From NCBI RefSeq assembly GCF_000717595.1, contig NZ_JNZO01000028.1, positions 37,709 to 101,708 on the forward strand: a stretch of 64,000 nt of DNA, read 5' to 3'. The position numbers and the translations under genes were made by a program. Each line of letters opens with the position of its first letter. Position 1 is the first letter of the stretch. The notes beneath the pieces are model-generated. The model made no database searches. It was not told the DNA's origin and saw only the letters and a list, made by a program, of their open reading frames with translations. The stretch is from Streptomyces flavochromogenes. Its GTDB lineage: Bacteria > Actinomycetota > Actinomycetes > Streptomycetales > Streptomycetaceae. Positions 1 to 64,000 of this stretch are shown one piece after another.

Positions 1-653
<653 letters not shown>

Positions 654-665
654 TCGTCCCCCTCG

Positions 666-1694
666 TCAGAGGGACCGACCCCCGCCCCGAGGAGCACCGG
701 GGCGGGGGTCTCCCTGTGCCGCCACGAGTACCGCGCCCGCCTCCGTCCACTCGTACAGCACCGACCGGCCCGCCCGTCCCCGCCGTACGAGCCCGGCGTC
801 GAGCAGCACCTTCAGATGCCGCCCCACCGATCCGAGTCCCTGACCGGTGAGCGCCACCAACTGGCTCGTGGACATGGGCGATTCGAGCCTGACGAGGACC
901 CCGGCGCGCGCCGGGCCGAGCAGCGCTCCGAGCGCCCGGGGTGCGACGGGGCCCGGCTGGTCCGCCAGGGCGCCCGCGCACGGGTAGACCACCGCGAACC
1001 GTTCCGTGCCCTCCCAGGAGACCCAGCCCGTGCCGGGGGTCACCGGGACGAACAGCAGACGGCCGCCCTCGACCGAACGCGGCGGATACGCGCGGGGGTT
1101 GACCTGGAGCCGCCCGTCGCCCAGCCAGCGCATCCTCCCCGGAGACAGCTCGTCGAATGCCGCCGCCCAGCCGTCCCGGGCCAACCGGGCCGTCCGCGCG
1201 ACCACGTCCGCCTCCAGGATCCGGCGACGGCGCGGCCAGTCGGGCAGCACCGTCTCCCGCCACACCCACTCCAGGACCTCCGCCATGCGCCGCGGAAGCT
1301 CCGCCGCCGACCGCAGCGGCTCCGGTACGGGGCCACCGACCGCGACCTCCAACTGGGGCACAGCGGAAGCGGGTTCGGCCTCACGGACCGCCGCGACCTC
1401 CTCCTCGAAGGTCCGCTCGCGGTCACCCGTCGGCGTCGGCGTCAGGAAGTCGGCGTTCCAGGTGGGGCCGAGGGCCGCCCGTACGAGCAGCGAGTCGAGC
1501 GGCTCGGCGGCGAGGCGCGACCGGTAAGCGGGCAGGTGGGCGGCCAGCCAGGCGCGCTCGCCCGGATGGGCGCCGGACCCGTGGCCGCCGGCCGCCGCGT
1601 GGAGGGTCTTGAGGGCCGCGATCGTCTCGGCGAGCGGGGAGACGACGAATCTGCTCCCGGCGAGGGAGTCCGTACCGATCTGCCACCAGCCCAT
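666..1694 (-). CDS. ArsR-like winged-helix transcriptional regulator with N-terminal DUF5937-like domain
   Basis: About 342 residues from the ATG at 1694 (MGWWQIGTDSLAGSRF), chosen because this N-terminus is usual for the family; a longer frame runs to 1769 with no good start signal. Residues about 1-240 form the actinomycete ligand/effector region. The C-terminal 90 residues are an ArsR-type wHTH (SPMSTSQLVALTGQGLGSV, then HLKVLLDAGLVRRGRAGR). No metal-binding cysteine motif is visible, so it is probably not a metal sensor. It is divergent from the MFS gene at 1768, with only about 73 bp between starts, which suggests it represses that transporter. The target ligand is unknown. Confidence 0.8.
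   Translation of the reverse strand: MGWWQIGTDSLAGSRFVVSPLAETIAALKTLHAAAGGHGSGAHPGERAWLAAHLPAYRSRLAAEPLDSLLVRAALGPTWNADFLTPTPTGDRERTFEEEVAAVREAEPASAVPQLEVAVGGPVPEPLRSAAELPRRMAEVLEWVWRETVLPDWPRRRRILEADVVARTARLARDGWAAAFDELSPGRMRWLGDGRLQVNPRAYPPRSVEGGRLLFVPVTPGTGWVSWEGTERFAVVYPCAGALADQPGPVAPRALGALLGPARAGVLVRLESPMSTSQLVALTGQGLGSVGRHLKVLLDAGLVRRGRAGRSVLYEWTEAGAVLVAAQGDPRPGAPRGGGRSL
677..710. terminator. Bidirectional hairpin between gcl and the convergent regulator
   Basis: GACCCCCGCCCC at 677-688 pairs perfectly with GGGGCGGGGGTC at 699-710. The hairpin lies 24 bases after the gcl stop and inside the last codons of the convergent regulator gene. There is no U-tract, as is usual in Streptomyces. 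Confidence 0.75.
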
Positions 1695-1767
1695 GCCGCG
1701 CGCCCCCGTCGTTTCGCCACTCCGCGAAACACTATCGAGGCCGTCGCCCGCGCCCGAGACTCCCCGC

Positions 1768-2994
1768 ATGCCCCGCTACCGCGACCTCTTCCGCACGCCC
1801 GAGTTCACCCCGCTCTTCCTCACCGGCGCCGCCCACACCGCCGCCCAGACGGTCGCCGGGCTCGGGCTCGCCACGCTCGTGTTCCGCGCGACCGGGTCCC
1901 CGCTCCTGTCCGCGCTCGCCCTCTTCGGGCCCTCGCTCGCCCAGCTGATCGGCGCGACCACCCTGCTGTCGGCCGCCGACCGGCTGCCGCCGCGCGCCGC
2001 GATCTCCGGGATCGCGCTCTTCTTCGCCCTGGGCACCGCCGTCCTCGCGGTTCCCGGCCTGCCGGCCTGGGCGGTCTTCCTCGTCCTGCTCGCCGAGGGG
2101 CTCGCCGCCGCGCTCGGCGGCGGCGTGCGCCACGGCCTCCTGAACGAGGTCCTCGCCCGCGAGCACTTCCTCCTCGGCCGCTCGGTGACGAACATGGCCG
2201 TCGGCGCCTGCCAGATCGGCGGCTTCGCGGCCGGCGGCCTCCTGATCGCCCTCTTCTCGCCGCGGGGCACGGTCCTCGTGGGCGCCGGCCTCTACCTCAC
2301 CGCCGCGCTCCTCGCCCGCCTCGGCCTCGGGGCGCGCCCGCCCCGCGCCGCCGGCCGCGCCTCGGTCGGGGAGACCTGGCGGACCAACCGGCTGCTGCTG
2401 TCCTCTCCCGCGCGCCGCCGCGCCTACCTGGCCCTCTGGGTCCCCAACGGGCTCATCGTGGGCTGCGAGTCGCTCTTCGTGCCGTACGACCCCGAGCGCG
2501 CGGGACTCCTCTTCGCGTGTGCCGCGCTCGGGATGCTGCTCGGGGACACCGCCGTCGGCCGCTTCCTGCCGGCACGGCTGCGCGGACGGATCCGTTTCCC
2601 GCTCCAGGCGCTGCTCGCCGCGCCGTTCCCGGTGTTCGCCCTGGACCCCGCACTGCCGCTCGCGCTCCTCGCCGTGACGGTCTCGGCGAGCGGCTACGCG
2701 GCCGGCCTCCTGCACCAGGAGCGGCTGATGGCCCTGGTGCCGGAGGAACTCGTCGGCCATGCCCTCGGCCTCCACACCTCGGGGATGCTCGCGCTCCAGG
2801 GAGCGAGCGCGGCGCTCGCCGGCACCCTCGCCCAGTACACGTCACCGCGCACGGGGATGGTGGTCCTCGCCCTCGCCTCGCTCACCGTGACGTACTCGCT
2901 GGCACGGGCCGAGGGGAGGGCGCAGGGGCCTACTTCGGTGTCGCCGAGCGGATCACGACCGTCTCCTCGCAGGGCCCGTCGGCGAACAGCTTGA
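1768..2994 (+). CDS. MFS transporter
   Basis: About 408 residues, with roughly 12 hydrophobic segments and the soluble N-terminus MPRYRDLFRTPEFTPLFLTG common in actinomycete MFS exporters. The ATG at 1768 is preferred to upstream in-frame starts, which would run into the divergent regulator. Direct pairing with the ArsR-type regulator suggests an inducible efflux function; the substrate is not predictable. The 3' end overlaps the convergent HNH gene by about 65 bp. Confidence 0.8.
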   Translation: MPRYRDLFRTPEFTPLFLTGAAHTAAQTVAGLGLATLVFRATGSPLLSALALFGPSLAQLIGATTLLSAADRLPPRAAISGIALFFALGTAVLAVPGLPAWAVFLVLLAEGLAAALGGGVRHGLLNEVLAREHFLLGRSVTNMAVGACQIGGFAAGGLLIALFSPRGTVLVGAGLYLTAALLARLGLGARPPRAAGRASVGETWRTNRLLLSSPARRRAYLALWVPNGLIVGCESLFVPYDPERAGLLFACAALGMLLGDTAVGRFLPARLRGRIRFPLQALLAAPFPVFALDPALPLALLAVTVSASGYAAGLLHQERLMALVPEELVGHALGLHTSGMLALQGASAALAGTLAQYTSPRTGMVVLALASLTVTYSLARAEGRAQGPTSVSPSGSRPSPRRARRRTA

Positions 2995-3595
2995 GCGCCT
3001 CCACCTCGTCCTTGTCCGCCGACAGGCCCCATCGCAGTTTGGTGGACACCCACTCGCCGACGTAGCGGCAGTACCGGGCGGCGTCCGAGGGCACCCACCC
3101 GGCCGGGTCCCGTCCCGCCTTGTCCTGGAGGCTGCGGGCGGTGACGGCGACGAGGGTCGCGGTCGCGCCCTGGTCGTTGGCGAACCGCTCGCGCCGGGAC
3201 GCGGTCCAGCCGGAGGCCCCCGACTCCCAGGCCTCGCTCAGCGGGACGAGGTGGTCGACGCGGAGCGCGGCCGGGTCGGAGACGTTCTGGCCGTCGTAGT
3301 ACGAGGTCCAGCGGCCCCCGGTCAGCGCGCAGCCGGCACCGGTGGTGGGCGCGTCGACGGCCTCGGAGAGCAGGACCTCGGAGCGGGTGTCGCAGCCGTC
3401 CGTCGCGTCGAGGCCGGCGTTCCAGTGGGGGAAGGCGCTCTCCCTGAAGCCGTCCGGGTCCTCGGCCGCCTCGGTGAGATCGGCGAGCGCGTCGGGCAGC
3501 ATCACGACGTTCGCGGAGAGGGCGGGGGAGGTGACGGCGAGCGGGGACAGGATGAGGGCGAGCGGGGTGAACCCCCGCAACAGGTTCTTGATCAT
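2930..3595 (-). CDS. Secreted HNH-family (DUF1524/GmrSD C-terminal-like) protein
   Basis: 221 residues from the ATG at 3595. Residues 1-28 are a Sec signal peptide (MIKNLLRGFTPLALILSPLA...SPALSA). The core carries the first HNH motif, DHLVPLSEAWESGASGW, then FAND, and ends with CRYVGEWVSTKLRWGLSADKDE, all typical of secreted Streptomyces HNH proteins. In relatives I know, the third motif reads roughly AN-x2-KGD; here it is SLQDKAGRD, so the expected Asn appears to be replaced. Four cysteines could form disulfides outside the cell. It may be a weak or inactive nuclease. Its 3' end overlaps the MFS gene. Confidence 0.75.
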   Translation of the reverse strand: MIKNLLRGFTPLALILSPLAVTSPALSANVVMLPDALADLTEAAEDPDGFRESAFPHWNAGLDATDGCDTRSEVLLSEAVDAPTTGAGCALTGGRWTSYYDGQNVSDPAALRVDHLVPLSEAWESGASGWTASRRERFANDQGATATLVAVTARSLQDKAGRDPAGWVPSDAARYCRYVGEWVSTKLRWGLSADKDEVEALKLFADGPCEETVVIRSATPK

Positions 3596-4046
3596 GTACG
3601 AGTGGATAGCGCCGGTGACCGGGTGCGGGGGGCCCGAATCGCGGTGGGCTCCTCCGAGCGGGTGCGGATCTTCACCGCAGAAACGATGCGCTGGCGGGCC
3701 CGCGCGCACAAGAAGAGCGCGCGCCGGCGGGCCCGCGCACAAGAAGAGCGCGGAACCAGGGACCGTAAACCTGGTTCCGCGCTCTCCGGCTTGTACCCGC
3801 CCGACGGCACGAGGCTGGCGCGACAGGACGTTCGCGCCGCCGGGCGGAGTCTTGGGGCTGTGCTGTGCCTCCCTCAGGAGGGGCGTTGGGACCGCGGCGG
3901 TGCCGACGGACGACCGGTGCTCCGCTTCTTTCAGGTCAAGAAGGGGGATCGGCGCCCTTACCACCGCACTGGCTCGGCGCCGCCGCGGTCCTCACGCTTG
4001 TCCGGATCACCGGCCACCCCTCATCCGGGTCGGCGATCCGGACCAC
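3596..4046. other. Non-coding stretch with an internal repeat and a long hairpin
   Basis: About 450 bp lie between the HNH gene start and the catalase terminator. I find no convincing gene; short frames in both strands lack start signals. It holds the direct repeat and 16-bp hairpin listed separately, and the HNH promoter must lie here. Confidence 0.6.
3693..3785. repeat. Direct repeat followed by a perfect 16-bp stem-loop
   Basis: Two near-identical units of about 26 bp (GGCGGGCCCGCG...ACAAGAAGAGCGC) start at 3693 and 3726. The second runs into AGAGCGCGGAACCAGG (3745-3760), which pairs perfectly with 3770-3785 across a 9-base loop. It is too far from catalase (320 bp) to be its main terminator, and it lies upstream of the HNH start. 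Confidence 0.7.
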
Positions 4047-4078
4047 GTACGACACTGACCTCCCGTCAGGTGTCGTAC
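4047..4078 (-). terminator. Catalase terminator hairpin
   Basis: GTACGACACTGAC (4047-4059) pairs with GTCAGGTGTCGTAC (4065-4078), with one bulged base. It begins 24 bp beyond the catalase stop on the minus strand. Confidence 0.7.
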
Positions 4079-4101
4079 GCAGTCTGGGTGTTGCCGGTAG
4101 G

Positions 4102-5559
4102 TCAGTCCTCGCGCAGGGCGTTGACGGCCTCGGCCACGCGCTTGCCGTAGTCCGCGTCGGCGGCGGCGAAGTGCGCGAGGTTCTTCTCGATGACGTCCTC
4201 GCGGGACACCTGGGACAGGCCGCCGGCGATGTTGGCGACCAGGCGCTTCTTCTCGTCCTCGGACATCAGGCGGTAGAGCTCGCCGGCCTGGAAGAAGTCG
4301 TCGTCCTTGGTGTGCTGCGGCGCCTCGTGGGTGCCGGTCCAGCCGTGGATCGCGAGCGGGGCGGAGAGCGCCGCGTCGGTCTGGGCCGGGCCCTGGTACG
4401 AGTTGGGCTCGTAGTTCTTGTCGTGGCGCGAGCCCTGGCGGGTGGCCATGGCGCCGTCCCGGCCGTAGTTCTCGGCCACGGTCGCCTTCGGGGCGTTCAC
4501 CGCGAGCTGGGTGTGGTTGACACCGAGGCGGTAGCGGTGGGCGTCCGCGTAGGCGAAGAGGCGGCCCTGGAGCATCTTGTCCGGCGAGGGGCCGATGCCC
4601 GGGACGAAGTTGTTCGGGGAGAACGCGGCCTGCTCGACCTCGGCGAAGACGTTGTCCGGGTTGCGGTCGAGGACCAGACGGCCCACGCGCTGCAGCGGGT
4701 AGTCGCTGTGCGGCCACACCTTGGTGAGGTCGAAGGGGTTGAAGCGGTAGTCCGCGGCCTCGGCGGCCGGCATCGCCTGGACGTACAGGGTCCACGAGGG
4801 GTTCACACCGCGCTCGATGGCCTGCAGCAGGTCGGTCTGGTGCGAGTTCGCGTCCTTGCCGACGAGCTCGGCGGCCTGGTCGGCCGAGAGGGAGCGGATG
4901 CCCTGGTTCGTCTTGAAGTGGTACTTGACGAAGAAGGCCTCGCCCGCCTCGTTGGTCCACTGGTAGGTGTGCGAGCCGTAGCCGTTCATGTGGCGGTACG
5001 AGGCCGGGATGCCGCGGTCGCCCATGAGCCAGGTGATCTGGTGGGTGGCCTCGGGGGCGTGGGCCCAGAAGTCCCAGACGTTGTCCGCCTCCTGCTTGCC
5101 CGTGAAGGGGTCGCGCTTCTGGGAGTGGATGAAGTCGGGGAACTTGATCGGGTCCTTGATGAAGAACACCGGGGTGTTGTTGCCGACGAGGTCGTAGTTG
5201 CCCTCTTCGGTGTAGAACTTGAGCGCGAAGCCGCGCGGGTCGCGGACGGCGTCCGCGCCGCCGAGCGAGTCGGCCACGGTGGAGAAGCGGATGAACGTCT
5301 CGGTCTTCTTGCCGACCTCACCGAGGAAGTTCGCCTTGGTGAAACCGGTGACGTCGTCGGTCACCTCGAAGTAGCCGTACGCGCCGGAGCCGCGGGCGTG
5401 CACCACGCGCTCCGGGATCCGCTCACGGTTGAAGCGCGCGAGCTTCTCCAGCAGGTGCTGGTCCTGGAGGAGGAGAGGGCCACCGACGCCGGCGGTGGCG
5501 GAGTTCTGGTTGTCGGCGACGGGGGCGCCGGACTCGGTCGTAAGCACGCGCTTCGACAT
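4102..5559 (-). CDS. Monofunctional haem catalase (small-subunit type)
   Basis: Decomposes H2O2 to water and oxygen. 485 residues from the ATG at 5559 ([20 protein letters not shown]), preceded by GGAAGG; a longer frame to 5628 would cover the promoter. The catalytic His lies in [16 protein letters not shown], the distal Asn in [14 protein letters not shown], and the proximal haem-ligand Tyr in [14 protein letters not shown]. Length and motifs fit clade-3 catalases. It lies downstream of hyi-glxR but has its own promoter with the TCAACA-N3-TGTTGA palindrome that also marks the uricase operon. That suggests a dedicated role in removing uricase-derived peroxide (inference). Confidence 0.95.
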
Positions 5560-5598
5560 CGTGACCTTCCGTACGGGAGCTCTGCTGACGGTGCGAGG

Positions 5599-5639
5599 AG
5601 CGTAAATTCGGCTCGAACGTAACGTCAACAGTTTGTTGA
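5599..5639 (-). promoter_or_regulatory. Catalase promoter with palindromic operator
   Basis: On the minus strand, TTGACG (5623-5628) and TACGCT (5599-5604) are 18 bp apart. The perfect palindrome TCAACA-GTT-TGTTGA (5625-5639, plus strand) overlaps the -35. The same arrangement occurs at the uricase and malate synthase promoters. Confidence 0.75.
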
Positions 5640-5747
5640 AAAGGAAGTGTGGTGTTCCGGTCGGCGGCGGCGCCTGGGCGCGACAGGACAGTTGTCAGCG
5701 CCGCCACCGACCGGAAATCTGGGGCCCCCGCTCACGGGGGCGCTGGA

Positions 5748-6638
5748 TCAGACCTGCTGGCCGGAGAGGCGCTCGACGGCGCGCAGCAGGGCCGAGTGGT
5801 CCAGGCCGCCGTCACCCTGGGCGCGCAGCGAGGCCACGAGCTGGGCGACGACCGCGCCGACCGGGAGGGCCGCACCGACGTTGCGGGCGGCGTCGGTGAC
5901 GATGCCCATGTCCTTGTGGTGCAGGTCGATCCGGAAGCCGGGCTTGAAGTCCCGGTTCAGGAAGTTGTCCTTCTTGCGGGTCAGCACGGTCGAGCCGGCC
6001 AGACCGCCGTTGAGCACGTCGAGGGCGGCCTGGAGGTCCACACCGGACTTCTCCAGGAAGACCACGGCCTCGGCGCAGGCCTGGATGTTGACCGCGACGA
6101 TCAGCTGGTTGGCGGCCTTCACCGTCTGGCCGGAGCCGTGCGGGCCACAGAGGACGATGGTCTTGCCGAGGGCCTCGAGGATCGGGAGGGCCTCGTCGAA
6201 GTCGGCCTTCTCGCCGCCGACCATGATCGAGAGCACGGCCTCGATGGCGCCTGCCTCGCCGCCGGACACGGGCGCGTCGATGACGCGGATGCCCTTCTCC
6301 TTGGCGCTCGATGCCAGGTCGACCGAGGTCTGCGGGGTGATCGACGACATGTCGACGATCAGCGCGCCCTGCCTGGCGTTCTCCAGGATGCCGTCCGGGC
6401 CGTAGGAGATGGCCTCGACCTGCGGGGAGGCGGGCACCATCGTGATGATCACGTCGGCGTCCTCGACGGCCTCGGCGATCGACGCGGCGGAGGTGCCGCC
6501 GGCCGCGGTGAGGCGGTCCAGCTTGTCCTGCTCCAGGGTGAAGCCGGTGACGGAGTAGCCGGCCTTGATCAGGTTCTCGGACATGGGCGAACCCATGATG
6601 CCGAGGCCGATCCAAGCGATCTTGGGAAGAGTGCTCAT
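5748..6638 (-). CDS. glxR: 2-hydroxy-3-oxopropionate (tartronate semialdehyde) reductase
   Basis: Reduces tartronate semialdehyde, the product of Gcl, to D-glycerate with NAD(P)H. 296 residues from the ATG at 6638. The N-terminal Rossmann motif is GLGIMGSPMSENLIKAG. The beta-hydroxyacid dehydrogenase substrate motif is DAPVSGGEAGA, and the catalytic Lys lies in GSGQTVKAANQ. It follows hyi in the same direction with a 56-bp gap, so the two are probably cotranscribed. A 188-bp gap then separates it from catalase, which has its own promoter. Confidence 0.93.
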   Translation of the reverse strand: MSTLPKIAWIGLGIMGSPMSENLIKAGYSVTGFTLEQDKLDRLTAAGGTSAASIAEAVEDADVIITMVPASPQVEAISYGPDGILENARQGALIVDMSSITPQTSVDLASSAKEKGIRVIDAPVSGGEAGAIEAVLSIMVGGEKADFDEALPILEALGKTIVLCGPHGSGQTVKAANQLIVAVNIQACAEAVVFLEKSGVDLQAALDVLNGGLAGSTVLTRKKDNFLNRDFKPGFRIDLHHKDMGIVTDAARNVGAALPVGAVVAQLVASLRAQGDGGLDHSALLRAVERLSGQQV

Positions 6639-6694
6639 GGTGAGGGTGCCTCTCGAAACATGGTGGTACGGGGGAGGGGGCGCCGGTCGGCGGA

Positions 6695-7528
6695 TCAGCG
6701 GGCGGGGCGGGCCTCGGCCGGGAGCCACTCGAAGGACGCGGCGGCGTCGGCGGCCTTGTACTCCAGGCCGATCCAGCCCTCGTACCCGGCCTTGTTCAGC
6801 TCGTCGAGGAGCTGCTCCAGCGGCAGGTCGCCGGTACCCGGCGCGCCGCGGCCCGGGTTGTCCGCGATCTGGACGTGGCCGGTCTTGGCCGCGTACTCCG
6901 CGATGACCCGGCTGACGTCCTCGCCGTTCATCGACAGGTGGTAGATGTCGAGGAGGAACTTGGCGTTGCCGAGCCCGGTGGCCGCGTTGACCTTGTCGAT
7001 GACCTCGATCGCGGAGGGAGCGCTCACCAGCGGGTAGAGCGGCGACTCCGGCTTGTTGAGGGTCTCGACGAGGAGGATCGCGCCGATCCGGTCGGCCGCG
7101 CGGGCGGCCAGGACCAGGTTCTCCAGGGCGAGGGTGTCCTGGATCTGCGGGTCGACGCCCTCGACGCGGTTGCCGTAGAGCGCGTTGAGCGCCTTGCAGC
7201 CGACCGAGGCGGCGAAGTCGGCGGCCACCTCGATGTTGGCGCGGAAGCGGTCCGACTCGTCCCCGGGTACGGAGAGGGCTCCGCGGTCGGGGCCGGGGAG
7301 CTGTCCGGCGTAGAAGTTCAGGCCCACCAGCTGGGTGCCGGCGTCCTCAAGAGCCTTCTTGAGGGCGTCGAGCTCGCTCTGCTCGGGGGTGGCGGTGTCG
7401 ATCCAGGGCCACCACAGCTCGACCGCGGTGAAGCCCGCCGCGGCGGCGGCCGCGGGGCGCTCCAGGAGCGGGAGTTCCGTGAAGAGGATCGACAGGTTCA
7501 CATCGAAGCGCTGGTCCGTGTATCCCAT
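6695..7528 (-). CDS. hyi: Hydroxypyruvate isomerase (TIM-barrel)
   Basis: Interconverts hydroxypyruvate and tartronate semialdehyde in glyoxylate salvage. 277 residues from the ATG at 7528, with GGAAGGAG upstream. It is an AP-endonuclease-2/xylose isomerase-type barrel: FDVNLSILFTELPLLERP at the start, FLLDIYHLSMNGEDV and GHVQIADNPGRGAPGTGDL in the middle, and GWIGLEYKA near the end, all matching Hyi proteins. It is first gene of the minus-strand hyi-glxR unit. The promoter at 7580-7609 carries a separate TTC-N9-GAA palindrome. Confidence 0.92.
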   Translation of the reverse strand: MGYTDQRFDVNLSILFTELPLLERPAAAAAAGFTAVELWWPWIDTATPEQSELDALKKALEDAGTQLVGLNFYAGQLPGPDRGALSVPGDESDRFRANIEVAADFAASVGCKALNALYGNRVEGVDPQIQDTLALENLVLAARAADRIGAILLVETLNKPESPLYPLVSAPSAIEVIDKVNAATGLGNAKFLLDIYHLSMNGEDVSRVIAEYAAKTGHVQIADNPGRGAPGTGDLPLEQLLDELNKAGYEGWIGLEYKAADAAASFEWLPAEARPAR

Positions 7529-7565
7529 GAGGGGCGGCGCTCCTTCCGTATCGCGGAAGTAAGTT

Positions 7566-7609
7566 TCTGTCTGACGGAATGTTGCAAGGCCGGGGAGCTG
7601 CTTGTCAAG
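7566..7609 (-). promoter_or_regulatory. hyi promoter and overlapping palindrome
   Basis: Minus strand: TTGACA (7604-7609), an 18-bp spacer and CAACAT (7580-7585). Just downstream, TTCTGTCTGACGGAA (7566-7580) is a 15-bp palindrome with one mismatch, covering the expected transcription start. Related TTCC...GAA sequences occur at the malate synthase and allR/allantoinase promoters. Confidence 0.6.
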
Positions 7610-7665
7610 AGGTCGCCGCAGGTCCGGGGCTCCCGTACGCGCGAGCGGGCCCGTAGCGTGGGGCC

Positions 7666-7920
7666 ATGGTGCGTTTGAGAGTGGAGTTCACGACCGAGCC
7701 GTTCGACCTCGACGAGGCGCCGGCGCACGCGGTCGTGGCCCGTGAGGTCATCCAGTCGGCCCAGCTGGACGCGGTCGACGTCGGCCCCTTCGGCAACACG
7801 GCGGAAGGCGGTGCCGACGAGGTGCTCACCGCCGTCGACGCGCTGTTGCGCAAGTCGCTCGCGGCCGGGGCCACCCGCGTCTCGCTCCAGGTCAACGTGA
7901 TCGGGGAGGGCGAGAAGTGA
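7666..7920 (+). CDS. Small conserved hypothetical protein, partner of the HTH gene
   Basis: 84 residues, start ATG at 7666. A TAGCGT -10 box ends exactly 6 bases before the ATG, so the message is probably leaderless. It is an acidic alpha/beta protein (start MVRLRVEFTTEPFDLDEAPAH; end TRVSLQVNVIGEGEK) with no motif I can name. The fold may resemble small YkoF/MTH1187-type sensor proteins, but that is a guess. It overlaps the HTH gene by four bases (GTGA), so the pair is translationally coupled and probably functions together. It lies head-to-head with hyi and just upstream of the uricase operon. Confidence 0.75.
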   Translation: MVRLRVEFTTEPFDLDEAPAHAVVAREVIQSAQLDAVDVGPFGNTAEGGADEVLTAVDALLRKSLAAGATRVSLQVNVIGEGEK

Positions 7921-8303
7921 ACGAGCACCCGCTGGTCACTGCGGTGAAGCCGCTGGTCGACGCCATGGGCGCCGAGCTTCTCGTCCCCGCGCAGGCGGAG
8001 GCCGACGACGTCGTCCTGTCCTGGGAGGGGGAGGACGTGCTCGCCGTACGGCTGCCGCAGCTGTCCGAATCCCTCGATCACATCCTCGCGGCGATGGAGC
8101 GGCGGCACGGGATGCCACTGGCCGAACTGGACCGCAAGGCCAAGCAGGAGGCCGTCCGTCTCCTGGAGGCGCGCGGGGCCTTCGCGGTGCGGCATGGCGT
8201 GGAGACGGTGGCGGGTGCACTCGGTGTCAGCCGCTTCACCGTGTACAACTACCTGAACAGGGAGACCGCCCTGAGCAGGGAAAAGGCCGCCAAGGGCGAG
8301 TAG
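7917..8303 (+). CDS. Small helix-turn-helix DNA-binding protein
   Basis: 128 residues, GTG start overlapping the previous stop. Residues about 1-75 are an acidic N-terminal segment without a recognised fold. The C-terminus, AFAVRHGVETVAGALGVSRF then TVYNYLNR, is a clear Fis/PucR-like HTH (VADALGVSRxTVYNYL pattern). The gene ends just before a terminator and the uricase-operon operator. It is therefore a candidate, besides the IclR-type AllR at 28353, for the factor reading the TCAACA-N3-TGTTGA boxes. No ligand domain is evident; sensing could be by the coupled 84-aa protein. Confidence 0.8.
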   Translation: MNEHPLVTAVKPLVDAMGAELLVPAQAEADDVVLSWEGEDVLAVRLPQLSESLDHILAAMERRHGMPLAELDRKAKQEAVRLLEARGAFAVRHGVETVAGALGVSRFTVYNYLNRETALSREKAAKGE

Positions 8304-8321
8304 TTGATCATGTGTGGCCAT

Positions 8322-8356
8322 AAGCCGTCGTCCGGATGTCGGGACGACGGCTTTTG
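8322..8356 (+). terminator. Rho-independent terminator
   Basis: AAGCCGTCGTCC (8322-8333) pairs perfectly with GGACGACGGCTT (8342-8353), followed by a short T run. It separates the 84-aa/HTH pair from the uricase operon. Confidence 0.85.
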
Positions 8357-8369
8357 TGTGGCCGAGTTT

Positions 8370-8410
8370 TCAACAAAGTGTTGACGTCGTGTTGCGGAGG
8401 GCGTTAGCTA
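8370..8410 (+). promoter_or_regulatory. Uricase-operon promoter with palindromic operator
   Basis: The perfect palindrome TCAACA-AAG-TGTTGA (8370-8384) overlaps the -35 TTGACG (8381-8386). The -10 TAGCTA (8405-8410) follows after 18 bp. The layout matches the catalase promoter base for base in register. Confidence 0.8.
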
Positions 8411-8458
8411 TCCGCAGCCCGTCCGACGCACAGCGAAAAACAGCCACGGAGGCTTCCC

Positions 8459-8983
8459 GTGACTTCAGGTACGACACCGGGCCTCACCCGGTTCAACACC
8501 TCGGCGGACAGCGAGGCCCTCGCCGCGCTCCACGAGGTGTGTTCCAGTTCGGCGTGGGCGAGCGAGATCCTCGCCCGGCGCCCGTACACCACCGCCGAAG
8601 CTCTCTTCCTCGCCAGTGACGCCGCCATGGCCGAGCTGACCGCCGAGGACCTGGCCGAGGCGATGGCGGGGCACCCGCCGATCGGTCGTCCGAAGGCCGG
8701 GGACCCGACCTCCTCCCGCGAACAGAGCGGGATGGCCGGCGCCTCCGCGGAGCTCAAGGCCGAGATGCTCGAACTCAACCTGGCCTACCAGGACACGTTC
8801 GGACACGTCTTCCTCATCTGCGCCACCGGCCGGACCGGCGAGCAGATGCGCGACGCGCTCCGCCGGCGGATCGGCAACTCGCCCGAGGAGGAGCGGGAGA
8901 TCGTCCGCACCGAACTGGGCAAGATCAACCGCATCCGGCTGACCCGTCTCGTAGAGACCTCCGAGGAAGAGAGCTCCGCATGA
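8459..8983 (+). CDS. uraD: 2-oxo-4-hydroxy-4-carboxy-5-ureidoimidazoline (OHCU) decarboxylase
   Basis: Third step of urate-to-allantoin conversion; decarboxylates OHCU to S-allantoin. 174 residues, GTG start at 8459 preceded by ACGGAGG. Family hallmarks are visible: the helical start LTRFNTSADSEALAALHEVC, GHPPIGRP with the catalytic His, SSREQSGM, and GHVFLICATGRTGEQM. It is first gene of the operon uraD-uraH-uricase and overlaps uraH by four bases (ATGA). Control is probably through the operator at 8370-8384. Confidence 0.95.
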   Translation: MTSGTTPGLTRFNTSADSEALAALHEVCSSSAWASEILARRPYTTAEALFLASDAAMAELTAEDLAEAMAGHPPIGRPKAGDPTSSREQSGMAGASAELKAEMLELNLAYQDTFGHVFLICATGRTGEQMRDALRRRIGNSPEEEREIVRTELGKINRIRLTRLVETSEEESSA

Positions 8984-9369
8984 GCACCGACACCACGGCC
9001 TCGGTGTCCACGCACATCCTGGACACCAGCATCGGCCGCCCCGCCGAGGGCGTCGCCATCACGCTCGCGGCCCGCAGCGGCTTCGACGCGGAGTGGGTCG
9101 CGCTCGGCGGCTCCGCCACCGACGCGGACGGGCGCTGCAAGGACCTGCCGGCGCTGCCGGAGGGCACCACCCACGTACGCCTCGACTTCGAGGTCGAGAC
9201 GTACTTCTCCAAGAAGCAAGCCGAGGCGCAGCAGGACGCCCCCCGCGTAAGGGACAGCGGTGCGTTCTTCCCGGAGGTGGCGATCACGTTCGCCGTCACG
9301 CCGGGCGAGCACTATCACGTACCGCTGCTGCTCAACCCGTTCGGCTACTCCGTATACCGAGGGAGCTAG
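8980..9369 (+). CDS. uraH: 5-hydroxyisourate hydrolase (transthyretin-like)
   Basis: Hydrolyses 5-hydroxyisourate, the uricase product, to OHCU. 129 residues. The N-terminal signature is STHILDTSIGRPAEGVAI (catalytic His) and the diagnostic C-terminal tetrapeptide is YRGS. The catalytic Arg is probably in the THVRLDFEVETYF stretch. It overlaps uraD (ATGA), and uricase starts 5 bases after its stop, so all three are cotranslated. Confidence 0.95.
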   Translation: MSTDTTASVSTHILDTSIGRPAEGVAITLAARSGFDAEWVALGGSATDADGRCKDLPALPEGTTHVRLDFEVETYFSKKQAEAQQDAPRVRDSGAFFPEVAITFAVTPGEHYHVPLLLNPFGYSVYRGS

Positions 9370-9374
9370 CAGAC

Positions 9375-10298
9375 ATGCCCACGATTCTCGGCCAGAACCA
9401 GTACGGCAAAGCAGAGAACCGCGTCGTCAAGATCACGCGGGACGGCGACACCCACCACATCAAGGACCTGAACGTCTCCGTCGCCCTCTCCGGCGACCTC
9501 GACGACGTCCACCTCACCGGCTCCAACGCCCACTGCCTCCCCACCGACACGACGAAGAACACCATCTTCGCGTTCGCCAAGGAGTACGGCATCGAGTCCG
9601 CCGAGCAGTTCGGCATCCACCTCGCCCGCCACTTCGTGACGAGCCAGGAGCCGATCAAGAAGGCGCGCATCCGGATCGAGGAGTACTCCTGGGAGCGCAT
9701 CGCGTCCTCCGAGGCCAACTCCAAGTTCATCGGCGCCGACGAGGTCAACCACTCCTTCGCCCGCAAGGGCCAGGAGACCCGCGTCACCCAGATCACCTAC
9801 GACGGTGCCACCTGGGAGGTCATCTCCGGCCTCAAGGACCTCGTCGTCATGAACTCCACCAACTCGGAGTTCTGGGGCTACATCAAGGACCAGTACACGA
9901 CGCTCCAGGAGGCGTACGACCGCATCCTGGCCACGCAGGTGTCCGCCCGCTGGCGGTTCAACTGGACCGACGACGAGCAGCGCATGCCGAACTGGGAGCG
10001 GTCCTACGAGCAGACCAGGAAGCACATGCTCGAGGCCTTCTCGGAGACGTACTCGTACTCCCTCCAGCAGACGCTGTACCAGATGGCCACGCGCATCATC
10101 AACCACCGCTCGGAGATCGACGAAGTCCGCTTCTCGCTCCCGAACAAGCACCACTTCCTGGTCGACCTCGAGCCCTTCGGCCTCAAGAACGACAACGAGG
10201 TCTACTACGCCGCCGACCGCATGTACGGCCTCATCGAGGCCACCGTCCTCCGCGACGGAGCCACGGCGCAGATCCCGGTCGACATGACCAACCTCTAA
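9375..10298 (+). CDS. pucL: Uricase (urate oxidase, cofactor-free)
   Basis: Oxidises urate with O2 to 5-hydroxyisourate and H2O2. 307 residues from the ATG at 9375 (MPTILGQNQYGKAENRVVK). Two T-fold repeats are recognisable: KNTIFAFAKEYGI carries the first-repeat active-site region, and LKDLVVMNSTNSEFWGYIKD and VRFSLPNKHHFLVDLEPFGL are strongly conserved uricase motifs. There is no SRL tail, as expected in bacteria. It closes the three-gene operon. The nearby catalase shares its operator, which fits peroxide removal. A hairpin follows before the permease gene. Confidence 0.96.
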   Translation: MPTILGQNQYGKAENRVVKITRDGDTHHIKDLNVSVALSGDLDDVHLTGSNAHCLPTDTTKNTIFAFAKEYGIESAEQFGIHLARHFVTSQEPIKKARIRIEEYSWERIASSEANSKFIGADEVNHSFARKGQETRVTQITYDGATWEVISGLKDLVVMNSTNSEFWGYIKDQYTTLQEAYDRILATQVSARWRFNWTDDEQRMPNWERSYEQTRKHMLEAFSETYSYSLQQTLYQMATRIINHRSEIDEVRFSLPNKHHFLVDLEPFGLKNDNEVYYAADRMYGLIEATVLRDGATAQIPVDMTNL

Positions 10299-10315
10299 GC
10301 GGCGTCCGAGTGACC

Positions 10316-10347
10316 GGCCCCCGCCCGCCCGCAGTCGGGCGGGGGCC
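10316..10347 (+). terminator. Intercistronic GC hairpin between uricase and purine permease
   Basis: GGCCCCCGCCCG (10316-10327) pairs perfectly with CGGGCGGGGGCC (10336-10347), ending 22 bp before the permease start. It may act as a partial terminator that lowers permease expression. Confidence 0.7.
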
Positions 10348-10369
10348 GCGCCGGACCGGAGGGATTCTC

Positions 10370-11776
10370 ATGGCACAGCCAGCAAAGGGGCCGGCACCCG
10401 CCGAAGGCCCGTGTTCCACCCCGCCGGGCACGACCGACCAGGTCCACCCGGTGGACGAAAAGCTTCCCGCCTCGCGGCTCGTCCCCGCGGCGCTCCAGCA
10501 CATCGCCGCGATGTACGCCGGCGTCGTCACCCCTCCGCTCATCATCGGCCAGGCGGTCGGCCTGGACGCCGCCGGAATGACCCGGCTCATCGCCGCCAGC
10601 CTGCTCATCGCCGGCTGCGCGACCATCCTGCAGACGCTCGGCGTCCGGGGCTTCGCCGGCAACCGGCTGCCGTTCGTCAACGCCGCCTCCTCCGCCGGCA
10701 TCGCGCCGATGCTCGCCATCGCCGAGACCAGCGCCCCCGGCCGCCAACTCCCCGCCATCTACGGCGCGGTGATGGTCGCCGGAGTGTTCTGCCTCGCCGT
10801 CGGACCCTTCTTCGGCAGGCTCCTGCGCTTCTTCCCGCCGCTCGTCACCGGCGTCGTCATCACCCTCATCGGGGTCACCCTGATGCCCGTGCCCGTCGGC
10901 TGGGCGCAGGGCGGCGACAGGAACGCCGCCGACTTCGGCGCCATGAAGTACCTGGCACTCGCCGGCTTCACCCTCGTCGTCATCCTGCTCTTCCAGCGCT
11001 TCGGCAAGGGCTTCGTCAAGCAGATCGCCCTGCTGCTCGGCCTCTTCATCGGCACCCTCGCCGCGATCCCCTTCGGGATGGCCGACTTCACCGCCCTGCG
11101 AGAGGCGCCCGTCGCGGCCCTGCCCGCCCCCTTCGCCTTCGGCGCCCCCGAGTTCCAGCCCGCCGCGATCCTCTCCCTGTGCATCGTGATGCTGGTCCTG
11201 ATGACCGAGTCCAGCGCCGGCATGCTCGCCCTCGGCGAGATCTGCGAACGGCGCAGCGACGGCCGCACCATCACCCGCGGACTGCGCACCGACGGCATCG
11301 CCACCCTGATCGGCCCCGTCTTCGGCGGCTTCCCCACCTCGGCCTTCGCCCAGAACGTCGGAGTCGTCTCGCTGACCCGGGTGCGCTCCCGCTACGTGGT
11401 CGCCGTCGCCGGCGGCGCCCTGCTGGTCCTCGGTGCGTTCCCGGTCCTCGGCGCGGTCGTCTCCATGGTCCCGATGCCCGTCCTCGGTGGCGCCGGCATC
11501 GTCCTCTTCGGCTCGATCGCGGTCAGCGGCATCCGGACCCTCTCGGAAGCCGGACTCGACGACAGCTCCAACATCATCCTGGTGGCCGTCGCGCTCGGAG
11601 CGGGCATCATCCCGCTCGCCGCACCCACCTTCTACGCCGAGTTCCCCGCCTGGGCGCAGACCGTGCTCGGCTCCGGCATCAGCGCCGGCGCACTCGTCGC
11701 CGTCCTGCTGAATCTGTTCTTCCACCATCTCGGCACCCGGAGCCGTCACACGGCTCCGGCACTCAAATCCTCCTAG
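10370..11776 (+). CDS. NCS2 family nucleobase (xanthine/urate) permease
   Basis: 468 residues from the ATG at 10370 after GGAGGG. About 14 membrane segments. NCS2 features include LQHIAAMYAGVVTPPLIIG in the first segment, TESSAGMLALGEICERRSDG in TM8 (transport-determining acidic residue) and AFAQNVGVVSLTRVRSRY in TM10. It probably imports urate or xanthine for the operon upstream; exact specificity cannot be read from sequence. It is paralogous to the permease at 13506, with about 60% of residues looking alike by eye. Confidence 0.92.
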   Translation: MAQPAKGPAPAEGPCSTPPGTTDQVHPVDEKLPASRLVPAALQHIAAMYAGVVTPPLIIGQAVGLDAAGMTRLIAASLLIAGCATILQTLGVRGFAGNRLPFVNAASSAGIAPMLAIAETSAPGRQLPAIYGAVMVAGVFCLAVGPFFGRLLRFFPPLVTGVVITLIGVTLMPVPVGWAQGGDRNAADFGAMKYLALAGFTLVVILLFQRFGKGFVKQIALLLGLFIGTLAAIPFGMADFTALREAPVAALPAPFAFGAPEFQPAAILSLCIVMLVLMTESSAGMLALGEICERRSDGRTITRGLRTDGIATLIGPVFGGFPTSAFAQNVGVVSLTRVRSRYVVAVAGGALLVLGAFPVLGAVVSMVPMPVLGGAGIVLFGSIAVSGIRTLSEAGLDDSSNIILVAVALGAGIIPLAAPTFYAEFPAWAQTVLGSGISAGALVAVLLNLFFHHLGTRSRHTAPALKSS

Positions 11777-11824
11777 GGTCCTGCCGTGCCCACACCACCC
11801 CCGAGGAATGAAGGAAGCACCGCC

Positions 11825-13213
11825 ATGGCAGCACCTTCGGCAGCCCAGCGCATCGTCATCGAGAACGCGGCGATCGCGACCGTCGACGCGAACGACACCG
11901 AGTACGCCTCCGGCTACCTCGTCGTCGCGGGCAACAGGATCGAGTCCATCGGCGCCGGCAAGGCTCCCGAGGGCCTGGAGAACGTGGTCCGGCGCATCGA
12001 CGCCACCGGCCATCTCGTCACGCCCGGTCTCGTCAACACGCACCACCACTTCTACCAGTGGATCACCCGGGGCCTGGCGACCGACCACAACCTCTTCAAC
12101 TGGCTCGTCGCCCTCTACCCGACCTGGGCGCGGATCGACGAGCAGATGGTGCGCGCCGCGGCGCAGGGCTCGCTGGCCATGATGGCCCGCGGCGGTGTCA
12201 CCACCGCCATGGACCACCACTACGTGTACCCGGTGAACTCCGGTGACCTGTCCGGTGCCATCATCGGCGCCGCCTCCGAGATGGGCGTCCGCTTCACCCT
12301 GGCCCGCGGTTCCATGGACCGCAGCGAGAAGGACGGCGGTCTGCCGCCGGACTTCGCCGTCGAGACCACCGAGGGCGCGCTCGCCGCGACCGAGGAGACG
12401 GTGAAGAAGTACCACGACGCCTCCTTCGACGCGATGACCCAGGTCGCCGTCGCCCCCTGCTCGCCCTTCTCCATCTCCACCGAACTCCTCCGTGAGGGCG
12501 CCGCGCTCGGCCGCCGCCTCGGGGTGCGCATGCACACCCACGGCTCGGAGACCGTGGAGGAGGAGAAGTTCTGCCACGAGCTGTTCGGCATGGGCCCGAC
12601 GGACTACTTCGAGTCCACCGGCTTCCTCGGCGAGGACGTGTGGATGGCGCACTGCGTCCACATGAACGACTCCGACATCGCGGCCTTCGCCCGCACCAAG
12701 ACCGGTGTGGCGCACTGCCCCTCGTCCAACGCCCGTCTCGCCGCCGGCATCGCCCGCGTCCCCGACATGCTGAAGGCGGGCGTACCCGTCGGCCTCGGTG
12801 TCGACGGCACCGCCTCCAACGAGTCCGGTGAGCTCCACACCGAGCTGCGCAACGCGCTCCTCATCAACCGGCTCGGCGCCCACCGCGAGGCCGCGCTCAA
12901 CGCCCGCCAGGCCCTGCGCCTCGGCACCTACGGCGGCGCGCAGGTCCTCGGCCGCGCCGACAACATCGGCTCCCTCGAGGCCGGCAAGCTCGCCGACTTC
13001 GTCCTGTGGAAGATCGACGGTCTCGGCCACTCCACGATCGCCGACCCGGTCACCGCCATCGTCTTCGGCGCGGCGGCCCCGGTCACGGCCTCCTTCGTCA
13101 ACGGCAAGCAGATCGTCGAGAACGACCGACTGCTCACCGTCGACGAGGACGCCATCGCGCGCGACGCGCGCGCGGAGGCCCAGCGTCTGGCCCGCATCGC
13201 GGCCCAGGGCTGA
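11825..13213 (+). CDS. 8-oxoguanine deaminase-like amidohydrolase
   Basis: 462 residues from the ATG at 11825 (RBS GAAGGAAG). Amidohydrolase superfamily (AtzC/TrzA/SsnA branch). Metal ligands are the HxH in GLVNTHHHFYQWITRG, His in MHTHGSETVEEE, His in HCVHMNDSDIAAF and Asp in GVDGTASNESGEL. The NTHHHFYQW and SNESGEL segments are those of proteins annotated as 8-oxoguanine deaminase, which releases urate and ammonia from 8-oxoguanine. That product would feed uricase directly. Guanine or other azapurine substrates are possible alternatives. It follows the permease by 48 bp and ends at two strong hairpins. Confidence 0.88.
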   Translation: MAAPSAAQRIVIENAAIATVDANDTEYASGYLVVAGNRIESIGAGKAPEGLENVVRRIDATGHLVTPGLVNTHHHFYQWITRGLATDHNLFNWLVALYPTWARIDEQMVRAAAQGSLAMMARGGVTTAMDHHYVYPVNSGDLSGAIIGAASEMGVRFTLARGSMDRSEKDGGLPPDFAVETTEGALAATEETVKKYHDASFDAMTQVAVAPCSPFSISTELLREGAALGRRLGVRMHTHGSETVEEEKFCHELFGMGPTDYFESTGFLGEDVWMAHCVHMNDSDIAAFARTKTGVAHCPSSNARLAAGIARVPDMLKAGVPVGLGVDGTASNESGELHTELRNALLINRLGAHREAALNARQALRLGTYGGAQVLGRADNIGSLEAGKLADFVLWKIDGLGHSTIADPVTAIVFGAAAPVTASFVNGKQIVENDRLLTVDEDAIARDARAEAQRLARIAAQG

Positions 13214-13228
13214 CCCTCCCCAAGGAGT

Positions 13229-13333
13229 CCGACCGAGGGGGACGGCCCTCGGTCGGTCGCCGCGGACCCGAGCGGGGTCCGTGGCAGCCCGACCGGGAGG
13301 TGCCGTGCGCAGAAGACGTACGGCACCTCCCGG
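13229..13333 (+). terminator. Two successive terminator hairpins
   Basis: First: CCGACCGAGGG (13229-13239) pairs with CCCTCGGTCGG (13246-13256). Second: CCGGGAGGTGCCGT (13293-13306) pairs with ACGGCACCTCCCGG (13320-13333), extendable by three pairs with one G-U. They close the purine-catabolic transcript. The rest of the 290-bp gap to 13505 shows no gene. Confidence 0.85.
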
Positions 13334-13505
13334 GACGGTGATGTCGGCCCGCACCCCCACCGGGCATCCGTCCCCGCGTCGCGGACTCCCCACGCGCGCA
13401 CCGCACCACCCCGCAACGAGCCGCACCTCCTGCACCCGCACCGCATCGCACCACCTCCCTGAACCCCGCGTCGCCGCCGACGTGTAACCGACCGGAGGAA
13501 CCGCC

Positions 13506-14954
13506 GTGGCCGCCAAGCCCCAGGTTCGCAATGCACAAGACGCAGGCTCCGCCCCCGACGACCGGGAGACGCATCCGGTCGACGAGACGCTGCCCCCACT
13601 GAAGATGCTCACCAGCGGCCTCCAGCACGTGGCCGCCATGTACGCGGGCGTTGTCGCCCCGCCCCTGATCGTCGGAGCGGCCGTCGGCCTCTCCGGTACC
13701 GAACTCACCTTCCTGACCGGAGCCAGCCTCTTCACCGCGGGGCTCGCGACCTTCCTCCAGACGCTCGGGGTCTGGAAGATCGGCGCCCGGCTTCCCTTCG
13801 TCAACGGCGTCACCTTCGCCGGCGTCGCGCCGATGCTCGCCATCGTCGACACCACCGACGACAAGGCCGACGCCCTCCCTGTGATCTTCGGCGCGATCAT
13901 CGTCGCCGGCCTCCTCGGCTTCCTGGCCGCCCCCTGGTTCTCCCGGCTCGTGCGGTTCTTCCCGCCGGTCGTCACCGGCACCGTGATCACCCTCATAGGC
14001 GTCTCCCTCCTCCCGGTCGCCTTCGGCTGGGCCCAGGGGCCCAACCCCGCGGCCGAGGACTACGGTTCGACCACGTTCCTGTCGCTGGCCGCCATCACGC
14101 TCGTCGTCGTCCTCCTGCTCCGCCGCTTCACCCGCGGTTTCGTCAAGCAGATCGCGGTCCTCCTGGGCCTCGTCATCGGCACCGTCATCGCCATCCCCTT
14201 CGGCGTCACCGACTTCTCGCCGGTGACCGAGGCGGACATCGTCGGCTTCCCGACGCCGTTCCACTTCGGCGGCCCGCAGTTCGCCCTCGCCGCGATCATC
14301 TCGATGTGCGTGGTGATGCTGGTGTCCATGACCGAGTCGACCGCCGACATGCTGGCCCTCGGCGAGATCGTCGAACGGCCCGCCGACGAGAAGACCATCG
14401 CGGCCGGACTGCGCGCCGACACCCTCGGCTCCGCGATCAGCCCGCTCTTCAACGGCTTCATGTGCAGCGCCTTCGCGCAGAACATCGGCCTGGTCGCCAT
14501 GACCCGCATCCGCAGCCGCTTCGTCGTCGCCTGCGGCGGTGGCTTCCTGGTCCTGATGGGCCTCTCGCCGGTCGCCGCCTCGCTGATCTCGGTCGTCCCC
14601 CGGCCGGTCCTCGGCGGTGCGGGCGTCGTCCTCTTCGGCTCGGTCGCCGCCAGCGGCATCCAGACGCTGGTCAAGGCCGGTCTGGACAAGGACAACAACG
14701 TCCTCATCGTGGCCGTCTCCCTGGCCGTCGGCATCATCCCGATCACCGCGCCGGAGTTCTACCACGCCTTCCCGGAGACGGCGAAGATCATCCTGGACTC
14801 GGGCATCTCGACCGGCTGTGTCGCGGCCGTCCTGCTCAACGTGGTCTTCAACCACCTGGGCCGGGGCCGCGACGACGACGACGTCACCGCGCCGATGGAG
14901 CCCGGCGAGGAGATCTCCGGCAGCCACACGGTGAAGGCGGCGCACGTCCACTGA
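13506..14954 (+). CDS. NCS2 family nucleobase permease (second copy)
   Basis: 482 residues, GTG start at 13506 preceded by CCGGAGGA. Same architecture as the permease at 10370: LQHVAAMYAGVVAPPLIVG, TESTADMLALGEIVERPADE in TM8 and AFAQNIGLVAMTRIRSRF in TM10, with a charged tail (GRDDDDVTAPMEP). The pair probably arose by duplication and may split substrates such as xanthine and urate. It stands behind two terminators, so it has its own promoter in 13334-13505. Confidence 0.92.
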   Translation: MAAKPQVRNAQDAGSAPDDRETHPVDETLPPLKMLTSGLQHVAAMYAGVVAPPLIVGAAVGLSGTELTFLTGASLFTAGLATFLQTLGVWKIGARLPFVNGVTFAGVAPMLAIVDTTDDKADALPVIFGAIIVAGLLGFLAAPWFSRLVRFFPPVVTGTVITLIGVSLLPVAFGWAQGPNPAAEDYGSTTFLSLAAITLVVVLLLRRFTRGFVKQIAVLLGLVIGTVIAIPFGVTDFSPVTEADIVGFPTPFHFGGPQFALAAIISMCVVMLVSMTESTADMLALGEIVERPADEKTIAAGLRADTLGSAISPLFNGFMCSAFAQNIGLVAMTRIRSRFVVACGGGFLVLMGLSPVAASLISVVPRPVLGGAGVVLFGSVAASGIQTLVKAGLDKDNNVLIVAVSLAVGIIPITAPEFYHAFPETAKIILDSGISTGCVAAVLLNVVFNHLGRGRDDDDVTAPMEPGEEISGSHTVKAAHVH

Positions 14955-14978
14955 ACCCGCCCGCTGCCCCCGCGCACG

Positions 14979-15014
14979 CCCCGGTCCCCGCGCACGCCCC
15001 GGTCCCCGCGCACG
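14979..15014 (+). repeat. Two tandem 18-bp units before the racemase-like gene
   Basis: GCCCCGGTCCCCGCGCAC occurs twice head-to-tail (14979-14996, 14997-15014), with a partial copy just upstream. It lies between the permease stop and the next gene. It probably reflects local slippage and is not obviously functional. Confidence 0.7.
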
Positions 15015-15070
15015 ACGCGGGGCCCGGGGCGGCGGTGCGGGGCGGCGACGCGACGCCGGGCCACCGCGCG

Positions 15071-15823
15071 ATGCCGACCGGCCCCACCACACCGGCCGGC
15101 CCCGCGATACCGCCCCACCGCGCGGCGCCAGGCGTTGACGCGCCGACGAGCGCCCTCCGGCCGACGAACGGCCAGGTCGTACTGATCAACCCCAACACCT
15201 CCGCCGCCACGACCGCGATGATGACCGCGATCGCCCGGCGCGCCCTCGGCGGGGACCACCCCGTCCGGGGCGTGACCGTGGACCGGGGCCCCGACATGCT
15301 CACCGACCCCGCGGCCCTGCGCGCCGCCGCGCCCGGGGTCCTCGCCGCGGGCCTCCGCGCCACGGCCCGGGGCGACTGCGCGGCGCTCCTGGTCGGAGCC
15401 TTCGGCGACCCGGGCCTGGCGGAGCTGCGCGCCGCCACCGACGTGCCGGCGGTGGGCCTGGGCGAGGCGGCCCTCCGGGAAGCGGCCGCCGGTGGTACCC
15501 CCTTCGGCATCGCCACCACGACACCGCTCCTGGCCGGCGCCATCGCGGCCCATGTGACGGCCCTCGGGCTCGGCGACCGGTTCACGGGCCTTCGCCTGAC
15601 CGAAGGCGCCCCGGAACACCTCTCCGCGGAACCGGAGTTGCTCCTCGACCAACTGGAGCGCGCGGTCCGCGCGTGCGGGGAGCGGGACGGGGCAAGGGCG
15701 GTCGTGATCGGCGGCGGCCCGCTGGGCGACGCGGCGGAGGAGCTCCGCACCCGGTGCGCGGTCAGGATCGTGGCCCCGATCCCGGCCGCCTGCCGGGCGA
15801 TCCTCCGCCTCCTGTCGCGGTGA
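15071..15823 (+). CDS. Asp/Glu/hydantoin racemase-fold protein lacking both catalytic cysteines
   Basis: 250 residues from the ATG at 15071; a GTG near 15034 is an alternative, as the conserved domain starts only at residue 35 (QVVLINPNTSAATTAMM). The overall pattern (INPNTS, FGDPGLAELR, PFGIATTTPLL) is that of allantoin/hydantoin racemases, which epimerise hydantoins with two Cys residues. Here the first Cys position (usually ACFGDPG) is Ala110 in GAFGDPG, and the second (usually GCAG) is Gly215 in GGGPLG. Classical two-base racemisation is therefore unlikely. Its position fits allantoin metabolism, but its real reaction is unknown. Confidence 0.75.
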   Translation: MPTGPTTPAGPAIPPHRAAPGVDAPTSALRPTNGQVVLINPNTSAATTAMMTAIARRALGGDHPVRGVTVDRGPDMLTDPAALRAAAPGVLAAGLRATARGDCAALLVGAFGDPGLAELRAATDVPAVGLGEAALREAAAGGTPFGIATTTPLLAGAIAAHVTALGLGDRFTGLRLTEGAPEHLSAEPELLLDQLERAVRACGERDGARAVVIGGGPLGDAAEELRTRCAVRIVAPIPAACRAILRLLSR

Positions 15824-15851
15824 GGTCGGCGCTCCCCGGCCGCGCGCCCGC

Positions 15852-16442
15852 TCACCGTTCCACCGCGATCCTGCGGCGGCACTCCTGAGCCAGCGCCGGA
15901 TACGCGGCCCCGATCGCCTCGTACAGCCGTCGTCGCAGCAGCCGCTCGGCCTCGCCGCGCCCGGTCTCCCCGTACAGGCCGTCGAGCAGCGCCTCGTACC
16001 GCGCGAGGGCGTGCCGGAGATAGCTCACCTGCCACCGTACGAGCGCGCCGGCCGGAGCCCCTTCTCCCGGTGGCGTCCCGGGACTGCGCGCCCCCAGGAG
16101 CTTCCGGTGCCGGACCGCGCGCCGCTCCAACTCGGGTCCGGGAAGCCGGGGAACCTCGATCGGTTCCGCGCGGATCGCGGCGAGGACGGCGGCCCTGCGC
16201 CGCTCGGCGTGCGCGGCGGCGGCCGAGGAGACACCCGAGTGCGCCGATGTCTCGGCGAACTCGGGTGTCCGCTCCACCGTTTCGACCCGCGCCAGGAGGT
16301 AGAGCCGCAGGGGCGCGGGGGACCAGCGGCGCGGGTCGCGGCCCTGCACATCGGGTGTACCGAGCAGCTCACGCACCATCGTGTCGGTCCAGCCGCGTCG
16401 GCGTACCCCGACGTGGCTCACATAGGTCGTACGGTCCGTCAT
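15852..16442 (-). CDS. Conserved hypothetical protein with N-terminal RRRGWT motif
   Basis: 196 residues from the ATG at 16442 (MTDRTTYVSHVGVRRRGWTD). The first 60 residues (RGWTDTMVRELLGTPDVQGR, then APLRLYLLARVETVERTPEF) match a widespread actinomycete N-terminal module seen in uncharacterised, sometimes phage- or plasmid-borne, proteins. The rest is Arg- and Ala-rich helix. No catalytic motif is visible. It converges with the racemase-like gene and is divergent from the FN3 lipoprotein. Function unknown; nucleic-acid binding is a guess from the charge and helix content. Confidence 0.65.
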   Translation of the reverse strand: MTDRTTYVSHVGVRRRGWTDTMVRELLGTPDVQGRDPRRWSPAPLRLYLLARVETVERTPEFAETSAHSGVSSAAAAHAERRRAAVLAAIRAEPIEVPRLPGPELERRAVRHRKLLGARSPGTPPGEGAPAGALVRWQVSYLRHALARYEALLDGLYGETGRGEAERLLRRRLYEAIGAAYPALAQECRRRIAVER

Positions 16443-16573
16443 GATTCCCCCAGAATCGACTACGGAGAGTGATGTTCTCAGTGAAGCGCACGTCACCGAC
16501 AACGCCCTCTTGTCGAGCCCGGCCCGACTGTGCGATATAGGTCTGGACCTTTCCGACGGACGGAGGCCGGCCC

Positions 16574-17539
16574 GTGCAACGCCCGCTCGCCGCAAGCATG
16601 TTGACTGCCCTCGCGCTGATGCTCACCCTCACCGGCTGCTCCGGCGCCGCCGTCCCCGAGACCAGGGACACCCGCGCCCCGACCGTCCCCTCCGGCGTCA
16701 CCGCGACGGCGGGCAGCGCCACCACGGTCCATGTGATGTGGAATGCGGCCACCGACGACCGGGCCGTCACCGGGTACGCGGTCTACAGCGAGGGCCGCAA
16801 GGTGAAGGACCTCCCGGCCACCGCCCTGATGACCGACGTGTTCGCCCTCGCCCCCGCCACCCTCCACCGCTTCACCGTCCGGGCCCGGGACGCCGCCGGC
16901 AACGTCTCGCCCCCGAGCGCCACCGTCACCGCGACCACCCTCCGCGCCGCAGCCGAGGACCGCACGCCCCCCACCACGCCGACCGGGCTCCGCGCCGCCC
17001 CCGACGGCAGCCGCGCCGTGACCCTCCGGTGGTCCGCCTCCGAGGACGACACCGAGGTCACCGCGTACGACGTCTACCAGGCCGACACCCGCGTCCACAC
17101 CGTGCCCGGAACCGGCACCACCGCACGCGTCACCGGCCTGCGCCCCGGCACCGCCTACGCGTTCACCGTCCGCGCCCGCGACGCCGCCGAGAACTCCTCC
17201 CCGGACAGCGCCCCCGCCGACCTCACCACGGCCCCCTCCCCGGGCGCGCCCGAGAACACCGCCCCCACCCGCCTCACGGCGACGGCGGCCAAGGGCGAGA
17301 TCACCGTCACCTGGACCCCACCGGACACCGGCGCGCCGGTGACCCACCACGAACTCCACCTCAACGGCAGGTTCGCCACCACGATCATCTGGGGCACCGC
17401 CCCGCCCCCCGGCCGCGCCACCTACACCTTCCCGGTCCAGGACCCCCCGGGCACCCGCTACACGGTCACCCTCCGCGCCCAACTCCCGGACGGCACCTGG
17501 GGCGACCTCTCGGCCCCCCGGACGGTGGTGGTGCGCTGA
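16574..17539 (+). CDS. Lipoprotein with three fibronectin type III domains
   Basis: 321 residues, GTG start at 16574. Signal sequence MQRPLAASMLTALALMLTL with lipobox LTGC (Cys about residue 22), then three FN3 repeats of about 90 residues. Their repeating features are PSGVTA/PTGLRA/PTRLTA starts, SxDDxxVTxYxVY strands and PGTxYxFTVRARDAAGN closings. It is expected to be anchored to the outer face of the membrane. Such modules mediate carbohydrate or protein contacts in Streptomyces glycoside hydrolases, but no catalytic domain is present, so only an adhesion or binding role can be suggested. A TATAGG -10 lies about 33 bp upstream. Confidence 0.85.
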   Translation: MQRPLAASMLTALALMLTLTGCSGAAVPETRDTRAPTVPSGVTATAGSATTVHVMWNAATDDRAVTGYAVYSEGRKVKDLPATALMTDVFALAPATLHRFTVRARDAAGNVSPPSATVTATTLRAAAEDRTPPTTPTGLRAAPDGSRAVTLRWSASEDDTEVTAYDVYQADTRVHTVPGTGTTARVTGLRPGTAYAFTVRARDAAENSSPDSAPADLTTAPSPGAPENTAPTRLTATAAKGEITVTWTPPDTGAPVTHHELHLNGRFATTIIWGTAPPPGRATYTFPVQDPPGTRYTVTLRAQLPDGTWGDLSAPRTVVVR

Positions 17540-17790
17540 TGCCGGCGCCGCGGATCGGCCCACGGAACGGCCGGAATCGCCCCCTTCCGCCGTGCGCCGC
17601 GGCCCCTCACCCCACGAAGCAGGGGAGGCGGAGGGTCCCTGAAGCCGGGCGTCCGGCTGTGCGCGGGTCACGTCCCGCACCTGGCCCAGGTCGTCCGCGC
17701 CCTGCGGAGACGCCCCTGACGCAGGCGATTCCTCACCCCGCCCCTGCGTCGTACGCCCGATTCGTCCCCCGCCGAACTACCCTGGGAGGC

Positions 17791-19590
17791 GTGGCCGAGA
17801 CCGTTCTCACCAACACCGGGCTCGACAGCTTCCTCGACGGAGCACCCGAGCGCCGCGATCCCGTTTTCGTGCGTGCCGCCGAGGCGGTGCTGGGTCTCCT
17901 CGCCCTCCGGGGGGCCGACCGGGAGTCGGGGGTGCCCGAGCCGACACCCGGGCTCGTACGGCAGCTGCTCGTCGAGGACCTGCCGACGTTCGTGTACGTG
18001 CCGCCCGGGGCGCTCGCCGTCTATCCCGCCGTGGTCGGCCGGCTCGCGGCGCGCTTCGACGGCGGCCGGGGCGAGCAGGTCGCCGTGGCCGTCCGGGAGG
18101 CCGCCGCCGACTTCGAGCGGGCCATGACCGACCCGGGGAACCTGACCTGGCACCGGTGGTACGCCTCGCTCCTGCGCTCCTGCGGTGCCGACCTCGCCGA
18201 CCCCGAGGACGTGCGGCGCCGGCTGGCCGCCCTCGACGGGGCGCCACTGCCCCACGGGGTGCACCGGGCCGACCTCATGGGGCGCACGGCCCTCGCGGAC
18301 GTCCTGCTCGCCGAGGCCCTCACCCGCGCGTACGTACGGGACGCCGAGGCGCCGCCCGCCGCCGGGCCGCTGCTCACCGACCACGCCGTCGCGACCGGCA
18401 TCGGGCACGTGGCCGCCGCGCTCCAGGACCGGTGGACCGCCGCCGGGCTCGCCGAGCAGCTCGCCGGGCCGTACGCGCGCTTCGCGCCCGGGCCCGACGA
18501 CTTCCCCCACCTGGTCCTGGCCGACGCCCTCCTGGACGAGCACCTCGACCACTACGGCGACATCACCGTCCCCGTGCCCCCGCCGCCCGCGATCGAGGAG
18601 GGTCCCGTCGAGGAGGACGCCAACGCCCTCGTCACGGCCGTCGAGGAGCTGTCCGAGGAGGAGTTCGAGCCCTACGGGGGCGAGGCTCCGCACCTGCTGT
18701 ACGTGGTCTACCGGCGCGGCTGCTCGGCCGAGTCCGTCGCCCGCAAGGCCGCCGAGTACGAGGACTGGGCCGTCGATCCGGCCGTGGAGGACCTGCCCGT
18801 ACCCGTGCCGGCCGCGGTGCCGGACGGGGCATTCGAGTCCCCGCACCTCGTCCCGCCCGTCACCGAGCTCGTACGGCTCCTCGGTACGGCCGATCTGACG
18901 GAGACCGACCGGGCCCGGCTGGAGGGCCCCACCCGCGACCTCGCCGCCGTCCTCGACCGACTCGCCGCCACCGGGCTGGTCTTCCGCTCCGGCGACGCCT
19001 TCGGGCTCACCCCGCGCGGCGCCGGCGTCGTCCGCTATCTCCTCGGAGTGCGCGGGATCGCCGCCCCCGACGCAGCCGAGGCCAGGGCGTGGTCCGCGTC
19101 GGAGGCGGTGGCCGCCGCCGTGGGCTGGCCCACGTGCGTGGCCTCGCGCGTGCTCGCCGACTGGCTCCACGCGCGCGGGGACACCGCCGACGCCTGGTCC
19201 CAGCTCCTTGCCGCCCTCGGCACCGTTCACGCCGGCACCACGGACGCCGCCGCCACCCGCGCGCTCCTCGCCGTCCTCGACACCGCCGAGGCCCCGCCCG
19301 AGGCCCTGCGCGGAGCCCTCCGCGACCCGGTGATCGGCGCGTACGCCCATCAGGCCCTCCGTGCGCGGGGGGAGCCCTCCGACCTGATCCAGGTGGGGAT
19401 CTCGGCGCGGGCGCTGTTCGTGCTCGACGCGCTGCCCGCCAAGAAGGGGCCGCTGGAGTCCCGCCGTGCCGCCTTCGACGCGGCGGCCGCCGCCTGGCCG
19501 GGTGGCTCCGCGGCCCTGGTGCGGGCGATGCGGGCGGCGGACCGGCACGAGGCCGAGCGGGTCCTCGGCCCGCTCGGCCTCGCGCCGTAG
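17791..19590 (+). CDS. Large hypothetical cytoplasmic protein
   Basis: 599 residues, GTG start at 17791 just after CTGGGAGG; longer in-frame extensions cover the FN3 gene in another frame and are not credible. It is acidic and mainly helical, without membrane segments or signal peptide. No catalytic motif is seen. A weak winged-helix-like segment lies near residues 365-430 (LTETDRARLEGPTRDLAAVL, then LDRLAATGLVFRSGDAFGLT). Proteins of this kind occur in many Streptomyces as single genes of unknown function. Coding evidence is the strong third-position GC over its whole length. Confidence 0.75.
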   Translation: MAETVLTNTGLDSFLDGAPERRDPVFVRAAEAVLGLLALRGADRESGVPEPTPGLVRQLLVEDLPTFVYVPPGALAVYPAVVGRLAARFDGGRGEQVAVAVREAAADFERAMTDPGNLTWHRWYASLLRSCGADLADPEDVRRRLAALDGAPLPHGVHRADLMGRTALADVLLAEALTRAYVRDAEAPPAAGPLLTDHAVATGIGHVAAALQDRWTAAGLAEQLAGPYARFAPGPDDFPHLVLADALLDEHLDHYGDITVPVPPPPAIEEGPVEEDANALVTAVEELSEEEFEPYGGEAPHLLYVVYRRGCSAESVARKAAEYEDWAVDPAVEDLPVPVPAAVPDGAFESPHLVPPVTELVRLLGTADLTETDRARLEGPTRDLAAVLDRLAATGLVFRSGDAFGLTPRGAGVVRYLLGVRGIAAPDAAEARAWSASEAVAAAVGWPTCVASRVLADWLHARGDTADAWSQLLAALGTVHAGTTDAAATRALLAVLDTAEAPPEALRGALRDPVIGAYAHQALRARGEPSDLIQVGISARALFVLDALPAKKGPLESRRAAFDAAAAAWPGGSAALVRAMRAADRHEAERVLGPLGLAP

Positions 19591-19618
19591 ATGCCGCAGC
19601 CCCCGGCCCGCTCTGTCG

Positions 19619-20764
19619 CTACCCCGCCGTGAGGTACATCGCCGACGGTCCCGATCCCGCCGTGTTGCGGCAGCTGTGGTTGCCCGTCGGGCGGGCGTGG
19701 ACCAGGGCCAGGCAGCGGCCGAGGGCCTGCTGGCCGTAGGCGTTGGGGTGCATGGACTCCTGGACGAGTCCCTGTGTGCTCTGGCTGTCGATCCAGCGCG
19801 CCCACTCGCTCGTCGTCCCCGACGCCGGCGCCGTCGACGTCACCTGACGGCTCGCCTTCGCGCACACCTCACGCCCCTGGAGAGCGTCCCGCAGGTCCAT
19901 GAACTGCACGCCCTTGGCCGCCGCGACGCCCTTCAGGCGGTTGGCGAGCTGCGGGACGAGGGAGTCGCGGGCCCAGTCGGCGTCGGCGTTCCAGAAGGGA
20001 CAGCCGCCGGTGTTCGTACGGGTCCAGCCGCTCTCGCCGTACCGGTTCTCGGCGGCGCGGGGGATGGGGGAGGGGTAGGACTGGAGGACGATCCGGTAGT
20101 CGGACGAGGCGTATCCGGCGCCCGTCATCACGGCGCGGATCTCGTCGACCGAGCGGCCGACGTCGGCCATCACACCGTCGATCCGGGCGTCGACCTCGGC
20201 CTGCTGGTCGTCGTGGCAGTACGAGTACCAGACGATGTAGTCCTTGGCGCAGGTGGCGATGATGTCGGCGAAGCCGAGGTCGTTGCCGCCGATGGAGAGC
20301 GCGATCAGCTCCACGTCGTGCGAGGCGGCGACGGCCGCGAGCTGGTCGGCCTGCGGGGCCTCGCCCTTGTAGGCCAGGCCGCCCTGCGAGGCGCGGACGA
20401 CGTTCTCGGTCGTCGCCCCGGAGCAGGCCAGGTTGATCAGGGAGGTCGCGAGGGGGCCCGCGCTCCGCACCTCGGCGGTGTCCGAACGGTGGCAGCCGCC
20501 CGCGGTGGTGCCGTAGACCCGGGACGGGTCGTATCCGCTGCCCGTCCAGGCCCGGTCGGTGCCGTTGCGGTTCCCCGAGTTGGTGAGGCTGTTGCCCAGC
20601 CAGCGGCCCGCCTCCCCGGAGATGTAGCTGTCGCCCATGGTGACGACGGCGGTGGGGCCCGTGCCGGGCGAGGCGTGGGCGGAAGGGGCGGCGACGGAGG
20701 CGAGTCCGGCGGCGGTACACAGTGCCAGGAGTGCGCGCAGCGCACGGTGGGGGGTCGAAGGCAT
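19619..20764 (-). CDS. Secreted SGNH/GDSL-family hydrolase
   Basis: 381 residues from the ATG at 20764. Signal peptide MPSTPHRALRALLALCTAAG to about residue 31 (SAHA). SGNH blocks: GDSYISGEAGRW (nucleophile Ser), the block-II Gly in INLACSGATTENV, SIGGNDLGFADI (oxyanion Asn) and ESMHPNAYGQQALG (catalytic His). Several paired cysteines fit extracellular folding. It is probably an esterase or lipase of the Streptomyces SGNH family; substrate unknown. It lies downstream of malate synthase on the same strand, but with a 247-bp gap and no sign of joint control. Confidence 0.88.
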   Translation of the reverse strand: MPSTPHRALRALLALCTAAGLASVAAPSAHASPGTGPTAVVTMGDSYISGEAGRWLGNSLTNSGNRNGTDRAWTGSGYDPSRVYGTTAGGCHRSDTAEVRSAGPLATSLINLACSGATTENVVRASQGGLAYKGEAPQADQLAAVAASHDVELIALSIGGNDLGFADIIATCAKDYIVWYSYCHDDQQAEVDARIDGVMADVGRSVDEIRAVMTGAGYASSDYRIVLQSYPSPIPRAAENRYGESGWTRTNTGGCPFWNADADWARDSLVPQLANRLKGVAAAKGVQFMDLRDALQGREVCAKASRQVTSTAPASGTTSEWARWIDSQSTQGLVQESMHPNAYGQQALGRCLALVHARPTGNHSCRNTAGSGPSAMYLTAG

Positions 20765-20931
20765 GGCTGTGCTCCTGCGGTACGCAGTGACGTGGGGGAC
20801 AGCCGCCGGCCGGTGGCATGGCGGAATCTGTCACCCACTGGCTTGTTACCGCTAGGTAGCTGCATATCTCGGTTCCGTCACGTCCCCTGTGGACTCACAG
20901 GAACGGGAACAGGGCCCCGCGCCCGGTGCTG

Positions 20932-20953
20932 TGCGACACCGGGGACGAAGCCC
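20932..20953 (-). terminator. Possible malate synthase terminator
   Basis: CCCGGTG (20932-20938) pairs with CACCGGG (20947-20953) about 60 bp beyond the malate synthase stop. It is a short stem, so confidence is limited. Confidence 0.4.
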
Positions 20954-21011
20954 TGCTCAGATGCTGTCCGACCGCTGTGCGGGCCGCCGGGTCAGCCGTT
21001 CTGCTCCGAGA

Positions 21012-22634
21012 TCAGCCGACCAGCTGCTCGTAGGCGGGGAGCGTCAGGAAGTCCGCGTAGTCGGCGTCGAGGGAGACGTGCAGGAGCAGGTCGTGGGCCT
21101 GCTGCCACTTGCCGGCCGCGAAGGCCTCCTCGCCGATCTCCTCGCGGATCGCGTCCAGTTCCTCGGCGGCGACCTTGCGGGCCAGCTCCGGGGTGGCGGT
21201 CTCGCCGTTCTCGAAGACCACGCCCGCGTTGATCCACTGCCAGATCTGCGAGCGCGAGATCTCGGCGGTGGCCGCGTCCTCCATCAGGTTGAAGATGGCG
21301 ACGGCGCCGAGGCCGCGCAGCCATGCCTCGATGTAGCGGGTGCCGACCTGCACGGCGCTGACCAGGCCCGCGTACGTGGGCCTTGCGTCCAGCGAGTCGA
21401 TGGCGATCAGGTCGCCGGCCGCGACGGAGACGTCCTCGCGGAGGCGGTCCTTCTGGTTCGGCTTCTCGCCGAGGACGGCGTCGAAGGAGGCCATCGCGAT
21501 CGGGACAAGGTCGGGGTGGGCGACCCACGAGCCGTCGAAGCCGTCGCCGGCCTCGCGGTCCTTGTCGGCCTTGACCTTCTCGAACGCGACCTTGTTGACG
21601 TCGGCGTCCTTGCGCGACGGGATGAACGCCGCCATGCCGCCGATCGCGTGCGCGCCGCGCTTGTGGCAGGTGCGCACGAGGAGCTCGGTGTACGCGCGCA
21701 TGAACGGGGCCGTCATCGTGACCGCGTTGCGGTCCGGAAGGACGAACTTGGCGCCGCCGTCACGGAAGTTCTTGACGATGGAGAACAGGTAGTCCCAGCG
21801 GCCCGCGTTCAACCCGGCGGCGTGGTCGCGGAGTTCGTAGAGGATCTCCTCCATCTCGTACGCGGCCGTGATGGTCTCGATGAGGACCGTGGCCCGGACG
21901 GTGCCCTGCGGGATGCCGACGTAGTCCTGGGCGAAGACGAAGATCTCGTTCCAGAGGCGGGCCTCCAGGTGGGACTCCGTCTTCGGCAGGTAGAAGTACG
22001 GGCCCTTGCCGAGGTCGATCAGCCGCTGGGCGTTGTGGAAGAAGTACAGGCCGAAGTCGACGAGCGCGCCGGGTACCGGGCGGCCGTCGAAGGTGAGGTG
22101 ACGCTCCTCCAGGTGCCAGCCGCGGGGTCGCATGACGACCGTCGCCAGCTCGCCGGCCGGCTTGAGGGCGTACGACTTGCCCGAGCGCGGGTCCGTGAAG
22201 TCGATCTTCCGGGCGTACGCGTCGATCAGGTTGAGCTGGCCCAGGACCACGTTCTCCCAGGTCGGCGCGGAGGCGTCCTCGAAGTCGGCGAGCCAGACCT
22301 TCGCGCCGGAGTTGAGCGCGTTGATCGTCATCTTGCGGTCGGTCGGGCCGGTGATCTCGACGCGGCGGTCGTTCAGGGCCGCCGGGGCCGGCGCGACCTT
22401 CCAGGAGTCGTCGGCGCGGATCGCCGCGGTCTCCGGCAGGAAGTCCAGGGTGGACGTGCGGGCGATCTCGGCGCGACGCTCCGCTCGGCGGGCGAGGAGC
22501 TCGTCCCGGCGCGGGGTGAACCGCCGGTGCAGTTCGGCGACGAAGGCCAGGGCGGCCTCGGTGAGCACCTCTTCCTGACGCGGCAGGGGCTCGGCATCGA
22601 CGACGGCCAGGGGGGACGGCGCTGGTGCGGACAT
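21012..22634 (-). CDS. aceB: Malate synthase A
   Basis: Condenses glyoxylate with acetyl-CoA to malate, the anaplerotic exit for glyoxylate from allantoin. 540 residues from the ATG at 22634 (RBS GGAAG). Isoform-A motifs are ADFEDASAPTWENVV, VVMRPRGWHLEERH (catalytic Arg), ATVLIETITAAYEMEEI (Mg-ligand Glu) and NAGRWDYLFSIVK (Mg-ligand Asp). Regulation is indicated by a strong promoter 140 bp upstream whose -35 overlaps a copy of the palindrome also found at the uricase and catalase promoters. No isocitrate lyase gene is nearby, which fits a ureide rather than an acetate role. Confidence 0.96.
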   Translation of the reverse strand: MSAPAPSPLAVVDAEPLPRQEEVLTEAALAFVAELHRRFTPRRDELLARRAERRAEIARTSTLDFLPETAAIRADDSWKVAPAPAALNDRRVEITGPTDRKMTINALNSGAKVWLADFEDASAPTWENVVLGQLNLIDAYARKIDFTDPRSGKSYALKPAGELATVVMRPRGWHLEERHLTFDGRPVPGALVDFGLYFFHNAQRLIDLGKGPYFYLPKTESHLEARLWNEIFVFAQDYVGIPQGTVRATVLIETITAAYEMEEILYELRDHAAGLNAGRWDYLFSIVKNFRDGGAKFVLPDRNAVTMTAPFMRAYTELLVRTCHKRGAHAIGGMAAFIPSRKDADVNKVAFEKVKADKDREAGDGFDGSWVAHPDLVPIAMASFDAVLGEKPNQKDRLREDVSVAAGDLIAIDSLDARPTYAGLVSAVQVGTRYIEAWLRGLGAVAIFNLMEDAATAEISRSQIWQWINAGVVFENGETATPELARKVAAEELDAIREEIGEEAFAAGKWQQAHDLLLHVSLDADYADFLTLPAYEQLVG

Positions 22635-22771
22635 GAACTGTCACTTCCTTCAGCGGACTTCACGGGCGGTGCCAGACGGCCGCCGGGCGTCGCGGGACGG
22701 CACGCAGTGCCGCAGGCGCCGAGATACGGCCGCAAGCGCCTTCTGAACGGACAGGCGCTTCTGAACAGTGG

Positions 22772-22811
22772 ATACTAGTTTCCTCATGGTGGAAGTTCAA
22801 TGGTTTGTTGA
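22772..22811 (-). promoter_or_regulatory. Malate synthase promoter with two palindromes
   Basis: Minus strand: TTGAAC (22795-22800), a 17-bp spacer, TAGTAT (22772-22777). The box TCAACA-AAC-CATTGA (22797-22811, reading minus) overlaps the -35. The spacer itself holds TTCC-ACCATGA-GGAA (22780-22794), a second, interrupted palindrome. Confidence 0.75.
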
Positions 22812-22860
22812 TGTCGAGATTCTCCGGATCGACAGACCATGGCGCTGGGTGCCACGCCCT

Positions 22861-23487
22861 TCACTCCAAGTGCGCCAGATCCTCCTCGGTGTCGATGTCA
22901 TAGGGCTCGGCCACATCCGAACAGTCCACCGGGGTGATCGCATCCCGGTGCGCCGCCAGATAGTCCCGCGCGCCCCGGTCACCCACCGCGAGCTCGGCGA
23001 TCCCCGCCCAGTGCCCGGCGCCGAACAGCACCGGATGGCCCCGCTGCCCGTCGTACGAGGCCGCCGCCAGCGAATCCCGCGCGACGTACGCCGCCCGGAC
23101 CCGGGCCACCGCCTCCGCCCCGATCCCCGGCTGGTCGACCAGAAGGACGAGCGCCGCGTCGACCCCCCGCGGATCGGCGGCCAGCGAGACGAGCCCCGCC
23201 CGCAGCGAGGAACCCATTCCCTCGGCCCACTCCGGGTTGTCCACGAGCACGCACCCGGGCAGCTCCGCCCGCTCCCGTACGGCCTCGGCCGACGCGCCCA
23301 GCACCACGTGCACCACCTCGCACCCGGCCGCACGCAGCACCCCCACGGCGTACTCGACGAGAGGCCGCCCCCGATGCGTGAGCAGCGCCTTCGGCCGCCC
23401 GCCGAGCCGCCGTCCGCCTCCCGCGGCGAGCAGCAGTCCGGCGACGAGTGGCGTGTGGACATCCGTTCGGTCATGCGCTGTTGTCAT
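22861..23487 (-). CDS. MobA-like NTP transferase (molybdenum-cofactor nucleotidyltransferase family)
   Basis: 208 residues from the ATG at 23487; an ATG at 23505 is an alternative. The nucleotidyltransferase signature LLLAAGGGRRLGGRPKALL is near the N-terminus, VLLVDQPGI carries the metal-binding Asp, and GQRGHPVLFGAGHW resembles CTP:molybdopterin cytidylyltransferases (MocA branch). The cytidylylated cofactor serves xanthine dehydrogenase-type enzymes, so its place in a purine-degradation region is meaningful. Xanthine dehydrogenase itself is not in the window. It is head-to-head with malate synthase's upstream region and probably separately transcribed. Confidence 0.8.
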   Translation of the reverse strand: MTTAHDRTDVHTPLVAGLLLAAGGGRRLGGRPKALLTHRGRPLVEYAVGVLRAAGCEVVHVVLGASAEAVRERAELPGCVLVDNPEWAEGMGSSLRAGLVSLAADPRGVDAALVLLVDQPGIGAEAVARVRAAYVARDSLAAASYDGQRGHPVLFGAGHWAGIAELAVGDRGARDYLAAHRDAITPVDCSDVAEPYDIDTEEDLAHLE

Positions 23488-23685
23488 GGGGACTGCATAC
23501 CTCATCAGGCGGAATCACACGGTCGCCTGAATTACCCGGGCGAAGGGTGGCGCGGCGGGGTGGCGAAGGAGTTAACTGACCCGCAACTCACGGCGCCCGA
23601 CCACCGCCCGGGGTCGGCTCGGAGCGCTGCTCCGGGTGTTCGGAGTATGGAGTTCTGCGCACAGTGTCGTGCGAGGGGGAGAACC

Positions 23686-24012
23686 ATGTTGCGAAGCGTG
23701 GGGCAGAGGCGAGTGACCGGCGAGGGCGTGGACCCGAGGGTGGCCGAACTGCGGTCCGCCGTGTCCCGGCTCCGACGCGAACTGGCAGCTCACCGCGTCG
23801 AGTTCACCGACCGGGGCATCGCCGAGGACGAACTCGCGGCGCTCGACGCGATGGCGCTCAGCGGCGCCCCCGAGGTACGGCGGCTGCGCCGCTCACTGCT
23901 GCTCGTCGCGGGATCGGTCGGATCCGTCAGCGCGCTCGCGGAAGGGCTCGCCGGGGTCCGGCGGGCGGTGGAACTCTTCGGTCCGCCGGCGCCCCGGGGA
24001 CCTGTCGACTGA
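23686..24012 (+). CDS. Small conserved hypothetical protein (DUF5955-like)
   Basis: 108 residues from the ATG at 23686, preceded by GAGGGGGAGA; an upstream in-frame ATG at 23647 is less well placed. It is a helical protein with the pattern VDPRVAELRSAVSRLRRELA, then ALDAMALSGAPEVRRLRRSL, and a C-terminal hydrophobic stretch LLLVAGSVGSVSALAEGLAGV. Similar short proteins are common in Streptomyces and uncharacterised; the DUF number is from memory. No functional link to neighbours is evident. Confidence 0.65.
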   Translation: MLRSVGQRRVTGEGVDPRVAELRSAVSRLRRELAAHRVEFTDRGIAEDELAALDAMALSGAPEVRRLRRSLLLVAGSVGSVSALAEGLAGVRRAVELFGPPAPRGPVD

Positions 24013-24096
24013 CGGGTGCGCGGTGGCGCCTGCGATGTGACGGCTACGGTGGCCGCAGCGGCGCGACGGGGTGTGCGGTGGCCGTGGCGATGCGAG

Positions 24097-24723
24097 CTAG
24101 CGCCTGATCAGGCGGCGGGCCGTCGCCGTCGCCACCGCCGCCGTGCGGGAGTCCACGCCCAGCTTCGCGAAGACATGCACCAGATGGGACTTCACCGTCG
24201 CCTGGCTCAGGAACAGCACCTTGCTGATCTGCTGGTTCGACAGGCCCTCGCCCACCAGCTGGAGCACCTCCAGCTCGCGCTTGGTCAGCGCCTCCGCCGG
24301 GGTCCGCATCCGGTCCATCAGCCGGTGCGCCACCGCCGGGGCGAGGGCCGACTGGCCGGCCGCCGCCGTGCGGACCGCCGCCGCCAGCTCCTCCGGCGGC
24401 GCGTCCTTCAGGAGGTACCCGGAGGCGCCCGCCTCCACCGCCGCCAGGATGTCCGCGTCCGTGTCGTACGTCGTCAGGACCAGTACCTTCGGCCCGCCGG
24501 ACGCCGCCGTGATCGCCGCCGTCGCCTCCGAACCGTGCATCCCGGAGCCGAACTGCAGGTCCATCAGGACCACGTCCACACCCCCGGCCGCGGCCAGCTC
24601 CACCGCGCGCTCCGCGGTCGCCGCCTCCGCGACGACGGCGAAGTCCGGCTCCGTGTCCAGGACCGCGCGCAGGCCCGCCCGTACGACCGGGTGATCGTCG
24701 GCCAGCAGCAGACGGATGGTCAT
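24097..24723 (-). CDS. NarL/FixJ-family response regulator
   Basis: 208 residues from the ATG at 24723 (MTIRLLLADDHPVVRAGLRA). Receiver domain: acidic pair DD at 9-10, phosphoacceptor Asp in VDVVLMDLQFGSG, Thr in VLTTYD and Lys in LLKDAPPEE. The C-terminal LuxR HTH reads LTKRELEVLQLVGEGLSNQQ then VKSHLVHVFAKLGV. It follows its kinase with a 5-base gap. The divergent ABC exporter genes at 26044 are the likely target, as in LiaRS/BceRS-like drug-stress modules (inference). Confidence 0.93.
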   Translation of the reverse strand: MTIRLLLADDHPVVRAGLRAVLDTEPDFAVVAEAATAERAVELAAAGGVDVVLMDLQFGSGMHGSEATAAITAASGGPKVLVLTTYDTDADILAAVEAGASGYLLKDAPPEELAAAVRTAAAGQSALAPAVAHRLMDRMRTPAEALTKRELEVLQLVGEGLSNQQISKVLFLSQATVKSHLVHVFAKLGVDSRTAAVATATARRLIRR

Positions 24724-24728
24724 GCTCT

Positions 24729-25931
24729 TCACGCTCCAGCGGGGAGGGGGAGGGAGACGGCGACCGCCGTGCCCTGACCGGGGGCGGACTCGACGGTGAA
24801 GGTGCCGCCCAGCGACTCCGCGCGCGAGCGCATCGCCGGAAGCCCGAAACCGCCGTCGGAGGAGGGCCGCACCGCGCCGGGGTCGAAACCCCCGCCGTCG
24901 TCGACCACGTCCAGGGTCACCGACGCGTCCATGAACGACAGGGTGATCTCCGCGCGTGCCGCGCCCGCGTGCCGCACCGTGTTCGCGACCGCCGACTGGG
25001 CGATACGGAGCAGCGCCACCTCGTAGGGAGTCGGCAGCTCGACCGGCGTACCGCTGACGGAGAAACGGACCCGGGGCCCCGCCCCCGGCTCGCACAGACG
25101 CTCCAGAGCCGCCGCAAGGGAGCCGTGCTCCAGGTCCGGCGGCGACAGCGCCCGGACGAAACGTCTGGCCTCTGCCAGGTTGTCCTGGGCCTCCTGCCGC
25201 GCCCGGTCGATGTGGTCCGCGGCGGGGGAGTCCGGCGGCAGCGCCCGTTCGGCCGCGCGGAGCAGGAGCTGGATCGAGGACAGGCCCTGCGCGAGCGTGT
25301 CGTGGATCTCGCGGGCGAGCCGTTCCCGCTCGGCGAGCGTCCCCGCGTGCCGCTCCGCGGCCGCCAGCTCCTCCCGTGTCTCGATCAGTTCCTCGATGAG
25401 CCGGCGCCGCCGCTCGCTCTCCCGGTACAGCGCGTGGTAGCCGAGGACCGTCGCCACCGCGACCGCCGCGCCGAGCAGCGGCCCGATGAAGACCCCGGGG
25501 TTGAGCGCGGCGCCGTGCCCCACGTACGAGAGGATCGCCGCGACCGCCGTCAGCGCGACCGCCGGCAGCGACCAGCGGGCGGGCAGCAGATGCAGCTGGA
25601 GGAAGTAGAGCGGGAAGGCCACCCACAGCGCCTCCGGGGTCAGCCACAGCATCGCGAGCCAGCACACGCCCAGGACGCCCAGCCACACCGCGGCGGCCCG
25701 CTGCGAGTCCCGTACGGACGGCAGAGACGAACCGGCGGCGTAGACCGCGCCCGTCAGCACCGCGAGCACCGTCCCGGCGACCGAGTCGGCCCGTACCGCC
25801 GCGAGGACGAGCAGGCCCGCCATCAGCAGGTGAAGACAGAGGCGCAGCGCGCGCAGGACGGGCGTGAGGGGCCGCTGGGCGGGGTGGACGGAGGAGTGGG
25901 GCGCAGGGCCGCGGGAGGAGTGGGGATCCAT
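24729..25931 (-). CDS. Sensor histidine kinase (HisKA_3 type)
   Basis: 400 residues. Five or six N-terminal membrane helices (about residues 28-165) have little extracellular loop, suggesting an intramembrane sensor. The dimerisation/phosphoacceptor motif is LAREIHDTLAQGLSSIQLLL. The HATPase_c domain has NTVRHAGAARAEI (N box), DDGGGFDPG (G1) and GGFGLPAMRSRAESLGG (G2). It pairs with the response regulator directly downstream. It is divergent from the FtsX-like exporter genes, about 110 bp between starts. Confidence 0.93.
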   Translation of the reverse strand: MDPHSSRGPAPHSSVHPAQRPLTPVLRALRLCLHLLMAGLLVLAAVRADSVAGTVLAVLTGAVYAAGSSLPSVRDSQRAAAVWLGVLGVCWLAMLWLTPEALWVAFPLYFLQLHLLPARWSLPAVALTAVAAILSYVGHGAALNPGVFIGPLLGAAVAVATVLGYHALYRESERRRRLIEELIETREELAAAERHAGTLAERERLAREIHDTLAQGLSSIQLLLRAAERALPPDSPAADHIDRARQEAQDNLAEARRFVRALSPPDLEHGSLAAALERLCEPGAGPRVRFSVSGTPVELPTPYEVALLRIAQSAVANTVRHAGAARAEITLSFMDASVTLDVVDDGGGFDPGAVRPSSDGGFGLPAMRSRAESLGGTFTVESAPGQGTAVAVSLPLPAGA

Positions 25932-26043
25932 GTTCCCTCCAGCCTAGACAGCGGCGGACAATCCGGGCTCAACCAAAAGTTTGATGACGGAGCCATCCGT
26001 GGCGCGATGCCCGCGGGGCACCTCGCCGACCACCCTGGTCAGC

Positions 26044-27120
26044 ATGTTCGTCGCATGGAGAGACCTCGGATTCGCCAAGGGGCGGTTCGCGCTCATGGGC
26101 ACCGTGATCGTTCTGATCACCCTGCTCGTGGGCCTGTTGTCCGGACTGACCGCCGGCCTCGCGCGGGAGAATGTCTCCGCGATCACCGGCCTGCCCGCCG
26201 ACCGGCTCGCCTTCGCGGCGCCGCCGTCCGGGCAGTCGGTCTCCTTCACCCACTCGACGGTGACGGAGAAGCAGTGGCGCGAGTGGGCCGAACGGCCCGG
26301 GGTGACGGAGGCCTCGCCGCTCGGCATCCGCACGCTCAACGGCGCCGCCGGGGACCGGACCGCCGCCGTGTCCGCCTTCGGTACGGAGCCGGAGGGCGGG
26401 CTCGCACCCGTGGCGCCCGCCCCGGGGAAGGCCGTGCTCTCGGAGTCGGCGGCGGAGGAGCTGGGAGTCGCCGTCGGCGCCCCCCTCCGCCTCGGCCCGC
26501 TGGAGCTCACCGTCGCGGCGGTCGCGGGCGATGCCTCGTACAGCCACACGCCCGTCGTGTGGACGACCCTCGACGACTGGCAGAGGCTCGGCAACACCGG
26601 CACCACCGCGGAGGAGCAGGCCACGGTCGTCGCCCTCCGCGGCGGGGGTGCCGACTGGGGCGCCGGCGACGAGGCCGTCGGCACCGAGGCGCGGACCGTC
26701 GACGAGGCCCTCACCGCCATAGGGTCCTACCAGGCCGAGAACGGCTCGCTCCAGCTCATGCGCGGCTTCCTCTTCGTCATCTCGGCCCTCGTCATAGGAG
26801 CCTTCTTCACCGTCTGGACCATCCAGCGGAGCGGCGACGTGGCCGTCCTGAAGGCCCTCGGCGCATCGACCCCGTACCTCCTCAAGGACGCCCTCGGCCA
26901 GGCGGTTCTCATGCTCACGGCGGGCACGCTGCTCGGGACCGGGCTCGCGGTCGGCGTCGGAGCGCTGGTCAGCGGCGGGAACGTGCCGTTCGTCCTCGAA
27001 CCGCCGACCGTCCTCGGGCCGGCCGCCGTGATGATCGTGCTCGGTGCCCTCGGGGCGGCGCTGTCCATCCGGCGGATCACCGCCGTCGATCCCCTTACCG
27101 CGCTCGGGAGTGCCCGATGA
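26044..27120 (+). CDS. FtsX/MacB-like ABC transporter permease
   Basis: 358 residues from the ATG at 26044 (MFVAWRDLGFAKGRFALMGT). One N-terminal membrane helix, a long extracytoplasmic domain (about residues 45-235), then three C-terminal helices with the FtsX signature ...IQRSGDVAVLKALGASTPYL. This is the usual MacB-type mechanotransmission layout. It overlaps the ATPase gene by four bases (ATGA). Divergent orientation from the kinase/regulator pair suggests control by it. The substrate may be an antimicrobial or lipid, but cannot be assigned. Confidence 0.88.
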   Translation: MFVAWRDLGFAKGRFALMGTVIVLITLLVGLLSGLTAGLARENVSAITGLPADRLAFAAPPSGQSVSFTHSTVTEKQWREWAERPGVTEASPLGIRTLNGAAGDRTAAVSAFGTEPEGGLAPVAPAPGKAVLSESAAEELGVAVGAPLRLGPLELTVAAVAGDASYSHTPVVWTTLDDWQRLGNTGTTAEEQATVVALRGGGADWGAGDEAVGTEARTVDEALTAIGSYQAENGSLQLMRGFLFVISALVIGAFFTVWTIQRSGDVAVLKALGASTPYLLKDALGQAVLMLTAGTLLGTGLAVGVGALVSGGNVPFVLEPPTVLGPAAVMIVLGALGAALSIRRITAVDPLTALGSAR

Positions 27121-27797
27121 GTCTCGTCCTCGATGCCGTCACCCTCACCTACCCGGACGGCGACGGCCGGCTGACCGCACTCGACGCGGTCTCCCTCACC
27201 GTCCCCGCCGGATCCCTCACGGCCGTCGTCGGGCCCTCCGGCTCCGGCAAGTCCAGCCTGCTCGCGGTCGCCGCGACACTGGTGACACCGGACCACGGGC
27301 GGGTCGTCGTCGACGGTACGGACACGGGGGAACTGGACGCGGCCGGGCGGGCGGCGCTGCGGCGGGAGCGGATCGGGATCGTGTTCCAGCAGCCGAACCT
27401 GCTCCCGTCGCTCACGGCCGCGGAACAGCTCCAGGTGATGGCGCACGTCTCGGGGCGGCCGGCGAAGCCGGCCCGCGGCAGGGCCCTGGAACTGCTCGAC
27501 GCGGTGGGCCTCGCGGACCTGGCCGGGCGACGGCCGCACCAGCTGTCCGGGGGACAGCGACAGCGGGTCAACATCGCGAGGGCGCTGATGAACGAGCCGG
27601 CGGTCCTGCTCGTCGACGAGCCGACGAGTGCGCTGGATCATGAGCGGGGGGCGGCGGTGATGGAGCTGCTCGCGGGGCTGACGGTGGGGAGGGGGACGGC
27701 GACGGTGCTGGTGACGCATGACCGGGGGCATGCGGCCCGGGCGGAGCGGGTGGTGGAGGTCATGGACGGCCACCTCACGGCAACGGCCCACGCCTGA
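27117..27797 (+). CDS. ABC transporter ATP-binding protein (MacB/LolD type)
   Basis: 226 residues. Walker A GPSGSGKSS, Q-loop FQQPNLLPSLTA, signature LSGGQRQRVNIARAL, Walker B VLLVDEPTSALD and H-loop VTHDRGH are all intact. It pairs with the FtsX-like permease it overlaps. The last 100 bp use more GTG/GGG codons, probably just local composition. A 555-bp non-coding, repeat-rich stretch follows. Confidence 0.93.
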   Translation: MSLVLDAVTLTYPDGDGRLTALDAVSLTVPAGSLTAVVGPSGSGKSSLLAVAATLVTPDHGRVVVDGTDTGELDAAGRAALRRERIGIVFQQPNLLPSLTAAEQLQVMAHVSGRPAKPARGRALELLDAVGLADLAGRRPHQLSGGQRQRVNIARALMNEPAVLLVDEPTSALDHERGAAVMELLAGLTVGRGTATVLVTHDRGHAARAERVVEVMDGHLTATAHA

Positions 27798-27930
27798 CCC
27801 CACGGCGCCGTGCCCGCGGAGGCCTGCGCCGGCCTCGCGCTGCGCCCGCGCCCGCCTCGCGGTGGGCTGCCGCCCGAGCCCCCGCCGCTCGTTGCCCCGC
27901 TGGGGCGGAGCGCCTCCCCGCGTTCAGCCC

Positions 27931-28186
27931 GTTGTGGGCATCTGTTCCGCCGGGGCGTGGGGGTCCCCCCGGGCGGGGTCTGGGGGAGGGCGGACACAAC
28001 GGACGGCGCCCCTTGCCGGGCCTGGGCTCTCTGTGCACCGCGCCCTGTGTGCGGTGCACAGTCGGGTGCGGGTCAGGCGCAAGGGGGCGGAGGCGCCGCC
28101 AAGGGCGCCGTCCCGTGTGCCCACCCGTCCCTCCCCAAGGACTTCGTCCAGGGGGACCCCTAAGCGGGACGATTGCCCACACGGCG
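27931..28186. repeat. Possible dispersed intergenic element bounded by imperfect inverted ends
   Basis: The left end GTTGTGGGCATCTGTTCCGC (27931-27950) is mirrored by ACGATTGCCCACACGG near 28169-28184; the matched core is GTGGGCA/TGCCCAC. Inside lies a perfect 11-bp hairpin, CTGTGCACCGC / GCGGTGCACAG (28031-28061). The GTTGTGGGCA end resembles an intergenic sequence I associate with many Streptomyces genomes; the match is from memory only. Confidence 0.5.
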
Positions 28187-28233
28187 GTGGGCGGAGGCCG
28201 CCCGGGGGTGGGCTCGCTGTCCGTCGAGACTTC

Positions 28234-28338
28234 GGCCCGTCGGGGCCACGCCCCCGGCCCGTCACGGCCACCTGTCCGGGCCTGTCAGGGCCATGCGTCC
28301 CGGCCCGTCGGGGCCACGCCCCCGCCCGTCAGGGCCCC
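28234..28338. repeat. Cluster of about five imperfect 21-24 bp tandem units
   Basis: The core GGCCCGTCNGGGCCAYGCC recurs at about 28234, 28257, 28278, 28302 and 28324 with scattered substitutions. It lies just beyond the stop of the IclR gene on the minus strand. Each unit contains the short inverted pair GGCC...GGCC, so the array could fold into serial hairpins that end transcription from either side. Confidence 0.65.
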
Positions 28339-28352
28339 GCACCCCCAGGGGG

Positions 28353-29159
28353 CTACGCGCCCCCGTTGGCCGTCGTGTTCGCCAGGGCCGCCGAGAGTTC
28401 GCGGGCCACTTCCTGGAGGATCGGGACGATCTTCTCCGTGGCCGCTTCCGTCACGCGCCCCGCCGGGCCCGAGATCGAGATCGCGGCGGCCGTCGGGGAG
28501 TCCGGGACCGAGACCGCGAGGCAGCGGACTCCTATCTCCTGCTCGTTGTCGTCGACCGCGTATCCCGTCTCGCGGACCGCGACGAGCGCGTCGAGGAAGC
28601 CGTCCGGCGTGGTGATGGTCTTCTCGGTGGCCGCCGGCATGCCGGTACGGGCGAGCAGCGCGCGGACCTCTTCGGCCGGGGTGTGCGCGAGGAGCGCCTT
28701 GCCTACGCCCGTCGAGTGCGGCAGCACCCGTCGGCCGACCTCGGTGAACATGCGCATCGAGTGCTTGGACGGCACCTGCGCCACGTACACGATCTCGTCG
28801 CCGTCGAGCAGCGCCATGTTCGCGGTCTCGCCGGTCTCCTCGACGAGCCGCGCCAGGTACGGGCGGGCCCAGGTGCCGAGGAGGCGGGAGGCGGACTCGC
28901 CGAGCCGGATGAGGCGGGGGCCGAGCGCGTACCGCCGGTTGGGCTGCTGGCGTACGTACCCGCAGGCGACCAGGGTGCGCATCAGGCGGTGGATGGTGGG
29001 GAGCGGGAGTCCGCTGCTGGCGGAGAGCTCGCTCAGCCCGACCTCGCCCCCGGCGTCGGCCATCCGCTCGAGGAGGTCGAAGGCACGCTCAAGGGACTGG
29101 ACGCCCCCGCTCGCGGCGGGCTTGGCGGCGTCGGTGGTGCTGGCGCTGGACGTCGGCAC
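28353..29159 (-). CDS. allR: IclR-family regulator, probable allantoin-pathway repressor
   Basis: 268 residues with GTG start at 29159, chosen because AAAGGA lies at the right distance; an upstream start at 29189 is possible. N-terminal wHTH: VQSLERAFDLLERMADAGGE, LSELSASSGLPLPTIHRLMR, GYVRQQPNRRYALG. The C-terminal IclR effector domain includes RVLPHSTGVGKALLAHTPAEEV and EIGVRCLAVSVPDS. It is divergent from allantoinase-allantoicase, the classical place for AllR, which in known systems is released by allantoin or glyoxylate. It probably binds the shared intergenic region and other promoters of the region. Confidence 0.9.
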   Translation of the reverse strand: MPTSSASTTDAAKPAASGGVQSLERAFDLLERMADAGGEVGLSELSASSGLPLPTIHRLMRTLVACGYVRQQPNRRYALGPRLIRLGESASRLLGTWARPYLARLVEETGETANMALLDGDEIVYVAQVPSKHSMRMFTEVGRRVLPHSTGVGKALLAHTPAEEVRALLARTGMPAATEKTITTPDGFLDALVAVRETGYAVDDNEQEIGVRCLAVSVPDSPTAAAISISGPAGRVTEAATEKIVPILQEVARELSAALANTTANGGA

Positions 29160-29307
29160 GTCAACGGTCCTTTCGGGGCAGGCGGGCAAGGCAGCAGCCT
29201 ACCGGCCCATTGGGCGGGGTACATGGTCCTGGTGTCGGCGTCCGCGCCGGTCAGGGCGTGTTTGTCCGGTGTCGGCGACGGCCCGGAGTCGTCCGGGTCG
29301 GCCCCAG

Positions 29308-29463
29308 CTGTACGGAGCTACGTTCTACTGTACGGAATTTGCATTTCACTTGGTGGAAACATCCAAGCGGCGTGCGGCGGCGCTCGACGTCGGCGGCGAT
29401 GCTGGAAGTGTGCCCTTGACGACATGTCGTCCGGAAGTGAAGACTCCTTCAACAGTTCGTTGA
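29308..29463. promoter_or_regulatory. allR-allantoinase intergenic control region
   Basis: Three elements are visible. CTGTACGGA is directly repeated exactly 20 bp apart (29308-29316, 29328-29336). TTTCACTTGGTGGAAA (29344-29359) is an imperfect palindrome resembling the malate synthase spacer. TCAACA-GTT-CGTTGA (29449-29463) is a one-mismatch copy of the uricase/catalase box, only 34 bp before the allantoinase start. A TTGACG hexamer lies at 29416-29421. Confidence 0.65.
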
Positions 29464-29496
29464 ATTTTTTCTTGAAGCACTGGAAGAGGGGTACGG

Positions 29497-30831
29497 GTGG
29501 ACGTCAACCTGGTCCTGCGCTCGACGCGTGTCATCACCCCCGAGGGGACGCGCCCGGCGTCGATCGCCGTCTCCGGAGGGACGATCGCGGCCGTGCTGCC
29601 GTACGACGCGGAGGTACCCGCCGGTGCCCGGCTCGAGGACGTCGGCGACGACGTCGTCCTGCCCGGACTCGTCGACACCCACGTGCACGTGAACGACCCC
29701 GGCCGCACCGAGTGGGAGGGCTTCTGGACCGCCACCCGCGCGGCCGCCGCCGGTGGCATCACCACCCTCCTCGACATGCCCCTCAACTCGCTGCCGCCCA
29801 CCACCACCGTGGAGAACCTGCGCGTCAAGCAGGAGGTCGCCCGCGCCAAGGCCCACGTCGACGTCGGTTTCTGGGGCGGCGCCCTGCCCGACAACGTCAA
29901 GGACCTGCGCCCGCTCCACGACGCCGGTGTCTTCGGCTTCAAGTGCTTCCTGTCGCCCTCCGGCGTGGAGGAGTTCCCCGAGCTCGACCAGGAGCAGCTC
30001 GCGACCTCGCTCGCCGAGATCTCCGGCTTCGACGGCCTGATGATCGTGCACGCCGAGGACCCCCATCACCTCGCCGCAGCGCCCCAGCGCTCCGGCGGCG
30101 CGTACGCCGACTTCCTCGCCTCGCGTCCCCGCGACGCCGAGAACACGGCGATCGAGAACCTGATCGACCAGGCCCGCCGGCTGAACGCCCGCGTCCATGT
30201 CCTGCACCTCTCCTCCTCGGACGCGCTGCCGGTCCTCGCCGCCGCCAAGGCCGAGGGCGTCAAGGTCACCGTCGAGTCCTGCCCGCACTTCCTCACGCTC
30301 ACCGCCGAGGAGATCCCGGACGGCGCCACCGAGTTCAAGTGCTGCCCGCCCATCCGCGAGGCGGTCAACCAGGACGCGCTGTGGCAGGGGCTCGCGGACG
30401 GCACGATCGACTGCGTCGTCTCCGACCACTCGCCGTCCACGACCGACCTCAAGACGCCCGACTTCGCGTCCGCGTGGGGCGGCATCTCCTCCCTCCAGCT
30501 CGGCCTCCCCGCCATCTGGACCGAGGCGCGCCGTCGCGGCTTCGACCTGACGGACGTCGTCCGCTGGATGTCGGAGGGCCCGGCCCGGCTCGCCGGCCTC
30601 ACCCGCAAGGGCGCCATCGAGGCCGGTCGCGACGCCGACTTCGCCGTCCTCGACCCGGAGGCCACCTTCACCGTCGACCCGGCGGAGCTGCAGCACCGCA
30701 ACCGGATCACCGCCTACGCGGGCAAGACCCTCAATGGCGTCGTCACCTCCACCTGGCTGCGCGGTGAGCGGATCGCCGACCACGGCACCCTCGCCGAGCC
30801 CTCCGGCCGCCTCCTCGAAAGGAACAACTGA
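29497..30831 (+). CDS. allB: Allantoinase
   Basis: Hydrolyses allantoin to allantoate. 444 residues, GTG start at 29497. Cyclic amidohydrolase metal motifs: [18 protein letters not shown] (HxH), the bridging lysine in [10 protein letters not shown], His in [10 protein letters not shown] and in [13 protein letters not shown], and Asp in [13 protein letters not shown]. The length is standard. It is directly followed by allantoicase (3-bp gap) in a two-gene operon divergent from allR. A palindrome copy lies between its promoter region and the start codon, positioned to block transcription. Confidence 0.95.
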
Positions 30832-30834
30832 CCC

Positions 30835-31953
30835 GTGAGCACCGGCATACCCTCCTTCACCGGCGACGCCAGGCCTTACGGCGGTGGCGACCCCTACGCC
30901 GACTACCGGACGGCCGACTTCCCCTTCATCCAGTACGCCGACCTCGCCGACCGGCGCCTCGGCGCGGGCGTGATCGCGGCCAACGACGAGTTCTTCGCCG
31001 AGCGCGAGAACCTGCTCAAGCCCGAGGCCGCCGAGTTCGACCCCGAGCACTTCGGCCACAAGGGCAAGATCATGGACGGCTGGGAGACCCGCCGCCGCCG
31101 TGGCATCTCCGCCCAGCAGCCGCATCCCACCGAGGACGACCACGACTGGGCCCTCGTACGGCTCGGCGCGCCCGGCGTCGTCCGCGGCATCGTCCTCGAC
31201 ACCGCCCACTTCCGCGGCAACTACCCGCAGGCCGTCTCCGTCGAGGCCGCCTCCGTGCCCGGCTCGCCCTCGCCCGAGGAGCTCCTCGCCGACGACGTGA
31301 AGTGGACGACGCTCGTCCCGCGCACCGCCGTCGGCGGCCACGCCGCCAACGGCTTCGCCGTCGACGTCGAGCAGCGCTTCACCCACCTCCGCGTCAACCA
31401 GCACCCCGACGGCGGCATCGCCCGCCTCCGCGTGTACGGCGAGGTCGCCCCCGACCCGAAGTGGCTCGGCGTGCTCGGCACCTTCGACCTCGCGGCCCTG
31501 GAGAACGGCGGTCAGGTCGAGGACGCCTCCGACCGCTTCTACTCCCCGGCCACCAACACCATCCAGCCCGGCCGCTCCCGCAAGATGGACGACGGCTGGG
31601 AGACCCGCCGCCGCCGCGACAAGGGCAACGACTGGATCCGCTACCAGCTGGTCGCCGAGTCCGAGATCCGCGCCGTCGAGATCGACACCGCGTACCTCAA
31701 GGGCAACAGCGCCGGCTGGGCCGCGCTGTCGGTCGCGGCCGAGGGCTCGGAGGAGTGGACCGAGATCCTGCCCCGGACCCGCCTCCAGCCCGATACCAAC
31801 CACCGCTTCGTCCTCGACGCCCCGGCGGTCGGCTCGCGTGTCCGGATCGACATCTACCCGGACGGCGGCATCTCCCGCCTCCGTCTCTTCGGCTCCCTCA
31901 CGGACGCCGGCACGGCCCGTCTGACGGCCCGCCACCAGGAACTGGGCGGCTGA
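30835..31953 (+). CDS. alc: Allantoicase
   Basis: Hydrolyses allantoate to ureidoglycolate and urea. 372 residues, GTG start 3 bp after the allantoinase stop. It has two homologous jelly-roll repeats, each with the diagnostic MDGWETRRRR / MDDGWETRRRR motif followed by ALVRLGAPGVVRGIVLDTAH or YQLVAESEIRAVEIDTAYLKGN and a closing HPDGGIARLRVYGE / YPDGGISRLRLFGS. No ureidoglycolate lyase or urease is visible nearby, so the next step must be encoded elsewhere. Confidence 0.96.
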   Translation: MSTGIPSFTGDARPYGGGDPYADYRTADFPFIQYADLADRRLGAGVIAANDEFFAERENLLKPEAAEFDPEHFGHKGKIMDGWETRRRRGISAQQPHPTEDDHDWALVRLGAPGVVRGIVLDTAHFRGNYPQAVSVEAASVPGSPSPEELLADDVKWTTLVPRTAVGGHAANGFAVDVEQRFTHLRVNQHPDGGIARLRVYGEVAPDPKWLGVLGTFDLAALENGGQVEDASDRFYSPATNTIQPGRSRKMDDGWETRRRRDKGNDWIRYQLVAESEIRAVEIDTAYLKGNSAGWAALSVAAEGSEEWTEILPRTRLQPDTNHRFVLDAPAVGSRVRIDIYPDGGISRLRLFGSLTDAGTARLTARHQELGG

Positions 31954-32325
31954 CCGGACCGGTAGGTACCGGCGGGCCGGGGTACGCCCCCGGTCCGCCC
32001 CATGAACCGGGCGGGTACGACACCCCGCCCGGCCCGCGAGGGCGCACCGGCCTGACAGCACCGGTGCGCACCTCTTCTTCGGGCTCGGTTCGCCTCCGGG
32101 CGCCCTGAGCCGGGGGAGCGACCCCGACCGTGCTCGACCCCCCCTCGGTCCTCGGGGGCCTCCGCGCGCTCGGGGTCGTTCTCCCGGCGGCGTCCTTCGG
32201 CTCACTCGCCGGTCCCTCGCGTAGGGGTGCCGCCCAGCCACGCCCCCGTCGTGCGGGTACCGAGCGGGCCGCGTGTACGGGGGGCGAGCCCCTGCGGGCA
32301 TCGCCTGTCGGGCCCCGTCCCGGCG
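31954..32325. other. Non-coding 370-bp stretch between convergent genes
   Basis: It contains GC-rich inverted segments just after the allantoicase stop (GGCCGGGG...CCCCCGGTCC near 31976-31998), likely the operon terminator. I see no credible gene in the rest. Confidence 0.5.
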
Positions 32326-33066
32326 CTACGCCGCGTGCCCGCCGTCCACCGAGAACTCCGCGCCCGTCACGTACCGCCCCTCCGGTCCCGCCAGGAACGC
32401 GACCATGGCGGCCACCTCCTCCGCGGTGCCGAAGCGGCCCAGTGCCGTCATGGCCGCCTGGCCCTCCGCGTACGGGCCGTCCGCCGGGTTCATGTCGGTG
32501 TCGACGGGGCCGGGGTGGACGACGTTCGCGGTGATGCCGCGCCCGCCCAGCTCCCGCGCGAGGCTCTTCGTCAGGCCGATCAGCGCCGTCTTGCTCAGCG
32601 TGTACAGCACTCCGCCGGGCCCCGGCACCCGCTGGGTCATGCAGCTTCCGACGGTGATGATCCGGCCGCCCTCCGGCAGGTGTCCGGCCGCCGCCTGCGA
32701 GGCGAGGAACGCCGCCCGGACGTTCACCGCGAGGACCCGGTCCACGTCCGCGAGAGTCAACGACTCCAGCGGGCCGAGGACCCCGACGCCCACGTTGTTC
32801 ACCAGGACGTCGAGCCGGCCCAGGGCGTCCGCCGCCCAGTTCACCGCGCCCGCCGCGTCCCCGGCGTCGGCCGCGTCGGCCCGCAGGGGCAGCGCCCTGC
32901 GGCCGGTCGCCTCGATGCGCGCGGCGACCTTCTTGGCCCGCACCTCGTCCTGGACGTAGGTGAAGGCGACGTCGGCGCCCTCCCGGGCGAGCCGCACGGC
33001 CGTGGCCGCGCCGATCCCGCGGCTGCCGCCCGTCACCAGAACCGCCGTGCCGTTCATCGTGGACAT
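32326..33066 (-). CDS. Short-chain dehydrogenase/reductase (3-oxoacyl-ACP reductase-like)
   Basis: 246 residues from the ATG at 33066. Classical SDR: TGGSRGIGAATAVRLAREGA (cofactor binding), DVLVNNVGVG (NNAG-type), Ser in TVGSCMTQRV, and catalytic YTLSK. The C-terminus VTGAEFSVDGGHAA is typical. It probably oxidises or reduces a small carbonyl with NAD(P)H; the substrate is not predictable. It is divergent from the DHFR-like gene with 170 bp between. Confidence 0.88.
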   Translation of the reverse strand: MSTMNGTAVLVTGGSRGIGAATAVRLAREGADVAFTYVQDEVRAKKVAARIEATGRRALPLRADAADAGDAAGAVNWAADALGRLDVLVNNVGVGVLGPLESLTLADVDRVLAVNVRAAFLASQAAAGHLPEGGRIITVGSCMTQRVPGPGGVLYTLSKTALIGLTKSLARELGGRGITANVVHPGPVDTDMNPADGPYAEGQAAMTALGRFGTAEEVAAMVAFLAGPEGRYVTGAEFSVDGGHAA

Positions 33067-33236
33067 CCCGAAACCTCCGTGAGACGTGGTCCTAAGTGGT
33101 TGCGGGTTCAATGAAAGTCGTGGAGGCGTCCCGACGCCGGCACGAATCGGACGCCGACCCGAGCGGCGATGAGTTCCGCCGGGCGCCACGGTCTGAACTG
33201 CTGAGACACGATGGACCGGAGACGAAAGGCACCACC

Positions 33237-33848
33237 ATGGCCACGCTCAGCCTCACCCAGTTCCTGACCCTCGACGGCGTCCGCCAGGCCCCGGGCGGCC
33301 CGGAGGAGGACCCCAGCGAGGGCTTCACGCACGGCGGCTGGTCCGTGCCGTTCGGGGACGAGGACTTCGGACGGTTCATGGACGGGGTCTTCGAACGGCC
33401 GACCGCCTTCCTCCTCGGCCGCCGCACGTACGAGATCTTCGCCGGCTACTGGCCGAAGCGGACGGACCTCGCCGACCCCATCGCCACCAAGCTCAACGCG
33501 CTCCCCAAGTACGTCGCCGGCACGACCCTCGACTCCGCCGACTGGGCCGGGACCACCCTGCTCCGCGGGGACGTCGTCGAGGAGGTCAGGGCGCTCAAGG
33601 AGCGGACCGACGGCGAGATCCAGATGCACGGCAGCGGCGGTCTCGCCCAGACCCTGCTCGACCACGATCTGATCGACACCCTGCATCTGCTCGTGTTCCC
33701 GGTGATCCTCGGCACCGGCCGCCGCCTCTTCGCCGACGGCGTGCGCCCCACCGCCTTCCGGCTGACCGGCGCACGCACCACCGGCTCGGGCGTCACCCTC
33801 ACCACGTACGAGCTCGCGGGCCGCCCCGAGTACGGCAGCTACGCCTGA
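33237..33848 (+). CDS. Dihydrofolate reductase-like (RibD C-terminal domain) protein
   Basis: 203 residues from the ATG at 33237. Fold markers: LSLTQFLTLDGVRQAPGGPE at the N-terminus, LLGRRTYEIFAGYWP, GEIQMHGSGGLAQTLLDHDL, and DTLHLLVFPVILGTGRRLF. These match the YyaP/RibD-C family of NADPH-binding, generally uncharacterised proteins, not true folate enzymes. It stands alone with its own promoter, divergent from the SDR. Function uncertain. Confidence 0.85.
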   Translation: MATLSLTQFLTLDGVRQAPGGPEEDPSEGFTHGGWSVPFGDEDFGRFMDGVFERPTAFLLGRRTYEIFAGYWPKRTDLADPIATKLNALPKYVAGTTLDSADWAGTTLLRGDVVEEVRALKERTDGEIQMHGSGGLAQTLLDHDLIDTLHLLVFPVILGTGRRLFADGVRPTAFRLTGARTTGSGVTLTTYELAGRPEYGSYA

Positions 33849-34020
33849 CCGGGCGGGCCGTCACGCACCCGCGTCCACCCCGTCCGCCGGGGGTCCGCGG
33901 AGGGACCGAGGGGAGCCCCGAAAGGTGTAGCCACCATCGGCCTGCCCCGGTACGGTGATCGCTCCACGTGCGAGCCGTCGAAGTCTCCACCCCACCCCGA
34001 GAGTTGGAGATACGGCCGCA

Positions 34021-34953
34021 ATGTCAGCTTCGTCGATCGCCGCCCCCGTGTCCCTCGGCGCCCCGCGCCGGGCCTGGATCACCGACCTGCCCGTCCTGCT
34101 CGTCGCCGTCGTCTGGGGGGCCAGCTACCTCGCGGCCAAGGGCATCACCACCACCCACACCGTCATCGCGGTCCTCGTGCTGCGGTTCGCGGTGGTGCTG
34201 CCCGTCCTGGTCGTCGCCGGGTGGGCCAGGCTCCGGGCCCTGAGCGCCGCCCAGTGGCGCGGCGCCGGGGCACTCGGGCTGATCCTCGGAGGGATCTTCC
34301 TCCTGGAGACCTACGGCGTCGTCCACACCTCCGCCACCAACGCGGGTCTGATCATCAGCCTCACCATGATCTTCACTCCGCTCGCCGAGGCCGCCGTCAC
34401 CCGGGTCAGGCCGCCCCGCGCCTTCCTCGGCGCCGCCGCGCTCTCCGTCCTCGGCGTCGTGCTCCTCACCCAGGGCGGAGGCTTCAGCACCCCCTCCGTC
34501 GGCGACCTGCTCATGCTGCTCGCCGCCCTTGCCCGTACCGTCCACGTCCTGGCGATGTCCCGGATCAAGGCCGTCCGGTCGGCCGACTCGCTCTCCCTCA
34601 CCACCGTGCAGCTGGGCTCCGCCGTCGCCGTCTTCGCCGTCATCGCGGTCTTCCCCGGCGCCGGCGCCTCACCCTGGGCGGTGGCTCTCGACTTCGGCCC
34701 GCGCGAGTGGGCCGGGCTGATCTTCCTCTCCGTCTTCTGCACGCTCTTCGCGTTCTTCGTGCAGATGTGGGCGGTCCGCCGCACCTCCCCGTCCCGGGTC
34801 GGCCTCCTCCTCGGCACGGAACCGCTCTGGGCCGCCGCGGCGGGCATCGCCCTCGCCGGCGACCGCCCCGGCGTCCTCGGCCTCGCGGGCGCGATCCTCG
34901 TGCTCGCGGGCACCAGTTGGGGCCGCAGGTCCGCGGACAACGGGGCCGGGTAG
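34021..34953 (+). CDS. EamA/DMT-superfamily transporter
   Basis: 310 residues from the ATG at 34021, preceded by GTTGGAGA. Ten membrane helices arranged as two EamA repeats: VVWGASYLAAKG in the first, and TLFAFFVQMWAVRRTSPSRV plus LLLGTEPLWAAAAGIALAGD in the second. Likely metabolite or drug efflux; substrate unknown. Confidence 0.88.
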   Translation: MSASSIAAPVSLGAPRRAWITDLPVLLVAVVWGASYLAAKGITTTHTVIAVLVLRFAVVLPVLVVAGWARLRALSAAQWRGAGALGLILGGIFLLETYGVVHTSATNAGLIISLTMIFTPLAEAAVTRVRPPRAFLGAAALSVLGVVLLTQGGGFSTPSVGDLLMLLAALARTVHVLAMSRIKAVRSADSLSLTTVQLGSAVAVFAVIAVFPGAGASPWAVALDFGPREWAGLIFLSVFCTLFAFFVQMWAVRRTSPSRVGLLLGTEPLWAAAAGIALAGDRPGVLGLAGAILVLAGTSWGRRSADNGAG

Positions 34954-35015
34954 TTCCTCGCCCCCGCGTCCCCTGGTGTACGACACGACCGATGAGGACC
35001 GGTCGGGACACCGGA

Positions 35016-35237
35016 TCAGGACTTCGCCACCCGGTCCGACCCGATCATGAGGACGAGGCCGAGCGCCGCGATCACGATGTTGGCGAACAGCTCACGGCCC
35101 TCCAGGAACCACACGTTCTCCGTGAGGAACCGGGTCACGCCGAGGAGACGGAACCAGCCGTCCGTCAGTTCGCGCACCACCCCGGCCACACCGAAGAGAG
35201 CGAGCAGAAAACCGGCGACCTCAAGAAACCTCTTCAT
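35016..35237 (-). CDS. Small two-helix membrane protein
   Basis: 73 residues (MKRFLEVAGFLLALFGVAGV at the start). Hydrophobic helices span about residues 5-21 and 50-66, joined by an amphipathic linker (TDGWFRLLGVTRFLTENVWF). No ribosome-binding site is obvious. Similar tiny membrane proteins occur in actinomycetes, without known function. It is convergent with EamA and divergent from the kinase at 35383. Confidence 0.6.
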   Translation of the reverse strand: MKRFLEVAGFLLALFGVAGVVRELTDGWFRLLGVTRFLTENVWFLEGRELFANIVIAALGLVLMIGSDRVAKS

Positions 35238-35382
35238 GAAGTGATCATGGCGCGGCCGGGAGACCGGCCGCGTCCGCCTCCGGTCCACAGGCACCGCGAC
35301 CGAAGTATCGACCTCCACGACTTCGGTAGCGGCCCGGCCGCCGATGCCCCGCACGCCGCCCCCGGCTGCGTACATTGCCGAT

Positions 35383-36597
35383 ATGACCCGAACGGACCGG
35401 CAGCGCTGGCTGCTCCCCTCCCACCTGGCCGAACCCGGTGGGAACGGGGAGGGCCGGCCCCGCCGTACCGTCCGCGACTGGATCGTGGACACCTCGCTCT
35501 TCCTGCTCGCCGCCTTCGTCGGCCTCATCGCCGCCGACGCCAGCGCGCAGTACACGAGCGAGGCCGTCACCCTCGTCGACCAGCTCCTGGGCGCCGCCGC
35601 CTGCTGCGCCCTCTGGCTGCGCCGGCGCTGGCCCGCCGGACTCGCGATCGGCCTCTCGCTGCTCAACATCGTGGCCCCGGTCGCCGCCGGCGCCCTCCTC
35701 GCGAGCCTCTTCAGCGTCGCCGTGCGCAAGCCCTTCCGCGAGGTCGCAGCGATCGGCGCGCTCGCCGTCGCCGCCTCCACCGCGCAGGCCTTCATCAGGC
35801 CCGACCCCACCACCAACACCGGGCTCTCCATCGCCCTCGGCTTCACCCTCATCCTGCTCGTCACCGCCTGGGGCATGCTCGTCCGCTCCCGCCGCCAGCT
35901 CGTCGAGGCCCTCAGGGAGCGCGCCCGCCGCGCCGAGGCCGAGGCCGAGCTGCGTGCCGCGCAGGCCCAGCGGCTCGCCCGTGAGGCGATCGCCCGCGAG
36001 ATGCACGACGTACTCGCCCACCGGCTCACCCTGCTCAGCGTGCACGCCGGAGCCCTGGAGTTCCGGCCCGACGCCCCGCCCGAGCAGGTCGCCCGCGCCG
36101 CGGGCGTCATCCGCGACAGCGCCCACGAGGCACTCCAGGACCTTCGCGAGATCATCGGCGTGCTGCGCGCCCCCGGCGAGAACGGCGACGGCGGCGACCG
36201 GCCGCAGCCCACCCTCGCCACCCTCGACGCGCTGATCGACGAATCCCGTGAGGCCGGGGCGGACGTCGTCCTCGACACCACGGTGGACGAACCGTCCACC
36301 GTGCCCGCCGCCACCGGCCGCACCGTCTACCGCATCGCCCAGGAGGGCCTCACCAACGCCCGCAAGCACGCCCCCGGCACCACGGTCACCGTCACCGTGC
36401 GCGGCCGTCCGGGGGAGGGCCTCACCGTCGACGTCCACAACCCGGCACCCGCCGGACCGGTCCCGCCCGTCCCCGGCTCCGGCCAGGGCCTGATCGGACT
36501 CACCGAACGCGCCGCGCTCGCCGGTGGCCGGATGGAGCACGGACCCGCCCCCGACGGCGGATTCTCCCTGCACGCCTGGCTACCGTGGCCCCCATGA
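35383..36597 (+). CDS. Sensor histidine kinase (HisKA_3 type)
   Basis: 404 residues from the ATG at 35383. TACATT (35371-35376) ends 6 bases before the ATG, so the message is probably leaderless. Four or five membrane helices occupy about residues 35-170, followed by a coiled segment (RRQLVEALRERARRAEAEAE). Phosphoacceptor: IAREMHDVLAHRLTLLSVHA. HATPase_c: AQEGLTNARKHAPGT (N box) and GQGLIGLTERAALAGG (G2); the G1 DxGxG is degenerate (VDVHNPAP), as in DesK-like kinases. It overlaps its response regulator by ATGA. Confidence 0.9.
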   Translation: MTRTDRQRWLLPSHLAEPGGNGEGRPRRTVRDWIVDTSLFLLAAFVGLIAADASAQYTSEAVTLVDQLLGAAACCALWLRRRWPAGLAIGLSLLNIVAPVAAGALLASLFSVAVRKPFREVAAIGALAVAASTAQAFIRPDPTTNTGLSIALGFTLILLVTAWGMLVRSRRQLVEALRERARRAEAEAELRAAQAQRLAREAIAREMHDVLAHRLTLLSVHAGALEFRPDAPPEQVARAAGVIRDSAHEALQDLREIIGVLRAPGENGDGGDRPQPTLATLDALIDESREAGADVVLDTTVDEPSTVPAATGRTVYRIAQEGLTNARKHAPGTTVTVTVRGRPGEGLTVDVHNPAPAGPVPPVPGSGQGLIGLTERAALAGGRMEHGPAPDGGFSLHAWLPWPP

Positions 36598-37277
36598 CCA
36601 TCCGGCTGCTCATCGTCGACGACGACCCCCTGGTCCGCGCGGGCCTCACCCTGATGCTCGGCGGCGCCGAGGACCTGGAGATCGTCGGCGAGGGTGCCGA
36701 CGGCCGCGAGGTCCCCGAACTCGTCACCCGGTTCGCCCCCGACGTCGTCCTCATGGACATCCGCATGCCGCACGTGGACGGGCTCACCGCCACCGAGCGG
36801 CTGCGCGCCGAGCCCGGTGCCCCCGAGGTCGTCGTCCTCACCACCTTCCACGCCGACGAGCAGGTGCTGCGCGCCCTGCGGGCCGGTGCGGCCGGCTTCG
36901 TCCTCAAGGACACCCCGCCCGCCGAGATCGTCGCCGCCGTACGCCGGGTCGCCGCCGGGGACCCGGTGCTGTCCCCGGCCGTCACCCGCCAGCTCATGAG
37001 CCATGTCGCCGGACAGCCGGAGCAGTCCCCGCGCAGCGCGGCCGCCGGACGCCTCGCCGAACTCGCCGACCGCGAGCGGGAGGTGGCCGTCGCCGTCGGC
37101 CGCGGTCTGTCCAACGCGGAGATCGCCGCCGAGCTGTACATGAGCGTGCCCACGGTCAAGACCCATGTCTCGCGCGTCCTCGCCAAACTCGGTCTCAACA
37201 ACCGCGTCCAGATCGCCCTCCTCGTCCACGACGCGGGCCTCTTGACCACAGGAGGGGACGAGGACGGCCGGAACTGA
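36594..37277 (+). CDS. NarL/FixJ-family response regulator
   Basis: 227 residues from the ATG at 36594, overlapping the kinase stop. The receiver has VDDDP near residue 10, phosphoacceptor Asp in DVVLMDIRMPHVDGL, and Lys in VLKDTPPAE. The LuxR-type HTH is LADREREVAVAVGRGLSNAE then YMSVPTVKTHVSRVLAKLG. It forms a two-gene operon with the kinase. The P450 gene begins 38 bp downstream but has its own leaderless-type -10, so it may be separately controlled. Confidence 0.93.
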   Translation: MTIRLLIVDDDPLVRAGLTLMLGGAEDLEIVGEGADGREVPELVTRFAPDVVLMDIRMPHVDGLTATERLRAEPGAPEVVVLTTFHADEQVLRALRAGAAGFVLKDTPPAEIVAAVRRVAAGDPVLSPAVTRQLMSHVAGQPEQSPRSAAAGRLAELADREREVAVAVGRGLSNAEIAAELYMSVPTVKTHVSRVLAKLGLNNRVQIALLVHDAGLLTTGGDEDGRN

Positions 37278-37314
37278 TCGTTTCGACGCCGGTTCCTTCG
37301 GATAGTCTGCGTCG

Positions 37315-38493
37315 ATGTCCGTCATCGAACTGGGGGAGTACGGCGCGGACTTCACCGTGCATCCGTACCCCTACTACGCGAAGCTCCGCGAGGCCGGTCC
37401 CGTCCACGAGGTGCGGATGCCCGACGGCTTCCAGTTCTGGCTGGTCGTCGGACACGAGGAGGGACGCGCGGCGCTCGCCGACCCCCGGCTCGCCAAGTCC
37501 CCGCACGTGATCGGTGTACGGGCGCCGGAGGAGGACATCATCGGCGTCCACCTCCTCTCGGCCGACGCACCCGACCACACCCGGCTGCGCCGCCTGGTCA
37601 CGGGCGAGTTCACCGGCCGCCGGGTGGCAGCCCTGCGGCCCCGCATCGAGCGGCTCACCGCGGACCTCGTCGACGCGATGGAACCGGCCGGCCGGGCCGA
37701 CCTCGTCGACGCCTTGGCGTACCCGCTGCCGATCACCGTCATCTGCGAGCTCCTCGGGGTCCCCGCGGCGGACCGTGACACCTTCCGCCGCTGGTCGACG
37801 GAGCTGGTCACCCCCACCGGCGAAGAGGACTTCACCCGGAGCATGGTGGACTTCGGCGCCTACCTCGACGCGCTGATCGAGGACAAGCGCGCCGCGGGCC
37901 CCGCCGACGACCTGCTCTCCGGTCTGATCGCCTCCCGCGCCGAGGACGGCGACCGGCTCTCCGGGCCCGAACTCCGGGCCATGGCCTATCTGCTGCTCAT
38001 CGCGGGCCACGAGACGACCGTCAACCTGATCGCCAACACCGTCCGCAACCTGCTCACCCACCCCGACCAGCTCGCCGCCCTGCGCGCCGACCCGGGCCTC
38101 CTGGACGGGACGATCGAGGAGTCGCTGCGGTACGACGGGCCGGTGGAGACCAGCACCTTCCGCTTCACCCGGGAGCCCGTCGCCCTCGGTGGCACGGAGA
38201 TCCCGGCAGGTCAGTACGTCCTCGTCGCCATCGGTGCGCTCGACCGCGACCCGGCCCGGTTCCCCGAACCCGACCGCTTCGACATCCGCCGGGACACCCG
38301 GGGCCATCTGGCGTTCGGGCACGGCATCCACTACTGCCTGGGCGCCCCGCTCGCCCGGCTGGAGGGCCGGATCGCGCTCCGGACCCTTCTCGACCGCTTC
38401 CCGAACCTGGAACTCGACCCCGAGGGCGAGCCCTGGGAGTGGATCCCCGGCCTCCTGATGCGCGGAGTCCGGCACCTCCCGGTCCGGTGGTGA
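37315..38493 (+). CDS. Cytochrome P450 (bacterial CYP105/107-like)
   Basis: 392 residues from the ATG at 37315. A TAGTCT box ends 6 bases upstream, suggesting a leaderless message. I-helix motif LLLIAGHETTVNL, K-helix ExxR in IEESLRYDGPVE, and haem loop FGHGIHYCLGAPLARLEGR with the Cys ligand. It needs an external ferredoxin, and none lies adjacent. Substrate unknown; it could serve xenobiotic or secondary-metabolite oxidation. Confidence 0.93.
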   Translation: MSVIELGEYGADFTVHPYPYYAKLREAGPVHEVRMPDGFQFWLVVGHEEGRAALADPRLAKSPHVIGVRAPEEDIIGVHLLSADAPDHTRLRRLVTGEFTGRRVAALRPRIERLTADLVDAMEPAGRADLVDALAYPLPITVICELLGVPAADRDTFRRWSTELVTPTGEEDFTRSMVDFGAYLDALIEDKRAAGPADDLLSGLIASRAEDGDRLSGPELRAMAYLLLIAGHETTVNLIANTVRNLLTHPDQLAALRADPGLLDGTIEESLRYDGPVETSTFRFTREPVALGGTEIPAGQYVLVAIGALDRDPARFPEPDRFDIRRDTRGHLAFGHGIHYCLGAPLARLEGRIALRTLLDRFPNLELDPEGEPWEWIPGLLMRGVRHLPVRW

Positions 38494-38590
38494 CGCCGAC
38501 CCGTGTGACGGCGACGCCGACCGGCCAGGTGGTGACGTCGGCCGGTCCGACGGCGCCGCCGGCCGGTGCGGTGGTCACGCCGGGGGACCG

Positions 38591-39589
38591 CTAGTCGATG
38601 GCGTCCACCCGTGCCGGTCGCCGCTCCTGTCGCGAGCGCTCGCACGCCTCGGCGATCCGGAGTGCCGCCAGGGCCTCCAGACCGTCGCACGGGTTGGGCG
38701 CCTCGCCGCGGACCAGACGTACGAAGGCGTCGAGCTCCGCCTCGTACGCGGGGGCGAACCGCTCCAGGAAGCCGGTCCAGGGCTTCCCCGGCGGCGCCGA
38801 CGCCCAGGGTTCCACCGAGGTGAGCGGGGTGCGGTCGTCCAGGCCCACCGCGATCTGGTCCAGCTCGCCCGCCAGTTCCATGCGGACGTCGTACCCGGCG
38901 CCGTTGCGCCGGGTCGCCGTCGCCGTGACGAGCGTGCCGTCGTCCAGGGTGAGCAGCGCGGCGGCCGTGGACACGTCCCCTGCCTCCCGGAACATCGCGG
39001 GACCCGCGTCCGAGCCCGTCGCGTACACCTCCACGACCTCCCGCCCGGTCACCCAGCGCACGATGTCGAAGTCGTGCACCAGACAGTCCCGGAAGAGACC
39101 GCCGGAGAGGGGGAGGTACGCGGCCGGCGGCGGCGCCGGGTCGGAGGTCGCCGCCCGTACGGTGTGCAGCCGGCCGAGCCGCCCCGAGCGCACCGCCTCG
39201 CGCGCCGCCCGGTACCCCGCGTCGAAGCGCCGCATGAAGCCGAGCTGGAGCTCCGTGCCCGCCTCGGCCACCGCCGTGAGCGCGGTCGACGTCCCCGGCA
39301 CGTCCAGGGCGATCGGCTTCTCGCAGAAGGCCGGGAGCCCGGCGCCCGCCGCGCGGGCGATCAGCTCCGCGTGCGCCGCCGTCGCCGAGGCGATCACCAC
39401 GGCGTCCAGCGGGTGCGCGAACAGCGCGGTGACGTCCGGCGCGGCCTCCGCACCGAGCGCCCCCGCGACCCCGGCCGCCCGCGAGGCGTCCGCGTCCGCC
39501 ACGACCAGCGACTCGACCTCCGGATGGCGGGCCAGCACCCCCGCGTGGAAGCTCCCGATCCGGCCCGTACCGATGAGTCCGATGCGCAT
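38591..39589 (-). CDS. Gfo/Idh/MocA oxidoreductase, inositol 2-dehydrogenase-like
   Basis: 332 residues from the ATG at 39589. N-terminal NAD motif IGLIGTGRIGSFHAGVLARH, then the family EKP motif FCEKPIALD (catalytic Lys). The substrate-side motif is GGLFRDCLVHDFDIVRWVTG with the Asp-His pair. It is divergent from the GntR regulator, which is followed by an ABC sugar importer and a ROK kinase. The product probably starts catabolism of the imported polyol or sugar. Inositol is plausible, but not proven. Confidence 0.85.
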   Translation of the reverse strand: MRIGLIGTGRIGSFHAGVLARHPEVESLVVADADASRAAGVAGALGAEAAPDVTALFAHPLDAVVIASATAAHAELIARAAGAGLPAFCEKPIALDVPGTSTALTAVAEAGTELQLGFMRRFDAGYRAAREAVRSGRLGRLHTVRAATSDPAPPPAAYLPLSGGLFRDCLVHDFDIVRWVTGREVVEVYATGSDAGPAMFREAGDVSTAAALLTLDDGTLVTATATRRNGAGYDVRMELAGELDQIAVGLDDRTPLTSVEPWASAPPGKPWTGFLERFAPAYEAELDAFVRLVRGEAPNPCDGLEALAALRIAEACERSRQERRPARVDAID

Positions 39590-39689
39590 GGCCCCACCGT
39601 GGAGCCGTCCGACTCCGGTGTCAAGGATTTGTCAGGACAACCGGACGTCACGACTTCCCGTCATCAGCGCCCCGGGCTACGCTCCCCCC

Positions 39690-40457
39690 GTGTCCAAGCA
39701 GTCAGGCTCCGCCCTGCCCCCGCTCTCCGTGGACCGCACCAGCCCGGTCCCGCTCTACTTCCAGCTGGCCCAGCAACTGGAGAGCGCCGTGGAGAACGGC
39801 ACGCTGACCCCGGGCACCCTCCTCGGCAACGAGATCGACCTCGCCACCCGCCTCGGCCTCTCCCGCCCCACCGTCCGCCAGGCCATCCAGACCCTCGTGG
39901 ACAAGGGCCTCCTGGTCCGCCGCCGGGGTGTCGGCACCCAGGTCGTGCACAGCACGGTCCGCCGCCCGCTGGAGCTGAGCAGCCTGTACGACGACCTGGA
40001 CGCCGCCGGACAGCTCCCCGCCACCCGGGTCCTGGTCAACCGGGTCGAACCCGCCACCGGCCCGGTCGCCGAGGCCCTCCGCGTTCCCGAGGGCAGCGAG
40101 GTCGTCTATCTCGAACGGCTCCGCACCGCACACGGCGAACCCATGGCGTATCTGCGCAACCATCTGCCCGCCGGGCTCCTCGGCCCCGGCGGACCGGACA
40201 CCGAGCGCCTGGAGACCACCGGCCTCTACCGGATGCTCCGTTCCGCCGCGCTCACCCTGCACAGCGCCCGCCAGGCCGTCGGGGCCCGCGCCGCGACCGC
40301 CGCCGAGGCCGCCCTGCTCGACGAGAGGGAGGGCGCACCGCTGCTGACGATGGAGCGCGTCACCTTCGACGACACCGGCCGCGCGGTCGAGTACGGCTCC
40401 CATCTCTACCGGGCCGACCGCTACTCCTTCGAGTTCCAGCTGATGGTCCGTCCGTAG
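39690..40457 (+). CDS. GntR-family regulator, HutC/UTRA type
   Basis: 255 residues, GTG start at 39690. TTCCCG (39655-39660) and TACGCT (39678-39683) are 17 bp apart, and the -10 ends 6 bases before the GTG, so the message is probably leaderless. GntR wHTH: PVPLYFQLAQQLESAVENGT, LATRLGLSRPTVRQAIQTLV, GLLVRRRGVGTQVV. The UTRA effector domain occupies about residues 95-250 (VVYLERLRTAHGEPMAYLRN; closing YRADRYSFEFQLMVRP). It probably controls the divergent dehydrogenase and the downstream importer. Confidence 0.9.
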   Translation: MSKQSGSALPPLSVDRTSPVPLYFQLAQQLESAVENGTLTPGTLLGNEIDLATRLGLSRPTVRQAIQTLVDKGLLVRRRGVGTQVVHSTVRRPLELSSLYDDLDAAGQLPATRVLVNRVEPATGPVAEALRVPEGSEVVYLERLRTAHGEPMAYLRNHLPAGLLGPGGPDTERLETTGLYRMLRSAALTLHSARQAVGARAATAAEAALLDEREGAPLLTMERVTFDDTGRAVEYGSHLYRADRYSFEFQLMVRP

Positions 40458-40527
40458 GCCGTACCCCACCGGCGAAGGAGCCGGACACCGGCCCCCTGGC
40501 GAGCGCCACGACCCGCATGACCGATAC

Positions 40528-40551
40528 TGCAATGCACGACTGCAATGCACG
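40528..40551 (+). promoter_or_regulatory. Tandem TGCAATGCACG operator upstream of the sugar importer
   Basis: TGCAATGCACG occurs at 40528-40538 and 40541-40551. Each copy holds TGCA-A-TGCA, itself a small palindrome. The pair lies about 30 bp before the importer start, beside a GATACT that could be a -10 (40523-40528). It is a likely binding site for the upstream GntR protein or another regulator. Confidence 0.6.
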
Positions 40552-40579
40552 CAAAGGACACAAAGGAGGGCACGGCCTC

Positions 40580-41599
40580 GTGACCAGGCTTCGGACAGGA
40601 GGGGTACGCGCCGCAGTCGGCGCCGTGCTCGCGCTCGCGCTCACCGGCGCGCTCGCCGGGTGCAGCAGCACCGGCGGAAAGCGGGCGGAGGACGCCCGCA
40701 AGGCCGCCGAGGCCCAGGGCAGGGCAGCCGTCGACACCCCCCGCTGGACCTTCGCCATGGTGACCCACTCGGGTGACGGCGACACCTTCTGGGACATCGT
40801 CCAGAAGGGCGCCAAGCAGGCCGCCGCCAAGGACAACATCAACTTCCTCTACGCCCACAGCGACGAGGCCCAGCAGCAGGCGCAGCTGATCGACTCGTAC
40901 GTCGCCAAGGGCGTCGACGGTCTGATCGTCACGCTCGCGAAGCCCGACGCGATGAAGGCCGCCGTCGAGAAGGCCGTCAAGGCCGGCATCCCGGTGATCA
41001 CCGTGAACTCGGGCGCCGAGGTGTCCAAGGCGTACGGGGCGCTCACCCACATCGGCCAGGACGAGACCGTCGCCGGCGAGGCCGTCGGCGAGGAGCTCGA
41101 CAAGCGGGGCAGGAAGAAGGCGCTCTGCGTCCTGCACGAGCAGGGCAACGTCGGTCACGAGCAGCGCTGCGCCGGCACGAAGAAGACCTTCGACGGCGAG
41201 CTGGTCAACCTCTACGTCGACGGCACCAACATGCCGGACGTCAAGGCCTCCATCGAGGCCAAGCTCCAGTCCGACAAGGCCGTCGACGCCGTCGTCACCC
41301 TCGGTGCCCCGTTCGCCGACGCCGCCGTCCAGGCCGCCAAGAGCGCCGGGAGCAAGGCCGAGATCGACACCTTCGACCTCAACGCCAAGGTCGCCACCTC
41401 CCTCCAGGCCGGCACCCTCGGCTTCGCCGTCGACCAGCAGCCCTACCTCCAGGGCTACGAGGCCGTCGACCTGCTCTGGCTCTACCGCTACAACGCCAAC
41501 GTCCTCGGCGGCGGCAAGCCGGTCCTCACCGGCCCGCAGATCATCACGAAGGACGACGCCGCGAAGCTCGTCGAGTACGCGGAGCGGGGCACCCGATGA
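40580..41599 (+). CDS. Sugar ABC transporter substrate-binding lipoprotein
   Basis: 339 residues, GTG start at 40580 with AAGGAGGG at proper distance; an upstream ATG at 40517 is less likely. Lipobox ALAGC (Cys about residue 28). Ribose-binding-type (Peripla_BP_4) domain: [64 protein letters not shown] and [20 protein letters not shown]. First gene of a four-gene unit with permease, ATPase and ROK kinase (all overlapping or close). The ligand is probably a pentose, hexose or inositol. Confidence 0.9.
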
Positions 41600-42651
41600 G
41601 CTCCACGGCCCCACCGTCGGACGGCCTCGACCACGTCGACGAACGGCTGCTGCGCACCACCCCGCTGAAGAAGCTGCTGGCCCGCCCCGAGCTCGGTTCG
41701 GTCGTCGGCGCGATCGCCGTCTTCGTCTTCTTCTCGGTCTTCGCCGACAGCTTCCTGAACCCGTCCAGCCTCGGCACCGTGCTGTACGCGGCCTCGACCC
41801 TCGGCATCATGGCGGTCCCCGTCGCGCTGCTCATGATCGGCGGCGAGTTCGACCTGTCCGCGGGTGTCCTGGTCACCAGCTCGGCGCTGGTCTCGTCGAT
41901 GTTCAGCTACCAGATGACGGCGAACGTCTGGGTCGGTGTCGGCGTCTCGCTGCTCGTCACCCTGGCGATCGGCGGCTTCAACGGCTTCATGCTGACCCGT
42001 ACGCAGCTGCCCAGCTTCATCATCACGCTCGGCACCTTCCTCATGCTGACCGGCCTGAACCTCGGCCTGACCAAGCTGATCAGCGGCACCGTCTCCACCA
42101 AGACCATCGCCGACATGGAGGGCTTCTCCTCCGCCCGCAAGCTCTTCGCCTCGCAGCTGACCATCGGCGGCGTCGAGTTCAAGGTCACCATCCTGTGGTG
42201 GTTCGGCCTGGTCGCGCTCGCCACCTGGATCCTGCTCCGCACCCGCTTCGGCAACTGGATCTTCGCGGTCGGCGGCGGTGCCGACGCGGCCCGCGCGGTC
42301 GGCGTCCCGGTCTACCGGACGAAGATCGGCCTCTACCTGGGCGTGGCGTTCTGCGCCTGGATCTCCGGCCAGCACCTGCTCTTCTCCTTCGACGTCGTCC
42401 AGTCGGGCGAGGGCGTCGGCAACGAGCTGATCTTCATCATCGCGGCCGTCATCGGCGGCTGTCTGATCACCGGCGGCTACGGCTCCGCCATCGGCTCGGC
42501 GATCGGCGCCCTCATCTTCGGCATGACGAGCAAGGGCATCGTGTACGCCGAGTGGAACCCGGACTGGTTCAAGTTCTTCCTGGGAGCGATGCTCCTCCTG
42601 GCGACCCTGCTGAACGCCTGGATCCGCAAGCGCGTGGAGGCCACCAAGTGA
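41596..42651 (+). CDS. Sugar ABC transporter permease (RbsC/XylH type)
   Basis: 351 residues, ATG overlapping the previous stop (ATGA). About ten membrane helices. Family features: [20 protein letters not shown] after TM2 and NRTRFGNW-like [20 protein letters not shown] near the C-terminal half, the cytoplasmic loop that docks the ATPase. The stop overlaps the ATPase start (GTGA), showing tight translational coupling. Confidence 0.92.
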
Positions 42652-43454
42652 CGACGGCCACGAAGACCGAGTCCGCTCCGCTCGTCGAGCTCGACGACGT
42701 CAGCAAGTACTACGGCAACATCCGCGCCCTCGAAGGGGTCTCCCTGGAGGTCCGCTCCGGCGAGATCTCCTGCGTCCTCGGTGACAACGGCGCCGGCAAG
42801 TCCACCCTCATCAAGATCGTCGCCGGCCTCCACCAGCACGACACGGGGACCTTCCGCATCGAGGGCGAGGAGGTCACCCTCGCCAACCCGCGCGACGCCC
42901 TCGGCCGGGGCATCGCCACCGTCTACCAGGACCTCGCCGTCGTCCCGCTCATGCCGGTCTGGCGGAACTTCTTCCTCGGCTCCGAGCCCACCAAGGGCTC
43001 CGGTCCCTTCAAGCGGCTCGACGTCGGCCTGATGCGGACCACCACCCGCGAGGCGCTGCTCCGCATGGGCATCGACCTGCGCGACGTCGACCAGCCCATC
43101 GGCACCCTCTCCGGCGGCGAGCGGCAGTGCGTGGCCATCGCCCGGGCCGTCCACTTCGGTGCGAAGGTCCTCGTCCTCGACGAGCCGACCGCCGCGCTCG
43201 GCGTCAAGCAGTCCGGCGTCGTCCTGAAGTACGTGGCAGCCGCCCGCGACCAGGGTCTCGGCGTGGTCCTCATCACCCACAACCCGCACCACGCGTACCT
43301 GGTCGGCGACCGTTTCGTGCTGCTCAAGCGGGGCGTCATGGCCGGCAGCCACACCAAGGGCTCCGTCACGCTCGACGAGTTGACCCGGCAGATGGCCGGC
43401 GGCACCGAGCTGGAGGACCTGCGGCACGAACTGGAGCGGCCGCCCGGGACGTGA
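42648..43454 (+). CDS. Sugar ABC transporter ATP-binding protein, single nucleotide-binding domain
   Basis: 268 residues, GTG start overlapping the permease. Walker [10 protein letters not shown], signature [15 protein letters not shown], Walker [16 protein letters not shown] and H-loop ITHNPHH are intact. RbsC-type permeases are usually served by about 500-residue tandem ATPases; this one has a single domain, as in some actinomycete importers, and must dimerise. Its last codons precede the ROK gene by 57 bp. Confidence 0.92.
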
Positions 43455-43511
43455 CGGACGCGGCCGCGATCGAACGGCCCCTTGACACCCCACCTGGCAG
43501 AATCGGAGCCG

Positions 43512-44687
43512 ATGAGTACCTACCGTGACCTCGCCCACCGGGGATCGGCCCGGGGCACCGTGCTGCGGACCGTCGGCACCCGGGAGCGGCGCTCCCATCT
43601 GACGGCGCCGCGGGTGCCGACCGTCGGCATCGACATCGGCGGTACGAAGGTGATGGCCGGCGTCGTGGACGCCGACGGAAACATCCTGGAGAAGCTCCGC
43701 ACGGAGACCCCGGACAAGTCCAAGAGCGCCAAGGTCGTCGAGGACACCATCGTCGAGCTGGTCCTGGACCTCTCCGACCGGCACGACGTGCATGCCGTCG
43801 GCATCGGCGCGGCCGGCTGGGTCGACGCCGAGCGTGCCACCGTGCTCTTCGCCCCGCACCTCGCCTGGCGCAACGAGCCCCTCAAGGACGCCCTCCAGAG
43901 CCGCCTCGCCGTCCCCGTCATGGTGGACAACGACGCCAACACCGCCGCCTGGGCCGAGTGGCGCTTCGGCGCCGGACGCGGCGAGGACCACCTCGTCATG
44001 ATCACCCTCGGCACCGGCATCGGCGGCGCCATCCTGGAGGGCGGTCAGGTCAAGCGCGGCAGGTTCGGGGTGGCCGGCGAGTTCGGTCACATGCAGGTCG
44101 TCCCCGGCGGCCACCGCTGCCCCTGCGGCAACCGCGGCTGCTGGGAGCAGTACAGCTCAGGCAACGCCCTGGTCCGCGAGGCCCGTGAGCTGGCCGCCGC
44201 CGACTCCCCGGTCGCGTACGGGATCATCGAGCGGGTCAAGGGGAACGTCCCGGAGATCACCGGACCGCTCATCACCGAGCTCGCCCGCGAGGGCGACGCC
44301 ATGTGCGTGGAGCTGTTCCAGGACATCGGCCAGTGGCTCGGCGTCGGCATCGCCAACCTCGCCGCCGCCCTCGACCCCTCCTGCTTCGTCATCGGCGGTG
44401 GCGTCTCGGCCGCCGACGACCTGCTGATCGGCCCCGCCAGGGACTCCTTCCGCCGCCACCTCACCGGCCGCGGCTACCGTCCCGAGGCCCGCATCACCCG
44501 CGCCCAGCTCGGACCCGAGGCGGGGATGGTCGGCGCCGCCGACCTCGCCCGCCTCGTCGCCCGTCGTTTCCGCCGTGCCAACCGGCGCCGGGTGGAGCGG
44601 TACGAGCGGTACGAGCGCTACGCCCAGGCCCTGCGCAGCGGGACCTCGGGCCGGGCCCCCCGTATCCCCGAGGACCCGCCTTCATGA
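43512..44687 (+). CDS. ROK-family sugar kinase (glucokinase-like)
   Basis: 391 residues from the ATG at 43512 (RBS CGGAG). ATP motif GIDIGGTKVMAGVVDADG, catalytic Asp in VMVDNDANTAAWAE, GTGIGGAILEGGQVKRG, and the ROK zinc signature CPCGNRGCWEQYSSGNAL. There is no N-terminal HTH, so this is a kinase rather than a ROK repressor. A repeated Arg/Tyr stretch near the C-terminus (RRRVERYERYERYAQ) is unusual. It sits at the end of the importer unit and probably phosphorylates the imported sugar. Confidence 0.92.
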   Translation: MSTYRDLAHRGSARGTVLRTVGTRERRSHLTAPRVPTVGIDIGGTKVMAGVVDADGNILEKLRTETPDKSKSAKVVEDTIVELVLDLSDRHDVHAVGIGAAGWVDAERATVLFAPHLAWRNEPLKDALQSRLAVPVMVDNDANTAAWAEWRFGAGRGEDHLVMITLGTGIGGAILEGGQVKRGRFGVAGEFGHMQVVPGGHRCPCGNRGCWEQYSSGNALVREARELAAADSPVAYGIIERVKGNVPEITGPLITELAREGDAMCVELFQDIGQWLGVGIANLAAALDPSCFVIGGGVSAADDLLIGPARDSFRRHLTGRGYRPEARITRAQLGPEAGMVGAADLARLVARRFRRANRRRVERYERYERYAQALRSGTSGRAPRIPEDPPS

Positions 44688-45259
44688 CCCTGCCCCACCA
44701 GTCCACCCCGCACGACACCGGGGGCAAGCTCCCCGAGGACCACCGGCACATGATCCGCCGCCGCTGGCTGACCGCCGTCATCATCGTCCTGCTCGTGGGC
44801 ATCCCGGCCGGTTATCTCGTCATCTCCGCGGGCCAGAGCCGCGACAGCGGCCGCGACAAGGAGCGGGAGTCCTCGGCGGCGGGCCTCCAGGACAACTGGC
44901 CCTCGCTGATGAAGCGGCGGATCTTCGAGGTCCCGATCCCCGCCGGGGCGTGGGGGGTCGCCTACTACGAGACGAGCAACTGGAAGACCAGCCGGCTGTA
45001 CGTGCAGTTCACGACGACCGCCGCCGGTCTGGACGGCTTCCTCGCCGAGTCCGGCACGAGCCGCGCCGCTCTCACCCCGGGCCGGATCACGGTCGGCGAC
45101 CGTGACGCGGACATCGCGGGCTGGAGCTTCGTCGAGGGCATGAGCTGGGCCGGCACGACGGTCAAGCGCGAGGACCCGCGCCCGGCGACCGATCTGACGG
45201 TCGACCTCACCGAGCCGGCGTTCCCCCGGGTGTACGCGGTGTCGACGACGAGCCCCTGA
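44684..45259 (+). CDS. Membrane-anchored hypothetical protein
   Basis: 191 residues, ATG overlapping the ROK stop (ATGA), so cotranslated with the sugar operon. One transmembrane helix at about residues 28-47 (LTAVIIVLLVGIPAGYLVIS) after a basic segment (HMIRRRW) predicts an outside C-terminal domain of 140 residues. That domain has strands such as RLYVQFTTTAAGLDGFLAES and SFVEGMSWAGTTVKRED. No recognised family; its link to sugar uptake is unclear. Confidence 0.75.
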   Translation: MTLPHQSTPHDTGGKLPEDHRHMIRRRWLTAVIIVLLVGIPAGYLVISAGQSRDSGRDKERESSAAGLQDNWPSLMKRRIFEVPIPAGAWGVAYYETSNWKTSRLYVQFTTTAAGLDGFLAESGTSRAALTPGRITVGDRDADIAGWSFVEGMSWAGTTVKREDPRPATDLTVDLTEPAFPRVYAVSTTSP

Positions 45260-45302
45260 GAGCGGGCGGGACCGTGCCCGCGTACGGAGAGCGGGCGGGA
45301 CC
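45258..45302. repeat. 16-bp direct repeat
   Basis: GAGAGCGGGCGGGACC occurs at 45258-45273 and 45287-45302, spanning the stop codon of the membrane protein gene. It lies just before the terminator hairpin. Confidence 0.8.
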
Positions 45303-45320
45303 TTTCCGGAGCGCCGGCCG

Positions 45321-45352
45321 AGAGCGCCTGACCCTTGTCGGTCAGGCGCTCT
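45321..45352. terminator. Bidirectional terminator between the sugar operon and marR-like gene
   Basis: AGAGCGCCTGACC (45321-45333) pairs perfectly with GGTCAGGCGCTCT (45340-45352). The right arm contains the stop codon of the MarR gene. Confidence 0.85.
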
Positions 45353-45782
45353 TCTCCATGCCGGGGCGCAGTCGGGCGAGCAGCTCGTAGAGGGTGGTGC
45401 TCTCGGCCGGGTCGAGGGTGTCGAGTGCGCCGCTGGTGGCCTGCATCTCCTCGCGGACGCGGCGGATGATGTCCCGGCCCTCGTCGGTGGCCACGACGTT
45501 CTTGACGCGTCGGTCGGAGGGGTCGGGCTCGCGGCGGACCAGGGAGCGGGCCTCCAGGCGGTCGATGATGCCGGTGACATTGGATGCGTCGCACACGAGC
45601 AGGGTGGCGAGGGCGCGCATCGGCAGCGGGCCGTTGAGCTGTGCGAGGACCTTCGCCTGGGTGGAGGTCAGACCGTGGTGGGCCGCGGCGGCCGCGAAGT
45701 CGCGCCACTGGGCCGTGCCGATGGCGGCGAGGAGCTCCATGAGCTGGAGCTTGGCGGGGGTCGGGGAGGTCGTCGCGCTCAT
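45342..45782 (-). CDS. MarR-family transcriptional regulator
   Basis: 146 residues from the ATG at 45782. Central wHTH: LTSTQAKVLAQLNGPLPMRA, ALATLLVCDASNVTGIIDRL, EARSLVRREPDPSDRRVKNV (wing DRR), typical of MarR. It is divergent from the MFS transporter at 45929. The 146-bp spacer carries three TTGA-N5-TCAA palindromes, the probable autoregulatory and repressor sites. It is likely derepressed by the transporter's substrate. Confidence 0.93.
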   Translation of the reverse strand: MSATTSPTPAKLQLMELLAAIGTAQWRDFAAAAAHHGLTSTQAKVLAQLNGPLPMRALATLLVCDASNVTGIIDRLEARSLVRREPDPSDRRVKNVVATDEGRDIIRRVREEMQATSGALDTLDPAESTTLYELLARLRPGMEKSA

Positions 45783-45804
45783 GGGTCGAGCCTACTCAGA
45801 ACAC

Positions 45805-45879
45805 TTGACATTATCAATTGTTTACTTGACCACCTCAAGTAACGGGGTCTACCTTCGGCGAAGTACTTGATGACATCAA
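45805..45879. promoter_or_regulatory. Three evenly phased MarR-type operators
   Basis: TTGA-N5-TCAA occurs at 45805-45817 (CATTA), 45826-45838 (CCACC; extended to TTACTTGA...TCAAGTAA) and 45867-45879 (TGACA). Centres are 21 and 41 bp apart, about two and four helical turns, so all face the same side. The spacer is much more AT-rich than its surroundings. Confidence 0.85.
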
Positions 45880-45928
45880 ACATCGATGATCTGAAGCTCC
45901 CGCGTCACCGGAAAAGGCCCTCCCTGCC

Positions 45929-47422
45929 ATGAGTCATGCCCCCACACCGCCCGCAGCCGATGCCCGGCGCGAGACGGTCATCGTCTTCGCCCTGAGTCTC
46001 GCCGCCATGGTCGTCTCGATGATGCAGACCCTGCCGGTCCCGATCCTCGGCCTCATCCGCACCGACCTCGGCACCTCCACGGCCAACGTGAGCTGGGTGA
46101 CCACCGCCACGCTGCTCTCCGCCGCCGTCTTCACCCCGCTGCTCGGCCGCTTCGGCGACCAGCACGGCAAGAAGCCCACCCTCGTCGCCGTTCTCGGCGT
46201 CATGGTCGTCGGCTCCGTCGTCGCCGCCCTCGCGACCTCGCTGCCCCTGCTGATCCTCGGCCGCGTCCTCCAGGGCGCCGCCACCGCGATCTTCCCGCTC
46301 GCCCTCTCCGTCCTCCGCGAGGAGGTCAGGCCGCAGAAGCTGCCCGGTGCCATGTCCCTGGTCAGCGGCACCCTCGCCTTCGGCAGCGGCCTCGCGCTCG
46401 TCGCGACCGGCCTGCTCACCTCCGGCTCCGACGCCGACTACCGCAGCGCCTTCTGGATGGCGACCGGCTTCGCCGCGCTCGCCCTGCTCGCGGTCGTGTT
46501 CCTCGTCCCCGCGACCCGCCACAAGACGGGCGGCCGGACCGACTTCCTCGGTGCGCTGACCCTCGGCATCACGCTGCTGCTGCTCCTGCTGCCCATCTCG
46601 CAGGGCCACGAGTGGGGCTGGGCCTCGGCCCGGACGCTCGGCAGCTTCGCCGGCGCGGCCGTCATGGCGGTCGTCTGGGTCCTCGTGGAGCGGAAGGTCC
46701 GCGAACCGCTCGTCGACATGAAGATGTTCGTCCACCGTCCGGTCCTCATGGCCAACCTGGCCGGCATCCTCGTCGGCTTCGGCATGTTCGCGAACTTCCT
46801 GGGCGTCTCCTACCTCGTCCAGATGCCCGAGGCCCTCACCGGCTACGGCTTCGACGCGTCCATCCTGCGTGCCTCCGTGCAGTTCCTGCTGCCCGGTGCG
46901 ATCGTCTCGCTGCTCGCCTCCCCGGTCGGCGGCCAGCTGGTCCGCCACCGTGGACCGCGCACGGCCCTCGCCCTGGCCGCGGGCCTCGGCGCCGTCGGCT
47001 TCGCCTGGCTCGCCCTCGGTCACGGCCACACGGCATCGGTGATCGGGGCGGGGGTCGTCGTCGGCGCGGCCGTCAGCTTCGGGTACGCGGCCATGCCGGC
47101 CGTCATCATGTCGAGCGTCCCGCACCACCAGAGCGGCATCGCCAACGGCATCAACTCCATCTCCCGCTCCACGGGCAGCGCGATCGGCAGCGCGGTCGTC
47201 ACCACGATCCTCGCCTCGCAGACCATCGAGCACCTCCCGGCCGGCGTCCCGTCGCTGCCGGCGGAGTCCGGCTTCACCCTCACCTTCTGGATCGGTGCCA
47301 CGGCCTTCGCCCTGGTCGCGGTGATCGCGGGCCTCGGCCTGCGCGGGCGCGCGGGGACCCGCCCGGCCGAGGGGACGCCGTCCGCCGCTGCCCCCGCTCC
47401 CGAGAAGGCGTCGGTGTCCTAG
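45929..47422 (+). CDS. MFS drug-efflux transporter, DHA2 (14-TM) type
   Basis: 497 residues from the ATG at 45929. Fourteen membrane helices. Motif A, LLGRFGDQHGKKPTLV, follows TM2, and GRVLQGAATAIFPLALSVLRE is the motif region around TM4. LVERKVREPLVDMKMF is the usual loop before TM7. It resembles EmrB/QacA-type exporters. Divergent MarR control suggests an inducible antibiotic or toxin pump. Confidence 0.92.
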   Translation: MSHAPTPPAADARRETVIVFALSLAAMVVSMMQTLPVPILGLIRTDLGTSTANVSWVTTATLLSAAVFTPLLGRFGDQHGKKPTLVAVLGVMVVGSVVAALATSLPLLILGRVLQGAATAIFPLALSVLREEVRPQKLPGAMSLVSGTLAFGSGLALVATGLLTSGSDADYRSAFWMATGFAALALLAVVFLVPATRHKTGGRTDFLGALTLGITLLLLLLPISQGHEWGWASARTLGSFAGAAVMAVVWVLVERKVREPLVDMKMFVHRPVLMANLAGILVGFGMFANFLGVSYLVQMPEALTGYGFDASILRASVQFLLPGAIVSLLASPVGGQLVRHRGPRTALALAAGLGAVGFAWLALGHGHTASVIGAGVVVGAAVSFGYAAMPAVIMSSVPHHQSGIANGINSISRSTGSAIGSAVVTTILASQTIEHLPAGVPSLPAESGFTLTFWIGATAFALVAVIAGLGLRGRAGTRPAEGTPSAAAPAPEKASVS

Positions 47423-47432
47423 TCGAGGCCTC

Positions 47433-47506
47433 TTCGCCGGAGCGGCGCTCGGAGATCGGCCGGCACCCCGGGTGTCGGTCTCCTCACCGAGCGTCGCTCC
47501 GGCGAA
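47433..47506 (+). terminator. Large structured terminator after the MFS gene
   Basis: TTCGCCGGAGCGGCGCTCGG (47433-47452) pairs with 47487-47506 over 20 positions with one G-U. The 34-base loop itself folds (CCGGCACCC/GGGTGTCGG). It lies 11 bp after the MFS stop. Confidence 0.85.
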
Positions 47507-47855
47507 TCTTCACATCGTGCAAGAGGAGGGGGTGACTCCCCTTGTGGGGCCCCTCGATGCGACGGCCGCTCTCCCGCCGTTTGAGGGGCCTATGTCCCCT
47601 TGCGTTCCGCCGGGGCGACGGAGGGGTCATTTCTGTTACTCGATCCTGCGGAGAACCTGTGACGATCTCCTGGCGATCTGCCAGATAGATCGAAACGCCC
47701 TTCGATTCGGTGATGAATTCGTGTGCCGCAGCACGTCAACTCGGTTGGCCGGGCAACCCGTTCGCGTGCTTACATCTGCACATCGCGGCCGCCGTCGAAC
47801 GGTGCTTGATTCCGGCCGGGTAAAAACATTCACATGAATTGAAGGGTGCGCACAC
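47507..47855. promoter_or_regulatory. Long AT-richer leader region of the precursor-peptide gene
   Basis: About 350 bp without a credible gene, noticeably lower in GC than its surroundings from about 47625 on (e.g. CGATTCGGTGATGAATTCG, GTAAAAACATTCACATGAAT). It must hold the promoter of the 72-aa peptide gene; GAAGGG at 47841-47846 is its ribosome-binding site. I cannot assign a clear -35/-10 pair. Confidence 0.5.
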
Positions 47856-48074
47856 ATGCGTAACGACATCGAGACCCGTGAGATCGCCGACGCCGAGCTG
47901 GACGCCGTTTCCGGCGGCCTCGCCATCTCCGGTGGCCTCGCCGGCGCCGTGGTCGGCGACGTCAGCACCGTCCTCGGCACCGTGACCTCGCTCCAGACCG
48001 TCCAGGGCGTGCAGGCCCTGCCGGGCGTCGTCACGGGCCTCGCCGGTGTCAACGTCGGTATCGCCGGTCTCTGA
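47856..48074 (+). CDS. Double-glycine-leader precursor peptide (bacteriocin/RiPP-like)
   Basis: 72 residues. The leader MRNDIETREIADAELDAVSGG is a textbook double-glycine leader: acidic, with the ELxxVSGG pattern and GG at 20-21. The 51-residue core begins [12 protein letters not shown] and is made almost only of Gly, Val, Ala, Leu, Thr, Ser and Gln, with no Cys, Trp, Tyr, Phe, Lys or Arg. The motif SGGLA is repeated (19-23 and 25-29), giving a second possible cleavage site after residue 27. HlyD-like and two NHLM-type ABC genes follow, so it is the probable export cargo. A terminator separates it from them, favouring high peptide expression. Activity is unknown. Confidence 0.8.
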   Translation: MRNDIETREIADAELDAVSGGLAISGGLAGAVVGDVSTVLGTVTSLQTVQGVQALPGVVTGLAGVNVGIAGL

Positions 48075-48085
48075 GCGGCATATCC

Positions 48086-48121
48086 GTGAACCCCGGAACG
48101 CATTCCCGTTCCGGGGTTCAC
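48086..48121 (+). terminator. Strong hairpin after the precursor gene
   Basis: GTGAACCCCGGAACG (48086-48100) pairs perfectly with CGTTCCGGGGTTCAC (48107-48121). It begins 12 bp after the peptide stop and precedes the export genes. It probably lets only part of transcription continue, as in other precursor-plus-transporter loci. Confidence 0.88.
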
Positions 48122-48204
48122 AGCTGCCCTTGCCGCCCATGGCGGGCGGACTTCTGCCGGTCAATTCGGCAGCCCCGTAAAGAATGCAGTCGGAGGAAGA
48201 GTCC

Positions 48205-49011
48205 GTGCAGTTCCGTCAGAAGGCGCTTTCCAAGCTGCAATCGCCCGAAGAACTCGACCTGCCGGTACGGTTCGCGCGCCCGCAGGGCCGGCTCGTGCTC
48301 GCGGTCACCGTCGTCGTGATGGCCGCCGCGACCTTCTGGGCATTCACCGGATCCGTGTCCTCCAAGCTGAGCGCGCCCGGCATTCTCACCCGAGCCGAGG
48401 GCAGTTACCTCCTGCAGAGCCCGTTCGCCGGACAGGTCACCGCCGTCCACGCCGAGGAGGGACAGTCGGTGTCCCCGGACGCACCCCTGCTCACGGTCCG
48501 GACGCCGCAGGGCGACAAGGACGTCCGCGTGGTCGAGGGAGGGCGGGTGACGAGCCTCCTCGCCAAGACCGGTCTCGTCGTCGCCACCGGCGCCGACGTG
48601 GCGACCGTGGAACGCGTGAAGAACCCGGACGACCCGCTGGTGGCCATGCTCTATGTGCCCGGCGGCAGCGGCGCGGCCATCCCCGTCGGCGCCCAGGTCG
48701 ACCTCGGCGTCCAGTCCGCCCCCCAGCAGCGGTTCGGTGTGCTCCGCGGCCGGGTCAAGGCCGTCGGCCGCGCCCCCCAGACAGCGGCGCAGATCAGCGG
48801 CTTCCTCGGCGACAGCGGGCTCGCCGCGCAGTTCGCCCGGCACGGCAACCCCGTCGCGGTGCTCGTACAGCTGGAGCGCTCGGCCGCGACCCCGTCCGGC
48901 TACCGCTGGTCCTCGGCCGACGGGCCGCCGTACGCCGTCGACTCCACGACGCCCGTCACCGGAACCGTCCACCTCGCCGCGCAGCGCCCCGTCGACTGGC
49001 TGCTCCCGTGA
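48205..49011 (+). CDS. HlyD-like bacteriocin secretion (membrane-fusion) protein, NHLM type
   Basis: 268 residues with GTG start at 48205, selected for the CGGAGGAAG 8-10 bases upstream; an in-frame ATG at 48184 lacks one. A short basic N-terminus (VQFRQKALSKLQSPEELDLP), one membrane helix at about 31-48, then an extracytoplasmic biotinyl-lipoyl-like hairpin (YLLQSPFAGQVTAVHAEEGQ; DAPLLTVRTPQGD). The N-terminal sequence matches NHLM secretion proteins. It links the two ABC transporters and guides the processed peptide out. The C-terminus (PVDWLLP) lies in a 47-bp tandem duplication. Confidence 0.85.
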   Translation: MQFRQKALSKLQSPEELDLPVRFARPQGRLVLAVTVVVMAAATFWAFTGSVSSKLSAPGILTRAEGSYLLQSPFAGQVTAVHAEEGQSVSPDAPLLTVRTPQGDKDVRVVEGGRVTSLLAKTGLVVATGADVATVERVKNPDDPLVAMLYVPGGSGAAIPVGAQVDLGVQSAPQQRFGVLRGRVKAVGRAPQTAAQISGFLGDSGLAAQFARHGNPVAVLVQLERSAATPSGYRWSSADGPPYAVDSTTPVTGTVHLAAQRPVDWLLP

Positions 49012-49093
49012 CCGCGTCGCCCGACACGACCCCCCAGCTCGATTGGCCGCTCCCGTGACCGCGTCGCCCGACACGACCCAGACCCCCCAGCTC
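48994..49093 (+). repeat. 47-bp tandem duplication across the HlyD stop / transporter start
   Basis: Copy 1 (48994-49040) and copy 2 (49041-49093, with a few extra bases) both read GACTGGCTGCTCCCGTGACC-like and continue through CGCGTCGCCCGACACGACC to CCCCAGCTC. Each contains a GTGA stop/start overlap. The first (49008) starts only a 16-codon frame, ending at the second GTGA; the second (49055) starts the transporter. Confidence 0.9.
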
Positions 49094-51361
49094 CCGCCCG
49101 CCGGGCACCGGCGGCACCGCCCCGAGCCCCAGGGCGGCAGCCGGCGCCGCCGCCCCGAGCCGGCAGGCCGAAGGCCCCGACGCCGCGCGTCCGTCCCGAA
49201 GGGCCGTACGCCCCGCCCCGTGCGCACCCCCACCGTGCTCCAGATGGAGGCGGTGGAGTGCGGCGCCGCCGCGCTCGCCATGGTGCTCGGCCACTACGGC
49301 CGATTCGTCGCCCTGGAGGAGCTCCGCATCGCCTGCGGCGTCTCCCGCGACGGATCCCGCGCCAGCAACCTCCTCAAGGCGGCCCGCAGTTACGGCCTGA
49401 AGGCCAAGGGCATGCAGATGGACCTGGCGGCGCTCGCCGGAGTGGAGCCGCCGGCCATTCTCTTCTGGGAGTTCAACCACTACGTCGTCTACGAGGGCAT
49501 CGGGCGCCGTCTCGGCCGCCGTGGCGTCCACATCAACGACCCGGCCAAGGGCCGGAGATTCGTGCCCATGGACGAGTTCGACACCAGCTTCACCGGCGTC
49601 GTGCTCACCTTCGAGCCCGGCGAGGGCTTCCGCCGCACCGGGCGCAGGCCCGGCGTCATGGGCGCGATGCCCGCCCGCCTGCGCGGCACCTCGGGCACCC
49701 TGCTCGCCGCCGTGCTCGCCAGCCTCCTCCTCGTCGCGGTCGGAGCGGCGATACCCGCGCTGAGCCGTACGTACATCGACATGTTCCTGATCGGCGAGCA
49801 GACGTCCCTCCTCGGTGTGCTCTTCGCATCGATGGCGGCGGCCCTGCTGCTCACGGCGGTGCTCACCCTCCTCCAGCAGTCCAACCTGCTGCGCGGCCGC
49901 ATCATCTCCTCCACGCTCGGCAGCGCCCGCTTCCTGCGGCATCTGCTCCGGCTTCCCGTCACCTTCTTCTCCCAGCGCAACCCGGCCGACCTGGTCCAGC
50001 GCCTGCAGTCCAACGACGCGGTCGCCGAGACCCTGGCACGGGACCTCGCCGCCGCCGGCGTGGACGCGGTGGTCGTGGTCCTCTACGCGGTGCTGCTCTG
50101 GACGTACGACCCGCAGCTGACGGTCGTCGGCATCGGCATCGCGCTGCTCAACGTCGTGGCCATGCGGATCGTGATCCATGTGAGGGCCACCGACACCCAG
50201 AAACTCCGCGCCGAGAGCGCCCGGCTGACCAACACCTCGTACAGCGGTCTGCAGCTCATCGAGACGATGAAGGCCACCGGCGGCGAGGACGGCTTCTTCC
50301 GCCGGTGGGCGGGTCAGCACGCCGTCACCCTCGACGTGCAGCAGCGCCTCGGCGTGCCCAGCATGTGGCTCGCGATCGTCGCCCCGACGCTCGCCGCACT
50401 CAACAGCGCGCTGATCCTGATGATCGGCGGCCTGCGCGCGGTGGAGGGACACCTCTCGGTCGGCCTGCTCGTCGCCTTCCAGGCCCTCATCACCAGCTTC
50501 ACCACGCCGATCACCCGCCTCAACGGCGTGGCCGGCCGCATCCAGGACTTCGCGGCCGACGTCGCCCGGCTCAAGGACGTCGAGAACTTCCCCGTCGACC
50601 CGATCTACTCACGGCGCGAGCCGCCCGCCGCCACCCGCCGGCTCAAGGGCCATGTGGTGCTCGACGGCATCACCTTCGGCTACAGCCCGCTCGACGCCCC
50701 GCTCCTGCAGGACTTCTCGCTCGCGGTCGGCCCCGGGCAGCAGGTCGCGCTCGTCGGTGGCTCCGGCAGCGGCAAGTCCACCGTCTCGCGGCTGATCTCC
50801 GGGCTCTACGCCCCCTGGGAGGGCACCATCCGCATCGACGGCATGCGGCTCGAGGACATCCCGCGCGGCGCGCTCGCCGCCTCCGTCTCCTTCGTCGACC
50901 AGGACGTCTTCCTCTTCGAGGGCACCGTCCGGGACAACGTCGCCCTCTGGGACCCGTCCATTCCCGACGAGGCCGTCGTGGCCGCCCTCGAGGACGCCGC
51001 CGTGTACGAGGTGGTCGCGCGCCGCCCCGGCGGCATCCACAGCCGGGTCGAGCAGGACGGCCGCAACTTCTCCGGTGGCCAGCGCCAACGCCTGGAGATC
51101 GCGCGGGCGTTGGTGCGTCGTCCCAGCGTCATGGTCCTCGACGAGGTGACCAGTGCCCTGGACGCGTCGACCGAGCGCCTCGTCATCGACAACCTGCGGC
51201 GCCGGGGCTGCGCCTGCGTGGTCATCGCCCACCGGCTGAGCACCGTCCGCGACAGCGACGAGATCGTCGTCCTGGAGCGGGGCACCGTCGTCGAGCGCGG
51301 GCGGCACGAGCAGCTGCTCGCGGCGCGGGGCGCGTACGCCGAACTGGTCAAGGAGCACTGA
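49055..51361 (+). CDS. NHLP-type bacteriocin export ABC transporter with C39 peptidase domain
   Basis: 768 residues from the GTG at 49055. A Pro/Arg-rich N-terminal tail (1-55) precedes a C39 protease: Gln63 and Cys69 in LQMEAVECGAAAL, His142 in FNHYVVYE, Asp162 in INDPAKG. All catalytic residues are present, so it can cleave after GG. Six membrane helices (about 225-500) follow. The ATPase domain has Walker A GGSGSGKST (about 568), signature FSGGQRQRLEIARAL, Walker B VMVLDEVTSALD and H-loop IAHRLS. It should remove the leader of the 72-aa peptide during export. It overlaps a mini-frame by GTGA. Confidence 0.92.
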   Translation: MTASPDTTQTPQLPPAGHRRHRPEPQGGSRRRRPEPAGRRPRRRASVPKGRTPRPVRTPTVLQMEAVECGAAALAMVLGHYGRFVALEELRIACGVSRDGSRASNLLKAARSYGLKAKGMQMDLAALAGVEPPAILFWEFNHYVVYEGIGRRLGRRGVHINDPAKGRRFVPMDEFDTSFTGVVLTFEPGEGFRRTGRRPGVMGAMPARLRGTSGTLLAAVLASLLLVAVGAAIPALSRTYIDMFLIGEQTSLLGVLFASMAAALLLTAVLTLLQQSNLLRGRIISSTLGSARFLRHLLRLPVTFFSQRNPADLVQRLQSNDAVAETLARDLAAAGVDAVVVVLYAVLLWTYDPQLTVVGIGIALLNVVAMRIVIHVRATDTQKLRAESARLTNTSYSGLQLIETMKATGGEDGFFRRWAGQHAVTLDVQQRLGVPSMWLAIVAPTLAALNSALILMIGGLRAVEGHLSVGLLVAFQALITSFTTPITRLNGVAGRIQDFAADVARLKDVENFPVDPIYSRREPPAATRRLKGHVVLDGITFGYSPLDAPLLQDFSLAVGPGQQVALVGGSGSGKSTVSRLISGLYAPWEGTIRIDGMRLEDIPRGALAASVSFVDQDVFLFEGTVRDNVALWDPSIPDEAVVAALEDAAVYEVVARRPGGIHSRVEQDGRNFSGGQRQRLEIARALVRRPSVMVLDEVTSALDASTERLVIDNLRRRGCACVVIAHRLSTVRDSDEIVVLERGTVVERGRHEQLLAARGAYAELVKEH

Positions 51362-51362
51362 G

Positions 51363-54302
51363 GTGACGTCCCCCCATCCCGCCCCCGCAGCCGTGGACCC
51401 GGTGGTGGCCGCCCTGGGCGGGCTCGGCACGCCCCTCGACTGCACGGGCCTGCGCAGCCTGTCCCTGGAGGGGCCGCTCGTGCTGTGGCTCGTCGTCGAG
51501 GGCGAGCTCGACCTGTTCGCGATCGACGCGGCGCAGGAGGGCCACTGGCACTTCCTGGGCCGCCTGTCACCGGGCACACTGCTGCTGGGCCCCGCCGAGG
51601 GCCCCGGCCACACCCTGATCGGCCGCCCCCTGCAGGGCTGCCTGCTGCGCCGCATCGAACTGCGCGAGCTGCAGCCCTACGGGCACGAGGCCTACGGACA
51701 GGGGCAGTACGGGCACGGGGCGTACGGGCAGGGAGCGTACGGCCACGACGGTTACGGACAGGGCCGGTTCGGGCCCGAGACGTACGGGCCGGGGGAGTAC
51801 GGCGTCGCCGAGGTGCCGTTGAGCCCCTTGGAGAACGCCTTCGCACTCGGCATCGGGCGCGGCCTGCGCGTCCTCTACCAGGCGCCCCTTGAGAGCCGCG
51901 CCACCGCAGGCCCGGGCGCCGCTGACGACGACGTCCTGTGGATGCAGATCACCCCGGGCAGCGTGCGGTACGGCGCCGTGTACGAGGGGTACGACGGATA
52001 CGACACCGCGGCGGCGCTCCTCGTCGACGGGGCGATGTGGCAGGGCATGGTCGACCAGCAGTACCGGCTGCTGTACGCCCTGGACAACTGGATCGAGCAG
52101 GTCGAGCGCGCCCACGAGGACCGCACGGCGGCCGGCATCCAGGCCGGCGAGGCCGCCCGTACCCAGGCGGACCAGGCCCTGCTCGCCTCCATCGGCCGCT
52201 CCGGCGGCCGGTCGCGCGGGGCGGCCGGCCGCGGCGGGAGCGACGACGCGGCCTTCGCCGTGTGCCGGCTGGTCGCCCGCGAGGCGGGCATCACCCTGTC
52301 GGAGCCGGTCGGGTCCGGCGCCGACGCCGGGCGGCTCGACCCGGTCGAACGCATCGCGCTCGCCTCACGGATCCGCACCCGGGCCGTCAGCCTCCACGGC
52401 CGCTGGTGGCGCGAGAACAGCGGCCCCCTGGTGGGACGGCGGGAGCGGGACGGCACACCGGTCGCCCTGCTGTGGCGGCGCGGCGGTTACGAGGCCGTCG
52501 ACCCCGTCACCGGCGCCCGGGAGCGCGTGGGCGCCGGTGACGAGGGCACCTTCGGATCCGGCGCCGTGATGTTCTACCGCCCACTGCCCGACGGCAGGCC
52601 GGGCCTGCTGCGGCTGCTCCGGTTCAGTCTGCGGGGGACCGGCGGGGACCTGCGCAGCCTCCTCGTGGGCGGTCTTGTCGCGGTCGGCCTCGGCGCGCTC
52701 GTCCCCATCGCCACCGGCAAGGTCCTCGGCGAGTACGTACCGCGGGCCGAGGACAGCCTCATCGTGCAGACGGCGCTCGCGCTCATCGCCGCCGGTGTCG
52801 TCTCGGCCGCCTTCATGCTGCTGCAGAACATCGCGATCCTGCGGGTGGAGGGCCGTATCGAGGCCACCCTCCAGCCGGCCGTCTGGGACCGGCTGCTGAG
52901 GCTGCCGGTGACGTTCTTCGCCGGCAGCTCGACCGGAGAACTGGCGAGCGCGGCCATGGGCGTCAGCGCCATCCGCAGCGTGCTCTCCGGCATCGGTTCG
53001 GTCTGTCTGCAGGCGAGCACCGTCGGCACGATGAACCTCGTCCTGCTGCTCTTCTACAGCGTGCCGCTGGCCCTGGCCGCGCTCGCCATGCTGCTCGTCA
53101 TCGCCGTCCTCTTCCTGGGGCTCGGGCTGTGGCAGCTGCGGTACCAGCGGCGGCTGCTCACCCTCGGCAACAAGCTCAACAACCAGGCGTTCCAGACCCT
53201 GCGCGGGCTGCCCAAGCTGCGCGTGGCCGCCGCCGAGAGCTTCGCCTACGCCGCCTGGGCCCGGGAGTTCGCCCGCACCCGGGAGCTCCAGCAGCGGATC
53301 GGCCGCATCAAGAACGTCATCACCGTCCTCAACGCGGTCTGCCCGCCGCTGTGCATGCTGGTGATGTTCATGCTGCTCGCGGGACCCGCGAGGGGCAGCA
53401 TGTCCGCCGCCGAGTTCCTCACCTTCAGCACGGCCGTGACGATCCTGCTGTCCTCGGTCACCCAGCTGACCGGCGCGCTCATCTCGGCTGCCGCCGTGCA
53501 GCCGATGTTCGAACAGATCGGCCCCGTCTTCCGGGAGACCCCCGAGGTGCGCGGCTCCAGCACACGGCCGGGGGTGCTGAGCGGGGCGGTCGAGGCGAAG
53601 AACCTGTCCTACCGGTACACGGAGGACGGTCCGCTCGTCCTGGACGACGTGTCGGTCCAGGTACGGCCCGGTGAGTTCGTCGCGATCGTCGGGGCCAGCG
53701 GCTGCGGCAAGTCGACCCTGCTCCGTCTGCTCATCGGCTTCGACCGGCCGGTCGCGGGCAGTGTGCTGTACGACGGCCAGGATCTGGCGGCGCTCGACCG
53801 GGCGGCCGTACGCCGGCAGTGCGGCGTCGTCCTGCAGAACGCGCAGCCGTTCTCCGGCTCGATCCTCGACTGCATCCGCGGGGCGGAGCCGTACCCGCCG
53901 GAGGAGGCCTGGGAGGCGGCCGCCATGGCCGGTCTGGCCGAGGACATCAAGGCCATGCCCATGGGCATGCACACCATGCTGTCCGACGGCGGGGGCACGG
54001 TCTCCGGCGGGCAGCGCCAGCGGCTGATGATCGCCCAGGCCCTCATCCGCAAACCGCGCGTCCTCTTCCTGGACGAGGCCACCAGTGCCCTGGACAACGA
54101 GGCGCAGCGCGTCGTCATCGAGTCCACGCGCACGCTGCGCGCCACGCGCGTCGTGATCGCCCACCGGCTGTCCACGATCATGGACGCCGACCGGGTGATC
54201 GTCATGGCGGACGGCCGGGTCGCGCAGCAGGGACCGCCGGCCGAACTTCTCGCCGACACGAGCGGCCCGTTCCACGCGCTCGTACGCCGTCAGCTCGGCT
54301 GA
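51363..54302 (+). CDS. NHLM-type bacteriocin export ABC transporter permease/ATPase without peptidase
   Basis: 979 residues, GTG start one base after the previous stop, AAGGAG upstream. Residues 1-410 are the large N-terminal NHLM domain (LDCTGLRSLSLEGPLVLWLV; WWRENSGPLVGRRERDGTPV) of unknown role, interrupted at 106-146 by a Gly/Tyr repeat. Residues about 420-720 hold six membrane helices. ATPase: Walker A GASGCGKST (about 777), signature VSGGQRQRLMIAQAL, Walker B VLFLDEATSALD and H-loop IAHRLST. It is the usual companion of the C39 transporter in NHLM export systems, probably acting as a pair with it. Confidence 0.9.
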   Translation: MTSPHPAPAAVDPVVAALGGLGTPLDCTGLRSLSLEGPLVLWLVVEGELDLFAIDAAQEGHWHFLGRLSPGTLLLGPAEGPGHTLIGRPLQGCLLRRIELRELQPYGHEAYGQGQYGHGAYGQGAYGHDGYGQGRFGPETYGPGEYGVAEVPLSPLENAFALGIGRGLRVLYQAPLESRATAGPGAADDDVLWMQITPGSVRYGAVYEGYDGYDTAAALLVDGAMWQGMVDQQYRLLYALDNWIEQVERAHEDRTAAGIQAGEAARTQADQALLASIGRSGGRSRGAAGRGGSDDAAFAVCRLVAREAGITLSEPVGSGADAGRLDPVERIALASRIRTRAVSLHGRWWRENSGPLVGRRERDGTPVALLWRRGGYEAVDPVTGARERVGAGDEGTFGSGAVMFYRPLPDGRPGLLRLLRFSLRGTGGDLRSLLVGGLVAVGLGALVPIATGKVLGEYVPRAEDSLIVQTALALIAAGVVSAAFMLLQNIAILRVEGRIEATLQPAVWDRLLRLPVTFFAGSSTGELASAAMGVSAIRSVLSGIGSVCLQASTVGTMNLVLLLFYSVPLALAALAMLLVIAVLFLGLGLWQLRYQRRLLTLGNKLNNQAFQTLRGLPKLRVAAAESFAYAAWAREFARTRELQQRIGRIKNVITVLNAVCPPLCMLVMFMLLAGPARGSMSAAEFLTFSTAVTILLSSVTQLTGALISAAAVQPMFEQIGPVFRETPEVRGSSTRPGVLSGAVEAKNLSYRYTEDGPLVLDDVSVQVRPGEFVAIVGASGCGKSTLLRLLIGFDRPVAGSVLYDGQDLAALDRAAVRRQCGVVLQNAQPFSGSILDCIRGAEPYPPEEAWEAAAMAGLAEDIKAMPMGMHTMLSDGGGTVSGGQRQRLMIAQALIRKPRVLFLDEATSALDNEAQRVVIESTRTLRATRVVIAHRLSTIMDADRVIVMADGRVAQQGPPAELLADTSGPFHALVRRQLG
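51678..51799 (+). repeat. In-frame Gly/Tyr-rich repeat inside the NHLM transporter
   Basis: About eight imperfect copies of a five-residue unit (YGHEA, YGQGQ, YGHGA, YGQGA, YGHDG, YGQGR, FGPET, YGPGE), about 15 bp each, with the DNA core TACGGNCANGG. Being in frame, it can expand or shrink without breaking the gene. Confidence 0.85.
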
Positions 54303-54470
54303 CAGCAGCCCCGGCGGGGATACGTGGAGAGGGCACAGGCCGGAATCCGAGCCTCCCGGACGGAAAAGCCCGAACGCCTCGACGGAAGGGCTTTCGATCA
54401 GGGAAGCTGTCTCCAACAGGCCTTCATATAGGCGCAGTTGAGCACTTTCCGCATCAATCCGGGGGAAAAG

Positions 54471-55025
54471 ATGACGAGATCCGCTCACCGTTGGCTGGCA
54501 CGCGCGGCAGGCGCGGCGGCCACCGCGGTACTGATAACAGGGGGCACGGCCGGCGTCACGTACGCGGCCGAGACGGACCGCGAGGCCGCGTCCATCGTGG
54601 CGTACGACCCCAGCGTCAACAGCACGGCGAACTTCGCGGTCGTCGCGACCACGCATCCCGACACCGTGGGCTGCAACGGCTACAAGGTGACCGGGTCGGG
54701 AACCGCCAGCGGCAAGCCCACCACCGGCGGGACCTGGACACAGGACGAGGTGGTGTGTACCGCGACCATCCCCGGCAAGTACGACATCAAGGGGACGGGG
54801 ACGATCACGGAGAGCGACGGCGACAAGCTCACCATCAGCTACGCGCTCACCGCGCCGCTGACCTCGGACACCCTGGTCTACCCGACCGGCACGTTCAAGA
54901 TCACCGGCGGGACCGGCAACTACGCGTTCGCGACCGGCAGCGGCAAGATGAACGCCCGGGTCAACCTGCTGGACCACGACCACGTGACCTCCACGATCAT
55001 GGGAGACATCCTGTTCACGGGCTGA
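54471..55025 (+). CDS. Secreted beta-rich protein (allene-oxide-cyclase-barrel-like)
   Basis: 184 residues from the ATG at 54471 (GGGGGAAAAG upstream). Signal peptide to about residue 33 (LARAAGAAATAVLITGGTAG ... YAA). The mature part is beta-rich with two cysteines (VGCNGYK, VVCTATI), probably one disulfide. The C-terminal pattern FKITGGTGNYAFATGSGKMN resembles the TGGTGxYxxAxGxG strand pair of AOC/dirigent-like barrels; this is weak, from memory. It follows the export genes by 168 bp on the same strand. It might be an immunity or accessory protein, or unrelated. Confidence 0.75.
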   Translation: MTRSAHRWLARAAGAAATAVLITGGTAGVTYAAETDREAASIVAYDPSVNSTANFAVVATTHPDTVGCNGYKVTGSGTASGKPTTGGTWTQDEVVCTATIPGKYDIKGTGTITESDGDKLTISYALTAPLTSDTLVYPTGTFKITGGTGNYAFATGSGKMNARVNLLDHDHVTSTIMGDILFTG

Positions 55026-55143
55026 CCCGGACCGTGGTCGAGCAGCGGCGGCCGACGGCGTGATCGCCGCCGGCCGCCGACGGAGCCGGTCCCGCGGGGC
55101 CGGCTCCGCCCTTCTGACGGCGCAACCTCCAAGGGGCCGCACC

Positions 55144-56826
55144 ATGAAGAGCACGATGCAGGACCGCGAGTTACTCGTCCGCGACCTCCTCGCGCACGGG
55201 CAACGCGTCTACGCGGACAGCCGGGTGATCCGATGCGCCGACGCGCAGAACGAACGGTCCCTGCAGACCTTCGCCGACATCGCCGGCCAGGCCGAGCGAC
55301 TCGCCTCCGCACTCGCCGGTCTGGGCGTGCAGATCGGCGAGCGCGTCGCCACGCTCGCCTGGAACACCCCCGAACACCTGGTGGCCTATCTCGCCGTACC
55401 GAGCATGGGCGCCGTGCTGCACACGCTCAACCTCCGCCTCCACCCCGACCAGTTGGGCTACATCGTCGAGCACGCCGAGGACTCCGTCCTCCTGGTCGAC
55501 TCGACCCTCCAGGACATGCTCGCCCCCCTGCGGGACCGGCTCGGCAGCGTCCGCCACGTGGTCGTCATCGGCGGCGCGCCGGAGGTCGACCTGCCCGGGC
55601 ACATCGCCGTGCACCGCTGGGACGAGCTCCTCGCGGCCGAGCGGCCCGGCTACGTCTGGCCCGACCTGGACGAGCGGGAGGCGGCCGCGCTCTGCTACAC
55701 CACCGGCACCACCGGGGACCCCAAGGGCGTGGCCTACAGCCACCGCTCGATCTCCCTGCACACCCTCGGCGTCTCGGGCGGCTCCGGCTTCGCGATGCAC
55801 GACGGCGACCGCGTCCTGCCGATCGTGCCGATGTTCCACGCCAACGCGTGGGGCTGGCCGTACTCCGCCTGGCTCGCGGGGTCCGACCTGATCATGAACG
55901 GCCGGCAGCTGCACACCCCGGACCTGGCCCGCATCATCAACGAGGAGCGGCCCACGGCGGTGGCCGCGATCTGCACGATCTGGAACAGCCTGGTCCACCA
56001 CGGCGAACAGCACCCGCTGGACCTGAGCGGCGTACGGCTCGCGGGCTGCGGCGGCGCGACCCCGCCGCGCGCCCTGCTGCAGCAGCTCAAGGACCGCTAC
56101 GGGGTCCGCCTCACACAGGGCTGGGGACTCACCGAGACCAGCCCCCTCGCCACCTTCGCCGTCCCCCCGCACGACACCCCCGACGGGGAGGAGGTCGGCT
56201 GGCTGGCCAAGAGCGGCCGGGTGATGCCCTACGTCGACGTACGGCTGATCGCCGAGGACGGCACCGAACAGCCCTGGGACGGAACCTCGGTGGGCGAACT
56301 GGAACTGCGCGGGCCCTGGGTCACCGGCTCGTACTACAACACCCCGGACTCCCCGGAGAAGTTCCACGACGGCTGGCTGCGCACCGGCGACCTGGGCGTG
56401 ATCGAGCCGGGCGGCTGGGTGGTGGTGAGCGACCGCCTCAAGGACGGCATCAAGAGCGGCGGCGAGTGGATCTCCACCATCGAGCTGGAGAACGCGATCA
56501 TCGAGCACCCCGCGGTCCTCGAAGCCATCGTGGTCGGTGTGCCCGACCCGCGCTGGGAGGAACGCCCTCTGGCCTGCGTGTCGTTGGTGCCGGGCGCCGA
56601 AGCGGGCGGGGACGAGCTGCGGGAGTTCCTGACCGGGCGGGTGGCCCGCTGGTGGGTGCCGGAGCGGTGGTCGTTCGTGGAGGCGGTGCCCAAGACCAGC
56701 GTCGGCAAGTACGACAAGCGAGCCGTACGGACCCGGTACGCGGAAGGGGAGCTGGACGTCTGGCTCCCGGGCCCCGGTGACTCCGGCGCGCAGGCGCCCA
56801 CGGCGCCCGGGGCACCCCGGGAGTGA
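55144..56826 (+). CDS. Acyl-CoA ligase (fatty-acid--CoA/AMP ligase)
   Basis: 560 residues from the ATG at 55144. ANL superfamily: P-loop CYTTGTTGDPKGVAYSHRS, A5 QGWGLTETSPLATF, A7/A8 RTGDLG then DRLKDGIKSGGEWIS, and A10 Lys in PKTSVGKYDKR. Length and FHANAWGWPYSAW fit medium/long-chain acyl-CoA ligases. It activates a carboxylic acid as acyl-AMP and then usually acyl-CoA. It faces the PKS-NRPS operon across a strong terminator and may prepare a starter or side-chain acid for it (inference). Confidence 0.92.
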   Translation: MKSTMQDRELLVRDLLAHGQRVYADSRVIRCADAQNERSLQTFADIAGQAERLASALAGLGVQIGERVATLAWNTPEHLVAYLAVPSMGAVLHTLNLRLHPDQLGYIVEHAEDSVLLVDSTLQDMLAPLRDRLGSVRHVVVIGGAPEVDLPGHIAVHRWDELLAAERPGYVWPDLDEREAAALCYTTGTTGDPKGVAYSHRSISLHTLGVSGGSGFAMHDGDRVLPIVPMFHANAWGWPYSAWLAGSDLIMNGRQLHTPDLARIINEERPTAVAAICTIWNSLVHHGEQHPLDLSGVRLAGCGGATPPRALLQQLKDRYGVRLTQGWGLTETSPLATFAVPPHDTPDGEEVGWLAKSGRVMPYVDVRLIAEDGTEQPWDGTSVGELELRGPWVTGSYYNTPDSPEKFHDGWLRTGDLGVIEPGGWVVVSDRLKDGIKSGGEWISTIELENAIIEHPAVLEAIVVGVPDPRWEERPLACVSLVPGAEAGGDELREFLTGRVARWWVPERWSFVEAVPKTSVGKYDKRAVRTRYAEGELDVWLPGPGDSGAQAPTAPGAPRE

Positions 56827-56832
56827 ACGACG

Positions 56833-56884
56833 GAGCGGCGCCCCGGACGGTCCTTGAGCATCAGGACCGTCCGGGGCACCGCTC
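56833..56884. terminator. Long bidirectional terminator between convergent transcripts
   Basis: GAGCGG-C-GCCCCGGACGGTCCT (56833-56854) pairs with 56863-56884 with a single mismatch in 22 positions; loop TGAGCATC. It ends both the acyl-CoA ligase and the minus-strand biosynthetic operon. Confidence 0.92.
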
Positions 56885-56899
56885 CCGGTCCGGGTGGCC

Positions 56900-57334
56900 T
56901 CAGGCCGCCAGCCGATCCGCCGTCTCGGCCAGCAGCTCCCGCTGCCCGTCGGCGTCGAGCCCCAGCTCCCGCACCAGCCGGAGGGTCAGCACGAGCCGGG
57001 CCTGGATCGTCGTCTCGGGGTCCGGGTGCTCACCGCCGGGCGCCGCGCCCTCGTCGAGTCCGGCGGCGACCAGACCTTCGAGGAACGCCGGGTCGAAGTC
57101 CTCCGCGCCGGCGTCCAGCGACCCGAGGACCTCCGCGACGTAGTCGCCGATCTCCGCCGCCGTCGCGCCCTGCGGGAAGCGCCGGCGGGCCGCGATGCCG
57201 AAGGCGACACCGACAGCCTGCCCGTACCGCGGCTCGGTGGGGTCGAGAGCGGCCGACTTCTGGGCGAACCCGATGAAGTCGAACGCCAGCAGCGCCCCCA
57301 GTACGTCGAGTTCGGTGGAGGTGGCACTGGTCAT
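56900..57334 (-). CDS. Small protein of unknown function, last gene of the PKS-NRPS operon
   Basis: 144 residues, ATG at 57334 overlapping the monooxygenase stop (ATGA), so cotranslated with it. It is acidic and helical, without signal peptide or membrane segment: FDFIGFAQKSAALDPTEPRY, VGVAFGIAARRRFPQGATAA, and a leucine-rich end (ARLVLTLRLVRELGLDADGQ). No catalytic motif is recognised. Its coupling to the flavin enzyme suggests a partner or small tailoring role, with no direct evidence. Confidence 0.75.
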   Translation of the reverse strand: MTSATSTELDVLGALLAFDFIGFAQKSAALDPTEPRYGQAVGVAFGIAARRRFPQGATAAEIGDYVAEVLGSLDAGAEDFDPAFLEGLVAAGLDEGAAPGGEHPDPETTIQARLVLTLRLVRELGLDADGQRELLAETADRLAA

Positions 57335-58467
57335 GACGGCCGGCCTTCTGTCGTGGGCGGAGTGGTGGTGGTGTCCTTCTCCCGGGCGGCGGCGACGAGC
57401 GCCTCCGCGACGTGCTCGGCGTCGCGTCCGACGAAGCCGATCAGCGCCGAGCCCCGGGTACGCATCCGGTACAGCCCCAGGTAGTAGCTGCCGGGCACGG
57501 TTCCCGTGCCCTCGGTGTGCCGCGGCTGCCCGTCGTCGTCGAGCATCTCCGGGTCGAGCCAGCTCCAGTCGGTGCGGAAGCCCGTCGCCCAGATCACCGT
57601 GGACGGCTTGACGCGCTCACCGCCCGCGACCAGGAGTTCGGCGCCGTCGGCCGCGGTGATCCGGCCCACCGTCCGGATCCCGCCCGCCGCCACGAGCCCG
57701 GGCACCCGGTCGCCGACGACCGGGTCGGGCGCCTGCATGCTCACGGGCAGACGCATCACCCCGAGGACGCTCATCCACCAGAACATGTCCCGGCCGACGA
57801 CCGTCTGCGGCAGGGGCGGCGAGACGGCCTCGCTGCAACCGAGCACCACGTCGTGGGTCGCGGACAGTTCGGCGGCGATCTGCCGGCCGGAGTTGCCGTC
57901 GCCGACGACCACCACGGTCCCGGGTGCCACCTGCGCCGGGCTCCGGTACTCGCTGGTGTGCAGGGTGGGCACGTCCGGGCTCAGCGCGGCGGCGAACTCC
58001 GGAAGGCGGGGTGTGCCGAAGGCACCGGAAGCGATCACGACCTGCCCGGCCCGGCAGTCGCCGTGCGTCGTGCTCAGCAGATAGCCGTCACCGTCCCTGC
58101 GTACCGACAGCACCCGGTGGTCCGGCAGCACCGGCAGGTCGAACCGCTCGGCGTAGTCCCGCAGATACGCCACCACCTCGTCCTTGCCGGGGTAGTGCCT
58201 GCCGTCCCCGGGGAAGGGCAGGCCCGGCAGGCCGGAGAACTGCGCGGACGTGAACAGCGTCAGCGAGTCCCAGCGCCGCTCCCACGTCTCGCCGACCTCG
58301 CTGCCCGCGTCGAGCAGCACGCACTCCACGCCGGCCTGCCGGAGGTAGTACCCGACGGCGAGCCCGGACTGGCCCGCTCCGACGACGGCGACCGGCACGG
58401 TGGCCGGCAGCGCGGTCGTCCGCTCACCGGCCTGCCGCCGTACCGGGTCGGCCTGATCAATTCCCAT
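57331..58467 (-). CDS. Flavin-containing monooxygenase (FMO/BVMO-like)
   Basis: 378 residues from the ATG at 58467 with TGAGGA upstream; a GTG at 58482 is an alternative. FAD motif VAVVGAGQSGLAVGYYLRQA, NADPH motif VVVVGDGNSGRQIAAEL, and the C-terminal ATG motif IWATGFRTDW. Between them, LTLFTSAQFSGLPGLPFPGD and YPGKDEVVAYLRDYAERFDL fit YUCCA/CzcO-like FMOs. It sits 101 bp downstream of the PKS-NRPS gene on the same strand and probably oxidises the assembly-line product, for example at sulfur, nitrogen or carbon. Confidence 0.9.
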   Translation of the reverse strand: MGIDQADPVRRQAGERTTALPATVPVAVVGAGQSGLAVGYYLRQAGVECVLLDAGSEVGETWERRWDSLTLFTSAQFSGLPGLPFPGDGRHYPGKDEVVAYLRDYAERFDLPVLPDHRVLSVRRDGDGYLLSTTHGDCRAGQVVIASGAFGTPRLPEFAAALSPDVPTLHTSEYRSPAQVAPGTVVVVGDGNSGRQIAAELSATHDVVLGCSEAVSPPLPQTVVGRDMFWWMSVLGVMRLPVSMQAPDPVVGDRVPGLVAAGGIRTVGRITAADGAELLVAGGERVKPSTVIWATGFRTDWSWLDPEMLDDDGQPRHTEGTGTVPGSYYLGLYRMRTRGSALIGFVGRDAEHVAEALVAAAREKDTTTTPPTTEGRPS

Positions 58468-58568
58468 ACCGATTGTCCTCACTTCTTGGACCTGGACCCC
58501 GTGGAACCCGAAGGACCGGTCCGGGTGGATCGGCCGGGCCGCCGGAGAGGCGGCCCGGCCGGGTCGGT

Positions 58569-61500
58569 TCAGTGGGCGTCGAGAGCCTGGCGCAGCTCGT
58601 CCGCCAGGACCCGCAGCCGCTCACCGCGCATCACCGTGTAGTGGTCGCCGGGTACGTCGACGAGGGCGGCGTCGCCGGGGAAGTACTCCATCCAGCGGGA
58701 AGCGGTCTCGACGGACGCACCGCCGTCCGCGGCCCGCAGCGACAGCACGCGGCCCGCGAAGGGGCTGGGCGCGTACCGCAGCAGGGCACGGTAGTTGCTC
58801 TGGAACCGGCCGACGATCGAACTCAGCGTGTCGAGGTCGATGTCCTCGGACAGCGCCCCCGCCGCACGCGCCTCGGCGTGCAGTACCTCCACCGGCGGAC
58901 GGCCGTCGAACGCCTCGGCCGGCAGCTCCCACCGCACCCCGGCGAGGCCCGCCAGGTCCCGGGCGAACCAGGACAGCAGCACTTCGTCGGAGACCGGCGC
59001 GCCCTCGGCAGGACCGGGCCGCTCCATCAGGTCGACCACGGCGAGCAGTTCCACCTCGGCCCCCGCCGCGGTGAGCTGGGTCGCCATCTCCAGGGCGATC
59101 ACGCCACCCATCGACCAGCCGCCGACCCGGTACGGGCCGTCCGGCAGCGCCTCACGGACCGCGGCGACGTAGTGGGCGGCCATGTCCTCGACGCTCGGCA
59201 GCTCCGTGTCGGGGAGCTGCAGCGCGTAGAACGGCTGGTCGTGGCCCAGGAGTTCGGCGAGTTCCGCGTAGCAGAGCACGTCACCGCCGACCGGGTGGAC
59301 GAACACCAGCGGAGTCCGGCATCCCGTGGTGCGCACCGGCACGAGCGCCCTGCGGCCGTCCTCGACGCTGCCGGCCTGCCGGACCGCCTGGGCGAGCAGC
59401 TCGATGGTCGGCCGGGCGAAGAGGCTGGACAGCGGCAGGCTGCGGCCCAGACCGCGGGCGATCCTGGCCATCAGACGCACAGCGAGCAGCGAGTCCCCGC
59501 CGAGGTCGAAGAAGCTCGCGGTCACCCCGATCTCCGTGACGCCGAAGAACTCCGCCCAGATCTCGGCGAGTCGGCGTTCCACCTCGTCGCGAGGGGCGAC
59601 GAAGCCGGCGCCTTCGACGGCGACCTCGTCGGGTGCGGGCAGCGCCGCCCGGTTGACCTTGCCGTTGTCGCTGAGCGGAAGCTCGTCCAGGACGAGGATG
59701 CGCTGCGGCACCAGGTGCTGCGGGACCACCTTGCGCAGCGACTCGGTGATCCGCTGCTCGGTGTCGTCGCGCCCGTCGTCCAGGACGACGTACGCGATCA
59801 GCCGCTTGGGCCCGTGCTGCTCGCCCGCCGCGACGACCGCGGCGGCCCGTACGCCCTCGCACTGGGTGAGAGCGGCCTCCACCTCGCCCAGTTCGATGCG
59901 GTAGCCCTGGATCTTGACCTGCGAGTCCTGGCGGCCGAGGAACTCGATGGTGCCGTCCGGCAGGAAGCGTCCCAGGTCGCCGGTGCGGTAGAGCCGCTCA
60001 CCGGAGACCGGGTGGTGCAGGAAGGCGGCGCTGGTCTTGGCCTCGTCGTTCAGATAGCCGCGGGCCAGACCGACACCGGCGATGTAGAGGTCGCCGGGCA
60101 CCCACACGGGGCACGGTCGCATCGCGTCGTCGAGCACGTGGAAGCGCTGGTTACGCATCGCCTTGCCGTAGGGGATGCTGACGCAGTCCTCGTTGACCTC
60201 CCCGATGGGGTGCAGGATCGACCAGATCGACGCCTCGGTGGCGCCGCCGAGGCTCCACAGCTCGGCGTCCTCGATGAGCAGCCGGATCCGGCCCGGCAGG
60301 TTCACCGGGATCCAGTCCCCGCTCATCATGACCAGTCGCAGCGGCAGCCCGGTGAGCCGGTTCGCGAGGGCGTGCTCGGTGAACATCTCCATCAGCGCGG
60401 GCACGCTGTTCCAGATCGTCACCCCGTGCTCGGTGACGAGCTCCGCCCAGCGGGCGGGCTCGCGGTGCGCGGACGGCTCGGGCAGCACCAGGGCACCGCC
60501 CGCCGACAGCAGTCCGAAGACGTCGTAGACCGACAGGTCGAAGTGCATCGCGGACAGTCCGAGGGCCCGGTCCGCCGCGGTGACGCGATAGCGCTCGTTG
60601 ACGTCGACGACCGTGTTCAGGGCCGCGCCGTGCTCGATCATCACGCCCTTGGGCAGCCCGGTGGAACCCGACGTGAAGATCACATAGGCGAGGTCGGTGG
60701 GCTTGGCGCCCGACGGCCCGAGCGGCTCGAGCCGACCGCCCGGCTCCCCGTTCGCGGCGTCGTCCTGCCCGCCGGCCTCTTCGTCGGCCCGCACCACGGT
60801 CCGCGCCACGCCCTGCGGCCAGTCGGCGATGTCGTCCACCCACGGCTGGGTGACCACCCGGCTGATCCCGGCACTGTCGAGCAGCACATGCAGCCGCTCG
60901 GCGGGCACCCGGGCGTCGATCGGCACGTACGCCGCCCCCGCCCGCAGGATGCCGAGGGCCGCGACGACCTGCTCCCAGCCCTTGTCCATGACGATGCCGA
61001 CCAGGTCACCGGGACCGGCCCCCAGCGCACGCAGCCGGTGACCCACCTGGTGCGACCTGCGCTCGATATCCGCGTACGTCAGGGTCAGCGACCCCGTGAT
61101 GACCGCGGGCGCGTCGGGCGTCTCCGCCGCCCGCGCGAGCACGGCGTCGTGCAGCAGCCCGTCGGGCACCGGCCCGTCGGTGGCGTTGGCCTCGGCCCGT
61201 ACGTCCAGGTCGGCGACGGGCGCGAGGGCGGGCCTGGGCCGCTGCCAGGCCGCCGCGTCGCGGGAGAGATCACGCAGCGTCCGCTGGTAGGCGGCGAACA
61301 TCGCGTCGATGCAGCCCGCGGGGAACAGCTCCTCGATCACGTCCCAGTTCAGGAGGAGCTCACCGGCCTCCTCGACCGCCTGGTGGTCCAGCCACACTTG
61401 CGGGGTGCGGACCGAACTGCTCACCTGACGGCCGTTCTCACCGATCCCGGCGAGATACTGCACGACTCCACCGCGCTCGCCGTCCTGCTGACCGGCCATG

Positions 61501-64000
61501 TTCACCAGGCTGGTGAAGACGACCGGCGCGGCGGCCCGCACCGAGGCGCCGCGCGCCCGGTTCAGCTCCCGGAGCACCTGCACACCGCTGACCTGGCTGT
61601 GCTCCATGTCGCTCCACAGCCGGCTCTGGACATCGGAGGCGCGGGCGGCGAACGAGTCGGTCGCCGAGTCGCGGATCTCCAGCATCAGGGTCGTCGAGAA
61701 CTGACCGATGACGTCGCCGACCTGCGGGTGCAGCGGCAGCCGGTTGAAGTAGAGCAGGTTCAGGGAGAAGTCGGGAGTGGCACTCCACTCCGCGATGACC
61801 TGCGCGTACGCGGTGCACAGCGCCGCCGAGGGGCTGACCCCGGCCGCCGCCGCGTGCTGCTTGAACCGGTCCCAGTCCTCCCTGGCCAGGGTCGCGCCAC
61901 GGTGGTTGAACACCGGCCGCTCCAGGCTCGACGGGCTGACGGCCAGCGGCAGCTGGGGCGCGGGCGGCAGGGTGTCGAGCCGGTCACGCCAGTAGGCGAG
62001 GGCCCGGTCGTACTCGGGTCCCGCCTCCAGGGCGCGGGCCTCCCTGACGTAGTCCCGGTAGCGCAGCCGCAGTTCGGGCAGCGTCTCACCGCGGTAGTGC
62101 GCCGCCCACTCCTTGAACAGGATCGACGTGCTGAAACCGTCGATGATCAGGGCGTCGAAGCCCGCGTGCAGCCGGATCACCCGCTCGTCGATACGGGTCA
62201 CCCGTACGTCGAACAGGGGCCAGCGCGCGGTGTCGAAGACCTGGTGCCGCATCTCCTCGTGCACGGCGACCAGTTCGGCCTCGCGCTCGGCCGGCTCCAG
62301 GGCGGAGGCGTCGGTCTCCCGGATCACATAGGCCGGGACGTCGCGCTGGATGCGCTGCTCGCCCTCGGCGGTGAAGACCGCCCGCAGCATGTCGTGGCGC
62401 TCGATCATCGCCCGGAAGGACGCGCCGAGCCGGTCCAGGTCCACGTTCTCCAGGTCGATCTCGATCTGGAAGTACGTGGAGGTGTTGCCGAGTTCGAAGG
62501 CGTCACCGCGGCCCACGAGATAGGCCTGCTGGAGGTCGGTCAGACCGAACGGCTCGTAGCGCTCGGAGTCGTCCTCGACGACGACGGCTTCGCCGTCGGC
62601 CCGTGGGGCTTCCGTCTCCGTGCCCTCGTGGCTCCCCGTGCCGGAGCCGAGGGCGGCCAGGATGTCGTCGGCGATGTCCTCGGTGTTGCGGCCTTCGAGG
62701 AACGCCGCCATCGGCAGCAGGACGTCGAACTCCTTGTTCAGCGTCGTCCGGATCTTCATCGCGATCAGCGAGTCCAGACCGAGCGCCTGCAGTGACTGCC
62801 TGGCGTCCAGCCGGGCAGCCGTGGTCCCGAGGGCACGGGCGACGGTCCGGGTCACGAAGGCCCGCGCCGCGTCGGGCTCCACGGCGGGTGCCGCCTCGAC
62901 CGCTTCGGCCGGGGCCGTCGTGGTGGTGCCGGCCGGGGCCACGACGCGCGGGGGCGCCGCGAGCGCCGGAGCCGGGGCCCGCACGGCCTCGGGTCCCTGG
63001 TGCGCCGCCGGGGCTTGCGCCGTCTCGGCCTCGGCCGCAGACCGGGTCAGGGCGGGGACGAAGCGTACGCCGTCGGCCTCGGCCACCAGTCGGCCGTTCG
63101 CCGAGACGAGCCGGATACGGGCCCGGGTGCCGCCTTCGAACAGTTCGGCATGACATCGGAGCCCGTCCTGGGGGCCGCCGCGGTCGTAGTGGACGAAGCG
63201 TTCGAGACCGGCCGGCACGAGAGCCGGGCCGTCCGCCGGGAAGCAGGCCAGCGCGGTCTGGAACATCGCGTCGACGAGCCCGGGGTGGATCACGTACGCC
63301 TCGGTCTCGCCGGGCACGGCGGACCGGATCTCGGCGGTGGCCTCGTTCCGGCCGAGCCTGATCCGCTCCACCCAGCGGGCGGCGGAGCCCAGGTACAGGG
63401 CACGCTGCCACAGCAGTCGGTACAGCTCGTCACCGGTCAGCTCGCGGCCCGACCCGCCCGCAGCGAGCGCCACCGTCGGCGCCGCCGTCGCCCCCGACCG
63501 GGCCAGGGCCTGGGCGTGCAGCTGCCAGCCACCGGCCGGGTCCTGCGCGTAGTAGCCGAACTGATCGCCGTTCACGACGAGTTGAGCCGCACGCTCGGCA
63601 CCGGCCGGTGCGAGCGCCAGATCGACGGGCAGCTCCAGGTCCTGCAAGGACACCGGCCCCGATCCGCCGAGTTCGGTGACCGCCTCGATCAACGACTCCA
63701 CGAACACTCCGGCGCTGACCACCGGCCGCCCGCCGACCACGAAGTCACCGAGGCAGGGGTGCGCCGACGGGTCGAGCGGCGGGGAGAACTGCGCCCGCGC
63801 GAGCGGCGACGACGGCAGACGTGCACCCAGCAGGCTTGCCGACTCGGCGGCCGGCCCCACCGGAAGAGGCGCAGCGGGCGCCGCCGAAGGGGCTTCCGGT
63901 ACGAGCCAGTAGTGCTGGCGTTGGAAGGGGTAGGGGGGGAGTTCGATGGTGTGGGGTTGGTAGGGCTGGAGGAGTGTGGGCCAGTCGATGGTGGCGCCGT
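58569..64000 (-). CDS. Hybrid PKS-NRPS megasynthase, C-terminal part: (KS-AT)-DH*-ACP-Cy-A(Cys)-PCP-TE
   Basis: Open at the window edge. 63861-64000 encodes the post-AT linker LPPYPFQRQHYWL, so KS-AT lies upstream. A dehydratase-like domain follows (about 63035-63785), but the catalytic HxxxGxxxxP is FVVGGRPVVS (His to Phe, Pro to Ser); HPGLVDAMFQ keeps the second Asp. Next: ACP (LGLDSL, about 62770); a heterocyclisation domain (about 61250-62560) with LTDLQQAYLVGR and the Cy motif DALIIDGFS in place of HHxxxDG; an adenylation domain (about 59640-61200); PCP (LGGDSL, about 59500); and a type I thioesterase (GWSMGG, about 59115). A-domain contacts FDLSVYD, IWNS, MMSGDW and GGATEASIWS give a code close to DLYN-x-SLIWK, i.e. 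cysteine. Predicted output: a polyketide ending in a thiazoline carboxylate or derivative. Confidence 0.93.
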   Translation of the reverse strand, partial: GATIDWPTLLQPYQPHTIELPPYPFQRQHYWLVPEAPSAAPAAPLPVGPAAESASLLGARLPSSPLARAQFSPPLDPSAHPCLGDFVVGGRPVVSAGVFVESLIEAVTELGGSGPVSLQDLELPVDLALAPAGAERAAQLVVNGDQFGYYAQDPAGGWQLHAQALARSGATAAPTVALAAGGSGRELTGDELYRLLWQRALYLGSAARWVERIRLGRNEATAEIRSAVPGETEAYVIHPGLVDAMFQTALACFPADGPALVPAGLERFVHYDRGGPQDGLRCHAELFEGGTRARIRLVSANGRLVAEADGVRFVPALTRSAAEAETAQAPAAHQGPEAVRAPAPALAAPPRVVAPAGTTTTAPAEAVEAAPAVEPDAARAFVTRTVARALGTTAARLDARQSLQALGLDSLIAMKIRTTLNKEFDVLLPMAAFLEGRNTEDIADDILAALGSGTGSHEGTETEAPRADGEAVVVEDDSERYEPFGLTDLQQAYLVGRGDAFELGNTSTYFQIEIDLENVDLDRLGASFRAMIERHDMLRAVFTAEGEQRIQRDVPAYVIRETDASALEPAEREAELVAVHEEMRHQVFDTARWPLFDVRVTRIDERVIRLHAGFDALIIDGFSTSILFKEWAAHYRGETLPELRLRYRDYVREARALEAGPEYDRALAYWRDRLDTLPPAPQLPLAVSPSSLERPVFNHRGATLAREDWDRFKQHAAAAGVSPSAALCTAYAQVIAEWSATPDFSLNLLYFNRLPLHPQVGDVIGQFSTTLMLEIRDSATDSFAARASDVQSRLWSDMEHSQVSGVQVLRELNRARGASVRAAAPVVFTSLVNMAGQQDGERGGVVQYLAGIGENGRQVSSSVRTPQVWLDHQAVEEAGELLLNWDVIEELFPAGCIDAMFAAYQRTLRDLSRDAAAWQRPRPALAPVADLDVRAEANATDGPVPDGLLHDAVLARAAETPDAPAVITGSLTLTYADIERRSHQVGHRLRALGAGPGDLVGIVMDKGWEQVVAALGILRAGAAYVPIDARVPAERLHVLLDSAGISRVVTQPWVDDIADWPQGVARTVVRADEEAGGQDDAANGEPGGRLEPLGPSGAKPTDLAYVIFTSGSTGLPKGVMIEHGAALNTVVDVNERYRVTAADRALGLSAMHFDLSVYDVFGLLSAGGALVLPEPSAHREPARWAELVTEHGVTIWNSVPALMEMFTEHALANRLTGLPLRLVMMSGDWIPVNLPGRIRLLIEDAELWSLGGATEASIWSILHPIGEVNEDCVSIPYGKAMRNQRFHVLDDAMRPCPVWVPGDLYIAGVGLARGYLNDEAKTSAAFLHHPVSGERLYRTGDLGRFLPDGTIEFLGRQDSQVKIQGYRIELGEVEAALTQCEGVRAAAVVAAGEQHGPKRLIAYVVLDDGRDDTEQRITESLRKVVPQHLVPQRILVLDELPLSDNGKVNRAALPAPDEVAVEGAGFVAPRDEVERRLAEIWAEFFGVTEIGVTASFFDLGGDSLLAVRLMARIARGLGRSLPLSSLFARPTIELLAQAVRQAGSVEDGRRALVPVRTTGCRTPLVFVHPVGGDVLCYAELAELLGHDQPFYALQLPDTELPSVEDMAAHYVAAVREALPDGPYRVGGWSMGGVIALEMATQLTAAGAEVELLAVVDLMERPGPAEGAPVSDEVLLSWFARDLAGLAGVRWELPAEAFDGRPPVEVLHAEARAAGALSEDIDLDTLSSIVGRFQSNYRALLRYAPSPFAGRVLSLRAADGGASVETASRWMEYFPGDAALVDVPGDHYTVMRGERLRVLADELRQALDAH

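Follow-up and report, generated by a model that had tools for sequence, protein, structure and literature searches.

The locus considered here raises the question of what a streptomycete exports when a small peptide gene with a double-glycine (GG) leader is followed by a full NHLM-type transporter set and no modification enzyme lies beside it. The locus resides in a 64,000-nucleotide stretch of Streptomyces flavochromogenes DNA (the window) and consists of four genes, all on the plus strand, in the order peptide, short HlyD-type adaptor, C39-peptidase ABC transporter and second ABC transporter (Table 1). The anatomy of this cassette gives good support to the export of a hydrophobic peptide that lacks Cys and is unmodified. 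The further proposal, that the peptide is exported to the hyphal surface and has a morphogen-like role there, is given an even chance and is weighed below against three alternatives.

Table 1. Features of the peptide export cassette and its downstream neighbor (window coordinates).
Feature	Coordinates	Strand	Remarks
Promoter-like element GRTTSG-N16-CRTGCTTNNATC	47743..47776	+	conserved; single 0-mismatch site in genome
Precursor peptide, 72 aa, ATG start	47856..48074	+	leader 1-21 ending GG; 51-aa hydrophobic Cys-free core
Hairpin, 15-bp stem, without T-run	48086..48121	+	between peptide stop and HlyD
Short HlyD-type adaptor, 275 aa	48184..49011	+	TIGR03794-like, just below cut-off
C39 peptidase / permease / ATPase	49055..51361	+	TIGR03796; GTG start inferred
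Second ABC permease / ATPase	51363..54302	+	TIGR03797
Secreted protein, 184 aa, predicted 8-stranded barrel	54471..55025	+	neighbor in closest relatives only, outside conserved cassette

The original prediction, a GG-leader precursor accompanied by a dedicated C39 export set, is confirmed by the peptide open reading frame (ORF) together with the transporter scores: against TIGR03796 (cut-off 853.3) the ORF at 48653-51361 reaches 1009 bits, and the second ABC protein reaches 870.9 bits with TIGR03797 (cut-off 709.4). The HlyD-type protein, which is short relative to the 421 positions of the TIGR03794 model, scores 152.7 bits against a cut-off of 156.2; this cut-off is passed in 27/247 Streptomyces genomes, and a short adaptor would fit an organism without an outer membrane. 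The start of the C39 transporter is, from the sequence, most likely the GTG at 49055. At the HlyD/transporter junction (49001-49100), a 47-bp tandem duplication moves this start from GTG 49008, which is now followed by 16 codons and a stop, to GTG 49055; gene spacing suggests that the duplication is present in two related loci (L069 and L070) and absent from a third (L071). The second ABC protein carries an N-terminal low-complexity repeat of the YGxx type (window about 51672-51806) that is variable among close relatives.

Conservation of the cassette was assessed in the best 80 of 566 confirmed transporter relatives, a sample that leans to close kin because only the best were kept. Four of the 80 were left out of the peptide test, two being cut at contig ends (L099 and L100) and two lacking HlyD with a match that begins at the contig edge (L102 and L110), and a second, spurious ORF was dropped from the peptide set in L069 and L138. 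Loss of the peptide gene from orthologous loci had been named as evidence that would count against the prediction; instead, a GG-leader peptide lies upstream of HlyD in 76/76 testable loci, which with the window make up the 77 loci referred to below. The catalytic triad of the C39 peptidase, predicted to be intact, is recovered as motif contexts (Q..C, H and D) in 77/77 loci by regular expression, a count that depends on the breadth of the pattern (19/77 with a narrow expression, 77/77 with a broader one). Both ABC genes are present in 80/80 loci and HlyD in 78/80, the latter counted by tblastn because the gene caller missed some HlyD genes. When ORFs are clustered over 81 neighborhoods (the 80 and the window), the peptide is found in 72, HlyD in 54 (undercalled) and the ABC genes in 81, all at fixed positions, and no further companion recurs above 17/81, the next clusters having 17 and 14 members; these counts are lower bounds owing to contig ends. 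Thirteen other clusters occur in at least six loci, and the seven representatives scanned are ordinary genes, including a SpoIIE-type phosphatase and a secreted protease. Neither a linked immunity gene nor a receptor or regulator gene beside the cassette recurs in the 81 neighborhoods.

The absence of a modification enzyme beside the peptide, noted for the window, extends to its relatives for the enzyme types probed. Six probes of the LanM, RamC-like, YcaO and oxidase types (four taken from the S. flavochromogenes genome, two taken from a divergent Streptomyces locus, G181) detect no lanthionine or azole enzyme, whether LanM-, RamC- or YcaO-type, in the same 80 loci. In 3/80 loci the RamC-like probe alone gives a match, through its kinase portion, and the matched stretches are protein kinases. 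Elsewhere in the S. flavochromogenes genome, LanM- and RamC-type genes are present on other contigs, and a search for the SPASM radical-SAM domain gives no match.

The peptide gene is single copy in the S. flavochromogenes genome. Its product is considered more than a chance ORF because of the size of the matched family: (i) at E <= 0.01 the window peptide matches 96 proteins, itself counted, which where named are from Streptomyces or Kitasatospora, and (ii) a profile of the second leader group finds at least 1155 proteins at E <= 0.001 (best 7987 candidates scored). The leaders fall into two groups, of 24/77 and 53/77 loci, with the window counted in the smaller, group I. The group I leader reads MRNDIETREIADAELDAVSGG and the group II leader MNSTPQVETxEISDADLDNVSGG. 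Since Gly20-Gly21 is common to both groups and the second GG (26-27) is a feature of group I alone, cleavage after residue 21 appears likelier than cleavage after residue 27. The resulting window core (residues 22-72) contains none of the residues C, F, W, Y, K, R and H and has a computed average mass, unmodified, of about 4658. Across the 77 loci, the cores are 44-62 aa long, have a net charge of -4.3 to -0.1 and a hydropathy of 0.34 to 1.25, and end in AGL at the C-terminus in 66/77. Cys occurs in 0/77 cores, bearing out the predicted Gly/Val-rich, Cys-free hydrophobic composition, while aromatic residues occur in 6/77, Lys or Arg in 11/77 and His in 17/77. One Cys-bearing member (P0050) is noted among the 96 proteins, and the cores of two others (P0077 and P0088) look frame-shifted relative to their kin, which may reflect sequencing errors. 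A PDB search with the peptide profile gives chance-level matches, and the structure model of the peptide is poor (pLDDT 54).

The original prediction regarded the locus as undescribed, which is wrong because the same four-gene arrangement has already been published for Streptomyces coelicolor, as SCO0753-SCO0756 (PMC6629963, accessible text). There, SCO0753 is described as a hydrophobic peptide of 77 aa that lacks cysteines; its gene precedes a type I-like secretion operon that the authors state is conserved in many Streptomyces. In both systems a small hydrophobic peptide without Cys is encoded immediately ahead of HlyD and two ABC genes; they differ in that the S. coelicolor peptide is the longer and probably belongs to group II, since the S. 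violaceoruber member (P0110) is group II, whereas the window peptide belongs to group I. Going by this published description, the window peptide gene is probably of the SCO0753 kind. In a strain with an activated SCO5282 sensor and dispersed growth, SCO0753 is the single most overexpressed gene, and in a SCO5282 null mutant it is almost silent; control of the SCO0753-type cassette by SCO5282/SCO5283 is thus published for S. coelicolor, in a text from which the terms 'binding site' and 'ChIP' are absent (PMC6629963). An effect of SCO0753 on the hyphal surface is proposed by the same authors, the dispersed phenotype being that of a regulator mutant with many changed genes (PMC6629963). Elsewhere, in the accessible parts of the respective papers, SCO0753 is up-regulated in an aor1 mutant (PMC5733086), sco0756 is among up-regulated efflux genes (PMC5882110) and SCO0756 is given as bacteriocin biosynthesis (PMC6414726). 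Within the literature in reach, which includes few subscription journals, no paper was found that tests the function of a SCO0753-type peptide.

The cassette also shares its transporter set with the NHLM/NHLP systems (TIGR03794/03796/03797; families defined in PMC2887384), with HlyD just under the cut-off. It differs from these systems in its short precursor leader, which is not of the NHLP/Nif11 type, and in that no YcaO or LanM gene was found beside it. No model of an NHLP/Nif11-type leader matches the window peptide; TIGR03793 matches 2/47 family members (best E 0.041), and TIGR03798 does not appear in the list of matching families (25 of 28 shown). Beyond the published arrangement, new here are a promoter-like element almost confined to the locus, a covarying hairpin, and the co-diversification of peptide and transporter.

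The distribution of the cassette was determined in an evenly drawn panel of 247 Streptomyces genomes. The peptide profile matches 185/247 and the HlyD model 187/247 (E <= 1e-20), with both matches in 184, the peptide alone in one (G138, in which transporters are present on inspection), HlyD alone in three (G026, G036 and G181) and neither in 59. In G026 the match lies on a 3.2-kb contig ending at the HlyD start. In G181 (locus L174), a divergent NHLM locus lies beside a YcaO and a nitroreductase-type oxidase, in an azole-type cluster whose transporters are 35-51% identical. Roughly three in four of the Streptomyces genomes in the panel thus carry the cassette, which is dispensable, as about a quarter lack it. 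Among 147 genomes of the order, mostly Streptomyces, 106 are matched, in 2/5 genera; Actinacidiphila and Streptantibioticus have one locus each with the cassette among the named loci. Two variants of the peptide arrangement are noted. In G138 (locus L172), two different leader-sharing peptides stand in tandem before one NHLM transporter set. In G358 and G347 (loci L175 and L176), paired GG-leader peptides rich in Gly, Val and Ser have no NHLM genes within 16 kb; it is possible that these pairs are extra cargo of the same pump.

The promoter-like element upstream of the peptide (GRTTSG-N16-CRTGCTTNNATC) is common to both leader groups, and its GTGCTT part lies 66-160 nt before the peptide start. 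The spacing of 19 nt between the TTG-type and TTTGAT-type hexamers suggests an activated promoter. The element is anchored in 66/77 loci; nine are without an exact anchor, several of these having a near variant, and in two the element is too close to the edge of the 200-nt stretch. In the S. flavochromogenes genome, this locus alone gives a 0-mismatch match. The exact element occurs in 125/247 genomes, once in each, against none for the reversed control; about 60 or more cassette genomes are therefore without it. Of the 125 matches, 104 lie on the same strand within 2.5 kb upstream of a listed HlyD, and of the other 21, 14 fit the peptide coordinates by eye, six could not be checked and one (G023) has neither hit. 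The element is almost confined to the cassette locus; its presence there is partly circular, as the pattern was derived from these loci, whereas its near absence elsewhere is not.

A long hairpin of 12-20 pairs is found 3' of the peptide stop in 77/77 loci. Its folding energy (mean -34.7, weakest -27.9 kcal/mol) compares with a mean of -19.3 and a strongest value of -27.9 kcal/mol for equal upstream stretches, and with a mean of -18.1 and a strongest value of -32.8 kcal/mol for mononucleotide shuffles, one per locus. In the 39/77 hairpins tested, 92.2% of cells pair, a test that leans towards pairing because the hairpins were picked by folding, and sliding the partners abolishes pairing. Covariation is evident in 54 cells changed on both sides versus 14.1 in shuffles, while further pair types (24 versus 20.8 shuffled, matched by 37/500 shuffles) are less telling. 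TTTT within 20 nt after the hairpin is seen in 0/77 loci, and no Rfam family matches within 47400-48300. An RNA exclusive to the locus was considered and rejected, as a genome search with the covariance model also turns up hairpins at other sites, though weaker ones (of 22 rows at E <= 1, two are this locus, on both strands). The hairpin is probably terminator-like and likely functions as a partial terminator or RNA stabilizer. The simplest reading is a partial terminator that keeps pump levels below those of the peptide; it fits the published log2 changes of S. coelicolor, where SCO0753 changes by 6.3 and the transporter genes by 4.25-4.4 (PMC6629963).

Peptide and pump appear to have diversified together, since the leader group changes once on the transporter tree (quick method) compared to a mean of about 20.7 when shuffled. 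The core itself evolves fast. Its dN/dS is 0.78 over 29 pairs, picked greedily from 311 equal-length pairs and including some that look misaligned; restricting the set to pairs with core differences of <=30% (25 pairs) gives 0.55, and to those at <=15% (16 pairs) 0.36, the selection of similar pairs lowering dN/dS by construction. By comparison, the leader has a dN/dS of 0.28-0.29 and the transporter one of 0.12. A structural peptide would be expected to show strong purifying selection on its core; this was not found, and the core seems to be constrained in composition more than in sequence.

In the favored reading, the peptide would be expressed from its own promoter, and the hairpin after its gene would lower read-through into the transporter genes. 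The C39 transporter would cleave after Gly21 and export the 51-aa core without chemical modification, and, judging from what is known of these families, the short HlyD and the other ABC protein would take part in export. The neutral-to-acidic hydrophobic core would then act at the hyphal surface or matrix of the producer as a morphogen-like agent, not a toxin. This surface role is favored on account of the genus-wide presence of the cassette, the lack of a recurrent immunity gene, the lack of net positive charge and the published regulation. Against it, the fast core fits a bacteriocin or relaxed constraint, and the cassette is missing from about a quarter of the genomes.

SapB and SapT are lanthionine-bridged and require Cys and a Lan enzyme. 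They resemble the peptide proposed here in being secreted Streptomyces peptides that act at the hyphal surface (SapB, PMC6629963), but the window peptide is without Cys and no Lan enzyme was found beside its gene. A second parallel is offered by EbfG1-4 and PteB of Synechococcus elongatus, in which small GG-motif proteins with C39 export are surface and matrix components, not toxins (PMC4997328, PMC9981879, accessible parts); their surface/matrix, biofilm or amyloid role is described for Synechococcus, and the likeness to the Streptomyces peptide is drawn here as an analogy. More tentatively, and at somewhat less than an even chance, the cassettes may represent a Streptomyces-wide class of unmodified, Cys-free, fast-evolving peptide morphogens that, with their own promoter and C39 pump, coat or condition the hyphal surface. 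If so, unmodified peptide morphogens would stand beside the lanthipeptide morphogens and chaplins.

The strongest alternative, though less likely, is a class II unmodified bacteriocin, the core of which would insert in the membranes of competing actinomycetes with self-protection via the transporters or an unlinked gene. The GG leader and C39 exporter are as expected of such a peptide, and the fast evolution of the core keeps this reading alive. Weak matches at E up to 1 point the same way (TIGR01847 in 13/47 members, NF038167 in 21/47 and PF10439 in 12/47). Gly-zipper_OmpA is also weakly matched, in 4/47. The helix-period hydrophobic moment of the cores (0.119 versus 0.083 in shuffles, 18-residue windows) is a hint only, because the sequences are related and not independent, and the strand-period moment is hardly above its shuffles (0.121 versus 0.115 at 170 degrees). 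Arguing against a bacteriocin are the neighborhoods, with no linked immunity gene and no further gene beyond 17/81, the occurrence of the cassette peptide in as many as 185/247 genomes, the cores without net positive charge, and the presence of a single leader group in each transporter clade. That the peptide is a secreted signal or pheromone, to which hyphae of its own species would respond, is improbable: strong two-component regulation in S. coelicolor (PMC6629963) and variation of the core between species would suit it, but a core of 44-62 aa is long for a pheromone and no receptor or regulator gene recurs beside the cassette. Least probable is a RiPP modified by an enzyme elsewhere in the genome (e.g., Ser/Thr dehydration by an unlinked LanM), for which the LanM- and RamC-type genes on other contigs, the 8 Ser/Thr of the window core, the database name of the family (type A2 lantipeptide, although the cores are without Cys) and weak matches to PF04604 (type-A lantibiotic; 21/47 members at E up to 1, best E 0.002) speak, but against which stand the lack of the Cys of a lanthionine in all 77 cores, the lack of a lanthionine or azole enzyme at the best 80 of 566 loci, and the sole YcaO-NHLM locus seen in Streptomyces (G181), with its divergent transporters and no peptide-profile match.

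The secreted protein downstream of the cassette was suggested to provide immunity or to be a partner of the peptide, a role that is not conserved, as the gene is present in only 3/80 loci (best 80 of 566); the protein was rejected as a component of the cassette system. It is one of a family of 38 proteins at E <= 0.001, with the names given being Streptomyces, and no Pfam domain is found in it. The AlphaFold model has 8 strands (pLDDT 79.5) and resembles dirigent-type barrels: a Foldseek search with the model gives nothing at E <= 0.001, and the nearest structures are dirigent proteins (E 1.4e-3, probability 1.00, TM 0.45). Further downstream, on the minus strand (58569-63860), is a 1763-aa ORF that, from its translation, reads like a multidomain nonribosomal peptide synthetase.
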